The notes under the pieces were generated by a model, which was not told the origin of the DNA, made no database searches, and saw only the letters and a program-made list of their open reading frames with translations. Of a stretch of 49,219 bases of DNA, positions 1-49,219 are shown in pieces. Position numbers and translations under genes: made by a program. The DNA comes from Opitutales bacterium. GTDB lineage: Bacteria > Verrucomicrobiota > Verrucomicrobiia > Opitutales > UBA953. Position 1 is the stretch's first letter. Each line of letters begins with the position of its first letter. Location: contig SIAU01000006.1 of the NCBI GenBank assembly GCA_009691685.1, positions 1 through 49,219 on the forward strand, in the 5' to 3' direction.

Positions 1-432
1 GGAAAGAACATCCGTGCGATGAAGTGAATTCATTTTGCGTTTCGCGTCATTTAGGGCTTCGCGACCCATTTCACTCATCCCTTTTTGAACTAATTCACGA
101 TTCCAGACATGGACGCGCAGGTCTTGGGGAAAGAGATTCAGCAATCGCTCGTTTAAATCATTTTCATCTTTTGCATTTTTAACGCATTCAATGACTTGCT
201 CAGGGTCGACCGCTAAGTGGAGACATAAAAAGCGATCGAAGCCTTTACAGAAATTTCTTTGATAGGATTTAGGTAACTCGCCTTTAAGATGTTTACGAAT
301 CTTGCCCAGGAAGCGGGGAAGGTGGAGTAAGCCGGTGGCAGGATGTGGAATATAAGCGGAGGGTAAATCGTAACAGATTTCGCCGGTCGCTTCGCTAAAT
401 CCGTTCGGGCGTGGAGTCGGAGAATCGGTCAT
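1..432 (-). CDS. DUF5069 family protein, C-terminus cut off by window edge
   Basis: The reading frame is open from an ATG at 432-430 to the left edge (144 codons, no stop), so the C-terminus lies outside the window. The translation starts MTDSPTPRPNGFSEATGEIC. It contains LHLPRFLGKIRKHLKGELP, then FCKGFDRFLCLHLAVDPEQV and a segment ending NERLLNLFP. This order (LPR-x-LxK-x-R, then a short FDxxFLxxL block) resembles DUF5069, a small soluble family of unknown function. The start ATG overlaps the stop of the upstream lipoprotein gene in an ATGA arrangement, so translation is probably coupled to the Mla operon. Nothing in the sequence shows a lipid-transport role; the link is positional only. The family call is from memory of its motifs. 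Confidence 0.72.
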   Translation of the reverse strand, partial: MTDSPTPRPNGFSEATGEICYDLPSAYIPHPATGLLHLPRFLGKIRKHLKGELPKSYQRNFCKGFDRFLCLHLAVDPEQVIECVKNAKDENDLNERLLNLFPQDLRVHVWNRELVQKGMSEMGREALNDAKRKMNSLHRTDVLS

Positions 433-1010
433 GGATTTTTAATTTCAACCAGGGGTTTGAGGTCTTGGGCAATTTGCACCGCCGCCTTTGCAAAATTTTC
501 GGACTGAGCATTTACGTAGTCGATGGGATTCTCGGAACGTTTGGCTTTCCATTGTCCATGTCCCTGACTCAAAGATTTCCCTTGGGCATCTTCGATGCGG
601 TAATGTAACTGGAGCACCGTGGCTTGAGCGGTGAGAAACATGGCTTCAACATCGATAAAGAGAACTAAGTAATTTTCGTTGGGTGTTTGGAGTTCGAAAG
701 GTAGGCCGGTTTGTTTGGTAAGATTGCGGCCAACGATTTCGCTCACGGCGCGATCGAGTGAGGCAATCCAGCGCTGTGAATCGTCCAGCTTGATTACTCG
801 AGTTTCATCCGCAATGACGATGGTCGGGCGTCGCATACTCACCGGAATATTAGCTCGGGGTATGAAAATAGTCGGACCTTTTATCGTGGGTGTGGTTACG
901 GGCCCAGAGAGTTGATGAAAAGTTACGGATTCACTTTTTTGATCAAAGGTAATGCAGCCCGTAGTAACGCACGTTACCCAGATTAATATGAATAAGGTAA
1001 ATTTATTCAT
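429..1010 (-). CDS. PqiC/ABC-transport auxiliary lipoprotein
   Basis: A 193-residue secreted lipoprotein. The N-terminus has a hydrophobic stretch (residues 5-17) followed by the lipobox VTTGC, so Cys19 is the likely lipidation site. The body carries the pattern of the ABC transporter auxiliary lipoprotein family (PqiC/DUF330 type): an N-terminal strand region with IFIPRANIPVSMRRPTIVI, then WIASLDRAVSEIVGRNL, and alternating strands to the end. Such proteins sit at the outer membrane and work with MCE proteins in lipid traffic. It is the fourth gene of the mla operon; its ATG overlaps the mlaD stop by 4 bases. The role is inferred from family and position. Confidence 0.8.
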   Translation of the reverse strand: MNKFTLFILIWVTCVTTGCITFDQKSESVTFHQLSGPVTTPTIKGPTIFIPRANIPVSMRRPTIVIADETRVIKLDDSQRWIASLDRAVSEIVGRNLTKQTGLPFELQTPNENYLVLFIDVEAMFLTAQATVLQLHYRIEDAQGKSLSQGHGQWKAKRSENPIDYVNAQSENFAKAAVQIAQDLKPLVEIKNP

Positions 1011-2047
1011 TTAGATTCCTCGGGCTTAGGGCTTTCGGCGGGTGTTTCATTTATTTTCTTTTGTCCCCGACCTTGAATAATTGTTTCTGGATTACGTTCG
1101 ATGAAGTCAGCTAAAGAACGAATGGCGGTGGCGGCTTCGGAAACATCGGCTAAGGCGGTATCTAATTCGCGTCGGGTTGGCGAACCGGGCTTGGTTAATC
1201 CGCGAACATTCTCCGCAGTTTCGTTCAGACGTTCCAAGGCCTTACGTCCAGCTGCAGCCATGGATTGAAGGTCATCCGCGACCGGATCCACTTTAGCATT
1301 AAAACGTTTCACCAGTTCGTCGACTGATCGCATGGCGGCCGAAAAATCGGATATCGCACGGGCAATCGCGGGATCACCGGTGATTTTCACGATATTATCG
1401 GAAGCCGCGACGAGATTATTATTTATTTTTTGAAATTCAATTTCGGAAGCGCCTTTATCAATGCGTCCGAGAATCGAGTCTACTTTTTGGGTAATGGCGA
1501 TGAAGTCGACTTTGCTTAACTGATTAAGGGTTTGGGAGACGGCTTTGGTGAGGGCGCCGAGATTGGAGGGTAGGGTGGGAATTTCTGCGGTGTCCCCGCG
1601 CAAATCACGTAGCTTATATTCACTGTCGGGGAAATAATCTAACTCAACATAGAGTACGCCGGTAATGACGGACTGTTGTTGTAATTTTGCACGCAGGCCT
1701 TTTTCAATAGAGCCACGTAAGCCGGTCTTATCTAAGAGCGCTTGATCTAAGCCGCGACGTGTCAGTAAATCGGGCGTGAACTCCATCACTACGGGAACCG
1801 AGTAATCGCTGGGTGCTTGGGCGGCAGTACGCAAAAGTACTTGCGAAACTTTTCCGATGGTGACGCCTCGGAATTTAACCGGCGCGCCGATATCGAGTCC
1901 GCTGACAGAATCTTGAAAGTAGCTGACGGCCGTTGGTTTCGCACCGGAAAGACTGCCGGCACCGAGCAGGATAAACGCCGCGATAAATAAAAGAATGCCG
2001 CCTGCGACAAAAGCGCCAATAAGTGATTTGTTAGCCTTGCGACGCAT
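1007..2047 (-). CDS. mlaD: MlaD-like MCE domain protein, periplasmic lipid-binding subunit
   Basis: A 346-residue protein with one N-terminal membrane helix (about residues 10-32), then an MCE domain (about 40-130) recognisable by DSVSGLDIGAPVKFRGVTIG. The C-terminal 200 residues are helical and coiled-coil-like (repeated hydrophobic heptads in the SKVDFIAITQKVDSILGRI region), as in longer MCE proteins that form a helical barrel or needle. MCE hexamers hold phospholipid between the inner-membrane permease MlaE and the outer membrane. It is longer than E. coli MlaD (about 180 residues) and nearer the long MCE types. It begins 2 bases after the mlaF stop, so it is clearly co-transcribed. Transport direction cannot be read from sequence. 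Confidence 0.9.
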   Translation of the reverse strand: MRRKANKSLIGAFVAGGILLFIAAFILLGAGSLSGAKPTAVSYFQDSVSGLDIGAPVKFRGVTIGKVSQVLLRTAAQAPSDYSVPVVMEFTPDLLTRRGLDQALLDKTGLRGSIEKGLRAKLQQQSVITGVLYVELDYFPDSEYKLRDLRGDTAEIPTLPSNLGALTKAVSQTLNQLSKVDFIAITQKVDSILGRIDKGASEIEFQKINNNLVAASDNIVKITGDPAIARAISDFSAAMRSVDELVKRFNAKVDPVADDLQSMAAAGRKALERLNETAENVRGLTKPGSPTRRELDTALADVSEAATAIRSLADFIERNPETIIQGRGQKKINETPAESPKPEESK

Positions 2048-2049
2048 GA

Positions 2050-2811
2050 TTATTTAGGGGTGACGACTCGAGAGAAGAAAGAGTGTGCTTTAGCATGAGA
2101 CTTGGGGTCAAGGAAGTCTTTTGGTGGAGCGTAGGCACCCATTGTTAAGGTATCAGAATCGAGGTAAACGCAATAGTCCGCGGTGTGTAAAATGCTGGGG
2201 ACCTCGTGGCTAACGAGGACAATGGAGGTGTTGAAAGACTCCCGAACCTTGAGAATCAAATCGTCTAAACGTTCGGAGGTCAGGGGATCCAAGCCCGCAC
2301 TGGGTTCGTCTAAAAATAAAATTTCGGGATCGAGCGCCATAGCGCGGGCGATACCAGCGCGCTTGGCCATCCCACCACTGATTTCGGAAGGCAGTTTATC
2401 AATCGCATCGGATAAGCCAACGCAGGCTAATTTATATTCAGCGAGTTGGCGGATTTGACTCGAAGAGATTTTTAAAAACTCGCGCATCGGCATTTCGATA
2501 TTTTCGCGAAGCGTGAGAGAGGAGAAGAGAGCGGAGCCTTGAAAGAGAAAACCGGATTGGCGGAGGGTTGCTTCACGTACTCGACTATCCGCTTGGCTTA
2601 AATCGACTCCCAGTAATTCGCAGCTTCCCGACATCGGTTCATCGAGTCCGCCTAAGACGCGCATCAGGGTACTTTTACCGCAACCACTGGGCCCGACGAT
2701 GGCGAGAATTTTTCCACGTTCTAAGGTGAAGGAAATATCTTTCATCACGCTGACGTCGCCGTAGCCAACGCAAAGTTTAGCGCATTTTAAAATGGGGGCA
2801 GTGGCGTCCAT
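2050..2811 (-). CDS. mlaF: MlaF-like ABC transporter ATP-binding protein
   Basis: A 253-residue cytoplasmic ABC ATPase that powers the Mla lipid transporter. Visible motifs are Walker A GPSGCGKST (residues 40-48), Q-loop Gln91 in FLFQGSALF, signature SGGMAKR (145-151), Walker B LFLDEP (165-170), and the H-loop His202 in VSHEVP. The SGGM-A-KR signature is typical of MlaF and MCE-type ATPases. It lies 3 bases downstream of the mlaE stop and 2 bases upstream of mlaD, between its permease and its MCE partner. No separate MlaB gene is present; the STAS-like segment of the neighbouring MlaE may take that place. Confidence 0.95.
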   Translation of the reverse strand: MDATAPILKCAKLCVGYGDVSVMKDISFTLERGKILAIVGPSGCGKSTLMRVLGGLDEPMSGSCELLGVDLSQADSRVREATLRQSGFLFQGSALFSSLTLRENIEMPMREFLKISSSQIRQLAEYKLACVGLSDAIDKLPSEISGGMAKRAGIARAMALDPEILFLDEPSAGLDPLTSERLDDLILKVRESFNTSIVLVSHEVPSILHTADYCVYLDSDTLTMGAYAPPKDFLDPKSHAKAHSFFSRVVTPK

Positions 2812-2814
2812 TAA

Positions 2815-3909
2815 TTAAAAATTATATAAGTTGAAGATGACGGCGAAAATCGCGTCAGCGATGACGATGAGCGTGATACCGAGCACGGCTGCCGAGGTCG
2901 CAGCATCGCCCACGCCTAAAGCGGAACGTTGGGCAACATACCCACGATAGCAACCCGCCCAAGCCGCGATGAAGGCGAAGAAGAATGATTTAATGAAGCC
3001 GACCAAGAAGCTTTTGAACGTAATCGCTTTAATCGCCTGATTTAAATATTGATCGATACTGAGGTCGCCCGCACAGGCTACAATCATACCGCCAAAAATG
3101 CCGACGAATGTAGCGAAGAGACTTAAGAGCGGCACCATCAGTGTTACGGCCAGAATGCGAGGCACGGCTAAGTATTCTACGGGATTTATTCCAAGGGCAC
3201 GCAAGGCATCGGATTCTTGACTGACATTCATGCTGCCGAGTTGAGAGGCAAAAGAGGTCGAGGTTCGTCCACAGGCAATGATGCCCGTCATGAGAGCCCC
3301 CATTTCACGGGTCATCGCGAGGGCCACTAAATTAGCGACATAGACGGTGGCACCCACTTGGCGTAATTGGATTAATCCGACATAGGCCATAATGAGCCCC
3401 GTTAAAAAACCGAGTAGGGCGACGATGGGCAGAGCATCCACACCCGCGGTTTGTAACTGCAACGTGAAATCAGCCCAGTTGACTTTGCTTCGGCCAATCA
3501 ATGTTCGGAATAAACCAGCACTCGTTTGGCCGATATGGTCCATCGCGCGACCCCACGAGCTATAACTTTCGATTCCCCATACGCCAAAATTTTCTAAGAG
3601 ATTGGGTTTTTCATCTTCGGATTTCCATTGAGTATTTTTTTCGGCTAGGCGGACGAGGGATTGCAGTCGCTTAGGGAGTTCAGATAAATCTAGTTCTCGA
3701 ATATTTTTAAAATTATGATGAATCCAGGCGGGGAGTGCGGAGTCGAAATCGTCTAAGCCGTCACTGACAATTTTAACATGATCGCCCTTGAAATTTAGAC
3801 TAGGAAGTGGCTGATCAATCCGCCAGGAGCCACCTATTTTGATAATAGTCAGTCCCCCCGTCTGGTTTTCGGTCGAAATGCTGGCCTGACGTGCTGATTT
3901 CTCTGTCAT
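2815..3909 (-). CDS. mlaE: MlaE-like permease with N-terminal STAS-like domain
   Basis: A 364-residue inner-membrane permease of the Mla/MCE ABC transporter. The first 90-100 residues are soluble and STAS-like (LTIIKIGGSWRID, then KIVSDGLDDFDSALPAWI and IRELDLSELP). The rest is the MlaE permease domain, with several membrane helices and the family signature MTREMGALMTGIIACGRTST followed by ESDALRALGINP. A separate STAS protein (MlaB) regulates MlaF in E. coli; here the domain is fused to the permease, as is known in many bacteria. I chose ATG 3909 over an in-frame TTG at 3933 because it is the first ATG and leaves the STAS segment intact. It is the first gene of the operon. Confidence 0.9.
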   Translation of the reverse strand: MTEKSARQASISTENQTGGLTIIKIGGSWRIDQPLPSLNFKGDHVKIVSDGLDDFDSALPAWIHHNFKNIRELDLSELPKRLQSLVRLAEKNTQWKSEDEKPNLLENFGVWGIESYSSWGRAMDHIGQTSAGLFRTLIGRSKVNWADFTLQLQTAGVDALPIVALLGFLTGLIMAYVGLIQLRQVGATVYVANLVALAMTREMGALMTGIIACGRTSTSFASQLGSMNVSQESDALRALGINPVEYLAVPRILAVTLMVPLLSLFATFVGIFGGMIVACAGDLSIDQYLNQAIKAITFKSFLVGFIKSFFFAFIAAWAGCYRGYVAQRSALGVGDAATSAAVLGITLIVIADAIFAVIFNLYNF

Positions 3910-4000
3910 CCTGATAATCAGATACTTGGGCAACCCTCATTAAACAAGCAGAAAGGCATTGTCCCTCGTGCCTAATATCGATTTGCTAACCCTCCTTTAA

Positions 4001-4966
4001 ATGCGCCGAACGTTATTCCATTTAGTCTGGTCGACTGCCGTATTGGCCCAAAGCTCGGCCCCCACGCTGCGCCTCTCACACGATTCGGATGGCATCCACC
4101 CGATGGTCGGTGTCACGGAGGAAAATGATAAATTTGGTACAAAAGGTACCGATAAATATTACACGCAGGGTTTACGGATTAATTTTCAAAACGACCCGAA
4201 TTTTTATTGGGCTCTGACTCAAGAAATTAATACGCCGGACGATACCAAAAATCCGGTTCCGAGTGATACCGATCAACCTTATTCGGGTATCTTATATTTA
4301 ACTTATGGTTATGGTAAGGTGTTGGAAAGAGGTGGCCGTCGCGATTGTCTCTTTACGGTGGAAGGGCAAATCGGCGTCACGGGTCCAGCTTCGGGTGCCG
4401 AAACTATTCAAAGCAAATTTCACACCTTGATTGGTTCAGCTGTTCCCTTGGGTTGGGGTACACAAATTCCCAATGAGCCAGTGTTTAATTTAAATGCAGA
4501 ATTTAAAAGGAAAATAATGTGGGACGATACGGGAAGGAATATGCGTGATCTGATTGCTCGTGGGCAAGTACAGTTGGGCACCATTCGCACCGAGTTAGTG
4601 TTGGGGGCTCAAGTGCGCTGGGGTTTAAATCTTGAGGATAGTTGGGGGCAGGGAACCATTCGGCACAGTAGTGTCTACAATCCTAATTATCATTCCGACG
4701 GATTATACCCACGCACCTTTTCGTCCTATTTTTTCACGGATGCGCAAATGGAGTTTGTATTTAAAAATTATGCAACCGATGGAACTACCTTTAGGGAATC
4801 TGCCCACGTGACTCGCACAACCCTCGTTGGCCAATTCCTCATCGGTGCCACCGCGAGCATCTATCGCACATCCATTACCTACTATCTGGCCGTACGGACT
4901 AAAGATTTCGAAACACAAGCAACCACACACTACTTTGGTGGATTCAAAGGGGTCATTAGTTTTTAA
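4001..4966 (+). CDS. LpxR-like lipid A deacylase (DUF2219 family), outer membrane
   Basis: A 321-residue protein with a short cleavable signal (hydrophobic to about residue 16, AQSSA near the likely cleavage site). The diagnostic part is GVTEENDKFGTKGTDKYYTQ (residues 37-56), matching the E-N-D-x-F ... T-D-x-Y-Y-T-x-G pattern of LpxR-type 3'-O-deacylases, which include the catalytic Asn-Asp pair. The rest alternates amphipathic strands consistent with a 12-strand barrel. LpxR removes the 3'-acyloxyacyl chain of lipid A at the outer-membrane surface. It is divergent from mlaE and is followed 2 bases after its stop by the Ppx/GppA gene. Whether it is active on this organism's lipid A is not shown. 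Confidence 0.82.
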   Translation: MRRTLFHLVWSTAVLAQSSAPTLRLSHDSDGIHPMVGVTEENDKFGTKGTDKYYTQGLRINFQNDPNFYWALTQEINTPDDTKNPVPSDTDQPYSGILYLTYGYGKVLERGGRRDCLFTVEGQIGVTGPASGAETIQSKFHTLIGSAVPLGWGTQIPNEPVFNLNAEFKRKIMWDDTGRNMRDLIARGQVQLGTIRTELVLGAQVRWGLNLEDSWGQGTIRHSSVYNPNYHSDGLYPRTFSSYFFTDAQMEFVFKNYATDGTTFRESAHVTRTTLVGQFLIGATASIYRTSITYYLAVRTKDFETQATTHYFGGFKGVISF

Positions 4967-4968
4967 TT

Positions 4969-5898
4969 ATGTCAAAAAACATTTTTGCCGTGGTCGATAT
5001 TGGGTCTAACTCACTCAAGGTGACCGTGGTTGATAGCCATGGGATAAAGGAGTTGGGTCGATCAACAGAATCGGTGAGACTTTTTCCATCGGGGGAAAGC
5101 CCGGTGAGACTACACCCCGACAAACTTGAACAGGGCGCTCAGGCGGTGGCTCGTCTCGTAAAATTTGCGCAAGATAAAGGTGCCCAAAAGATTGTTCTCC
5201 TCGGAACGAGCGCCGTCCGCGAGTGTGTTAATCGCGATGAGTTCTCTGCTAAAATCATGGAACTGTGTGGCATGCCCTTGACGATTATTTCAGGTGAAGT
5301 CGAAGCGCGCTTAGCAGCCCAGGGCGTACGCGTGGATCCCGTCTATGCTAATTACCGAAACATCCTCGCCTTTGATTTAGGTGGAGGAAGTTTGGAGATC
5401 AGTAAATTGCACGGTAAACAATGTACCTTTGCCCGAAGTTATCCACTGGGCTCCGTGCGTTTAACGTCTCAACTACCAGCCAGCCCCGACGGAGTAATCG
5501 ATGAAGAACATCAATTAAGCTTTCAGATAATGATTCGCTCTCAACTTCAAGATGCGTTGTTGAATGAAGCAGCCCGAGACTCTTTGCTGGTTGGAGCAGG
5601 TGGGGCCTTTACGGCGATTGCACTTTATCTCGAAGCCATGGGCGAGGCACCGGTGTCGGGTCGACTTCCTGTATTACGGATTCGCGAATTAAAGGACCGA
5701 ATCTGTAATTCAACGTCGGATGACCGAAAGCAGTTAAAAGGCATTCCAGCTGATCGGATGGACATTATGCCAGCGGCATTACTGACAATTTGTGTGCTCG
5801 CCGATTTGACTCAGGCTGAAGCCTTCTATCTTACTCACTATGGAGTTCGACAAGGAATGATTCAACTACTCATCGCAGAAGACGCCACACATTCATGA
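4969..5898 (+). CDS. Ppx/GppA family phosphatase
   Basis: A 309-residue ASKHA-fold enzyme. The phosphate-1 motif is VVDIGSNSLKVTVVD near residue 8, a second motif is GTSAVRECVNRDEF, and the phosphate-2 motif is LAFDLGGGSLEIS. A late GAGGAFTAIALYL fits the adenosine-binding region. The family includes exopolyphosphatase and (p)ppGpp-pentaphosphate phosphohydrolase; the short length (about 300, against about 510 for E. coli Ppx) means only the two-domain catalytic core is present, so the substrate cannot be decided. ppk1 lies about 30 kb away in this window, so polyphosphate turnover is plausible. It overlaps the following SCO gene by 4 bases. Confidence 0.9.
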   Translation: MSKNIFAVVDIGSNSLKVTVVDSHGIKELGRSTESVRLFPSGESPVRLHPDKLEQGAQAVARLVKFAQDKGAQKIVLLGTSAVRECVNRDEFSAKIMELCGMPLTIISGEVEARLAAQGVRVDPVYANYRNILAFDLGGGSLEISKLHGKQCTFARSYPLGSVRLTSQLPASPDGVIDEEHQLSFQIMIRSQLQDALLNEAARDSLLVGAGGAFTAIALYLEAMGEAPVSGRLPVLRIRELKDRICNSTSDDRKQLKGIPADRMDIMPAALLTICVLADLTQAEAFYLTHYGVRQGMIQLLIAEDATHS

Positions 5899-6731
5899 AA
5901 TATTTTTTATTGTTCATCGGATTTTTCATCGCAAATCAATTGAACGCTCAGACCCTAGAGGGGAAAATTATTTCGGTAGATGTCGCTCAATCCACGGCAC
6001 AATTTCAGACCAATAAAGAAATCAAGACCATTCAATTACTGCCGGGCGACGCCACCCTTAACTGGTCGCAAAAAATCGTGAAGTGTACTTTGGTGCAAAA
6101 TCAGGGAGCGATTCGTGCGGACTTAATCTTTCCTGCCGACCCCGAAGAGCTGCGTCAAGTGGCCGAGGTGACCGATGCCTTGCGCCGTGATACCGTTGAA
6201 CGCGGACGCATCGTCTCACGTGGCGCCAATGATTTAATGCCCCCGATGGCTCTGTGGAATCAAAACGCTAAACTTCTGTTCAAGAAGGATTTTCTGGGTC
6301 AGCCTTTGGCGATTAACTTTATCTTTACGCGTTGCCGTAATGCACTGATGTGCCCGGCGTCTACCCAATGTATGAAACGGTTGGCCGAGGAGTTGGATAA
6401 GTCGCCGCAACTCGCGAATGTTAAACTCGTATCCGTGAGTTTTGACCCGCAGAACGATTCGCCGGGAATATTGAATACCTATGCTGCCGGTTATGGTATT
6501 AATTCTGCCCGCCATAATTTTCTGACCGGTGATGCGAATCAGATTAAAGATTTGATGCGTCAGTTTGGTATCGTGACGACTCAGTCCGATGGCACTATTA
6601 TCCACAACGCCGCACTGGTTATCGTCAGTCCCGAGGGCCGAATTATTCATCGTCGAGAGGGCGCACAATTTGACCCGGTCGACGTCGCTGATTATTTCCT
6701 TAAGTTAAATCAAGTGCCTCCCGCGAAATGA
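5895..6731 (+). CDS. SCO1/SenC-type copper chaperone, secreted thioredoxin-fold protein
   Basis: A 278-residue protein with a signal peptide (hydrophobic residues 3-14, likely cleavage after LNAQ). Residues 20-100 form a copper-binding or DUF-like strand region with PGDATLNWSQKIVKC. From about 115 a thioredoxin-like SCO domain follows, with INFIFTRCRNALMCPAS carrying Cys147 and Cys153, and a downstream His237 in TIIHNAALVIVSPEG. In SCO proteins two cysteines and this histidine bind copper for delivery to cytochrome c oxidase CuA. The cysteine spacing is CX5C, not the textbook CX3C. The start overlaps the Ppx stop and the end overlaps the next gene by 4 bases, so it lies in a tight operon. Confidence 0.82.
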   Translation: MKYFLLFIGFFIANQLNAQTLEGKIISVDVAQSTAQFQTNKEIKTIQLLPGDATLNWSQKIVKCTLVQNQGAIRADLIFPADPEELRQVAEVTDALRRDTVERGRIVSRGANDLMPPMALWNQNAKLLFKKDFLGQPLAINFIFTRCRNALMCPASTQCMKRLAEELDKSPQLANVKLVSVSFDPQNDSPGILNTYAAGYGINSARHNFLTGDANQIKDLMRQFGIVTTQSDGTIIHNAALVIVSPEGRIIHRREGAQFDPVDVADYFLKLNQVPPAK

Positions 6732-7591
6732 ATAAACGTCTTCAGCTTATTTTAATTTCCGTACTCGCACTCGGCTTATTTGTTCTGTTGAAATCACTCC
6801 CCGATACGCATTGTGCGTTATTACATGTGGACCACCAGCCGGTCTTAGATAAAGGCCTAGAGTTCTGTGGAGTAAATGAGCAGGCCAATTTCTACCGCCC
6901 TAAAGATTTACAATTTCCGGTAAAAGCGGAAATTAAATTTAATCAGAAGGACGGCGAGCTGCGCTTAATCAAAACCGATGGTAAATTGTATTATGATTAC
7001 GAAATCGGCCTATCGCATACCCAGAAAGTGCACTTACATTTAAAACAAAATACCGGCCGCAACGATTACATCCATTTACATCCCGTGTCAGATGATTTTG
7101 GCGTTTGGCGTTTTAAATTTCCCGAGGAGTTCTTAAGAGGAAATCCCGGTGGTGCCTTGCAGGCCTATGTTGATTTTGTACCCTTAAGGTCGGGTCGTAC
7201 GATTTTAGCGGAAGCCGATGGAACTTGGTCAAATGAATCGGAACTAGGTGAACGCGTAAGTCGTAATAAAATAGTTTCTCTGACCACGAATACCTATAAG
7301 ACAGGTGAATCGGCTACCTTAAGAGTTAAGCTCGCATCGGGTACGACCTCTCAGGCTCTCAAATTAAAACCGATTATGGGAACCTTAGGGCATGCTGTAA
7401 TCTTTTCGACCGATCCCAAGAAGACCGGCTACGCACACATGCACCCTTCGCTCGAAGGCCAAGAGTATGAGTCACAGCCGACCTTAGCCTTTAAGCTCAA
7501 ATTACCCGCCGCAGGGGATTACGAAATTTGGATTAATATCGATGACGGTGCGAACGATTACTTAGTCGCTCCTCTTCGCGTCACGAACTAA
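6728..7591 (+). CDS. Membrane-anchored protein with two HxHP modules, candidate periplasmic metal binder
   Basis: No named family recognised with confidence. The 287-residue protein has one N-terminal helix (about residues 5-23) and is then extracytoplasmic. Two similar beta-rich modules each contain an HxHP motif: residues 100-150 with His102, His104, NDYIHLHPVSDDFGVWRFKF (His116, His118), and residues 218-285 with His222 and GYAHMHPSLEG (His237, His239). Both continue into a hydrophobic strand and a PGDYE- or FVP-like turn. Histidine-rich strand modules like these appear in secreted proteins next to copper genes (family knowledge, not checked). It overlaps the SCO gene by 4 bases, which supports a copper-related role by inference. 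Its 3' end overlaps the convergent gene's stop by 4 bases. Confidence 0.55.
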   Translation: MNKRLQLILISVLALGLFVLLKSLPDTHCALLHVDHQPVLDKGLEFCGVNEQANFYRPKDLQFPVKAEIKFNQKDGELRLIKTDGKLYYDYEIGLSHTQKVHLHLKQNTGRNDYIHLHPVSDDFGVWRFKFPEEFLRGNPGGALQAYVDFVPLRSGRTILAEADGTWSNESELGERVSRNKIVSLTTNTYKTGESATLRVKLASGTTSQALKLKPIMGTLGHAVIFSTDPKKTGYAHMHPSLEGQEYESQPTLAFKLKLPAAGDYEIWINIDDGANDYLVAPLRVTN

Positions 7592-8493
7592 GCCCAAAGA
7601 TTAGACGGGTAGGAACCGTCGTTGACCAATTTTTGAATGCTGGCCTGGACGATGGGTTTGTCTTCGCGATAGGTAACGCCGAACCAGGATGAGCTGGTCC
7701 GCAAGACAGCACAGTCGCCCTCTCCGTTCTTCACGATTTCACCGAGGCTGAGTGGAATGTAGCACTCACTTTTTAATTCCTGACCTTTTTCCGTTAAGAA
7801 TTTTTTAAAGAGTGTTTCTAATTGTGGGAAAATACTTGGCGTGAAGCCCCACATGTTCATCGAAACCGGTTCATCGCCGATCAGCTTAGTAACCGTACCA
7901 TCTTCCGCGACGTTTTGTGCGCCCGAATCCGTTTTGGCAATTTTCAGAAGCTCTTGGATGTCGGTCAGAAAACCTTTGTCATTCTGACGACAAACACCGC
8001 GAGCGACGGTGCCGTGATCGGAGAGGGTATTCTTTAAAGTGAAGCCCACCATATTGTAATGCGTTTCGTTATTGGCCGTGGTCGAAAGTTTTTGACCGAG
8101 GACCGCGTAAGAATCACGGCCGTAAAAATCGTCTGCGTTGATCACCGCGAAAGGACTTTTCACAACATCCCGTGCACATAAAATAGCATGAGTGGTGCCC
8201 CAAGGCTTTTCCCGTCCAGCGGGAACGCTGAAACCTTGAGGTAATTTATCAATCGTCTGAAACGCGTAATCTACTTCGATTTTATTAGAGAATTTACTAC
8301 CAATACGTTCCCGAAAATCCTTTTCGAAGTCGGGTCGGATAATGAACACGACTTTACCAAAGCCAGCGCGGATGGCATCAAAGACGGAATAATCGAGAAT
8401 GGTTTCGCCCGATGGGCCCATCGAGTCGATTTGCTTAAGTCCGCCGTAACGCGAACCCATACCGGCAGCCATAACGAGAAGAGTTGGTTTCAT
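7588..8493 (-). CDS. Sugar-phosphate nucleotidyltransferase (NTP transferase family)
   Basis: A 301-residue cytoplasmic protein with the nucleotidyltransferase fold. The N-terminal signature is LLVMAAGMGSRYGGLKQI, matching the G-x-G-x-R NTP-binding loop, followed by GETILDYSVFDAIRAGFGKV. An FAVINADDFYGRDSY segment supplies the metal-binding Asp pair. The C-terminal part includes VSMNMWGFTPSIFP. Members transfer NMP to sugar-1-phosphates for cell-surface or storage polysaccharides; the exact sugar is not readable. It starts 4 bases after the valS stop and is probably co-transcribed with it. The start ATG is at 8493. Confidence 0.78.
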   Translation of the reverse strand: MKPTLLVMAAGMGSRYGGLKQIDSMGPSGETILDYSVFDAIRAGFGKVVFIIRPDFEKDFRERIGSKFSNKIEVDYAFQTIDKLPQGFSVPAGREKPWGTTHAILCARDVVKSPFAVINADDFYGRDSYAVLGQKLSTTANNETHYNMVGFTLKNTLSDHGTVARGVCRQNDKGFLTDIQELLKIAKTDSGAQNVAEDGTVTKLIGDEPVSMNMWGFTPSIFPQLETLFKKFLTEKGQELKSECYIPLSLGEIVKNGEGDCAVLRTSSSWFGVTYREDKPIVQASIQKLVNDGSYPSNLWA

Positions 8494-8497
8494 GGTC

Positions 8498-11221
8498 TTA
8501 ATTTAAGGATGAAAGCATGCGTTTAATTTCGTCACGTTTAGCCACCGATTCAGCGAGTTGCTTGCGGGCGCCATCCAGAATGGCGGGAGGAGCTTTGGAG
8601 ACGAAAGTTTCGTTCGTGAGTTTAGCTTCACCGGCAGAGACGGCTTTCTCGATTTTTTCGAGTTCTTTGGTGAGACGAATTTTTTCCGCACCGATATCGA
8701 TATTCGTACCCATTTCAAGAATCACGGTGCCCAGCGGAGTCACCGAACCAGGACGATCGGCGGCATGGGTTTCAAAGGTCATCTCTTGAAGACCAGCGAC
8801 CCGGAATAATTTATCTTTATTCGTTTCAAGGATTGCCTGAGACGATCCATCTTTGGCTAAGACGACGATTTTGCTATCGCGACGATTCGCTTGATTGCCT
8901 TGCGATTTGAGTCCGCGTACGGCGACGACGAATTCTCTCAGTTGAGCAACGTCTTGTACCTTAGAGTTAATGAGTTTGATTCCATTTTCGCGGAGCGTCT
9001 TTAACAAGTCTCCCCCGAGACCGGGTGAATGTTTCTGAATGAAATCAGCTTCATGACCATAGCCTAAAAGGTGCCAGAGCTCTTCAGAAATAAACGGAGC
9101 AACGGGGTGGAAGAGTAACAAGTATTGTCGGATGACTAGATCTTGAACAGCTAGACAATTATCACGAAGCGCTGGATCGGCTAAGCGTGCTTTGGAGGCC
9201 TCGACGTACCAGTCGCAGAAATCGCCCCAGAAGAAATTATAAAGGGCTTGGGCGTAAGCCGTGAACTCGTGTTCGGAAAGTTGGTTGGCAACTTTATCGG
9301 TGAGTTCTGCCAGACCATGAATAATGGCGAAGTCATCATCATCGAGTTGGGTTGGCTGAATTCTTTTAACAATCGAGTTGAGCGAAGAGTTATCGAACAT
9401 CGGGCCCGACATCTGGCGGAAGCGTGAAGCGTTCCAGAGTTTGTTTACAAAATTTCTTCCGCCCGAAACGCGTTCTTCGTCGAATAAAATATCCTGACCT
9501 TTAGGAGCAATCAGTAAGAGGCCGAGACGAAGTCCATCCGCGCCAAACTTTGCAATTAAATCCAGGGGCTCGGGCGAGTTGCCGAGAGACTTGGACATTT
9601 TACGACCGAGCTTATCGCGAATAATACCGTTGAAATAAACGCGCTTAAAGGGAATACGTTGACGGATTTCGTCGTCCGTGAGGGTTTTCTTTTCGGGGCC
9701 GTGTAATTCGAGTCCAGCGATAATCATCCGTGCTACCCAAAGGAAAATAATATCAGGTCCCGTCGCGAGTGCTCCCGTAGGGTACCAGTGACTGAGCTCA
9801 GGAGTCGTCTCACCAGGTTTGCGCCAACCAATCGTGGCGAGACACCAAAGCCAAGAGGAAGCCCAAGTATCTAGAACATCGGGATCTTGTTCCCAATTTT
9901 CTGGATCATTCGGAGGGGTGAGTGACACGTGTCGATTCTTCGCATCATTACGATCCGTACCCTTACGATACCAAACCGGGATACGATGTCCCCACCATAA
10001 CTGACGACTGACGCACCAGTCTTGAATATTATCTAACCAATGCAGATATGTTTTAGTCCAGCGCTCAGGATGGAATTTAATCATACCTGAGGTGACCGCA
10101 CGTTTCGCTTCATCGATTTTCGGATAATGAATAAACCACTGTTCGCTTAAGCGAGGTTCGATGGGTACATCGGCACGTTCAGAATAGCCTACGGTATTTT
10201 CATAAGGTTCTACTTTCACTAATGCACCGAGTTCTTCGAGTAACTTGGCCGCAATGTTACGGGCCTTAAATCTTTCAATGCCCGCTAATGGCCCGGCTAA
10301 TTCATTCATCGTACCGTCAGGATTCATGACGTCGACTACCGCTAATTGGTGGCGCTTACCGATGTCGAAGTCGGTGCGATCGTGGGCTGGAGTAACTTTT
10401 AAAACTCCCGTACCGAAATCTTTTTCGACTGCGTTATCACCGACGATGATGATTTTTTCGCGAGGGAAGGGGCGCCAAACGTGCAGTCCGATTAAATCCT
10501 TATAACGTTCGTCCTCGGGATGGACAGCTACGCCAGTATCACCCGGAATGGTTTCGGGACGGGTGGTGGAAATCTCAAGATAGGTACCTGGCTTTTCGAC
10601 TACCTCGTAACGCATTTTATATAATGAGCCTTTGGAAGGCTTCATAATCACTTCTTCGTCGGATAAGCCCGTTTGCGAAACCGGGCACCAGTTGACCATG
10701 CGCTTACCACGATAAACATAGCCACGTTCATAGAGAGTGACGAAAGCTTGCAGAACAGCTTGAGAGTAACCGGCGTCGAGCGTGTGCACTTTGCGATCCC
10801 AATCACAAGAGGCACCTAATTTGCGAAGTTGATTTAAAATAATCCCACCATGTTTATCGCGCCACTCGGAGGCTACTTCGATAAATTTTTCACGGCCAAG
10901 GTCATGACGAGTTTTACCTGAGTTCTGACGTAAATCTTTTTCGACACGCGTTTGGGTAGCGATGCCCGCGTGGTCGGTTCCCGGAAGCCATAAGACCGAT
11001 TTGCCTTCTTGGCGGGCGCGACGGACCATAATATCCTGCAGGGTGTTATTAAGGAGGTGACCCATGTGCAGAACGCCAGTCACATTGGGAGGCGGAATCA
11101 TCACCGCGAATGACTCCTTGGTCGGGTCTACTTTTCCAGCAAAGCAACCTGCGGCAACCCAGCGATCATACCAGTTTTGCTCAACTCCTTGTGGTTCGTA
11201 GGACTTTGGGATTTCGGCCAT
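8498..11221 (-). CDS. valS: Valyl-tRNA synthetase
   Basis: A 907-residue class I aminoacyl-tRNA synthetase, close to the usual ValRS length. The HIGH-type motif is PPPNVTGVLHMGHLLNN near residue 43, the KMSKS motif is in DKLGRKMSKSLGNSPEPLDL, and the editing domain contains STTRPETIPGDTGVAVHPED. The C-terminal coiled-coil tRNA-binding arm is present (KIRLTKELEKIEKAVSAGEA to the end). It charges tRNA-Val and clears mischarged threonine. The 5' side faces the divergent SRP RNA gene, with a 68-base gap that probably holds promoters for both. It reads complete and ordinary. Confidence 0.98.
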   Translation of the reverse strand: MAEIPKSYEPQGVEQNWYDRWVAAGCFAGKVDPTKESFAVMIPPPNVTGVLHMGHLLNNTLQDIMVRRARQEGKSVLWLPGTDHAGIATQTRVEKDLRQNSGKTRHDLGREKFIEVASEWRDKHGGIILNQLRKLGASCDWDRKVHTLDAGYSQAVLQAFVTLYERGYVYRGKRMVNWCPVSQTGLSDEEVIMKPSKGSLYKMRYEVVEKPGTYLEISTTRPETIPGDTGVAVHPEDERYKDLIGLHVWRPFPREKIIIVGDNAVEKDFGTGVLKVTPAHDRTDFDIGKRHQLAVVDVMNPDGTMNELAGPLAGIERFKARNIAAKLLEELGALVKVEPYENTVGYSERADVPIEPRLSEQWFIHYPKIDEAKRAVTSGMIKFHPERWTKTYLHWLDNIQDWCVSRQLWWGHRIPVWYRKGTDRNDAKNRHVSLTPPNDPENWEQDPDVLDTWASSWLWCLATIGWRKPGETTPELSHWYPTGALATGPDIIFLWVARMIIAGLELHGPEKKTLTDDEIRQRIPFKRVYFNGIIRDKLGRKMSKSLGNSPEPLDLIAKFGADGLRLGLLLIAPKGQDILFDEERVSGGRNFVNKLWNASRFRQMSGPMFDNSSLNSIVKRIQPTQLDDDDFAIIHGLAELTDKVANQLSEHEFTAYAQALYNFFWGDFCDWYVEASKARLADPALRDNCLAVQDLVIRQYLLLFHPVAPFISEELWHLLGYGHEADFIQKHSPGLGGDLLKTLRENGIKLINSKVQDVAQLREFVVAVRGLKSQGNQANRRDSKIVVLAKDGSSQAILETNKDKLFRVAGLQEMTFETHAADRPGSVTPLGTVILEMGTNIDIGAEKIRLTKELEKIEKAVSAGEAKLTNETFVSKAPPAILDGARKQLAESVAKRDEIKRMLSSLN

Positions 11222-11289
11222 TTAGGATGGTAGGATTAGGGGGTAAGTTGGAGATTGAAAAGCGTTAATAGATTTATCACATTAAAGGT

Positions 11290-11387
11290 AAGCTAGGCCC
11301 CATGCAACGGGAGCGGGCGAACCCCGCCAGGTCCGGAAGGAAGCAACGGCAGTCTGATTTCTCGTGTGCCGTGGTAAGCCTAGCCCC
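11290..11387 (+). ncRNA. ffs: Small bacterial signal recognition particle RNA (4.5S type)
   Basis: The conserved SRP apical motif is clear: GGTCCGGAAGGAAGCAAC at 11331-11347 followed by GGCAG. The ends pair: GCTAGGC at 11292-11298 is the reverse complement of GCCTAGC at 11378-11384, closing a single long hairpin of about 95 nt. That is the small SRP RNA with only the domain IV helix and no Alu domain, as in most Gram-negatives. It binds Ffh and targets membrane proteins. The gene lies in the gap between valS and lpd, both on the opposite strand. No strong T-run follows the closing stem, so the 3' end is approximate and no terminator is called. Confidence 0.95.
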
Positions 11388-11417
11388 TCAATTTTAACGT
11401 TAGGTCGTCGGGCCAAC

Positions 11418-12818
11418 TTAGAGCGAGTGGATGCTCACTTTATTGACCGCCATCGCTGCCTCCTTGAATGACTCGCTGATCGTTGGGTGGGCAAAACAGG
11501 TGCGTGCCACGTCTTCAGCGCTACCACCGTACTCGAGGTGAGCACAGGCAGCTGCAATCATTTCAGACGCACCACGCGAAACAATTTGTACACCTAAAAG
11601 TTTATCCGTCTTCGCATCGGCAATGACTTTCACAAATCCAGACGTTGCGTCGGAAGCGATGGCGCGTCCGTTTCCTGCGAGTTGGAATTTTCCAATCTTC
11701 ACTTCGATATTTTTTGCTTTGGCTTCGGATTCAATCATCCCCACACAAGCGACTTCGGGATCAGTATAAATGACACCTGGGATGACGTTGTAATTTACGT
11801 GACCTGGTTTACCGGCAATAATTTCAGCCGCAGCCACACCTTCTTCTTCCGCTTTGTGCGCCAGCATGGGGCCTGTCACCACATCGCCGATTGCATATAC
11901 ACCGGGAAGGTTCGTGCGATAATGACCATCAATCACGATGCGATTTCTTTCATCAAGTTTGAGTCCAGCTTCTTGGGCACCGAGGCCAACGGTGTTGGCT
12001 TTACGACCGACCGCGACGAGGATTTTATCAGCAGGGAATTCTAAAACTTTGCCTTCGCGTTCGGCGGTTAAAGCAAAGCCGGCAGCGGTTTTCTTAACGC
12101 CAGTCACTTTAGCACCGAGTTCAAATTTGATTCCTTGTTTTTCAAAAGCAGCTTGAGCGACCTTCGCGACATCGGTGTCGTAAGACGGTCCGCCAATCGT
12201 AGGGAGCATTTCCACGACGGTGACTTGTGAACCGAGACGAGCCCAGACGGATCCGAGTTCTAGTCCGATCGCACCCGCGCCGACCACTACCATGTTGGTA
12301 GGAATCGCTTTTAAAGCGATACCATGGTCGGAGGAAATGACCGTCTCACCATCAAATTTCATGAAGGGGAGTTCCACTGCAGAAGATCCCGTTGCGATGA
12401 TGATGTTCTTCGTTTCAAGAATACGTTCGCCAGAGGTGCTACGTACGAGAACTTCGCCGGCTTTTCCGAGTCGACCGAGTCCGCGAACAATTTCGACGCC
12501 GCGTTTACTCACTAAAAATTCCACCCCTTTGTTGAGCTGTCCAACGACCTTATCTTTGTTGGCCATCATAGCGGCTACATCAAAAGTTACTTTCTCGGCA
12601 CCGACGATGCCGTGTTTTTTGCCGTGCACCACGTGTTGAAATACTTCGGTGGAATGCAGAAGGGCCTTCGAAGGAATACAGCCAACGTTCAGGCAGGTGC
12701 CACCTAGCACAGGGTCTTTTTCGACGAGTGCGACTTTCAGTCCGAGTTGCGCGGCTTTAATTGCGGCGACGTAGCCTCCTGGGCCAGAGCCAATAACGAC
12801 GAGATCAAGTTGTGACAT
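11418..12818 (-). CDS. lpdA: Dihydrolipoyl dehydrogenase (E3 of 2-oxo acid dehydrogenase complexes)
   Basis: A 466-residue FAD disulfide oxidoreductase. The FAD-binding motif is VIGSGPGGYVAAIKAAQLG near residue 8. The redox-active pair sits in GGTCLNVGCIPSKALLHSTE (Cys42 and Cys47). The NAD-binding motif is VVVGAGAIGLELGSVWARLG. A C-terminal CFAHPTISES segment carries the catalytic His of the partner subunit. It reoxidises the dihydrolipoyl group of the E2 subunit. It follows sucB by 17 bases in a sucA-sucB-lpd order, so it is mainly the E3 of 2-oxoglutarate dehydrogenase, though E3 can be shared with other complexes. Confidence 0.97.
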   Translation of the reverse strand: MSQLDLVVIGSGPGGYVAAIKAAQLGLKVALVEKDPVLGGTCLNVGCIPSKALLHSTEVFQHVVHGKKHGIVGAEKVTFDVAAMMANKDKVVGQLNKGVEFLVSKRGVEIVRGLGRLGKAGEVLVRSTSGERILETKNIIIATGSSAVELPFMKFDGETVISSDHGIALKAIPTNMVVVGAGAIGLELGSVWARLGSQVTVVEMLPTIGGPSYDTDVAKVAQAAFEKQGIKFELGAKVTGVKKTAAGFALTAEREGKVLEFPADKILVAVGRKANTVGLGAQEAGLKLDERNRIVIDGHYRTNLPGVYAIGDVVTGPMLAHKAEEEGVAAAEIIAGKPGHVNYNVIPGVIYTDPEVACVGMIESEAKAKNIEVKIGKFQLAGNGRAIASDATSGFVKVIADAKTDKLLGVQIVSRGASEMIAAACAHLEYGGSAEDVARTCFAHPTISESFKEAAMAVNKVSIHSL

Positions 12819-12835
12819 ATTTTTTTATTTAGAAA

Positions 12836-14110
12836 TTAGGATCCGAAGAGCAGGGTTTGGGGTTCTTCAATGTACTGACGAACTTTGACCAAGAAGGTGA
12901 CCGCTTCTTTGCCATCAATAATTCGGTGATCATACGAAAGGGCGAGGTACATGATGGGTCGAACGACGATTTGACCTTTTTCGACGACAGCACGTTCCAC
13001 AATATTGTGTAAGCCCATGATCGCAGCTTGGGGGTGATTTAAAATCGGAGTCGAGAGCATTGAACCGTAGATGCCACCGTTGGAAATCGTGAAGACGCCA
13101 CCTTGAAGTTCGGGTAACTGAATTTTTCCATCACGCGCCCGTTTACCGAAATCGCTAATCGCATTTTCAATTCCAGCGAAACTCAGTTGATCGCAATCGC
13201 GAACCACGGGAACCATCAGACCTTTGTCGGTGCCGACGGCGACACCGATGTCGTAGAAATTATTTTCGAGAATATCTTCACCTTCTAACTGGGCATTGAC
13301 GGTACGAACTTCTTTCAGGGCTTGGACAGCAGCTTTGACGAAGAAGGACATAAACCCGAGTTTAATACCGTATTTCTTGACGAATTCTTCACCGTGACGT
13401 TTTCGAAGTTCCATGATGGGCGCCATATTCACTTCGTTGAAAGTTGTCAGCATAGCAGTCTCAGACTTCGCTTGGACGAGACGTTCAGCAATTTTGCGAC
13501 GCAGAGGTGACATCCGTTTTCTGGTCGTGCGTCCTTCGCGATTAGGAATTTCAACCGCTACTGCTTTTTCTGCTACGGGCGCGGTTACGGTAGTTACGGC
13601 TGAAGGTGCAACTGCCACGATGGGGGTTTGTCCATCCAGTGCCGCGAGCATATCGCCCTTGGTCACACGTCCACCTTTGCCAGTTCCGGCAATGCTGAGG
13701 GGACTTAAACCCGTTTCTGCGGCGATTCTACGCACGGCGGGTGAAGCTTCAAAGTTTTCCGTTTTGACGAGGGGCGCACTTGCCATTTTGGGTGCAGCGG
13801 CTGACTCAACTTTTGGAGCTGCAGGTTGTGCGGCGGGTGTTGATGAAATTGCCGGTGCTGGTGAGCCCGTTGAAGATCCCGCGACGAGGGTGGCGACGAC
13901 TTGTCCGACCGCTACTTCAGTTCCAGCGGGAACGGTGATGGTAATTTGACCATCAATCTCCGCGGTGCCGTCGGAAGTAACTTTATCGGTCTCGAAAGAG
14001 AATAACGCCTGACCTTTTTTAACATTATCACCGTTTTTTACCGCCCATGTAGATAGGAGGCCACCAGTGATTGATTCGCCCATCGAAGGTATTTTGACGT
14101 CCACAGCCAT
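12836..14110 (-). CDS. sucB: 2-oxoglutarate dehydrogenase E2, dihydrolipoyl succinyltransferase
   Basis: A 424-residue E2 subunit. Residues 1-76 are a lipoyl domain with the lipoylated Lys43 in [13 protein letters not shown]. An Ala/Pro-rich linker (78-115) leads to the peripheral subunit-binding domain (122-158; [19 protein letters not shown]). The C-terminal catalytic acyltransferase domain has the HxxxDG motif [13 protein letters not shown] (His395, Asp399). Only one lipoyl domain is present. It transfers succinyl groups to CoA in the TCA cycle. The gene lies 136 bases after sucA and 17 bases before lpd. The lipoate ligase-like gene at 43136-43843 may supply its cofactor (inference). Confidence 0.95.
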
Positions 14111-14181
14111 AAAAGTAAGACTACGACTTTGTAAGTACTACCAGACAGTTTCAACGGGGAAATAGGACAATTTTTCACAAT

Positions 14182-14197
14182 ATCGGGTCTGCCCGAT
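14182..14197 (-). repeat. Hairpin in the sucA-sucB intergenic gap
   Basis: A perfect 6-bp stem with a 4-nt loop, ATCGGG-TCTG-CCCGAT on the plus strand. On the transcribed minus strand it can extend on the outer side by CAAT pairing with ATTG across a two-base bulge. No T-run follows it in the direction of the sucA transcript, so it does not look like a standard terminator. In an operon it could slow exonucleases or mark an RNA processing site between sucA and sucB. No function is shown. Confidence 0.45.
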
Positions 14198-14246
14198 TGT
14201 AGAAGGTGACCACAAACTCGCCGTTAAATCTTCTACTGAACGAATT

Positions 14247-16973
14247 TTAGACAGTAAACGCCTGCTTAATTACGTCAGATTGCTCGAGTTTATGGACAGA
14301 AAGGGCGCCCACGGCGGGAGAAGCGGCGGCATCACGTCCAGCGTACAAGGGCTGAACTCCAAGCGCGGACTCGATGATGGGCGAAATGAAAGTCCATGCC
14401 GCCATATTCTTGGGTTCATCTTGTACCCAAACTACTTTGGCGGGCGAACCGTACTGAGTGTGAATTTTCTTTAAGGCAGAGGAATCGAGAGGGAAGAGTT
14501 GTTCGACGCGAACAATGGTCGTCGTCGTATCTTGGCGGACGGCCCGTTCGGCTTCGAGATCGTAAAATACTTTTCCTGAACAAAAAATAAGGCGTTCAGT
14601 TTTAACCGCCGGTGTTGAGTCCGCAATCAATGCTTGGAAATCTTGATCGGTGAAATCTACAAATTTACTGACGCAGGTTTTGTGACGCAGTAAGCTCTTC
14701 GGTGTCAGCACAATGAGGGGCTTACGATGTTCAGATTTAACCTGACGGCGTAAGGCGTGGAAAAGTTGAGCAGGAGTGGAAGGCTGAATCACTTGAATAT
14801 TATTTTCAGCACAAAGTTGGAGATATCTTTCGAGTCGAGCCGAAGAGTGCTCCGGACCTTGGCCTTCGTAGCCGTGAGGAAGCAGAAGCACTAAGCCGCT
14901 CGTCTGACCCCATTTGGATTCAGCGGAAGCGATGAATTGATCGATGACAATTTGGGCACCGTTCGAAAAGTCTCCGAATTGCGCTTCCCAAATCACCAAC
15001 GAATCGGGGGCTTCTAATGAATATCCGTAATCAAAACCGAGCACAGCGTATTCCGATAAAGTAGAATTAACTAATTCAATCGATTCACCACCAGGCACTG
15101 AATTGAGCGGGCAATATTTTGCGTCGTTCGACGGATCATGAAGGACCGCGTGACGGTGAGAGAAGGTACCGCGTTCGCAGTCCTGGCCAGAAATACGGAC
15201 AGGATAACCTTCGGCTAAGAGTGATCCAAAGGCTAAGCCTTCGCCCAAACTCCAATCGAAATTAATTCCTGATTTAAAGGTATCTCTTTTGATATCCAAC
15301 ATGCGCTTAATTTTGGAGTTAGGCGCAAAATCGGGTGGCATCGTCCAAAGTGAAGGCGCGATTTTTTGTAACAACTCCGCCTGGGCACGCGTCTCGACCT
15401 GTGCGTCGTAGGGAGATTGGAAAGGTTTGAGCTTGGGCGCGGGCTTATTGGCGAGATCGGCCTCCAGGCTGGCCCGCGCGCGATCTTGGGCGGCGTTTAG
15501 TAAAATATCAAATTCGGTGCGCAGGCTTTGTAATTCACCCCCCGGTGCGGAGCCCGACTCGGTTAAGCGCGATGAATATAACTCAGTGACGCTCGGGTGT
15601 GTTGTGATATTCTTATATAAAATAGGCTGAGTAAAAAGGGGCTCGTCCGTTTCGTTGTGGCCGTAACGACGGTAGCAAACGATATCGACGACCACATCCG
15701 CGGAGAATTTCTGGCGGTACTCTAAAGCAATTTCGGTAGCCAGTACGACGGCATCGGGATCGTCGCCATTGACGTGTAAAATCGGGGCTTCGATGAACTT
15801 TGCGATTTCCGTACAGTGACGACCTGTGCGACCTTCCTCAGGGTTGGTGGTGAAGCCTACTTGATTATTCGTAACGATATGGAGCGTACCTCCGACCGTA
15901 TAACCCTTAACGCCGGAAAGATTGAGTGATTCCATGACGACACCTTGGCCCGCGAATGCGGCGTCACCGTGAATTAAAATAGGAAGAACTTTGGCCCGTT
16001 GACCTTCGTTTTGCAAATCAACGCGTGCACGAGCACGTCCCAGAGCAATGGGATTAACGGCTTCTAAGTGGCTAGGATTATAAGCGAGAGTGAGGGCGAT
16101 ATTTTTGCCGTTGATGGTGCGACTGCTTTCATAGCCCAGGTGATATTTTACGTCACCGTCACCAGAACTGGTATCGGGAACATAACTTTCGGAGAAGGCT
16201 TTGAATAGTGCTTCAGGTTTTTTACCTAGGATATTAACTAACACATTGAGACGACCTCGGTGGGACATGCCGATGATGATATCGTTAATTTCTAATTCAG
16301 GTGCACGGCTGATCACTCGTTCGAGGGCGACCATCATACTTTCTCCTCCTTCGACGGAGAAACGCTTGGCCCCCACAAAAGTCTTATGAATAAAGCGTTC
16401 CAACTCTTCTGCTTGGACGAGAGTTCTTAAAAAACCGCGGCGGGTATCGTGATTATAGGCCGATCGTAAGCCCGAGCTTTCAACGCGTTCCTGGAACCAG
16501 CGTCGACGTACGCCATCCTGAATGTGGGTGAACTCCACGGCGATGGTGCCACCATAAATACTTTTAAGCTTAGCTAAAATTTCTGAGAGAGGGAGCATCG
16601 CACCGCCTAGGAAATCACCCGTGTGAAAAATTTGCGTTGGCGGGAGCGTGTCGAGTCCAAGCGCCTTATCGGTTAATTCAAAATAAGGAGTTGGGTCGAA
16701 GAGAGGATTAATTCTGGCCTGTAAGTGACCTAAGGTGCGGTAAGCGTGAATCGCAGCGAGTACTTTGACTTGGGCAGAAGCATCAACAGCTACTCCAGGG
16801 GCAACGCCTGCAGCAACTTTGGTAGGTTTGGGTGGAAGAGATAAACCTAATTCAAAACCTTCAAAAAAAGCGGCCCAATCTGCATCAACAGACTTCGGGT
16901 CTTTTTTCCAACGCTCGTGATATTCCGCCAATAAATCGGCATTCCAGCGTGAACCTACACTAAGGTGTTTCAT
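14247..16973 (-). CDS. sucA: 2-oxoglutarate dehydrogenase E1 component
   Basis: A 908-residue thiamine-diphosphate enzyme. The N-terminus has the E2-binding-like start with WNADLLAEYHERWKKDPKS, which E1o proteins carry. Further on are HTGDFLGG, the ThDP-associated IIIGMSHRGRLNVLVNILG, HGDAAFAGQGVVMESLNLS and NNQVGFTTNPEEGRTGRHCT. The C-terminal transketolase-like part includes GLVLLLPHGYEGQGPEHSSA. It decarboxylates 2-oxoglutarate and passes the succinyl group to SucB. It is the first gene of the sucA-sucB-lpd operon and is divergent from the SNF2 helicase, with a 132-base gap. Length and motifs are those of a complete OdhA/SucA. Confidence 0.96.
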   Translation of the reverse strand: MKHLSVGSRWNADLLAEYHERWKKDPKSVDADWAAFFEGFELGLSLPPKPTKVAAGVAPGVAVDASAQVKVLAAIHAYRTLGHLQARINPLFDPTPYFELTDKALGLDTLPPTQIFHTGDFLGGAMLPLSEILAKLKSIYGGTIAVEFTHIQDGVRRRWFQERVESSGLRSAYNHDTRRGFLRTLVQAEELERFIHKTFVGAKRFSVEGGESMMVALERVISRAPELEINDIIIGMSHRGRLNVLVNILGKKPEALFKAFSESYVPDTSSGDGDVKYHLGYESSRTINGKNIALTLAYNPSHLEAVNPIALGRARARVDLQNEGQRAKVLPILIHGDAAFAGQGVVMESLNLSGVKGYTVGGTLHIVTNNQVGFTTNPEEGRTGRHCTEIAKFIEAPILHVNGDDPDAVVLATEIALEYRQKFSADVVVDIVCYRRYGHNETDEPLFTQPILYKNITTHPSVTELYSSRLTESGSAPGGELQSLRTEFDILLNAAQDRARASLEADLANKPAPKLKPFQSPYDAQVETRAQAELLQKIAPSLWTMPPDFAPNSKIKRMLDIKRDTFKSGINFDWSLGEGLAFGSLLAEGYPVRISGQDCERGTFSHRHAVLHDPSNDAKYCPLNSVPGGESIELVNSTLSEYAVLGFDYGYSLEAPDSLVIWEAQFGDFSNGAQIVIDQFIASAESKWGQTSGLVLLLPHGYEGQGPEHSSARLERYLQLCAENNIQVIQPSTPAQLFHALRRQVKSEHRKPLIVLTPKSLLRHKTCVSKFVDFTDQDFQALIADSTPAVKTERLIFCSGKVFYDLEAERAVRQDTTTTIVRVEQLFPLDSSALKKIHTQYGSPAKVVWVQDEPKNMAAWTFISPIIESALGVQPLYAGRDAAASPAVGALSVHKLEQSDVIKQAFTV

Positions 16974-17105
16974 ATGTGTTACGATTAAAAGTTTGATTTC
17001 GATTTAACCAGAGGCCGGGACAAGAACAAGCCCAGACCAAAGTATTTAGTTAAGATTGAGGGTTGAATGACTTAAAATACACACCCATGATGACGTTCTA
17101 CGTCG

Positions 17106-19625
17106 ATGTCTACCCCAAGGCCGGCCAACCGCTCCTATTCCACGGAAGCCCTTGAACATTGGTTCCAGGACCTACCCGAAGAGTGGGAAACTGTCTTCAA
17201 AGCAAAAGACTTAAAACTTGGCCGACAAATTTATACCGAGGGGTTAGTTCGTTCGCTTGAATTAAAAACTCATAGTGCCGAAGCGGTTACTAAATTTGAT
17301 AATAAAACGGTGCGCGCGGTGATTGAATTGAAAGATGGAAAAATTGAGTGGCGAAGTTCTTTACCTGAAGATGAATCCGGGGCGCCTTACGCCGTCGCCG
17401 CCATGTATGAAGTGGAAGAACTTTTAGCTGATGAGATTAAAGCGATCGATGACTCGGTGCCCGAAGTACAACCTGTCTTAGCCGTTGAGCCTGAAAAGAA
17501 AGACACCTCGGCGCGTCTGGCGCTGAAACTTCAAGTATCATTTGAATTAGTATCCGAAGGGTTAACCGCATCGGCCTCATGGGCGGGCAGGGGCGGACAT
17601 GCCTATAATTGCTTTGGTCCAGGTGCCGTTCCAGGCGATGAATTGTCCGACGAACAACGCCAAACTTTATTTCGTTTCAGTACCGTCGCCCACCGTGCTG
17701 GATATGTTTACAGTAAAACTGCAGGTACTTGGGCGATTGATAATATCGGAAGAATTGAAAGATTCGTTCGCGAAGAATTAAATGAGTGGCGTAAAAGATT
17801 TAAACTCGTGGGAGAAGATTCTCTCAATATTTTTCGCAACGAACAATTACAGGTCGCCATCGATGCCCAAGCTAACTCGGGCAATGACGGTAAATCATTC
17901 CGTTTAAGTTGGAACCTTAAGGCGGGCAGTCACCCCTTACTCGAACACGAGCAAAAATTATTATTAAAAGCCGGCGGTCGCCCAGTGATTTTACCCGGTA
18001 AAGGTGTGGTTGCCTACAACGCATCGGTGGCTGATTTTTCTGAAGACTGGAAAAGCAAGGACGGCGAAGTCCCGCGCTATTTACTGCTTTCACTCTTCGA
18101 TCACCCTGCAGTCGGCACGTTGAAGCTGAACGATGATTTGAAGGAATGGAAAGACCGTCTCCTGCAAGAGCCCCCACACCCCGAAGGTCTGCCTAGTTAT
18201 TTACGTCCCTATCAAGCCAAGGGCGTCGCCTGGCTAGGTCGACTTTGCGACTTGGGCTCGCATCCCTTACTGGCCGATGAAATGGGCCTAGGTAAGACCG
18301 TTCAGGTTTTGTCTTTATTGGCGTCGAGGCCCGCCGGCGATCGCTCCCTGATTGTCTGCCCAGCCAGTGTGATCCCCGTTTGGATTGGTGAAATTAAACG
18401 GTTCCATCCCGAACTCTCGGCCGGTGTCGCCGTTTTAACGGCGGAGGACGATTTTGCTAAAAATCCCAAAGCTAAACTCTGGATCTCCAGTTACACACAA
18501 CTTCGCCGCCATGCCGATCTCTTGGAAAAAACAGAATTCGGTTACGTCGTACTCGATGAAGCCCAAGCGATTAAAAATCCTGAAGCAAAAACTACGCAGA
18601 CTTGCCTCAGTGTAAAAGCACTCCATCGCATCGCCATTACGGGTACGCCTCTGGAAAACCGTCTCACTGATTTATGGACCATCTTCCGTTTCCTCATGCC
18701 AGGTCTTTTAGGAAAGCGTGCGCAATTTGAAAAATTCATGCTCCGTGATGAATCCGCTGCGCATGTTAAAGTACGACGTCAGGTCTCACCGTTTATTCTT
18801 CGACGATTAAAACGTCACGTTGCCTCCGACATTCCACCGAAACTGGAAGTGGTCTTGCCGTGTCCGCTCACGCACGAACAACGTGCGCTGTACCAGCACT
18901 TAACGCAGGGCAGTGGCTTGTCGGGAGATTTGGCTACCGTTTTATCGCGAGACTCTGCATCATTCCTCACACTTTTAATGCGCCTACGTCAGGTCTGTTG
19001 CGACCCAGGTTTATTGCCCGAGAATGCCCATGCCCACTCCACTCATTCTGGTAAAATAACTCTGCTGATTTCTAAATTATCCGAAATTGCGGCCAACGGT
19101 TCTAAGGCCGTCGTCTTCTCGCAATTTGTTACCTTACTGAATCGCGTGAAGGCAACGCTCGGTAGGGATTTACCGAATCTTCCGATTTTCGAATTAACGG
19201 GTGAAACCAAAGATCGTTCATCACCCGTGGAAAACTTTAAAGAAACTAAAGGCCCCGCCGTATTCCTAGCTTCACTTAAAGCAGGTGGTACGGGTATTAC
19301 CCTGAATACTGCTGAATATGTTTTCTTAATGGACCCCTGGTGGAATCCTGCGGTGGAAAGTCAGGCCGTCGACCGCGTCCACCGTATTGGTCAGAAGAAT
19401 CACGTAATGATTTATCGGATGATTGCCCCAGGTACGGTGGAATCACGCATTGAAGATCTTAAACAAAGTAAGCGTGAATTATTCTCCGCCATCGTCGGTG
19501 ATATTCCTGATATGACTGATTGGACCCGTCACTTCTCATCATTGGAATCCTTAATTCGTCTGAGTGACACACCGGCAGCTACCGCCTCGGCAGAAATCTC
19601 TGACGACGGCGAAGATAAGCAGTAA
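17106..19625 (+). CDS. SNF2-family helicase with degenerate SWIM-like N-terminus
   Basis: An 839-residue SF2 ATPase. Helicase motifs: Walker A LADEMGLGKTVQVLSLL (about residue 390), DEAQ box LDEAQAIKNPEAKT (about 483), ITGTPLENRLTDLW, FSQFVTLLNRV, and motif VI VHRIGQKNHVMIYRM. They define a complete SNF2 translocase that probably remodels protein-DNA complexes. Residues 39-109 follow the layout of a SWIM domain (GRQIYTEGLV, then AVIELKDGKIEWRSSLPE and GAPYAVAAMYEVEELL), but the usual CxC and CxH zinc ligands are absent. It ends at 19625 directly against the rimO stop. I found no partner gene for a defence role. The start ATG at 17106 is the only suitable in-frame start. Confidence 0.9.
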   Translation: MSTPRPANRSYSTEALEHWFQDLPEEWETVFKAKDLKLGRQIYTEGLVRSLELKTHSAEAVTKFDNKTVRAVIELKDGKIEWRSSLPEDESGAPYAVAAMYEVEELLADEIKAIDDSVPEVQPVLAVEPEKKDTSARLALKLQVSFELVSEGLTASASWAGRGGHAYNCFGPGAVPGDELSDEQRQTLFRFSTVAHRAGYVYSKTAGTWAIDNIGRIERFVREELNEWRKRFKLVGEDSLNIFRNEQLQVAIDAQANSGNDGKSFRLSWNLKAGSHPLLEHEQKLLLKAGGRPVILPGKGVVAYNASVADFSEDWKSKDGEVPRYLLLSLFDHPAVGTLKLNDDLKEWKDRLLQEPPHPEGLPSYLRPYQAKGVAWLGRLCDLGSHPLLADEMGLGKTVQVLSLLASRPAGDRSLIVCPASVIPVWIGEIKRFHPELSAGVAVLTAEDDFAKNPKAKLWISSYTQLRRHADLLEKTEFGYVVLDEAQAIKNPEAKTTQTCLSVKALHRIAITGTPLENRLTDLWTIFRFLMPGLLGKRAQFEKFMLRDESAAHVKVRRQVSPFILRRLKRHVASDIPPKLEVVLPCPLTHEQRALYQHLTQGSGLSGDLATVLSRDSASFLTLLMRLRQVCCDPGLLPENAHAHSTHSGKITLLISKLSEIAANGSKAVVFSQFVTLLNRVKATLGRDLPNLPIFELTGETKDRSSPVENFKETKGPAVFLASLKAGGTGITLNTAEYVFLMDPWWNPAVESQAVDRVHRIGQKNHVMIYRMIAPGTVESRIEDLKQSKRELFSAIVGDIPDMTDWTRHFSSLESLIRLSDTPAATASAEISDDGEDKQ

Positions 19626-21005
19626 TTACTTAGCGATTAAATCGTATTCTTCGGCGCCGGTCACGGTCACCTCGGCAAACTCACCGACATTGAACTTCTT
19701 GGGAATCTTAACGATACCATCGATATCCATGGCGTCACCTTCGCTGCGACCCACCCCTGGTTTTTCCACGAGTACACGAATTTTACGACCCACAAAGCGT
19801 TCGCCACGTTCTTTTGAGAGACGTTGTAAGAGAGTCATCGCACGGGCGTAACGATCTTCTTTAATTTCTTGAGATAAGTGTCCTTCCATTTTAGCGGCCT
19901 TGGTTCCTTCTTCTTGCGAGTATTTAAAAATACCTACGCGATCGAATTGAGTGTCTTCGAGGAACTTGAGAAGTTCGGTAAAATCTTCTTCAGTTTCGCC
20001 AGGGAAGCCGACAATAAAAGTCGTGCGAATCGCCATGTGGGGTGCACCTTGACGCATTCTCTTAATTAAATCGCGAATATAATCTCCGCTCGTTTCACGC
20101 TGCATGGCGGTTAACATTCTATCCGAAATATGTTGTAAGGGAATATCGACGTAACGAGCGACGTGTTTCGATTTCGCGATGGTCTCGATGAGTTCATCGC
20201 TCCAGTGAGCTGGGTGAGTATAGAGTAAACGGACCCAGAAATCGCCTTCGATAGTATCGAGTTCGCGGAGTAACGAGGCCAGTGACTCGCCTTTGGAGGA
20301 GTCGACTTTACTCCGTGGATTAGGTCTTTCTTCGGACCAGCGATCCATCCCGAAATAGGTCGTATCTTGAGAGATTAAATTAAGTTCTTTCACGCCTTCG
20401 CTGACGAGTTTTTGCGCTTCTTTGACGACTGACTCGACGGTGCGGCTGCGATGACGTCCACGAATGCGTGGAATAATACAAAAGGTACAAGGGTGATTAC
20501 AGCCTTCTGCGATTTTAACATAGGCCGTGTGCTTGGGGGTAAGACGAAAACGTGGTGTATCGTAATCAGGAATAAAAGTGGTTACCTTCGAGAGGAACTC
20601 CGTCATGCCAGCCAGACCGCCCATCACTTTTTCAATCACCGGAACGATATTGGTCACTTGATCGAGTCCGATAAAGGCATCGACCTTCGGTAATTCGACG
20701 CGGCCTTTGATTCCTTCGACGACGGGGAGGGCGCCTTGATAGCGTTGCGACATGCAACCGGCGACAATCAGCTTTTGATTTTTCTTACGAGCGGTTGCTT
20801 TGCCGTCACTCATTTCGTAAATCGCGGCTAATGCTTCGTGTTTGGAAGCATCAATAAATGAACAAGTATTGACGATGACCACGTCAGCTTCGGCGGCATT
20901 GCTAGTCATGGACATCCCGGCCTTGGCGAGGTGACCAATCATGATTTCAGAATCGATGAGATTCTTGGCGCAGCCGAGCGATACGAGTCCTACTTTTACA
21001 GACAT
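19626..21005 (-). CDS. rimO: Ribosomal protein S12 methylthiotransferase RimO
   Basis: A 459-residue radical-SAM methylthiotransferase. The N-terminal UPF0004 domain has three cluster cysteines: Cys12 in SLGCAKNLIDSE, Cys48 in VNTCSFID and Cys84 in VAGCMSQRY. The radical SAM cluster is CNHPCTFC (Cys169, Cys173, Cys176). A TRAM domain closes the C-terminus. The start MSVKVGLVSLGCAKNLIDSE is characteristic of RimO rather than MiaB. It adds a methylthio group to Asp88 (E. coli numbering) of ribosomal protein S12. It lies 48 bases upstream of the rsmA stop; both modify the small ribosomal subunit. Confidence 0.95.
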   Translation of the reverse strand: MSVKVGLVSLGCAKNLIDSEIMIGHLAKAGMSMTSNAAEADVVIVNTCSFIDASKHEALAAIYEMSDGKATARKKNQKLIVAGCMSQRYQGALPVVEGIKGRVELPKVDAFIGLDQVTNIVPVIEKVMGGLAGMTEFLSKVTTFIPDYDTPRFRLTPKHTAYVKIAEGCNHPCTFCIIPRIRGRHRSRTVESVVKEAQKLVSEGVKELNLISQDTTYFGMDRWSEERPNPRSKVDSSKGESLASLLRELDTIEGDFWVRLLYTHPAHWSDELIETIAKSKHVARYVDIPLQHISDRMLTAMQRETSGDYIRDLIKRMRQGAPHMAIRTTFIVGFPGETEEDFTELLKFLEDTQFDRVGIFKYSQEEGTKAAKMEGHLSQEIKEDRYARAMTLLQRLSKERGERFVGRKIRVLVEKPGVGRSEGDAMDIDGIVKIPKKFNVGEFAEVTVTGAEEYDLIAK

Positions 21006-21053
21006 TCTGACACAAAGACCAAAGATTTAGGAGAAAGCAACCTTGTAGCCGAT

Positions 21054-21887
21054 TTACAGGCTTAACCAGGCTTCCGCAGGGATTTCTTGGGGTCTGGCTA
21101 GTGAGGTAAGACCGAATTCGGACAAACGCTCTAGCCAGCGAACGACATCGGCTTGATCCGGAAAAAGCTTCTTGGCCGAAGAACCCACTTGCTTGCGGCG
21201 TTGCGTAAATAATCCACGCGCCACTGCTTTGGCTCGGGGGCTTAAACGGCGAGGATTATCTCTGCGACGTAAAACTAAAAGACACGAATCAACTTTCGGT
21301 GGTGGATTGAATGACTGGCTGGGGACTGGATGAACTTTAATTTTCTCGAAAGCGAGGGCGACTTGGATGGTCACCGCTGACCAATGGGCGGTGCCCACAT
21401 CGGCCGTTAATCTTTCCGCCGCTTCACGTTGCAACATGAGTACCATAATGGAGGGGTGGGGCCCTCCGCAGATTGCATCAATCCAAGGTGTCGAAATAGC
21501 GTACGGAAGATTCGCCACGACTTTGAACGATCCATCTTCTCGATTTTGTAAATCGGCGAAAGGTTTGTCCACCGCATCACCTTCCGTCAGGAAAAAAGTA
21601 TCGGGCCAGCGAGATTTTAGGGTTTCTTCTAAATGAAATAGCATCGTGCGATCGGCTTCAATGGCATGTAGTTCGACGCCCGCTCCGAGTAAGGTACGAC
21701 TTAAGGTACCTAAGCCTGGGCCGACTTCTAGAACACAGTCGCCAGATTTAATTTCTGCTAGTTCTAAAGATTTACGGACGATGTTTCCATCTACTAAAAA
21801 ATTCTGTCCTAACCATTTCTTGGGCATGTGTGATAACTGGGCGAGTAGATCACGCGTTTCACCCAATGATAAAGGGCCGTCGTTCAT
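21054..21887 (-). CDS. rsmA: 16S rRNA (adenine(1518)-N6/adenine(1519)-N6)-dimethyltransferase
   Basis: A 277-residue SAM-dependent dimethyltransferase. The start of the catalytic domain is KKWLGQNFLVDGNIVRK, the classic KsgA signature. SAM-binding motif I is VLEVGPGLGTLS (residues 52-63) and the NLPY motif is at 125-128 in VVANLPYAISTPWI. The C-terminus ends with a helical RNA-binding part. It dimethylates two adjacent adenosines in helix 45 of 16S rRNA. Its ATG shares one base with the trpC stop (TAATG), so the two genes are likely translationally coupled. Confidence 0.95.
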   Translation of the reverse strand: MNDGPLSLGETRDLLAQLSHMPKKWLGQNFLVDGNIVRKSLELAEIKSGDCVLEVGPGLGTLSRTLLGAGVELHAIEADRTMLFHLEETLKSRWPDTFFLTEGDAVDKPFADLQNREDGSFKVVANLPYAISTPWIDAICGGPHPSIMVLMLQREAAERLTADVGTAHWSAVTIQVALAFEKIKVHPVPSQSFNPPPKVDSCLLVLRRRDNPRRLSPRAKAVARGLFTQRRKQVGSSAKKLFPDQADVVRWLERLSEFGLTSLARPQEIPAEAWLSL

Positions 21888-22675
21888 TATCCGCGGAATG
21901 CTTTAAGAAGGGCTGCTGGGTTTTCGGCTCGCATTAAAGATTCTCCAACTAAAAGGGCATTGGCTCCGGCTTGGCGCATTCTCGCAGCATCTTCGGCAGT
22001 TTTGATTCCGCTCTCGGCAACTTTCAGAATGGAGGAGGGCATCTGCGGTATCACTTTCTCCGCAAAACTTAAATCAATTTGGAAGGTCGAAAGATTCCGA
22101 TTATTAACGCCAATCATATTGGGATTATGTTTAAGAGCGCGTTCTAATTCAAATTCGTCATGCACTTCAAATAACGTATCCATTCCAGATAATTGAGCCG
22201 CGGCATGAATCGGTTTAATTTCTTCATCAGTCAGTCCGCGAACGATAATTAAAATACAACGAGCGCCGGCTTGAGCGGCTTCGAGGACCTGAAAGGGGTG
22301 CACCATGAAATCTTTGCGAATGCAGGGCAGGGGGTGTGCGCTTTTGGCCTGATCATTAACCACATCGACCAAGTCCTGTAACTGACCACTAAAGTATTTG
22401 GTTTCGGTTAAAACCGAGAGACACTCGGCACCCGCTTGGGCATAGAGTCTCGCTTGTTGAACGGCATTCACATCGCTTTTAATCGTCCCAACACTGGGCG
22501 AGGCCCGTTTAACTTCTGCGATAACTGTAAGATAACTCGTTTTGTTCAGCGCATCGCGAAAACCAGCTGTCTTATTTCGGGCAGCAAAGACGGCGAACTC
22601 TTGGTCCGTAACCGAACGCACGTAAGGTTCAATTTCCTTACGCTTGGCGTCCATGATTTCGATCAACTTATCCAT
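21887..22675 (-). CDS. trpC: Indole-3-glycerol phosphate synthase
   Basis: A 262-residue TIM-barrel enzyme of tryptophan synthesis that cyclises CdRP to indole-3-glycerol phosphate. Signature parts: VIAEVKRASPSVGTIKSDVN (catalytic Lys near the start), CLSVLTETKYFSGQ, CIRKDFMVHPFQVLEAAQAG, IGVNNRNLSTFQID and VAESGIKTAEDAARM, then ALLVGESLMRAENP. I chose ATG 22675 (MDKLIEIMDAKRKEI) because the open frame upstream to 22786 has no family similarity and runs into the divergent mazG. It is a lone trp gene here, upstream of rsmA, so the pathway is dispersed in this genome. Confidence 0.95.
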   Translation of the reverse strand: MDKLIEIMDAKRKEIEPYVRSVTDQEFAVFAARNKTAGFRDALNKTSYLTVIAEVKRASPSVGTIKSDVNAVQQARLYAQAGAECLSVLTETKYFSGQLQDLVDVVNDQAKSAHPLPCIRKDFMVHPFQVLEAAQAGARCILIIVRGLTDEEIKPIHAAAQLSGMDTLFEVHDEFELERALKHNPNMIGVNNRNLSTFQIDLSFAEKVIPQMPSSILKVAESGIKTAEDAARMRQAGANALLVGESLMRAENPAALLKAFRG

Positions 22676-22748
22676 TCCTCTACCGAAACCACCAAAAGCA
22701 TTCTGGCAATCGTTTTGACTCCGTGAGCAGAACTGACTCCATCGGGGC

Positions 22749-23405
22749 ATGCAAGGAATTGACCGATTAATCAACACAACGGCCAAACTACGTGCCCCTG
22801 ATGGGTGCCCCTGGGACCGCGAACAGACTCACCGTAGCATCTGCGATGCGCTAGTCGAGGAGGTCGCTGAAGTCTTACAGGCAATTGATAATAATGACGT
22901 GCCCAATCTTCGCGAGGAATTAGGTGATCTACTTTTCCACGTCGTACTCCACTCACAGATGGCGGCGGAGGCTGGACAGTTTAATTTCAATGACGTCGCC
23001 AATGAAGTAACGGAGAAGATGGTTCGTCGCCACCCCCACGTCTTTGGTGACGGACATAAACTGGGAAATAGTGCGGCGGTCATTCAACAATGGGAGCAGA
23101 TTAAATTAAAAGAGAAGGGCGATCGTCCTGCCACACTTTTTAAAGACTTACCTCCGGCACTTAACTCCATCTTGCTGGCTCGTGATGTCTGGAAACAGAT
23201 TCATAAAAAGAATTTAGATACGGGAACTCTAGTGGACCGTAAAAACATCGAGAGTAACCAAGAGCAACTCTCCGAAGCGGCGGCTGGTAAAAAACTTTTT
23301 GAGTTAATTGCAGCCTGTCGTAATGCGGGGATTGATCCCGATTCGGCCCTGCGTCGTTTCACGCAAAACGTAAAAGACGTCGCCGAAAAGCATCACGCGA
23401 AATAA
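22749..23405 (+). CDS. mazG: Nucleoside triphosphate pyrophosphohydrolase MazG
   Basis: A 218-residue protein with the MazG helical domain. The N-terminal motif is LRAPDGCPWDREQTH, then the metal-binding EEVAEVLQAI and EELGDLLFHVVLHSQMA (E-E-x-x-E and E-x-x-D), and KMVRRHPHVFGDG. A second, weaker MazG-like segment covers the last 70 residues (ALRRFTQNVKDVAEKHH is typical of its end). It hydrolyses NTPs to NMP and PPi and limits toxic or stringent-response nucleotides. It is divergent from trpC and lies 8 bases before the YgjP-like gene. Confidence 0.93.
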   Translation: MQGIDRLINTTAKLRAPDGCPWDREQTHRSICDALVEEVAEVLQAIDNNDVPNLREELGDLLFHVVLHSQMAAEAGQFNFNDVANEVTEKMVRRHPHVFGDGHKLGNSAAVIQQWEQIKLKEKGDRPATLFKDLPPALNSILLARDVWKQIHKKNLDTGTLVDRKNIESNQEQLSEAAAGKKLFELIAACRNAGIDPDSALRRFTQNVKDVAEKHHAK

Positions 23406-23413
23406 GTCCCGTC

Positions 23414-24142
23414 ATGTCACCGGATCAGCCCATTGTTGTCCATGTCGCGGGGCGTGCGGTCGAAGTTTGGTCCAAACTCTCTGAGCGTTCCACGCGCGTG
23501 CGTTTATCGGTTAAGCCTGGCCCCAAAATTGTTTTATCCTATCCGCCGCATACCGCACAACGCGCGGTTTTGGCTTTCTTGCATGATCAAATTCCTTGGT
23601 TAGAGCAGGCACTCAGTAAGACCCGAGCCACCCAGCCGCATCTCATAAAACACTTTTCCAAATTTAATTGGGTTACAGTCGATGATCGAATAATGACTCT
23701 GCAAATTAAAAACGGAGGGCGGACCTTAGCTCAGATTAATCATGAAACGGAGACGGTGGATTTAACTTTGCCGAAGGATGTTGAAGAACAAGCAGCACTG
23801 CGAGCGACACGCAAAGTAGCAGAAACTGGATTGAATCTAGCGGTGAGTCGGTTGGCCAAAAAGACCAAGGTAACGGTGGGAGCGGTTAGTGTCCGCGACC
23901 AAACCACCCGCTGGGGTTCATGCTCTCAATCAGGAACGCTTTCACTCAATTGGCGGCTCATTTTATTACCGCCGCTCATTCATGATCATGTGATTCTTCA
24001 TGAGTTGGCTCATCGATTACATATGAATCATTCAGACAAATTTTGGAATCAGTTGGCACTGTGGGATGCCGACTGGAAAAAGCACGACCGTGAACTCACC
24101 AAGCGTTGGAGCACTATTATGGACCTTGGACATCATGAATAA
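23414..24142 (+). CDS. YgjP-like M48-type metallopeptidase (DUF45)
   Basis: A 242-residue protein with a zincin motif: HELAH at residues 196-200 with a third ligand candidate His206 in HRLHMNHSDKFW. Immediately before it is the family signature TTRWGSCSQSGTLSLNWRL (165-183), which identifies the YgjP/DUF45 family. E. coli YgjP has been linked to UTP pyrophosphatase or metalloprotease activity, so the true reaction is unsettled. It has no signal peptide. The following NUDIX gene starts 8 bases inside its 3' end, consistent with coupled translation. Confidence 0.87.
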   Translation: MSPDQPIVVHVAGRAVEVWSKLSERSTRVRLSVKPGPKIVLSYPPHTAQRAVLAFLHDQIPWLEQALSKTRATQPHLIKHFSKFNWVTVDDRIMTLQIKNGGRTLAQINHETETVDLTLPKDVEEQAALRATRKVAETGLNLAVSRLAKKTKVTVGAVSVRDQTTRWGSCSQSGTLSLNWRLILLPPLIHDHVILHELAHRLHMNHSDKFWNQLALWDADWKKHDRELTKRWSTIMDLGHHE

Positions 24143-24674
24143 AGAATACGGACAGTCGCCCGATGAGCTCTTTGATGTTGTTGATGAGAATGACAACGTC
24201 TTGCACCCGTTGAGTCGTGGCGAAATTCATAAGCGTCATCTCCGACACCGCGCCGTCCACATTTTTTGGCTGAATCAAGCGGGTGAACTCTGTTTGCAAC
24301 GTCGATCCTACGCCAAAGACAATAGCCCCGGCTATTTAAGCACTTCCTGTGCGGGACATGTAGATAGTGGGGAAAAATATATCCAAGCGGCCGTTCGTGA
24401 ATTCCAAGAGGAGCTAGGCATTACGATTGGCTCTCAAGATTTAATGGAACTAGACTATGCCCCCTGTCACGAAAATCTCGGTAATGAGTTTGTGGTTTCC
24501 TATTTATTAAGAGGCGATTTCACTGCGCAGATTTATAGACCCGAAGTGGACTCGCTGGTCTGGCGTTCGCCCCAGCAAGTCATACACTGGACACAACAAG
24601 AGCCAGACTTGTTTGCGACTCCGTTCCTTCATCTCTTGAGTCGTAATAAGATTTTAAAGAGCCTGCAGGGATAA
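24135..24674 (+). CDS. NUDIX hydrolase, IDI/YfcD-like
   Basis: A 179-residue NUDIX protein. The full Nudix box is present as GHVDSGEKYIQAAVREFQEE followed by LGI, matching G-x5-E-x7-REUxEExGU. The N-terminus ELFDVVDENDNVLHPLSRGE and RHRAVHIFWLNQAGELCLQ is typical of the isopentenyl-diphosphate isomerase-like and YfcD branch. The substrate is unknown; the IDI isomerase assignment is not supported, since I cannot see its specific catalytic Cys/Glu pattern with certainty. I chose ATG 24135 because the longer frame from 24066 is inside the preceding gene. Confidence 0.85.
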   Translation: MNKEYGQSPDELFDVVDENDNVLHPLSRGEIHKRHLRHRAVHIFWLNQAGELCLQRRSYAKDNSPGYLSTSCAGHVDSGEKYIQAAVREFQEELGITIGSQDLMELDYAPCHENLGNEFVVSYLLRGDFTAQIYRPEVDSLVWRSPQQVIHWTQQEPDLFATPFLHLLSRNKILKSLQG

Positions 24675-24712
24675 GGTTTGAACTTTCCGATTTAAAGTTG
24701 TTAGGTTCTCGA

Positions 24713-25366
24713 GTGTCAACGACCTCGTCCGATCAACCCGAAAATCCGGTGAATGTCTCCTGGTATCAATGGATTTGGGTTTTTCCTTTGGCACTATTCT
24801 TTCGGCTATGGTTGGCGACCTTGCGTATTCAGTCGAATTTCAAACCGCAGACTGATGCAGCTGGCCCAGTGATTTTGATACTCTGGCACGAGCGCCTATT
24901 TATCACTCCGTTAATTGGCCAAATTTTTTTAGACCGTCGTATCACAGCGTTGATTAGTACCAGTCGTGACGGTGGATGGTTGGCGGCATTTTTCAAAATC
25001 ATGGGTCTACACGCCGTGCGCGGTTCCTCGAGTAAAAGAGGGGCGTCCGCCTTGATTGAACTAGCCCGGAATGTGAAAGAAGGACGCAATGCGGGGATAA
25101 CTCCCGATGGCCCCAAGGGTCCTCGTCGGGTTTGCAAACCTGGCACTGTAGTACTGGCTAAACTAACGCGCCGCCCCTTTTTACTAGCCGGTATTAATTT
25201 CCACCACGCGATAAAACTGAAAAGCTGGGATCAGTTTTCCATTCCACTTCCCTTTTCAAAAGTAGAGATTCATTTTGAAACTATCCCCCATCCGCAGCGG
25301 GAAGAGGATAACGAAGAAGTGGCTTTACGTATCCAAAATAGACTTAACGAAATTTCGGGAATTTAA
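24713..25366 (+). CDS. DUF374 lysophospholipid acyltransferase family protein
   Basis: A protein of about 217 residues with an N-terminal membrane segment (WIWVFPLALFFRLWLATL). Family motifs are ILILWHERLFITPLIG (the H-x4 region), ISTSRDGGWLAAFFKIMG, VRGSSSKRGASALIEL and ITPDGPKGPRRVCKPG. These place it in DUF374, related to PlsC/LpxL acyltransferases, so a lipid acyl transfer at the inner membrane is likely. There is no nearby ATG; GTG 24713 is preceded by AGG with a 7-base spacer, and a TTG at 24698 is the alternative. It ends on the ribE stop with a 4-base overlap. Confidence 0.82.
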   Translation: MSTTSSDQPENPVNVSWYQWIWVFPLALFFRLWLATLRIQSNFKPQTDAAGPVILILWHERLFITPLIGQIFLDRRITALISTSRDGGWLAAFFKIMGLHAVRGSSSKRGASALIELARNVKEGRNAGITPDGPKGPRRVCKPGTVVLAKLTRRPFLLAGINFHHAIKLKSWDQFSIPLPFSKVEIHFETIPHPQREEDNEEVALRIQNRLNEISGI

Positions 25367-25953
25367 CTTTTACCTAAAAGTTTCTCAGTGTACTTCGCTA
25401 AGAGATCCGTTTCGATATTTACCCGCTGACCGATTTTTCTTAATTTCAAATTGGTGACCTCTAAGGTGTGTGGAATAATCCAAATTCTTACTCCGCTCGG
25501 TAAAACTTCCGCCACCGTGAGAGACATGCCATCGATGGCGATACAGCCTTTTTTGACCACATAGCGTAGGAGTTCAGGGGCTACCTCAATCTCCAGTCTC
25601 CAGTCGGCTCCATCGAGCCCCCAGTGCTTAACCAAGCCACAACTGTCGATATGACCGCTGACAAAGTGTCCGCCCATGCGATCGGTGGGCTTTAAACTGG
25701 GCTCCAAATTTACCAGACTGCCTAATTGCAATTCTCCTAAATTAGTGAGTCTCAATGTTTCTTCGAGTAAGACGAATTTGGCTTCGTCGTTTTGGAATTC
25801 AGCAACGGTGAGGCAGCAGCCATTGACCGCGATACTTTCCCCCAGCACGACATTTTTTAGAATCGGACTCTGAATCGTAAGGACACAGCCACCCTGAGGC
25901 TTTTTATCCAGGGAAGTGATTTCACCGACGGCTTGGACGAGTCCAGTAAACAT
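25363..25953 (-). CDS. ribE: Riboflavin synthase
   Basis: A 196-residue protein made of two lumazine-binding repeats. The first begins MFTGLVQAVGEITSL and contains ESIAVNGCCLTVAEF; the second has GGHFVSGHIDSCGLVKHWG and CIAIDGMSLTVAEVLPSG. The MFTG start is diagnostic. The enzyme converts two 6,7-dimethyl-8-ribityllumazine molecules to riboflavin in the cytosol. It sits just downstream of the intrinsic terminator after tatA, so it probably has its own promoter or depends on readthrough. No other rib gene is in the window. Confidence 0.96.
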   Translation of the reverse strand: MFTGLVQAVGEITSLDKKPQGGCVLTIQSPILKNVVLGESIAVNGCCLTVAEFQNDEAKFVLLEETLRLTNLGELQLGSLVNLEPSLKPTDRMGGHFVSGHIDSCGLVKHWGLDGADWRLEIEVAPELLRYVVKKGCIAIDGMSLTVAEVLPSGVRIWIIPHTLEVTNLKLRKIGQRVNIETDLLAKYTEKLLGKS

Positions 25954-25956
25954 ACC

Positions 25957-25980
25957 AAAAAAAGGGCCGTTGGGCGGCCC
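25957..25980 (-). terminator. Rho-independent terminator of tatA
   Basis: Reading the minus strand, the GGGCCG stem at 25975-25980, five-base loop CCCAA at 25970-25974 and CGGCCC stem at 25964-25969 are followed by a run of seven T (25957-25963). The stem is GC-only and perfect. It begins 6 bases beyond the tatA stop and ends just before the ribE start. It is the clearest intrinsic terminator in the window. Confidence 0.88.
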
Positions 25981-25986
25981 TAGAAA

Positions 25987-26283
25987 TTAGTTCTTGTGGC
26001 CGTCGCCGGAACGTTTGTTGCGTTCTTCTTGTTCAATGCGGGCACGAATCTTAACACGTTCCTCTTCCTCAATCGCGCGTAAACGAGCTTGGCGACGATC
26101 ATCTTCATCGACGACATTGCGTACTTCGTCACTGACATCTTCAGAGGCTTTTTTGAATTCACGTTTCGCTTTACCAAGTCCGCGGGCCAATTCAGGGATT
26201 TTGGAGCCACCGAACAGAAGGACAGCGACAATGATAATTGCCCAGACAATAGGACCATCAAGTTGAGCGAGGGGGAGGTTCAT
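25987..26283 (-). CDS. tatA: Twin-arginine translocase subunit TatA/TatB-like
   Basis: A 98-residue protein with one N-terminal helix (DGPIVWAIIIVAVLLFGGSK) followed by the hinge and amphipathic helix IPELARGLGKAKREFKKASE, the TatA hallmark. The C-terminal 45 residues are highly charged and helical. TatA multimerises to move folded proteins across the inner membrane. The E/P residue patterns fit TatA better than TatB, though length is intermediate. I chose ATG 26283 because the longer frame adds 34 unrelated residues and runs over the promoter. It is a single gene here; tatC is not in the window. Confidence 0.92.
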   Translation of the reverse strand: MNLPLAQLDGPIVWAIIIVAVLLFGGSKIPELARGLGKAKREFKKASEDVSDEVRNVVDEDDRRQARLRAIEEEERVKIRARIEQEERNKRSGDGHKN

Positions 26284-26317
26284 AGTGTAGTGTGATATTG
26301 CGATTGCGTGACTGAAG

Positions 26318-26346
26318 TTAATAGAAAGAGTCCTTAAAACCATCAA
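26318..26346 (-). promoter_or_regulatory. Candidate sigma70-type promoter for tatA
   Basis: On the minus strand, TTGATG (26346-26341), a 17-base spacer, then TATTAA (26323-26318). Each hexamer matches four of six consensus positions and the spacing is ideal. The predicted transcript would start near 26311, about 28 bases before the tatA ATG. This is a sequence match only. Confidence 0.45.
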
Positions 26347-26347
26347 A

Positions 26348-26629
26348 ATGTCAACCCATGTCTCCCATCGGGAAGTTTGGTACACTGGACACGTCCAAGG
26401 GGTAGGTTTTCGTGCTCAAGTTATCGCCATAGCTCGTGGCTATGACTTAACGGGCTTTGTCCAAAATCTCTCGGACGGGCGAGTCTACCTTCATGCGGAG
26501 GGTTCAGAAAAGGAGATCGATGGACTCTGCGAAACGATCGAGAAGTCGCTGGACGGACATATCCGTGGCGTTGAACAGAGAAATTTTTCTGGGGTTCGTA
26601 CCACAAATAACTTTATTATTAAAAAATGA
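26348..26629 (+). CDS. acyP: Acylphosphatase
   Basis: A 93-residue small enzyme with all acylphosphatase landmarks: YTGHVQGVGFRAQVIAIARG (catalytic Arg22) and LTGFVQNLSDGRVYLHAEG (catalytic Asn40). It hydrolyses carboxyl-phosphate bonds such as acetyl phosphate in the cytosol. The 3' end overlaps the ABC ATPase gene by 4 bases, so it heads the operon with an ABC exporter and a TPR-like protein. The functional reason for that pairing is not evident. It is divergent from tatA. Confidence 0.94.
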   Translation: MSTHVSHREVWYTGHVQGVGFRAQVIAIARGYDLTGFVQNLSDGRVYLHAEGSEKEIDGLCETIEKSLDGHIRGVEQRNFSGVRTTNNFIIKK

Positions 26630-27483
26630 AGACCGGTCCAGCCATTGCCGTTAAAGGACTGACCAAGGATTTTCGAATTGGGCTGCGCGGACTAAAACTG
26701 CGGGCCGTTGACAATGTGTCTTTTGAAATTCCGCGTGGGCAAGTCTTTGGCTTACTGGGCCCCAATGGCTGCGGAAAGAGTACGACCTTAAAAATTATTT
26801 TGGGATTAGTTTCTCCCACCGCAGGTGAAGTTTCAATTCTGGGTTTTCCTTTTGCGACTACCTCGGCCCGTTCCCGCACGGGATTTTTACCCGAAGCCCC
26901 GTATTTTCATAAATTCCTGACCGGTCGTGAACTGGTGGCTTACTGTGCTCGCTTAAGTGGTGTAAAATCTGAGTCTGTAAATCCAGCAGTCGAAGAGGCC
27001 CTCGCGTTAACTGCGATGACTGAGGCCGGTGACCGCACCATCGGTACCTATTCTAAAGGAATGTTACAACGCATTGGGTTAGCCCAGGCTATCGTGCATG
27101 ATCCGGAATTGGTGATTCTCGATGAACCGACTGCGGGAGTTGATCCCCTGGGCTCAGCGGCTATCGGCCAAATGATAAAAGCTATGAAAGCAAAGGGTAA
27201 AACCATTGTGCTTTGTTCGCATTTGCTCGGACAGGTCGAGCAGGTCTGTGATCGGATTGCGATTATGGATCGTGGAAAACTGGTACTCGAGGGCAGGGTG
27301 GACGATGTTTTAACCCGCCGTGACCAAAGCATTATTACGGTAGAAAACTTAACCCCTGAAGCCCGACGAGCCGCCGAAGAAATCTTAGCTCAACATGGAG
27401 CGAGAGTTACTTCACTCACTCACCCACGTCGCTCCCTCGATGATTTATTCCGTGAACTCGTGACGGGGAGTCGCGATGCCTGA
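26626..27483 (+). CDS. ABC transporter ATP-binding protein (ABC-2 exporter type)
   Basis: A 285-residue ABC ATPase. Walker A GPNGCGKST at residues 45-53, signature YSKGMLQRIGLAQA around 142-155, Walker B LVILDEPTAG around 162-171, and an H-loop in IVLCSHLLGQVEQVCD. The C-terminal 60 residues (TVENLTPEARRAAEEI) follow the usual pattern of CcmA/NatA-type ATPases of ABC-2 exporters. It overlaps the downstream permease gene by 8 bases. The cargo is unknown. Confidence 0.93.
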   Translation: MKTGPAIAVKGLTKDFRIGLRGLKLRAVDNVSFEIPRGQVFGLLGPNGCGKSTTLKIILGLVSPTAGEVSILGFPFATTSARSRTGFLPEAPYFHKFLTGRELVAYCARLSGVKSESVNPAVEEALALTAMTEAGDRTIGTYSKGMLQRIGLAQAIVHDPELVILDEPTAGVDPLGSAAIGQMIKAMKAKGKTIVLCSHLLGQVEQVCDRIAIMDRGKLVLEGRVDDVLTRRDQSIITVENLTPEARRAAEEILAQHGARVTSLTHPRRSLDDLFRELVTGSRDA

Positions 27484-28324
27484 TTTTATGAAAGCCTCCT
27501 TAACCCGTATTTCATGGATGACTCGGCTGACATTTTTAGAAGCCATTCGTCAGCGCTTTTTCGCTTTCCTGATTTTACTTTCGGCTGCCTTGGTCCTCTC
27601 GTCTGTCTCCTTGCGGTTTTTAGATTTCGGACACGGTGAATTAAAATTCGTCTGCGATTTTGGTTTTGGGGGCATGTTCTTATTTGGATCGGTGCTCGCA
27701 GTGGTCATGTCGGCTCAACTCTTTTTTGCGGAGATGGATAATCGCACCGCACTGACGTTATTAGCGAAGCCCGTGAGTCGAACCGAATTTCTGGTCGGAA
27801 AATTTCTGGGCGTATGGTTAGTGCTAGGAGTTTTTATTTTCACGCTTTCCACACTCCTGGGTATCATTTTATGGGCACGTTGCCAGGAGTTGACGGTGGC
27901 AGCGATCGAAGTCGGCAAAGCCCCGCCTGAGCTCAGTATTACGGGGTTATTCTCGTATACCGGGATGCAGTGGGCGCGCCTCGGGGTCGTCGCTGCGATG
28001 ATTCTGATGGTCGCTTCCCTGGCCCGAACATTTCTCTTCACCGTCATCGTGGGTTCAATGCTGGTCGTGGCGGGTCAACTCCAATGGTTAGCGCAAGAGA
28101 CTTTGCTCAAGCCCAGTGATTTAAACATTTTTTCAAAATTATTATTAACTGTATCCACTTATATTATTCCTAACTTACAGCAGTTTAATATCGGGGACGC
28201 CTTAACCTTGGATCACGGATCTGTTGCGGATGGCGCGGTGACCTTGGCATTATTCTCCGGTAGTTGTTACATCGTCGTCTTCCTATTCATCGGAAGTTTA
28301 ATGTTTCAGCGGAGAGAAATTTAA
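27476..28324 (+). CDS. ABC-2 type permease
   Basis: A 282-residue inner-membrane protein with about six hydrophobic segments: FLEAIRQRFFAFLILLSAAL, MFLFGSVLAVVMSAQLFFAE, FLGVWLVLGVFIFTLSTLLG, MILMVASLARTFLFTVIVGS and a final VTLALFSGSCYIVVFLFIGS. The RTALTLLAKPVSRTEFLVGK segment is a common ABC-2 cytoplasmic-loop feature. It is placed directly after its ATPase, which supports a two-subunit exporter. It shares one base with the next gene's start (TAATG). Confidence 0.85.
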   Translation: MPDFMKASLTRISWMTRLTFLEAIRQRFFAFLILLSAALVLSSVSLRFLDFGHGELKFVCDFGFGGMFLFGSVLAVVMSAQLFFAEMDNRTALTLLAKPVSRTEFLVGKFLGVWLVLGVFIFTLSTLLGIILWARCQELTVAAIEVGKAPPELSITGLFSYTGMQWARLGVVAAMILMVASLARTFLFTVIVGSMLVVAGQLQWLAQETLLKPSDLNIFSKLLLTVSTYIIPNLQQFNIGDALTLDHGSVADGAVTLALFSGSCYIVVFLFIGSLMFQRREI

Positions 28325-29103
28325 TGAAGTCGTCCCGCGTTCCATGGATTATCGCAATCTTTTGCTTGGGTTTGGCTGGAGTGATTGCGGAGCTTTCTTG
28401 GATGAAGGTGCGGGTTTCGATTCCCGAGATGGGCAAAAAAGAAATTGAACCGAGTCTCGGACAGGGCGTGCTGCTGGGTATTTTAGGCGGATTTCGTACT
28501 GTGATTGCCGATGGGGCTTGGATTAGAAGTTACGTGCTTTGGGAACGACGCGATCGCGCCGGCTGTGAAGCACTCATGCGGACCTCCTGTTTACTCGATC
28601 CGCGTGCTCGCTTTTTTTGGGAAAATACAGGCTACGTAATCGGGTACGACATGGCCCATTGGGAAATACGTAAACGCGGTGGATACGCTAAAGTGAGTGC
28701 GGAAATCCAGGATGATTTATTTAAAAAATATGGGAGACATGGCATCAAGGTCCTCGAGGAGGGGGTTAAGTACACTGGAGGAAATGTTGGAATTTTAATT
28801 TCAGCCGGACAGATGTCGGAACTAAAACTAAAAGATTTTTCATTAGCCGCCGACTATTACAAGCGTGCCTCGGAAAGTAAAAACGCACCCTGGTTTGTGC
28901 ACTTTATGTGTGCTCGGGCTTTATGGGAGAGTGGACAAACTAAAGTTGCCTACGATTGGTATCGCGATGTTTGGCAAAAGAAGCTCAGCAACGAAGATGA
29001 CCACGCACCGGATGATTTAGAGCGTCTGCGGTTTATGGAAGATCAATTAAATCTTACCATTCTCCAACGTATCCCACGTCAGTCTTGGGAGAAGAAAAAC
29101 TAG
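28324..29103 (+). CDS. Membrane-anchored TPR-like protein linked to the ABC exporter
   Basis: I do not recognise a named family. The 260-residue protein has one N-terminal helix (WIIAIFCLGLAGVIAEL) and a soluble rest. The region around residues 155-215 contains two helical-hairpin, TPR-like units (SLAADYYKRASESKNAPWFV and CARALWESGQTKVAYDWYRD). A conserved-looking FRTVIADGAWIRSYVLWERR precedes them. ATG 28324 was taken because it forms TAATG with the permease stop; the longer frame from 28264 lies inside the permease. The gene order ATPase-permease-TPR suggests a scaffold or partner of the exporter (inference). It ends in a 4-base CTAG overlap with topB. Confidence 0.65.
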   Translation: MKSSRVPWIIAIFCLGLAGVIAELSWMKVRVSIPEMGKKEIEPSLGQGVLLGILGGFRTVIADGAWIRSYVLWERRDRAGCEALMRTSCLLDPRARFFWENTGYVIGYDMAHWEIRKRGGYAKVSAEIQDDLFKKYGRHGIKVLEEGVKYTGGNVGILISAGQMSELKLKDFSLAADYYKRASESKNAPWFVHFMCARALWESGQTKVAYDWYRDVWQKKLSNEDDHAPDDLERLRFMEDQLNLTILQRIPRQSWEKKN

Positions 29104-31826
29104 TAAGGATTCGAGTCGGACGATTTTTCCGAAGATCCATCCGCTGCCTTGCGTGGGCCTTTGGGTTTGCGCGGAGGAAACTCGAACCACCAACCTTTAT
29201 CTTTATCCGCTACTAAATAAGCTTCGAATCCTCGATTGGTCTTTCTCGAGATAAATTTCTTTAAAGATGTCTTACCGTTATTCAGTAACGCTTTTATATC
29301 CTCGGGAGTAATCGGGCATTTGAGCATTTCGGCGCTTAGGCCAAAAGTCTTCTTCGCTCCCGCCTCGGCAGCCTTCTGTGGACATACTCTGTAGCCCGCT
29401 GACGGCGTTTGTTGGACGGGGAGGCCCGAGACTGGGCAATTACCCAGAACCGGCCACTCCGCGTCAAACGCATCGGGATTTCCCGCTGCTCCTTCGCGAG
29501 GTGCTAAATAGAGTACGCCTTTGAGTCGACCCGTGGGTGGCTTGGGCTTGGTTTTGCGCTTAGGCTTTTCGACACCGTTTTCATCTTTGGCCGGAGCTTC
29601 CTCGGGTTTCTTCTTCCAGGAGACGATCGAGTCTTCATCTACTAAATCAATATAGCCCGTGTAGTTCTTGCCCGACTTCATCGATTTGAAGTCATCAAAG
29701 GGTCCGATGCGACGCTTCTCAATGAGTTCAGCGAGTTCCGCAGGCGTCACTTCGTGTCCGTTGACACCTTTATAAACAATCACCATCGGCTTCTTACCAT
29801 CCGCTGAACGATCCTGAGAAAAATAACTTTCACCATTCGTCATCATCGGCTTTTTATCCGACGGTGATAAGACTTCAGGGTGCACCAAGGTAGGTTCAGG
29901 TTCGACGCGACCTTTATTAATAAAATCTTCAACCTGAACTTTAATATCAGCAATAAACTTCTTAACCGAAAGTTCACCGTGTTCGGTTTGTTTTAATTTA
30001 AATTCCCATTCGCCGGTGAGTTGAGGTTCCGAGAGGAAAGATAAACCTTTGGCGTGAATAAATTGGTGTAACTGGAATGCCTTGGCCATGGGAACAAGTT
30101 CTTTGCCTTGGCGTTCGATGTACTTTTGACCCAAAAGACCTTCGATAGTTTGAGCACGTGTGGCTGGTGTACCTAAGCCACGCTCTTTCATGGCTTCTGC
30201 CAGGGCATCATCGTCGACGAGTTTACCGGCATTTTCCATCGCACCTAATAACGATGCTTCATTAAAACGTGCCGGTGGTTTGGTCGCGTCTTGCTTAACG
30301 TCGATATCCGCGAGTTTAGCTTGAGGTGGCTTGCCATCGGCATCGCTGAGTGCTGGGAGATTAGCGGCGCCTTCTTTCTCTTTGTCTTCTTCCGCTTCCG
30401 CTTCTTGTCCCCAAACCGCGCGCCAACCGGCAACGACTAAAACTTTACCGGTGGTCCGGAAATTGTACTGGCCGACCTGTGTGGTTCGAATGGTTTCTTC
30501 GAACTCCGCCATCGGGAAGAATACACCGACGAATCGACGTACGACTAAATCATAAATCTTTTGCTCAACTTCGGAGAGTCCATTCGGAATCGTGCCCGTG
30601 GGGACAATCGCAAAGTGATCACTGACTTTTTTGTTATCAAAGACGCGCTTACCAGCCGAGTTAAGCCAACCTTTAGCTAAAACTTCTTTAGCGAAATTAC
30701 CGACGGAGTGTCCCTGAATTAAAGATTCCAATACATTCTTCGCGGTGGGTAAGTGGTCTTCGGGTAAATACTGCGAATCTGTACGAGGGTAGGTCAGGGC
30801 TTTATGTTTTTCGTAAAGCGCTTGGGCGGCACCGAGAGTGGTTTTGGCGGAGAAGCCGAAACGACGATTACCTTCACGCTGCAGACTGGTTAAGTCAAAG
30901 AGACGAGGTGCACTTTCTTTCTTCGGCTTACATTCATCGGTCACGGTACCTGTACCGATTTCCAAACTTTCTTCGGAAACTTTTTTAGCGGCGGCCTCAT
31001 CAAAGAAACGTTCCGCTTCTTTGCGATCAGTGACACCAGGTACTTGGGCAACGCCTTTGTACTGTCCGGACTTAATATTAAAGTAGGCTTCAATTTTCCA
31101 AAAAGTTTTGGGTTGGAACGCACGGATTTCTAATTCGCGTTCCACAATCAACATGAGCGTAGGGGTCTGTACGCGGCCCGCAGGATAGGATTCGCTCCGC
31201 GCACCGATTCTCAATGTGCAAAGACGACTCGCATTAAGTCCAACCAACCAGTCAGCTTGCGAACGACCGACCGCAGAGTCGCGCAATCCAGCCTTGGCAT
31301 CACTCGTTAACAAATTATCAAAACTGTTCTGAATAGACTCGTTCGTCATACTGGTAAGCCAGAGACGTTTCACCGGAAGTTCTCGTCCAATCAGTTTATA
31401 GATATAATGAAGAATGAGTTCACCCTCACGACCAGCGTCGCAAGCATTGACGATGGTTCCCACATCGTTGCGTTTGATGAGCTCTTTTAAAAGTTTGAAT
31501 CGGGTACCATCTTGGCGGTCACCGATAATGGCCTTCAAGACGCTCGTATCAACCGTGCCGTCATACTTGTCGGGAAGAATGGGTAGATCCTTAAGCGTCC
31601 AGCGTTTATATTTTGGATCCAGGTCTTCAGGATCCTTTAATTTTACGAGGTGACCGACCGCTGAGCTAATGATCCATTCACCGTTTTCGAAGACATCGCC
31701 TGACTTGGGAACTTTAAGAACCTTGGCCAAATCCGCAGCGACGGAGGGCTTTTCAGCGATGACTAAAGTCTTTAAAACCGAGCTATCAGTTTTAACAGAA
31801 GGAGCCTTGGAAGTTTTTTTTGCCAT
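29100..31826 (-). CDS. topB: Type IA DNA topoisomerase, topoisomerase III-like
   Basis: A 908-residue topoisomerase. The Toprim domain starts LKTLVIAEKPSVAADLAKVL and carries Asp130 and Glu134 in NACDAGREGE. The catalytic Tyr346 is in KALTYPRTDSQYLPEDH, and SYPAGRVQTPTLMLIVERE is the type III hallmark. The C-terminal 350 residues include two topoisomerase repeat segments (KRRIGPFDDFKSMKSGKNYT and SLKKFISRKTNRGFEAYLV) and no obvious zinc-finger Cys4 repeats of TopA. It relaxes or decatenates DNA by single-strand passage. It is longer than E. coli TopB (about 650) because of the C-terminal extension, as known for the Bacillus/Bacteroidetes branch. The gene is monocistronic in appearance. Confidence 0.93.
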   Translation of the reverse strand: MAKKTSKAPSVKTDSSVLKTLVIAEKPSVAADLAKVLKVPKSGDVFENGEWIISSAVGHLVKLKDPEDLDPKYKRWTLKDLPILPDKYDGTVDTSVLKAIIGDRQDGTRFKLLKELIKRNDVGTIVNACDAGREGELILHYIYKLIGRELPVKRLWLTSMTNESIQNSFDNLLTSDAKAGLRDSAVGRSQADWLVGLNASRLCTLRIGARSESYPAGRVQTPTLMLIVERELEIRAFQPKTFWKIEAYFNIKSGQYKGVAQVPGVTDRKEAERFFDEAAAKKVSEESLEIGTGTVTDECKPKKESAPRLFDLTSLQREGNRRFGFSAKTTLGAAQALYEKHKALTYPRTDSQYLPEDHLPTAKNVLESLIQGHSVGNFAKEVLAKGWLNSAGKRVFDNKKVSDHFAIVPTGTIPNGLSEVEQKIYDLVVRRFVGVFFPMAEFEETIRTTQVGQYNFRTTGKVLVVAGWRAVWGQEAEAEEDKEKEGAANLPALSDADGKPPQAKLADIDVKQDATKPPARFNEASLLGAMENAGKLVDDDALAEAMKERGLGTPATRAQTIEGLLGQKYIERQGKELVPMAKAFQLHQFIHAKGLSFLSEPQLTGEWEFKLKQTEHGELSVKKFIADIKVQVEDFINKGRVEPEPTLVHPEVLSPSDKKPMMTNGESYFSQDRSADGKKPMVIVYKGVNGHEVTPAELAELIEKRRIGPFDDFKSMKSGKNYTGYIDLVDEDSIVSWKKKPEEAPAKDENGVEKPKRKTKPKPPTGRLKGVLYLAPREGAAGNPDAFDAEWPVLGNCPVSGLPVQQTPSAGYRVCPQKAAEAGAKKTFGLSAEMLKCPITPEDIKALLNNGKTSLKKFISRKTNRGFEAYLVADKDKGWWFEFPPRKPKGPRKAADGSSEKSSDSNPY

Positions 31827-31858
31827 GCGTAGGATTATAACCGCTTGTCAAATCGTGG

Positions 31859-32938
31859 TTATATTCCTTGCTCAGCGAAAGAGTCATCAAGCGCGGCAAT
31901 GAGTGTGGAAATAGTGGCGTCGGTTTCTTCACCCATGTTAGAGATGCGGAAGGTTTTACCTTTTAATTTTCCGTATCCACCATCGATCACGAGTTTGTGG
32001 CGGGATTTAAGAGTTTTCAGTAAGCGTTCTAAATCAGCATTACGGTCGTTCTTGAAGCAGTTGAGTCCGCGGGTGGCGAATTCAGGACTCGGTAATAAAC
32101 TGAAACCTTTAGCTAGGCCCCAATTGCGCACCCTTTCATTCAAATGACGGTGACGTTCGTAGCGGTTGTCCAGACCTTCCGCTTCAATTTCCACGAGACG
32201 CTGTTGGAGTCCGTAGAATAAGGAGATGCAAGGGGTCGAAGGGGTCATACCCTTGGTGTGGTTATCGTGGAACTCGATTAAATCGAAGTAGTAACCACGA
32301 TCGGAAAGTTCCTTCGCCCGAGTACGAGCACGTTCACTGACGGAGAAAATCGCTAGGCCCGGAGGCAGGGCGAGGGCCTTTTGTGAACCAGTCAGAAGAA
32401 TATCAATACCCAGTTCGTCTTTCTTAATAGGCAAGGTGGAGAACGAACTTACCGAGTCGGCAATTGAGATGACGTCAGGGAATTCACGGATGACGGCCAT
32501 GATTGCGTTAATGTTTGAAAGAGTGCCCGTCGAAGTTTCGGAGTGAATGAAAGTGATACAATCGAACTTACCAGTCGCGAGTGCTTTGCGAACGGCTTCA
32601 GGATCCACCGGCATACCCCAGTCGAATTGTAAAGCTTCGGAGTATTTACCGCAACGTTTGGCGACATCGTTCCATTTGTCAGAGAACGCACCGTTCATAC
32701 AATTAAGAACGCCTTTTTTGCAAATATTGCGGAGGGCACCTTCCATCACACCCCAGGCGGAGCTTGTGCCTAGATAGACCGGGTCAGTGGTGAAGAACAT
32801 CTTCTGCAGACGTGGTTGCATGTCTTCATAGAGAGCCACGAAGTCCTTCGATCGGTGACCAATCATGGGCTTGCCCATCGCTGTGATGATGGATTCAGAA
32901 ACCGTGAGTGGTCCAGGAATGTATAAGCGGTAACTCAT
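31859..32938 (-). CDS. Class V aminotransferase, alanine/serine-glyoxylate type
   Basis: A 359-residue PLP enzyme. The start YRLYIPGPLTVSESIITAMG and MIGHRSKDFVALYEDMQPRL are the AGAT/serine-pyruvate signature, with the PLP lysine Lys187 in LLTGSQKALALPPGLAIFSV and the cofactor Asp in VISIADSVSSF. Homologues act as alanine- or serine-glyoxylate aminotransferases, and some serve as phosphoserine transaminases, so the substrate is open. Its ATG overlaps the panD stop (ATGA). The coupling to panD may reflect amino-acid balance around aspartate/beta-alanine, but that is inference. Confidence 0.87.
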   Translation of the reverse strand: MSYRLYIPGPLTVSESIITAMGKPMIGHRSKDFVALYEDMQPRLQKMFFTTDPVYLGTSSAWGVMEGALRNICKKGVLNCMNGAFSDKWNDVAKRCGKYSEALQFDWGMPVDPEAVRKALATGKFDCITFIHSETSTGTLSNINAIMAVIREFPDVISIADSVSSFSTLPIKKDELGIDILLTGSQKALALPPGLAIFSVSERARTRAKELSDRGYYFDLIEFHDNHTKGMTPSTPCISLFYGLQQRLVEIEAEGLDNRYERHRHLNERVRNWGLAKGFSLLPSPEFATRGLNCFKNDRNADLERLLKTLKSRHKLVIDGGYGKLKGKTFRISNMGEETDATISTLIAALDDSFAEQGI

Positions 32939-33336
32939 TTTTGGAAAGTATTGAGAAGGTCTTGGGAGACGTCGGGGTTTTCGATTCGAACAACTTTTTT
33001 GTTCTGGTGGGAAAGGGTAACGGTTTTGGGGTGCCAGGATTTAGCTTCCTCGGGTGTGACCTCAGCAAAGGTCATTACTACTAATAAGTCACCTACTTTA
33101 CCCAAGTGGGCGGTGGCGCCATTTAGGCAAATCTGTCGCGAACCAGCTGGAGCGGGGATGGCATAGGTCTCAAATCTCTGACCATTCTCGATATTGCCCA
33201 CTAAAATTTTCTCGTACGGAAGCATACCCACTAAGGCCATTAATTCGCTGTCTATGGCTAAAGAACCCTCATAATCGATGCGGGCACCGGTGACTTCAGC
33301 GCGCAGTAACTTGGTGCGTAAGAGGTGGTAGAGCAT
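32935..33336 (-). CDS. panD: Aspartate 1-decarboxylase proenzyme
   Basis: A 133-residue pyruvoyl enzyme. The self-cleavage site is Gly24-Ser25 in IDYEGSLAIDSELMALVGML, and AHLGKVGDLLVVMTFAEVTP closes the fold. It decarboxylates aspartate to beta-alanine for pantothenate and CoA. I chose ATG 33336 because MLYHLLRTKLLRAEVTG aligns with the canonical PanD start; a longer frame reaches 33393. It is translationally coupled to the downstream aminotransferase, and panE is about 15 kb away in the same window. Confidence 0.94.
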   Translation of the reverse strand: MLYHLLRTKLLRAEVTGARIDYEGSLAIDSELMALVGMLPYEKILVGNIENGQRFETYAIPAPAGSRQICLNGATAHLGKVGDLLVVMTFAEVTPEEAKSWHPKTVTLSHQNKKVVRIENPDVSQDLLNTFQK

Positions 33337-33404
33337 AGACTCGTTTCGTCCCTTCTCAATCGGGTTGCCTGCCTGCGTCAAACAAGTTTGCATAGTTTAC
33401 GCCC

Positions 33405-34607
33405 ATGAGACCTAAGCACCGAGGAATATTTTCGACCCTTCGTGAGGCTATTGCTGGATACGCTACTGACCTCGTTTATGACCGTAAAACTGGGGTATTC
33501 GCGACTTTCCTCGGATACATTCTCTGGCTACTTTCTGTCGTATTTGAGGTACTCGTAAAATTTCGATTGTGGCTTTATCGTCACAGACTCTTCCGCGACA
33601 CCCACCTGGGCTGCAAAGTAGTCGTGGTTGGAAATTTAACCGTCGGGGGCACCGGCAAAACGCCAGTCGTCATGAAAATGGCCCAAGTGCTCGCCCAACG
33701 TGGACGTAAAGTCGCCATCTTGTCGCGTGGTTATAAAGGCGCCAGTGACTCGATGTTAAAGAGATTTTGGCGCTGGCTCACGCAGGGCCGTCGACCCGAT
33801 CCGCTCACAGTGTCGGATGGTAAAAGCGTTCTCGCGGGGCCTGATGAGGCCGGGGACGAGCCTTTCATGTTGGCGACTAACTTAGTTCAGTACGGAGTCG
33901 TGGTGATCGTGGATCGTAATCGCGTCGAGGGTGGCCGATTCGCGCTTCGTCAATTCGGAGTGGATACGATTTTATTAGACGACGGCTTACAATATCTCCC
34001 CTTAAGCGGACAGATCAATTTACTGCTCGTCGATAGTCGGAACCCATTTGGAAATCGTTGCCTCTTACCCCGTGGCATTCTGCGTGAGCCTGTGAGAAAC
34101 TTAAGTCGTGCTTCCTATATTTTTCTTACTAAATCGACGGGTGCACCGGATCCAGAATTAGTTGCTTTGATTCGTAGGCATAACCCTAAGGTGGAAATCA
34201 TTTCCTGTGCACACATTGCCAAGGAGCTTATTGAAATCGATGGCACTCAGCATTTACCCCTCAGTTTCTTAGCGGGAAAACGCATTGCGTCCTTCTCGGG
34301 TATCGCGACGCCCGAAAGATTTGAGGAAACTCTCTTAGCTCAAGGTGCGAAAATCGTTTCCAACCGTCGATTCCTCGATCACCACGCTTTTAATGATGAA
34401 GATTTAGATGAAGTTTTAGAGTCAGCCATCCAAGCTAAAGCCGAAGTAATTGTTACCACCGAGAAAGATGCGGTACGCCTGCAGTCCCGTTTCCGTCCCT
34501 CACTCCCACTCATGTATGTCCGAATGGAAGTGGATATTTTAGGAGACAAAGAAGGCTTTAACGGAGCCGTCGAGCGGATTTGCCTGGGGTCTTCTTTGCA
34601 GCGCTAA
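33405..34607 (+). CDS. lpxK: Tetraacyldisaccharide 4'-kinase
   Basis: A 400-residue lipid A kinase. An N-terminal membrane-associated helix (about residues 34-52) precedes the P-loop [20 protein letters not shown] (Lys85), then [10 protein letters not shown] and a catalytic [15 protein letters not shown]. It phosphorylates the 4' position of the lipid A disaccharide on the inner membrane. It is divergent from panD. The last 50 bases overlap the 3' end of ppk1 on the other strand, so the C-terminal end codes on both strands. Confidence 0.94.
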
Positions 34608-36633
34608 TATTATCAACTAAGTGTTTTTTAGCTAAGTCTAAGAAGGTGGCCTGAACTTGGGTATCACTGCGTCCCTTGGGCGAGCAGGGCAGATACTGCC
34701 CCTCTGAATTGAGCTGCTTAACATCGCCGAGTTTCTCGCTGTAAACTTTTAAAACTTCATTTTCGATGCGGGATCGAAGTGCTTTATTCTTAATCGGGAA
34801 TACGCACTCCACTCGACGCATGAAATTACGCGGCATCCAGTCAGCACTGCCCATTAAAATAATCGGTTCACCGCTCGAATTCTCAAAACGGAAAAGTCTG
34901 CTGTGTTCTAAAAAGCGACCTAAAACACTAAATACTTTGATGTTTTCGCTCTTACCAGGAATACCCGGTTTAAGACAACAAATACCTCGGACAATCAGGT
35001 GAATAGAAACTCCGGCATTAGATGCATCGTAAAGTGCATTGATGACATCTGGATCCACCAAGCTATTTACCTTTGCAAAAATTTTAGCAGGTCGACCCGC
35101 TTTTGCGGCATTAATTTCTGATTTAATTAAGTCGAGAATTCCACGATGCAAGTGGAAGGGCGCAACGAGGAGGTGCTTGAATTTTGGTTTAGCGAGATTC
35201 CCCGTTAATACATTAAATAATAAACCTACTTCAGAAGTAATTTCTTCATCTGCCGTGAAAAGTGAAAAGTCCGTGTAGAGCCGGGCAGTCTTTGGATTAT
35301 AATTTCCAGTACCCAAGTGCACATAACGTTTGAGGCCCGTTTTTTCCTGACGAATAATGAGACAGGCTTTGCAGTGCGTCTTGAGTCCAGCGAGCCCGTA
35401 AACCACGTGCGCACCCGCTTCTTGTAACTGGCGAGACCATTCGATGTTGTTCAACTCATCAAAGCGGGCACGCAGTTCGACCAGAGCCGTGACCTGTTTA
35501 CCATTTTGTGCGGCTTCTTTGAGGGCCTCCACAATGGGTGAGTCACCGCTGGTTCGATAAAGGGTTAGTTTAATCGCCACCACCGAATCATCTTTCGCGG
35601 CCTGCCGTAGTAAATCTACCACCGGGGTAAATGATTCATAGGGATGATGCAGGAGAATATCGCCCTTGGAAATTTTTGAAAAAATCTTCGATGGCTCACT
35701 CAGTTCCGTCGGAGTTACCGATGCAAAGCTTGGGAAAACCAGATCAGGACGGTTCACGAGATCAATCAAACTACTTAACCGCATCATGTTAATCGGGCCT
35801 TGAATGCGGAAGGTATTGTCGACCCCTAGACCGATGGATTTTAATAACCAAGTAAGTTCTACGTCCGGTACCGAGTCTTCAATCTCCAGTCGAACGGGCG
35901 CACCTTTTCGCAGATTACGAATTTCGTCCTCAATCGCATCGAGCAAGTTCACCGTTTCTTCTTCGTCGACGTACAAATCGCTATTTCGCGTAATGCGAAA
36001 TGCCCAGGATCCTTTGAGTTCTAATCCAGGGAATAGCCGTTCGATAAAAATTTGCGTAACGATGCTGAGCAACGTGAATGAGCGCTTATGAGTGGGTCCG
36101 AGTGCTAAAATACGCGGCAGCACACGAGGAACGGGTACGACTGCGTGACGCGTTTCGCCCGACTCTGGGTCTTTCAATAATGCCAACAAATAAAGGCCTT
36201 TATTGGTGAGTACCGGGAAAGGGTGAGAGGGGTCAATCGCCAGGGGGGTCAACGCAGGCAAAATGTCTTTATCAAATCTTTCCGAAAGTTCATGCAACTC
36301 GGCCTTAGTGAGCTGGCTCTTAATTTTATATTCGATCCCTTCCTTGGCGAGGGCGGGTACGATGAGTTCCTTCCAGCAGCTCTGCTGTGCGCTCACTAAA
36401 CTGTGAGCACGTTTTAATACTTCTTGGAGAAATTCACGAGTCGCTGGGTGACTGGCCGATTCTTCCTGTTGCATGATACCGGCAACACGAATTTCAAAAA
36501 ATTCATCTAAATTAGAACTAACAATCGAAAGAAAGCGTACTCGCTCAAGAAGTGGAACCGTGGGATCTTCCGCCAACTCCAACACACGTCGGTCAAAACT
36601 AAGCCAACTGATTTCACGGTTAAACATTTCCAA
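34558..36633 (-). CDS. ppk1: Polyphosphate kinase 1
   Basis: A 691-residue PPK1. The N-terminal domain begins MEMFNREISWLSFDRRVLEL and runs into SIVSSNLDEFFEIRVAGI. The catalytic His439 is in RYVHLGTGNYNPKTARLYTD, equivalent to E. coli His435, with the supporting KLTLYRTSGDSPIV and GLKTHCKACLI motifs. A later LEHSRLFRFENSSGEP holds the second conserved His. It makes polyphosphate from ATP. Upstream (36711-36726) is a pair of GTCAC repeats 11 bases apart. The 3' end overlaps lpxK by 50 bases. Confidence 0.96.
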   Translation of the reverse strand: MEMFNREISWLSFDRRVLELAEDPTVPLLERVRFLSIVSSNLDEFFEIRVAGIMQQEESASHPATREFLQEVLKRAHSLVSAQQSCWKELIVPALAKEGIEYKIKSQLTKAELHELSERFDKDILPALTPLAIDPSHPFPVLTNKGLYLLALLKDPESGETRHAVVPVPRVLPRILALGPTHKRSFTLLSIVTQIFIERLFPGLELKGSWAFRITRNSDLYVDEEETVNLLDAIEDEIRNLRKGAPVRLEIEDSVPDVELTWLLKSIGLGVDNTFRIQGPINMMRLSSLIDLVNRPDLVFPSFASVTPTELSEPSKIFSKISKGDILLHHPYESFTPVVDLLRQAAKDDSVVAIKLTLYRTSGDSPIVEALKEAAQNGKQVTALVELRARFDELNNIEWSRQLQEAGAHVVYGLAGLKTHCKACLIIRQEKTGLKRYVHLGTGNYNPKTARLYTDFSLFTADEEITSEVGLLFNVLTGNLAKPKFKHLLVAPFHLHRGILDLIKSEINAAKAGRPAKIFAKVNSLVDPDVINALYDASNAGVSIHLIVRGICCLKPGIPGKSENIKVFSVLGRFLEHSRLFRFENSSGEPIILMGSADWMPRNFMRRVECVFPIKNKALRSRIENEVLKVYSEKLGDVKQLNSEGQYLPCSPKGRSDTQVQATFLDLAKKHLVDNISAAKKTPGKSARRLR

Positions 36634-36710
36634 GCAATAACTATTCGTGAAAGCATTGTCACTATCACACCATCGATTTTGAAATTTTAGACCAAATCTT
36701 CCCGAAGTTC

Positions 36711-36726
36711 GTCACTTTCCTGTCAC
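36711..36726 (+). repeat. GTCAC direct repeats spaced 11 bp upstream of ppk1
   Basis: GTCAC at 36711-36715 and at 36722-36726, start-to-start distance 11 bases, which is the helical spacing of Pho-box repeats. The repeats read in the direction opposite to ppk1 and match only five bases each, so a PhoB site is unproven. Confidence 0.25.
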
Positions 36727-36743
36727 AAATGGGGAGATTTAGG

Positions 36744-37910
36744 TTAATTTCGTGGCTGCGCAGCCCAGACAATCTTTAGGTCAGCGCTATTTAATAATCT
36801 GACCTTGGGTGCCGACGGTTGTGCATGGCTGACAATGTCGCCACGTTCAAATTTCGCCGCCAAAAGCTTAACGTCATGTTTGGAGATACCGCGGGTGGAG
36901 ACTTCGATGGTTTGGAGCTGACCGTTTTGCACTCCGATAAATCGCAGTAATCCTTTGATGATTTGTATATCCGAAACAATTCGGATCGCGGAACTCTCTA
37001 TGTGCGGAATCTTTTGATCGGAAAAAGCCGCAAAAGTAAAACGCACATCACGTAAGTCGCGATGCAACCTACGATTAATAAATTCAGTGGTGGAAGGGAT
37101 TTGCCAGTGACGAACCTCGTGCGACCAGTGGACACCATCGGCGAGTTGCGGACAGGGGTGGGCGTCTAATTCGGGTCCAATTCTAGTCACGATTTCGTGA
37201 GCGGCAATTTCATCGCTGAGTTTTTGTAAGCGCTGCGAAGTGATTTTCAGGGCCGGCTCTAAGATTAGAATAAGTCCATCAGGCGTCAGCCGATCTTTCA
37301 TCGACTCTACCCATTCGACGAGGGCGGGCTGACTGAGCGATTTCATTTCATTCAACACGAAGCCAGCGATGATGATATCAAATGGACCCTCCGGCCAAGT
37401 GTCGGCACGGTGGGCATCGCCAATCCTTGTTTTTACGCAGTATTCATTGCCTAAAACTGCTGCCGCGAATGGCTCAAAGGCCGCCAACGCTGTGGCTGAA
37501 TGGTCGAGTGCATTGAGCTCTAATTCTTTCACGCCCAACTCTTTGAGGTAGTGAGCGCAGGCGACACCACAGGAGCCCGGACCTGATCCCAGATCCAAAA
37601 TGCGAATCGGAGAAGTCGGTACCTGCCACTGTCGGGCCTCAGTGATAAATCGCAGGGCATAGGTCGTACGAACGAAACTCTGAGGTAAGAAAAATAAACC
37701 GTAAGCAGAGAGTAATTCGTTATCCGAAAAATAATCAGGAAATTTCTTTTCGGGACGATCAACCGTGAATAAATCTGAAAGTCTGGCGACAGCCGGAGTC
37801 ATTTTCTCCAACGCCTCTTCGCCCTTTAAGCCTGTGATTTGTTCTGCGAAATTCAGCCAATAATCTTCGGCGCTTTCGGGGTATTGATTGAGCGGATTAG
37901 TCTCCGACAT
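36744..37910 (-). CDS. Rsm22-like SAM-dependent methyltransferase
   Basis: A 388-residue protein with a Rossmann methyltransferase core: SAM-binding RILDLGSGPGSCGVACAHYL, then ELNALDHSATALAAFEPF, and FDIIIAGFVLNEM. The overall order, with an LLSAYGLFFLPQSFVRTTYA N-terminal helix region and a C-terminal HPCPQLADGVHWSHEVRHWQ, resembles Rsm22/METTL17 small-subunit ribosome-binding proteins. The usual cluster of Fe-S cysteines in that C-terminal block is mostly missing; only one Cys is visible there. I chose ATG 37910 (MSETNPLNQYPESAEDYW). The start lies 14 bases inside the recR end. The family call is moderately sure. Confidence 0.62.
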   Translation of the reverse strand: MSETNPLNQYPESAEDYWLNFAEQITGLKGEEALEKMTPAVARLSDLFTVDRPEKKFPDYFSDNELLSAYGLFFLPQSFVRTTYALRFITEARQWQVPTSPIRILDLGSGPGSCGVACAHYLKELGVKELELNALDHSATALAAFEPFAAAVLGNEYCVKTRIGDAHRADTWPEGPFDIIIAGFVLNEMKSLSQPALVEWVESMKDRLTPDGLILILEPALKITSQRLQKLSDEIAAHEIVTRIGPELDAHPCPQLADGVHWSHEVRHWQIPSTTEFINRRLHRDLRDVRFTFAAFSDQKIPHIESSAIRIVSDIQIIKGLLRFIGVQNGQLQTIEVSTRGISKHDVKLLAAKFERGDIVSHAQPSAPKVRLLNSADLKIVWAAQPRN

Positions 37911-38499
37911 CGCGACGACCCTCCAGCGCACTTCGCAGGGTTGCGGAGTCAGCAAAAGTTAGGCCGCTGCCACTGGGTAGACCGAAGCCGATACGACTTA
38001 CTTTAATCCCGGCACGAATATTGGAGATGCTTTCACGGATGTAATGACAGGTCGCTTCGCCTTCGATGTCATTACCTAGCGCGAGCACGATTTCACTGAT
38101 CGGCTCGTCCTTCAGTCGCTTCTCGAGAGACGCTAAATTTAAATGTTCGGGGCCAACGCCGTTGATGGGTGAAAGGCGGCCGTGGAGGACATGGTAGGTG
38201 CCCCGGTGGGCCTGCGAGCGTTCGATCGCCAGTAAATCTGGCACTTGCTCAACGATACAGAGCGAGCTGGCCTCGCGCTTGGGATCCACACAAACCTCAC
38301 AAAGGTCACCTTCAGCAATACTGCCGCAACGGTTACAACGCTTTACCAGTTTGGAGGCTGCCGTGAGAGATTCGAGAATGGGTCCTAATTTTTCAGGCTT
38401 CTCAACGAGTAAATAGAGTGCGATTCTTTCGGCCGAGCGGTGACCCAGGCCAGGGAGTTGGCGAAGAAGCTGACGAACTTTTTCAAACGAAGGAGTCAC
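37897..38499 (-). CDS. recR: Recombination mediator RecR
   Basis: A 200-residue DNA-repair protein. A helix-hairpin-helix start LLRQLPGLGHRSAERIALYL is followed by a Cys4 zinc finger (Cys55, Cys58, Cys67, Cys70, in CNRCGSIAEGDLCEVC), and a Toprim domain beginning SSLCIVEQVPDLLAIERSQA. The C-terminus has VSRIGFGLPSGSGLTFADSA. It helps load RecA at gaps with RecO/RecF. It starts with GTG at 38499. Its 3' end overlaps the Rsm22-like gene by 14 bases, suggesting coupled expression. A 9-bp imperfect inverted repeat (38551-38574) lies between it and the divergent DUF971 gene. Confidence 0.95.
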   Translation of the reverse strand: MTPSFEKVRQLLRQLPGLGHRSAERIALYLLVEKPEKLGPILESLTAASKLVKRCNRCGSIAEGDLCEVCVDPKREASSLCIVEQVPDLLAIERSQAHRGTYHVLHGRLSPINGVGPEHLNLASLEKRLKDEPISEIVLALGNDIEGEATCHYIRESISNIRAGIKVSRIGFGLPSGSGLTFADSATLRSALEGRRDVGD

Positions 38500-38550
38500 G
38501 AATAAATGAACCTCACTTATAACTCATATTTAGTCAAGGGTTCACCGAGG

Positions 38551-38574
38551 TTTACAGGTTGCCCTACCGGTAAA
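38551..38574. repeat. Imperfect inverted repeat between recR and DUF971
   Basis: TTTACAGGT (38551-38559) and ACCGGTAAA (38566-38574) form a 9-bp inverted repeat with one mismatch and a 6-base loop. It sits in the short divergent gap and could be an operator or a hairpin at a transcript start. Its function is unknown. Confidence 0.35.
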
Positions 38575-38599
38575 AAGAATTGATTTATATGTGCAATCA

Positions 38600-38905
38600 A
38601 TGCTCGCCCCAAACAAAATTGAAATCGTCGGTGACTTCATCGCCATCCAATGGGCCGATCAAACGGAACACTTTCTGAGTGGGGAATTTTTACGGGAACG
38701 TTCACCCAGTGCGGAGAACATGGGCGAGGTGGATATACTTGGAAAACGATGGGGTGGGGACGGCCCGCGCCAATTTCCTGGTGTCAGTGTCATGCAATTA
38801 ACAAGAATCGGTAACTATGCTGTAACCTTTGAGTTTAGCGACGGACACAAGACGGGTATCTATAGTTGGGAATACCTCAGACGGATCGCTGACTCGCAGA
38901 AATAG
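38600..38905 (+). CDS. DUF971 family protein
   Basis: A 101-residue protein. The C-terminal signature AVTFEFSDGHKTGIYSWEYL with an upstream KIEIVGDFIAIQWADQTEHF matches DUF971, the small N-terminal-like domain of gamma-butyrobetaine hydroxylases and of some Fe-S scaffold-linked proteins. As a stand-alone protein its role is unknown. I chose ATG 38600 over an in-frame GTG at 38591, since the family starts at the KIEI strand. It lies 46 bases before the phoH-like gene on the same strand and is probably co-transcribed. Confidence 0.83.
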   Translation: MLAPNKIEIVGDFIAIQWADQTEHFLSGEFLRERSPSAENMGEVDILGKRWGGDGPRQFPGVSVMQLTRIGNYAVTFEFSDGHKTGIYSWEYLRRIADSQK

Positions 38906-38951
38906 TTTTTTACTGATTGCTCCAGAGAGAAAAATAACCGAGTGTGCGTTT

Positions 38952-40499
38952 GTGAAGAAAACCTACGTCTTGGACACGAATGTTTTAATCCATGATCCAG
39001 AATCGCTCTTTAAGTTTGATGAGCATATTGTAGCAATCCCAGTGGAGGTACTCTCCGAACTGGATCGCCACAAAACCCAGCCGGGACAGTTAGGTGCCAG
39101 TGCGCGGCGCGTCAATCGCACCGTGCGTTCTCTTTTCGAGAATAAGAATTTAAAAGATATCGTCGAAGGCGATGTCTCCAAACCCGGAGCATTACATGCT
39201 GACTTGCGTGATGGCGGTGAGCTCAGAATTATTGTAAATGAGTCTTTAATTCGTGACCACTTTACGGGTCCCAATAACGAACGTCTCCGTGCTGTGTTCA
39301 TGCAAGTAGATGCCCCTGATCACCGTATTATCGCCTCTGCACTTTACTTACGCGACACGTCTAAAGGTCCAGTCATCTTGGTTACCAAAGATGCCTGTAT
39401 GGCACTCAAGGCCCAAGCCCTCGGCCTCGAAGTTCAAGACTATCGTAATGACCGCATTGAGATTAGTGATTATGGTGAATATCGTTCGGTGCCCATTTCC
39501 GCCGCTGCCATGCGCGACTTCCGTGATGTCGCCCAGGTCGCGATTAATTTCAAGAAAGACGATCCAGCTCCCATCATTAATGAGTATGTGATGCTGACTT
39601 CGGATTCTTGGACTGAGCCAGCCCGCCACGTGGGTGATGGTGCGTTTGTCCCCCTCAGTCTGTACCGTGAATTTATTTCCACAGCGAGTGGAGCACGCAA
39701 AGGATTACAGATGCCTCGCGGTATGCGCGTCATCCCGAAAAATTTCGAACAGTGGATCTTCCTCGATGCACTGCTTAATCCCGATATTAAATTAGTGACC
39801 TGCTTCGGTCGTGCTGGCACCGGTAAGACATTCTTATCCATCGCCGCCGCCCTATCTCAGGTCTTGAGCGATTTCTCGCCATACAAGAAATTGTACGTGT
39901 CACGTCCCGTCGTCCAAATCGGTAAAGACATCGGCGCACTTCCGGGAACCAAAGAAGAAAAACTGTCTCCGTATATTCAGCCTTATTTCGATAACTTAGA
40001 AGTTCTCTTTTCGCGCACCGGAGCTCCCGCAGCCGCTCAAGTTCCAGCGAATAATAAACTGCCCATTGCAACAGACTCACAAAGAAAACAAAAAAAGGCA
40101 CAGGCAATGAAAGCAGCCCAGCCTATTTTCGGTTCACAGTTTCAACAAATTGGACAACCTAGAAAACCTTATCAATGGCTCATTGATTCTGGTTTAATCG
40201 AAATTGAAGCGATGACCTTTATCCGCGGTCGATCGATTGGTCATGCATTCATGATTGTGGATGAGGCGCAAAACATGACCCCTCATGAAGCTAAAACCGT
40301 GATCACCCGTATCGGCGAAGGCTCTAAAGTAGTCCTCATCGGTGACCTTGATCAGGTCGACACTCCTTACCTCGACAGCAAATCTAACGGCCTCATTCAC
40401 ACGCACGAGCGTATGAAAGGGTATAGTATCGCCGCTAATGTCAGATTGCTCCAAGGCGTCCGTAGTGCACTTTCTGAATTAGCCGCTCAGGTAATGTGA
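38952..40499 (+). CDS. PIN-PhoH family ATPase (YlaK-like)
   Basis: A 515-residue protein. Residues 1-150 are a PIN nuclease-like domain starting KKTYVLDTNVLIHDP (Asp8) with DLRDGG and VILVTKDACMALKA carrying later acidic residues. The PhoH ATPase follows: Walker A CFGRAGTGKTFLSIAAAL (residues 286-293) and Walker B FMIVDEAQNMTPHEAKTVIT. Between the two, residues 355-405 hold a Pro/Ala/Gln/Lys-rich insert. The pairing of PIN and PhoH is known (PhoH2) and points to RNA unwinding and cleavage. A GTG start at 38952 is needed; the longer frame from 38829 runs through DUF971. Confidence 0.9.
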   Translation: MKKTYVLDTNVLIHDPESLFKFDEHIVAIPVEVLSELDRHKTQPGQLGASARRVNRTVRSLFENKNLKDIVEGDVSKPGALHADLRDGGELRIIVNESLIRDHFTGPNNERLRAVFMQVDAPDHRIIASALYLRDTSKGPVILVTKDACMALKAQALGLEVQDYRNDRIEISDYGEYRSVPISAAAMRDFRDVAQVAINFKKDDPAPIINEYVMLTSDSWTEPARHVGDGAFVPLSLYREFISTASGARKGLQMPRGMRVIPKNFEQWIFLDALLNPDIKLVTCFGRAGTGKTFLSIAAALSQVLSDFSPYKKLYVSRPVVQIGKDIGALPGTKEEKLSPYIQPYFDNLEVLFSRTGAPAAAQVPANNKLPIATDSQRKQKKAQAMKAAQPIFGSQFQQIGQPRKPYQWLIDSGLIEIEAMTFIRGRSIGHAFMIVDEAQNMTPHEAKTVITRIGEGSKVVLIGDLDQVDTPYLDSKSNGLIHTHERMKGYSIAANVRLLQGVRSALSELAAQVM

Positions 40500-40576
40500 A
40501 CAAATTTACTGGGTTAGTCCTGCCCAGGATTAATCCATTCTTGCTCACATCGCTGGGCTCTATTGGCTTGTGAGTC

Positions 40577-43147
40577 GTGGAGAAAGAAACACCCATGCAA
40601 AAACAATACCGGGAAATGCGAGACAAACTCGCACCAGGTACTCTTTTGCTATTTCGACTGGGCGATTTCTACGAAGTGTTCGGCGATGATGCGGTAACCG
40701 CCTCCAAGGTCATTGGTTTAACCCTCACCAAGCGCCACGAGACCCCTATGGCCGGCTTACCGTATCACGCGGCACCTAATTACGTTAACCGGCTACTCGC
40801 AGCAGGCTGGAAGGTCGCCATCTGCGATCAATTGGAAGCACCCGTCACTGGCAAATTAGTCCGTCGTGGTATCACCCGCATTCTCACACCAGGAACGGCA
40901 CTGGAAGATTCTCAATTAGACTCACGTCGCGGTAATTATCTTTTAGCGCTCAACTGGAATAAACAAGGTTGGCACGCATCCTGGTTAGATGTCTCAACGG
41001 CCGATTTCCGTATCGCGACAGACACCCAAGTGGAACGTTTATTATCACTTTTGCATTCAATCAATCCGCGCGAAATATTATTACCCGAAGGCCTGGAAGT
41101 GGATCCTGCGTTTAGCCAGCACCTCGAAATATTCTTAGAGGGCCGATCAGTCTCGCGCCTCCCGAGTTGGAATTTTGAGAGCTCCGCAGGGTTTCAGTTA
41201 GTTTGCCAAACACTCTCCGTACATAGTCTGGCCGGCTTTGGAATTAATGATGCTCATCCCGCACTCGGTGCCGCCGGAGCTGTACTCGGATACGTGACAG
41301 ATTCATTATGCAGTCGTCCGCAAAATCTTTTCAAAGTGACGGAACTCAAGCTTGGCTCCTCGGTGCTGATCGATGCCGCCTCAGCTAAGAATCTTGAACT
41401 TTTTAACAGCACCAATGGGTCGAAAGAAACCTCTCTCTTGGATTCCATCGATCGCACCTGCACGGCGGGTGGAGCCCGACTTTTGGCAATGTGGTTAACC
41501 GAGCCTTCCACCGACTTGGCGATCATTCAACAACGTCAAAATGCCATCACGGGTTTCGTTAAACATCCCGGAGCCTCCGCCCGCGTTGCCGAATTACTCA
41601 ATAGCACCCGCGATATTCCAAGAATTTTAGCACGCTTACAGAATCGCCTGCGTAACCCGCGCGAACTGGGTGGCATTCGAGATTCGCTCAAGGCATTCCC
41701 CGCCCTCAAAGAAGAATTGGCAGCCCTACCTAACGCCGCCGTTCAATTATACGCAGAAAAAATCGACTGCGAAAATGACCTGTTGGTTAAACTTGAGAAA
41801 GCTTTAGCTGATGAATTGCCCATCGATTTAACAGAAGGGGGAGCCTTACGCACGGGCTTTGATTCTGAACTCGACCGCCTCCGCTCACTCGCGACCGATA
41901 GTAAAACTTGGATTTCCGATTTTGAACGTCAGGAGCAAACCCGGACAGGTATTAAGAATCTAAAAGTAAAATATAACGGTGCGTTCGGCTATGCGATTGA
42001 AATAACCAAATCAAATTTAGATCAAGTGCCCGCTGACTATATTCGGAAACAAACGATGGTGAATGCGGAGCGTTATACGACCGAGGAACTTCGTAAAAAG
42101 GAAAGGGAAGTCTTACGAGCCGATGAACAAGCGCTTTCGCGTGAATTGGATTTGTTCCAGATTTTACTCTCCGAGGTGCTGGCCAAAACTTCATCGCTCT
42201 TGGTGACCGCACAAACATTGGCGGAAGTGGACATCTTGCATGGCTGGGCTGAGTTAGCACGAGAGTCCAACTGGTGCTGTCCCACGGTGGACCATTCTGA
42301 CGTTATCAAAATCAAACAAGGCCGCCATCCAGTGATTGAACGCGTTTTACAAAACAGACCCGGAGCAGGGTCCTTCGTGCCGAACGACACCGACCTCCAA
42401 TCGAGCAAAGAACAAATCGCTTTAATCACCGGCCCTAATATGGCTGGTAAGTCGACCTACATCAGACAAGTCGCCCTGATTGTCTTGCTCGCTCATATTG
42501 GCTGCTGGGTGCCTGCGACGGAAGCCCACATCGGTTTAGTGGATAGAGTATTTTGTCGCGTCGGCGCTTCCGATGAACTGGCGCGAGGTAATTCTACGTT
42601 CATGGTAGAGATGAATGAGACCGCTAATATTTTAAATAATGCCACGGTGAAGTCCCTGGTTGTTTTAGATGAAATCGGTCGCGGCACGAGCACCTATGAT
42701 GGCATCAGCATCGCCTGGGCGGTAGCCGAACACTTACACGGCAAAGAGAAGGCCGGACCGCGAACGCTCTTTGCCACCCACTATCACGAATTAACGCAAT
42801 TAGCCTCATCGCTGAGTCGTTTACGTAATTGGTCAGTAGCAGTCAAAGAGTGGCAGGATGAAATTGTCTTTATCCGACGAGTCGTTCCCGGCGCAGCGGA
42901 TCGTTCGTATGGTATCCAAGTCGCTCGATTAGCGGGAATGCCTCCTGGTGTAGTCTCACGTGCCCGAGAGATTTTATCGAATTTGGAAACCGGGGGAGGT
43001 TTGCCTAATAAACAAGTCGTTAAAACGGCGGATGTCAGTGAACTTGCCGTACCTGTTAAGGTACTGAAAAAGAAAACGGAAACTCCTGCAGCGAAAAGTC
43101 AGCCCGAGAAAAAGCATCAAGGACCCGAGCTGGATTTATTCGGGTAA
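40577..43147 (+). CDS. mutS: DNA mismatch repair protein MutS
   Basis: An 856-residue MutS. The mismatch-recognition Phe-x-Glu is in LFRLGDFYEVFGDDA near residue 28, and the ATPase has Walker A ITGPNMAGKSTYIRQVAL (about residue 619), with RGNSTFMVEMNETANILNNA, then Walker B VVLDEIGRGTSTYDGISIAW. The start VEKETPMQKQYREMRDKL uses GTG 40577, which keeps the conserved TPM-x-x-QY; an ATG at 40595 would truncate it. MutL is not in the window. The last 12 bases overlap the lipoate ligase gene on the other strand. Confidence 0.97.
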   Translation: MEKETPMQKQYREMRDKLAPGTLLLFRLGDFYEVFGDDAVTASKVIGLTLTKRHETPMAGLPYHAAPNYVNRLLAAGWKVAICDQLEAPVTGKLVRRGITRILTPGTALEDSQLDSRRGNYLLALNWNKQGWHASWLDVSTADFRIATDTQVERLLSLLHSINPREILLPEGLEVDPAFSQHLEIFLEGRSVSRLPSWNFESSAGFQLVCQTLSVHSLAGFGINDAHPALGAAGAVLGYVTDSLCSRPQNLFKVTELKLGSSVLIDAASAKNLELFNSTNGSKETSLLDSIDRTCTAGGARLLAMWLTEPSTDLAIIQQRQNAITGFVKHPGASARVAELLNSTRDIPRILARLQNRLRNPRELGGIRDSLKAFPALKEELAALPNAAVQLYAEKIDCENDLLVKLEKALADELPIDLTEGGALRTGFDSELDRLRSLATDSKTWISDFERQEQTRTGIKNLKVKYNGAFGYAIEITKSNLDQVPADYIRKQTMVNAERYTTEELRKKEREVLRADEQALSRELDLFQILLSEVLAKTSSLLVTAQTLAEVDILHGWAELARESNWCCPTVDHSDVIKIKQGRHPVIERVLQNRPGAGSFVPNDTDLQSSKEQIALITGPNMAGKSTYIRQVALIVLLAHIGCWVPATEAHIGLVDRVFCRVGASDELARGNSTFMVEMNETANILNNATVKSLVVLDEIGRGTSTYDGISIAWAVAEHLHGKEKAGPRTLFATHYHELTQLASSLSRLRNWSVAVKEWQDEIVFIRRVVPGAADRSYGIQVARLAGMPPGVVSRAREILSNLETGGGLPNKQVVKTADVSELAVPVKVLKKKTETPAAKSQPEKKHQGPELDLFG

Positions 43148-43843
43148 GTCGCGGTGCTCATTCCAACTGCACGAATTAAACTTAGCCCAACAGTTTTCGT
43201 GGTGTGATTGATCGTAAATAACGGAGTGAATATTGACCGGCTCACTCTTGAGTGCCTTGCCGAGAACTTTCGGGAATTCTTCAGCGAAAAGTTCCCAATC
43301 GCAACCCGCTAAGAGTGTGCGTGAGATGTAACCCTCGATTAATAGGCCGTGTCGGTTGCGTTTTTGGGCAGCTCCAGCGACTTTACGGTTATCCTCCACC
43401 AGCACCAAATCATGGGGCTCGGCATGATGCTCGCATTCATCCGGCGCTCTAAATTCTCTTTGCGTAGAAGGTAAAGGAACTAATTTAACTTTTAGATTTT
43501 GAGCCAAGAGACATTCTAGAAGCGCTTGGTGCACGGTTTCATAAGCTTCTTGTGTACCCGATTTGTACAGCGGGTGCTCGGTGGGAATGACGATGGCAAA
43601 TGTCCAATCCTCTAAATGGGAGACTAAACCACCGCCCGTTGAACGACGAATCAGCGGCATTTGGGGAGGTACCACTGCGCGATATTTTTTCCAGTCCTGG
43701 GAAACCCCAAAAGTGTAAGCGGGTTCCGACCAAGCAAAGGGACGATAGCGGATATTTTTCGGATGCGGATAATGATCGAGCAACAGAAGATTGGCCGACA
43801 TATTGGTTACGGCAGTGCACCATTCGCGAGGTAGTACATCCAT
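43136..43843 (-). CDS. Lipoate-protein ligase-like (BPL/LplA/LipB fold)
   Basis: A 235-residue protein of the biotin/lipoate ligase fold. The lipoyl-AMP-binding motif is LIRRSTGGGLVSHLEDWTFA and the catalytic Lys sits in LVLVEDNRKVAGAAQKRNRH followed by GLLIEGYI. Such proteins attach or transfer lipoate to E2 and glycine-cleavage H proteins. It is shorter than LplA (about 340), lacking the small C-terminal adenylation domain. It may act on the single lipoyl domain of SucB (inference). It is downstream of the RmlD-like gene on the same strand with a 1-base gap. Confidence 0.78.
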   Translation of the reverse strand: MDVLPREWCTAVTNMSANLLLLDHYPHPKNIRYRPFAWSEPAYTFGVSQDWKKYRAVVPPQMPLIRRSTGGGLVSHLEDWTFAIVIPTEHPLYKSGTQEAYETVHQALLECLLAQNLKVKLVPLPSTQREFRAPDECEHHAEPHDLVLVEDNRKVAGAAQKRNRHGLLIEGYISRTLLAGCDWELFAEEFPKVLGKALKSEPVNIHSVIYDQSHHENCWAKFNSCSWNEHRDLPE

Positions 43844-43844
43844 C

Positions 43845-44810
43845 CTAATAATCTAATGTCTTCTGGAGTAAACGCACGACCTTTCGCCCAGTTTCCTTTT
43901 CATACCAGTCCTCGCAGCCACGCGGCACACGTAATTCGCCTAATTGGTCGCTAAATGTCTGCGCAGGGGTCCTCAGCTTACCAGCCAAGGGGTGAAGTAA
44001 TAAGCTAAGATTACGGGGACGCAGGGGGTCATCGGTCACGTTTTCGCGTGTAATCGGCTTAAGTAATTTTTCAGGATTTAAGCCAAAGTGCTCCGCGATT
44101 TTTTGTCCCATGGCATAACGACTGAGTGCATCTAATCCAGCCCAGTGATAAACTCCATTGAGTGTCGTTCTTTCACATAACTCCACCGCAACATCGGCGA
44201 GATTACTGTAAGAGACGGGTTGACGAATTTCGTCGGTGTAAAGTGAACTTACCTTACCCATAGCCCACTCATGAAAAAGTCGCTCATGTAGAGAGAATTG
44301 TCCGGTGAAAGAATTGCCATTGAGAACAGACGTTCGGACGACTGCGGAATGCTCTCTACCATAATTCAATACGGCGACTTCGCCTGCCGCTTTCGTAGAG
44401 GCATAAGTGTTGAGTGGTCGGGGCTGATCGGTGTGACCGTATTTACCGGTCTGACCATCGAAGACCATATCGGTGGAAAAATGGATAAGTTTACCGCCTA
44501 CATGAAAACAAAGCTGCGCTAATTTTTGGGGCAAATGCTCATTGAGTTGCGTCGCTAATTCTTGGTTCGATTCACAATCTTGAACTTTAGTTAATCCTGC
44601 ACAATTGATTACGGCTTGGGGAAACTCTTCCAGCATCAGCGATTGTAATTTTACCTCGTCGCAGAGATTCATCTGCAAAAAGCGAACGGGCTCACTGAGA
44701 TAGAGAGTGTTCTTTCCGCCAATGGCTAAAACATCATGCCCTCGGCGTTGGGCGGCCTCGACTACAGCCCGGCCGAGAAAACCAGTGGCTCCTGTAACGA
44801 TAATTCGCAT
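43845..44810 (-). CDS. RmlD/dTDP-4-dehydrorhamnose reductase-like SDR protein
   Basis: A 321-residue extended SDR enzyme. The nucleotide motif is IIVTGATGFLGRAVVEAAQR, the active-site YASTKAAGEVAVLNYGRE supplies Tyr-x3-Lys, and VINCAGLTKVQDCESNQELA and KLIHFSTDMVFDGQTGKYGH match the RmlD branch. It probably reduces a sugar nucleotide or acts as a methionine adenosyltransferase-beta-like protein. It is divergent from hisC, with an inverted repeat in the shared gap. It lies alone among unlinked housekeeping genes, so its pathway is not evident. Confidence 0.8.
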   Translation of the reverse strand: MRIIVTGATGFLGRAVVEAAQRRGHDVLAIGGKNTLYLSEPVRFLQMNLCDEVKLQSLMLEEFPQAVINCAGLTKVQDCESNQELATQLNEHLPQKLAQLCFHVGGKLIHFSTDMVFDGQTGKYGHTDQPRPLNTYASTKAAGEVAVLNYGREHSAVVRTSVLNGNSFTGQFSLHERLFHEWAMGKVSSLYTDEIRQPVSYSNLADVAVELCERTTLNGVYHWAGLDALSRYAMGQKIAEHFGLNPEKLLKPITRENVTDDPLRPRNLSLLLHPLAGKLRTPAQTFSDQLGELRVPRGCEDWYEKETGRKVVRLLQKTLDY

Positions 44811-44840
44811 GCTCCGAACAAATATAAAAAATCTGATTTA

Positions 44841-44900
44841 GGCAAGCGGGGAGGGTGTTCCGACGCTTGCCAAATTGCCAAGAATGGTTTGTTATATAAC
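44841..44900. promoter_or_regulatory. Inverted and direct repeats in the hisC/RmlD divergent gap
   Basis: GGCAAGCG (44841-44848) and CGCTTGCC (44864-44871) form a perfect 8-bp inverted repeat with a 15-base loop. The TTGCCAA heptamer then occurs twice (44867 and 44875). A perfect 10-bp palindrome GTTATATAAC covers 44891-44900, immediately before the hisC ATG. Together this is a plausible operator region, but no known regulator site is recognised. Confidence 0.4.
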
Positions 44901-44903
44901 TTT

Positions 44904-45992
44904 ATGCCGACCTATTCCGAATTGGCCAATCATCAGGTGCTCTCTCAGCCAGTCTACGAGGCTGGGCGTCCTATTGAAGTGGTGGCCCGGGAATTCGGTC
45001 TCGATCCTAGTTTCGTTATTAAATTGGCCTCGAATGAAAACCCCTTAGGCCCATCGCCCCTGGGACTGGCCGCTGCCAAAAAGGCTTTAGATTCAGCCCA
45101 CCTTTATCCCGACGGTAGTTCGACATTCTTGCGCGAAAAACTTGCGAAAATTTGGTCTATGCAACCGAACCAGTTTGTCATCGGTAATGGCTCCAACGAA
45201 GTCATGATTCTTCTGGCTCAAGCTTTCTTACGACCTGGCAGCGAAGTTATTTTCGGATCACAAGCTTTCGTCGTCTATAAATTAGCGACACTGATGCAAG
45301 GGGCTACACCGGTCGAAGTACCCATGCCGAATTTCTGTCACGACTTGAAAGCGATGCGGGCAGCGGTCACCGACAAAACGCGCATCCTATTTTTAGCCAG
45401 TCCAAACAATCCCACGGGCGGAACAGACAATCCCCAAGAGATTGTTGATTTAGCAAAATCACTACCCGACCACGTTATCTTTTGTTTAGATGAAGCTTAC
45501 ACCGAGTATTTAGATTCATCCGCAGACTTGCGCGAACTGATCAAGGCCGGACGGAAAATCGTGGTTACTCGCACGTTCTCCAAAGCTTATGGCTTAGCCG
45601 GACTACGCGTGGGCTACCTGATGGGCTCGAGCGAGGTTTGCGGAATACTTAATCGGGTGCGCCAACCATTCAATGTGAACTTGCCGGCGCTCGCCGCCGC
45701 CGAAGCCGCTTTAGATGATCAAGAGTTTCTTAATAAGAGTAAGCGAGTCAATGCAGCGGGTATCACTCAATTAAGCGAAGGTCTGAAGTCCTTGGGCTTT
45801 AAATATATCGACGGCAAAGCGAACTTCTTAGCCGCCCAAATTCCTAATGCCGAAGAAGCCTTTGTAAAACTACAGAAAGTCGGGGTCATCGTTCGTCCAC
45901 TCAAGGGTTATGGGATGACTGGTTGGTTGCGACTCACCATCGGCACCGAAGCTCAGAATGCTCGCCTGTTAGACGAGCTTAAAAAACTTTAA
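44904..45992 (+). CDS. hisC: Histidinol-phosphate aminotransferase
   Basis: A 362-residue PLP aminotransferase of histidine synthesis. Motifs: KLASNENPLGPSPLGLAAAK, YPDGSSTFLREKLAKIW, LFLASPNNPTGGTDNPQEIV, FCLDEAYTEYLDSSADLREL and the PLP-lysine block TRTFSKAYGLAGLRVGYLMG. The C-terminus has VIVRPLKGYGMTGWLRLTIG. I chose ATG 44904 because the frame upstream has no family similarity. It is followed after 1 base by the Minf_1886 gene. Some HisC-like enzymes act on aromatic amino acids, so the substrate is likely but unproven. Confidence 0.92.
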   Translation: MPTYSELANHQVLSQPVYEAGRPIEVVAREFGLDPSFVIKLASNENPLGPSPLGLAAAKKALDSAHLYPDGSSTFLREKLAKIWSMQPNQFVIGNGSNEVMILLAQAFLRPGSEVIFGSQAFVVYKLATLMQGATPVEVPMPNFCHDLKAMRAAVTDKTRILFLASPNNPTGGTDNPQEIVDLAKSLPDHVIFCLDEAYTEYLDSSADLRELIKAGRKIVVTRTFSKAYGLAGLRVGYLMGSSEVCGILNRVRQPFNVNLPALAAAEAALDDQEFLNKSKRVNAAGITQLSEGLKSLGFKYIDGKANFLAAQIPNAEEAFVKLQKVGVIVRPLKGYGMTGWLRLTIGTEAQNARLLDELKKL

Positions 45993-45993
45993 T

Positions 45994-46398
45994 ATGAATT
46001 TTGAAGAAGCCATTAAACTCTGTCACGAAAAGGACCCGCGTTACAGTCCGCAGTCTTATCACCTCGTACGCATGGCCTTAGATGCCGCACAAAAACAAGT
46101 TCACGGCGAAGAAAAGAAGGGAAGTAAGAAAACGAATCGTCACGTCACAGGCAAAGAGCTCTTAGAAGGTTTTCGCCAACACACCTTAGAGACGTACGGA
46201 CCGCTCTCCTTTGCTTTGTTGAATAACTGGGGCATCAAGAAAAGTGTCGATGTGGGTAATATCGTCTTTAATATCATAGACACTAAGCTTTTTGGACGTT
46301 CGGCCGAAGATCAAATCGAAGACTTCGTTAATATTTACGACTTCAAAGAGGCGTTTCTAAAACCGTTTGAGCCTAAAGAAAAGTATCCTAAGCCGTAA
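45994..46398 (+). CDS. Minf_1886 family protein (Verrucomicrobia/Planctomycetes-restricted)
   Basis: A 134-residue soluble protein. The start NFEEAIKLCHEKDPRYSPQS followed by YHLVRMALDAAQKQV matches the family known from Methylacidiphilum and planctomycetes, where members begin with an F-x-x-A ... DPRY motif. The remainder includes GKELLEGFRQHTLETYGPLS and GNIVFNIIDTKLFGRSAEDQ. No function is known. It starts 1 base after hisC and its 3' end overlaps the HAD-DUF721 gene by 11 bases. The family recognition is from memory and is the strongest lineage clue in the window. Confidence 0.82.
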   Translation: MNFEEAIKLCHEKDPRYSPQSYHLVRMALDAAQKQVHGEEKKGSKKTNRHVTGKELLEGFRQHTLETYGPLSFALLNNWGIKKSVDVGNIVFNIIDTKLFGRSAEDQIEDFVNIYDFKEAFLKPFEPKEKYPKP

Positions 46399-47443
46399 CC
46401 CAGGAAATCGCTTTAACCTGGCGACAACCAGGAAGCTCACGGATTTTCAGCAATAAACTTTTCTCAAAGAATCGTGCTTCCGATTTAATCACTGCGCTTT
46501 CGCACTGAATAATCAGTCGACCGTCTTCGATGACTCTCAAGGGCGCGCAACGTCGAGCCAACTTCAGAGGTAATAACTTATTCCATGAGGCCACAATCGC
46601 ATCCTCGGGTACAGGTTTGTCGAGTCGCAGCTTTCGGAAAGCCTGCGTGACCGCATCATCGATGGATACACTCTGACGAAAAGTGGACCGACCCTTGTCT
46701 TCGGGTAGGCCGCGTAAGTTCGCCAGCAGATTAATTACATTTCTCGAAAAGCGTCCTTTCTTTTTACCCTCGGTTAAAACGGCCCTGACAACATAGGGAA
46801 TCTCTTCGAGTTTTTCGGCACGTAGGCAATTTTCAGGGGCATGACGACCACCCACGATGATACCTAGAACACCCGCATCGCGTGCTCCGATACCATCTTC
46901 ATCTGGATTGTCACCGATATGCGCGAGTTGGTTAACGGGGATTTGTAGAGTGCGGGACACATGCTGAAAAGCCCGCGCGTCTGGTTTTCGATAGCCAATT
47001 TCATCGGCTAAAAATACTTTATCGATAAATTTGAGCAGCTCGAGTTCTCGTAAGACCCCATGGATCCTGGCATCAGTATTCGAAAGTACACATACCTTTA
47101 ATCCGAGAAAGCGAAGCGCGGTGAGCGAGCTAATGGATCCCGGAGTGAGTTTCCAAGACTTGGCTGAGGCAAAAGCCGTCCAACATTTTTCAGCGACTTC
47201 ATCTCTTTTTTCATAGGGCAGATCATCACCAAGGGATCGGACTACGACTTCTTTCCAAAACGCTTCGGGCTTTAATTTCGATGAAACACTTTTAAAGGCT
47301 GCCGGAAATTGTTCGTTAATTAATTTAGCTGGAATAGTTACTCCGCATTTCTCAGCGGCGTCAGCGTAGACCGCACCAACCGAAGGGTAGGGTGTCAGTA
47401 AGGTTCCGACTAAATCTAAGGTGATGGCTTTTAGGGCACGCAT
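46388..47443 (-). CDS. HAD phosphatase fused to a DUF721/DciA-like domain
   Basis: A 351-residue two-domain protein. Residues 1-225 are a HAD hydrolase: LDLVGTLLTPYP (nucleophile Asp10), VLSNTDA (Ser121), YRKPDARAF (Lys153), and HIGDNPDEDGIGA (Asp178). The usual second Asp at position 12 is Val. Residues 260-350 look like DUF721/DciA, the DnaA/DnaB-interacting domain: AFRKLRLDKPVPEDAIVASW, NKLLPLKLARRCAPLRVIED, then LIIQCESAVIKSEARFF and LREL-like end. I know of no textbook example of this fusion. A TATAAA-like box lies upstream at 47462-47467. No frameshift is visible between the domains. Confidence 0.65.
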   Translation of the reverse strand: MRALKAITLDLVGTLLTPYPSVGAVYADAAEKCGVTIPAKLINEQFPAAFKSVSSKLKPEAFWKEVVVRSLGDDLPYEKRDEVAEKCWTAFASAKSWKLTPGSISSLTALRFLGLKVCVLSNTDARIHGVLRELELLKFIDKVFLADEIGYRKPDARAFQHVSRTLQIPVNQLAHIGDNPDEDGIGARDAGVLGIIVGGRHAPENCLRAEKLEEIPYVVRAVLTEGKKKGRFSRNVINLLANLRGLPEDKGRSTFRQSVSIDDAVTQAFRKLRLDKPVPEDAIVASWNKLLPLKLARRCAPLRVIEDGRLIIQCESAVIKSEARFFEKSLLLKIRELPGCRQVKAISWVTA

Positions 47444-47511
47444 GACTCTCTGAAGTTCAATTTTATATGTTTTTATCCAATATTATCAGCAATAACTAAT
47501 ATTTGTATGAG

Positions 47512-47539
47512 TTGACCCTATCTCTCGACTTGTTAAATT
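47512..47539 (+). promoter_or_regulatory. Candidate promoter for the orphan lipoprotein
   Basis: TTGACC (47512-47517), a 16-base spacer and TAAATT (47534-47539) form a plausible sigma70-type promoter. The predicted start is about 18 bases before the lipoprotein ATG at 47564, giving a very short leader. It is a sequence match only. Confidence 0.42.
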
Positions 47540-47563
47540 TCCAGCCTCAGTCATACACATCTT

Positions 47564-48028
47564 ATGCACTTCACCAGGTTTACCCCCATAGCTTTAGTTT
47601 TAATCGCATTTTCATTTATCGGATGCAGTTCCAGCCCCAGAGCTCAAAAATCGATCAACTTCACCAAGGTTTATGTCGAGACTCCTCAGACCTCGGATTT
47701 CTCAAATGCAGTGCAATTTAACTCAACCGTTATTGAGACAGCTCAAGGCGAACTAAGAAGTCATGGTTATACGGTTACGGAGTCTAAAGCTGATGCCGAT
47801 GCAACTCTCCGCAGTACATGGCGCATTTCTCAAAGCGGAAATAACCTGCGCAAAGATGAAGTTTCTATTTCACTTTCGATGAGTCTTTTCAACAAACAGG
47901 GACAAAGAGTATTCTCTGGTGATTCTGGTTCAGCTGTTCCGATCAGTTTCTGGAGCGTGGCGAAAACCGCGACAGCTGTAGACAGTGTTTTATCTCAATT
48001 ACCCCTTGCTAGCGCTGCCGCTAAGTAA
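47564..48028 (+). CDS. Hypothetical lipoprotein
   Basis: I do not recognise a family. The 154-residue protein has a signal with a hydrophobic core (residues 9-19) and the lipobox SFIGCSSS (Cys21 predicted lipidated). The mature part has an early strand SINFTKVYVETPQTSDFSNA, a helix AVQFNSTVIETAQGELRSHG and a strand-rich end ISLSMSLFNKQGQRVFSGDS, a layout like small outer-membrane lipoproteins such as DUF4136-type ones, which I cannot confirm. It is monocistronic with its own candidate promoter. Its 3' end overlaps the panE stop by 8 bases. Confidence 0.6.
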   Translation: MHFTRFTPIALVLIAFSFIGCSSSPRAQKSINFTKVYVETPQTSDFSNAVQFNSTVIETAQGELRSHGYTVTESKADADATLRSTWRISQSGNNLRKDEVSISLSMSLFNKQGQRVFSGDSGSAVPISFWSVAKTATAVDSVLSQLPLASAAAK

Positions 48029-48944
48029 GCTGGTCTCTCGCCTTAAGTTTTAATTCTATCTCAGTTTTTAATTGAGAGAGTTGTGGCATGTTGACGCCCG
48101 CAGCTTGCCCACGGCGAAGCGGTTCACCCCAAAGGCCGACGACTTCTACCTCTCGTCCTTCCAAGTAATCGATCAAACTCGAAGGCCGGTAGGCACCCAT
48201 GCCCGTCGTCACTTTCAGTTGTCGCTCAATATGTTCATCCTTGAACGGCACCCCACAAGCCGCCGCGGCTGCCTGTACTTCTTTCATCAGTTCAATCGCC
48301 CGTTCACGCAGTAAATCACTAGCCATGATTTTGTCGGTAGTGATTCCACCCGCCGCGATGGCCAAACCATTAAAGGGAATATTCCAACATAACTTTTTCC
48401 ATAACACCGCATCGAGTGACTGTTCGGACTGACAATCAATTCCCGCATCGGCAAACAATTCTACGCAGTGTTTAACTGCTTCACTCGGCAAACCAATAGC
48501 TGAAGCCATACGAATATAACCTGAGTGGGTATTTTCAACGACCCCTGGGCTAAGACGATTAATACAAACAAAACAAAGGCCTGCGACGATTCTCTCAACA
48601 GGAATAATGGACGCAAAGGTCTCACAATTTCCCATGCCATTCTGTAAAGTGAGTAGAGTCGTGGTCGGTCCGATTAGCGGTTTAATGAAATCGGGCAGGG
48701 TATGGTTAGCGGTCGATTTAGCCGCAATCACCATCAAATCACAAACGCCAATGCTGAGGCAGTCTGGATAGGCTTTCGTGATCTTCACCATCTTGTCCCC
48801 CTTGGCGTCGCGCATGCATAATCCGTTTTGATTAATAATATTATAATCCCGTCTCGTCACGAAATAGACTTCATGACCCTTCAGAGCTAACAGCCCTCCA
48901 TACCAGCCGCCGACGGCTCCCGCTCCGACAATCGCAATTTTCAT
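48021..48944 (-). CDS. panE: 2-dehydropantoate 2-reductase
   Basis: A 307-residue NADPH-dependent reductase. The Rossmann start is [20 protein letters not shown], with [40 protein letters not shown], and the catalytic Lys in [20 protein letters not shown]. The C-terminal [20 protein letters not shown] carries the conserved S-x-x-x-D/E substrate region. It makes pantoate for pantothenate. Its ATG overlaps the nadB stop (ATGA), pairing two aspartate/CoA-NAD cofactor genes. Some members are ketopantoate-like reductases of unknown substrate. Confidence 0.9.
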
Positions 48945-49219
48945 TGAGTATTCAAATTTCGACGAACCATCGAGTGGACAAGGGACTTACTTTGGGTCGG
49001 AAAATCTAAAGTGTAATGCAGACCTCTGCTTTCATGACGTTGCAACGCACAATCAATAATCAGTTCTGCCACTTGAATTAAATTTCGCAGTTCGAGTAAG
49101 CGCGGTTCCACTTTGAAATTCCAATAATATTCTCGGACTTCTTCGCTCAGGGTACGAATCCGTGTTTGGGCCCGTTTTAAGCGCTTGGTGGAACGCACGA
49201 TGCCTACGTAGTCCCACAT
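48941..49219 (-). CDS. nadB: L-aspartate oxidase, C-terminal part (cut by window edge)
   Basis: The visible 92 residues are the C-terminal helical domain of Nad[21 protein letters not shown], then [20 protein letters not shown] and [12 protein letters not shown]. That combination is specific to L-aspartate oxidase among the succinate dehydrogenase flavoprotein family. The FAD-binding N-terminus lies outside the right edge. It oxidises aspartate to iminoaspartate, the first step of de novo NAD synthesis. It shares a 4-base ATGA overlap with panE. Confidence 0.92.

Follow-up and report, generated by a model that had tools for sequence, protein, structure and literature searches.

A predicted DciA helicase loader fused to a HAD-IA hydrolase in a family of Opitutales

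Analysis of the window, the whole stretch of 49,219 nucleotides from an Opitutales bacterium, revealed a gene whose single product combines an N-terminal HAD-IA hydrolase half with a complete DciA protein (Table 1). We propose, with a probability of roughly 0.55, that this product is an ordinary DciA loader, the sole detectable one of its bacterium, that it received its HAD half by a single fusion, and that the two halves function independently. The loading activity, a slow hydrolysis by the HAD half, and the independence of the halves are the parts of this reading that we infer.

Table 1. Features of the fusion gene and related loci
Feature	Position	Strand	Comment
Whole fusion gene	46388-47443	-	351 aa and stop; joined frame found in every genus sampled from the family
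HAD-IA hydrolase half, residues 1-226	46766-47443	-	DREG-2/HDHD3-like, with alpha-helical cap; PF00702, TIGR02252, HDHD3 3k1z
Motif I, D10-L-V12-G-T	47402-47416	-	Nucleophile kept; Val replaces second Asp
Motif II, S121-N122	47078-47083	-	Alignment
Motif III, Lys153	46985-46987	-	Invariant in A2
Motif IV, G177-D178 ... D183	46895-46915	-	Alignment
DciA N-terminal extension, residues 227-260 (FSRNVINLLANLRGLPEDKGRS), junction between the halves	46664-46765	-	Same motif starts free Opitutales DciA
DUF721/DciA KH-like domain, residues 261-346	46406-46663	-	PF05258; model matches 8a3v and 7ykm
Trp287, conserved Trp of the DciA domain	46583-46585	-	63/63 fused proteins; aligns with the 7ykm Trp
Cap-less HAD remnants fused to DciA	L185 (G263) 1495-2523; L262 (G232) 1498-2409
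HAD-dciA pair genomes (families separated by semicolons)			G040; G043, G068, G100, G113; G050; G053; G055, G075, G090, G164, G173; G140, G153, G192
Genomes of family f35 without a DciA match			G310, G318, G326, G342, G348, G353, G357, G362, G367, G381

As originally predicted, the HAD and DciA parts lie in one frame: it starts with ATG, comprises 351 codons without interruption, and encodes both domains at scores above their Pfam cut-offs. That an assembly or frameshift artefact fused two separate genes is extremely improbable. The majority of the clade's genomes are metagenome-assembled, and nothing else speaks for such an artefact, whereas the 63 distinct fused proteins come from independent assemblies and share a conserved junction and, in genus g1, a length of 350 or 351 aa. 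The joined frame was also found in a 96%-identical relative (L056) and in a 99%-complete genome of 8 contigs (G057). Since it recurs in independent genomes from each of the five genera sampled, assembly error, which the original prediction had named as a possible source of the joined frame, is excluded. In close pairs, dN/dS stays below 0.3 for the HAD half; for the KH part, most values are below 0.05 and a few are 0.2-0.4. Purifying selection acts on both halves.

In the surrounding gene order, the fusion gene is flanked on one side by hisF, a CNNM-type transporter, nadB, a ketopantoate reductase-like gene and a lipoprotein gene, and on the other by a small protein gene, hisC, a sugar-nucleotide reductase-like gene, a lipoate ligase-like gene and mutS, all names being read from the sequences. 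The order is much alike in five relatives (L056, L058, L075, L082, and L090). A convergent gene for a 134-aa protein (45994-46398, plus strand) overlaps the fusion gene tail to tail by 11 nt (46388-46398), and this adjacency is kept in relatives.

The assignment of the C-terminal part to DUF721/DciA agrees with three types of comparison: (i) residues 261-346 match PF05258 at 44.2 bits against a Pfam cut-off of 24, and at 47 bits in the genome scan, (ii) a profile of 67 DciA domains, headed by that of the window, retrieved from PDB the DciA domain of Deinococcus radiodurans (7ykm, E 1.2e-10) and next the Vibrio cholerae DciA (8a3v, E 0.36), and (iii) the predicted fold resembles both solved DciA structures. 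HAD structures dominated the fold search with the full-length protein, so the DciA tail was folded separately. The AlphaFold model of residues 228-351 matched 8a3v with Z 12.0 (rmsd 1.7, 74 aligned residues) and 7ykm with Z 10.5 (rmsd 2.2, 76 aligned residues), and the third-best match was the SirA-DnaA domain I complex (Z 8.9). Thus, both the proposed identity of the tail and its expected structural likeness to DciA are supported.

The FSRNVINLLANLRGLPEDKGRS stretch opens free DciA proteins of other Opitutales (L017, L021, L145, and L149), and the amino acids of residues 227-260 are almost unchanged across close relatives. This stretch between the HAD and KH domains is part of DciA, more than a linker. 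Because the domain, the fold, the conserved Trp and the extension opening free DciAs are all present, residues 227-351 make up a whole DciA.

The genome that contains the window (1.33 Mb, 88% complete) encodes DnaA and one DnaB (contig C55), and the only DciA match above the cut-off in its scan is the fusion gene; no separate dciA, the presence of which had been raised as a question in the original prediction, was found in this 88%-complete genome. A second candidate (14.7 bits, on C32) was rejected, since the 398-aa frame around it reads as LpxB. In a PF01695 scan of the same 88%-complete genome for dnaC or dnaI, the sole match above the cut-off was DnaA, and the rest scored below it. Nearly complete relatives of this genome likewise have the fused dciA and no other. 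The fusion protein is, within the 88% of the genome that is available, the only detectable DciA loader of the bacterium, and the suggested role in helicase loading is retained by homology of its tail to DciA. Studied DciA proteins contact the LH-DH module of DnaB (PMC9912922), and in Caulobacter topological loading involves the binding of ssDNA by both the DUF721 domain and the N-terminal extension (PMC12547741). By homology, residues 227-351 would bind DnaB, bind ssDNA through the extension and the KH domain, and bring the helicase onto DNA.

The N-terminal half matches PF00702 at residues 5-191 (72.2 bits, Pfam cut-off 26.4), and D10, S121-N122, K153, D178 and D183 are all there. The best NCBIfam match is the DREG-2 family TIGR02252 (residues 5-195, 138.2 bits), and the closest solved structure is human HDHD3 (3k1z), in agreement with the predicted DREG-2/HDHD3-like class. 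The TIGR02252 score is below the curated cut-off of 155.2, a value exceeded by a free HAD relative (L171, 157.9 bits); DREG-2 may thus be named as the best-matching family, and membership is not claimed.

Motif I has the nucleophile and the Val at position 12 that were noted originally. The nucleophile D10 is found in 58/58 fused proteins that cover this site in the alignment, and position 12 is occupied by A, T, V, F or S. The nucleophile, motif II, the motif III Lys, motif IV and the cap are retained by most fused proteins; three of them (L025, L080, and L082) have Asn instead of Asp178 in motif IV. The second motif-I Asp of a typical phosphatase is never present in this HAD group. Since this general acid/base residue is replaced (by Val12 in the window), we term the domain a HAD hydrolase and not a typical phosphatase. 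In HAD enzymes, absence of the second motif-I Asp predicts slow or unusual turnover. Position 12 is A, G, T, F or V in the free HAD relatives, and human HDHD3 (motif I DVKDT) likewise lacks the second Asp. Because the free HADs of the same group also lack it, its loss predates the fusion and is ancestral to the group, and therefore gives no sign of a new role. A literature search for the function of HDHD3/DREG-2 yielded expression and proteomics papers and no substrate.

The same fusion is found in relatives, as the original prediction had proposed to examine in other Verrucomicrobiota. It is present in each of the five genera sampled from the window's family: in the window's own genus it has 350 or 351 aa in members with an uncut dciA contig, and it also occurs in the genera g22-g25. 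Among 387 genomes across the phylum, the single HAD-DciA frame is confined to this family; free DciA proteins of other Opitutales families have about 120-140 aa. The named relatives are Opitutales/Opitutia metagenome-assembled genomes (MAGs), e.g. UBA953, UBA957, UBA7397, BS8, and BS10. UBA953 is an Opitutales family and genus among Lake Erie MAGs (PMC12697132), and the names and sample labels of the relatives suggest that the window's family is UBA953, of freshwater.

Several other observations were made in the course of the genome comparison. Long DciA frames elsewhere in the order or class (692 aa in G319, 552 aa in G396, 394 aa in G092, and others) are probably read-through in GC-rich DNA, because they contain no second Pfam domain above the cut-off. 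The BS8-named assembly has two distinct fused copies (L067 and L070, 54% and 58% identical to that of the window), possibly due to a mixed assembly and not to duplication. The 10 nearly complete genomes of family f35, from the same class, gave no DciA match at E 0.001; this family has a DciA that has diverged strongly, or else a helicase loader of another kind.

The same HAD was detected in 109 of 273 Opitutales genomes, orthologs (at least 193 bits) being separated from paralogs (at most 83 bits) by score. In at least 15 genomes from six other Opitutales families, it is located immediately upstream of a free dciA, in the same orientation (Table 1). The HAD stop and the dciA start share 4 nt, ATGA or GTGA, in three families (G040, G164, and G153), and gaps of 18 nt and 14 nt separate the genes in G050 and G053, respectively; in a seventh family the distance is 1.3 kb (G064). 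The HAD is located away from dciA in families f2 and f14 and in parts of f20 and f21. At about 50 loci outside Opitutales, no HAD was found near dciA. In one Opitutales pair from another family (G090:C34:185443-186525), HAD and dciA share one frame with a lone TAA between them, one codon short of a fusion. The HAD matches in family f2 contain one TGA each in G081, G166, G249, G253, G264, G267, and G283, reflecting recoding, a shift of frame, or a match that overruns the true stop codon.

In the HAD tree, the 16 fused rows form one clade among the free HADs (support 93/83, 96% of bootstrap trees), which shows a single origin of the fused clade. Since the fused HADs are monophyletic and the HAD lies upstream of free dciA elsewhere, the most parsimonious history is that a coupled HAD-dciA pair fused once, at the root of the family, and that the fusion was kept family-wide thereafter. 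The ancestral pair would have comprised a DREG-2-like HAD gene ending at or just before the dciA start.

In another reading, the fusion is regulatory: the HAD would sense or hydrolyse a phosphorylated metabolite, or hold a long-lived phospho-aspartate, and thereby switch DciA-dependent helicase loading on or off. Seven families have the HAD gene in the company of dciA and one has it fused, the active-site residues are conserved in most members, and the HAD is joined beside an extension that binds ssDNA in Caulobacter (PMC12547741); the Asp loss could, by general HAD chemistry, prolong the phospho-enzyme state. On the other hand, that loss is older than the fusion, 164 of the 273 Opitutales genomes lack this HAD, and two species have dispensed with its catalytic residues and cap while keeping DciA. 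We therefore consider a regulatory fusion unlikely. Slightly more doubtful is a HAD that serves as a built-in regulator, setting DnaB loading via the adjoining ssDNA-binding extension and acting as a pseudoenzyme regulator in one genus. The HAD half directly precedes the extension, and thus interference or regulation is sterically possible.

The two species in question (G263 and G232, both MAGs) belong to genus g25. Their fused HADs have Arg or Asn in place of the nucleophile and lack the cap as well as the SN of motif II, the Lys of motif III and Asp178 of motif IV; DciA is still joined to the remnant, and no intact HAD copy was found elsewhere in the two genomes. In this genus, the HAD has decayed to a non-catalytic remnant with the attachment kept. 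Because a dead, cap-less remnant is retained together with DciA, HAD catalysis is dispensable for DciA function in these species. The originally suggested link, through the HAD, between helicase loading and a phosphate-dependent signal was accordingly not upheld, given the ancestral Asp loss and the fused DciA kept here without catalysis.

Between the two species, identity is 52% for the HAD remnant and 44% for the KH domain, with pN of 0.37 for both and pS of 0.53 and 0.58, respectively. The remnant is conserved as much as the KH domain, and this leaves room for a structural role. The HAD fold might be a scaffold, i.e. an N-terminal domain for oligomerisation, partner binding or shielding of the ssDNA-binding extension, with catalysis incidental. 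Retention of the conserved remnant agrees with such a role, but nearly all other members keep catalytic residues that a mere scaffold does not need, and we consider it improbable. The attachment and conservation of the HAD over deep divergence, the dead remnant included, hint at some role of the attachment.

Our preferred reading remains that of independent halves, because G263 and G232 keep DciA without catalysis and the HAD is located away from dciA in several families. Most likely, the HAD half would be a slow hydrolase acting independently on a small phosphorylated compound; it would be expressed together with DciA without being an essential loading switch.

The ancestral helicase loader of bacteria, DciA, has been studied in Pseudomonas, Caulobacter, Vibrio, mycobacteria and Deinococcus; to our knowledge, little is known of the control of its activity. 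Here, a whole family has its only detectable loader joined to a hydrolase of metabolic type. Together with the two-gene relatives and the natural dead derivative, it forms a comparative series on two questions: whether the start of replication is tied to metabolism, or whether genes that adjoin in an operon can fuse and yet stay functionally uncoupled.

Both domains are known. The DciA papers searched (open-licence PMC text) yielded no description of the architecture, of its fixation throughout the family or of its descent from a gene pair; a search of the same text for a HAD-DciA fusion also found none. The window's protein resembles known DciA (PF05258/DUF721) in domain sequence and fold, the conserved Trp, the N-terminal extension and its position as sole detected loader beside DnaA and DnaB. 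DciA proteins occasionally have a zinc finger (PMC5109545) and in the searched literature no enzyme domain, whereas the DciA described here follows a complete HAD hydrolase of about 226 aa. With DREG-2/HDHD3 (TIGR02252; 3k1z), the best family and structure match, the HAD half shares a cap with an FW pair and a motif I without the second Asp; it differs in scoring below the curated cut-off and in being joined to a replication protein. The closest counterparts in gene content are the Opitutales HAD-dciA pairs (G040, G164, G153, G050, G053, and others), with an orthologous HAD and DciA in the same order and on the same strand, but as two genes that range from a 4-nt overlap to about 300 nt apart, in contrast to the one frame described here.
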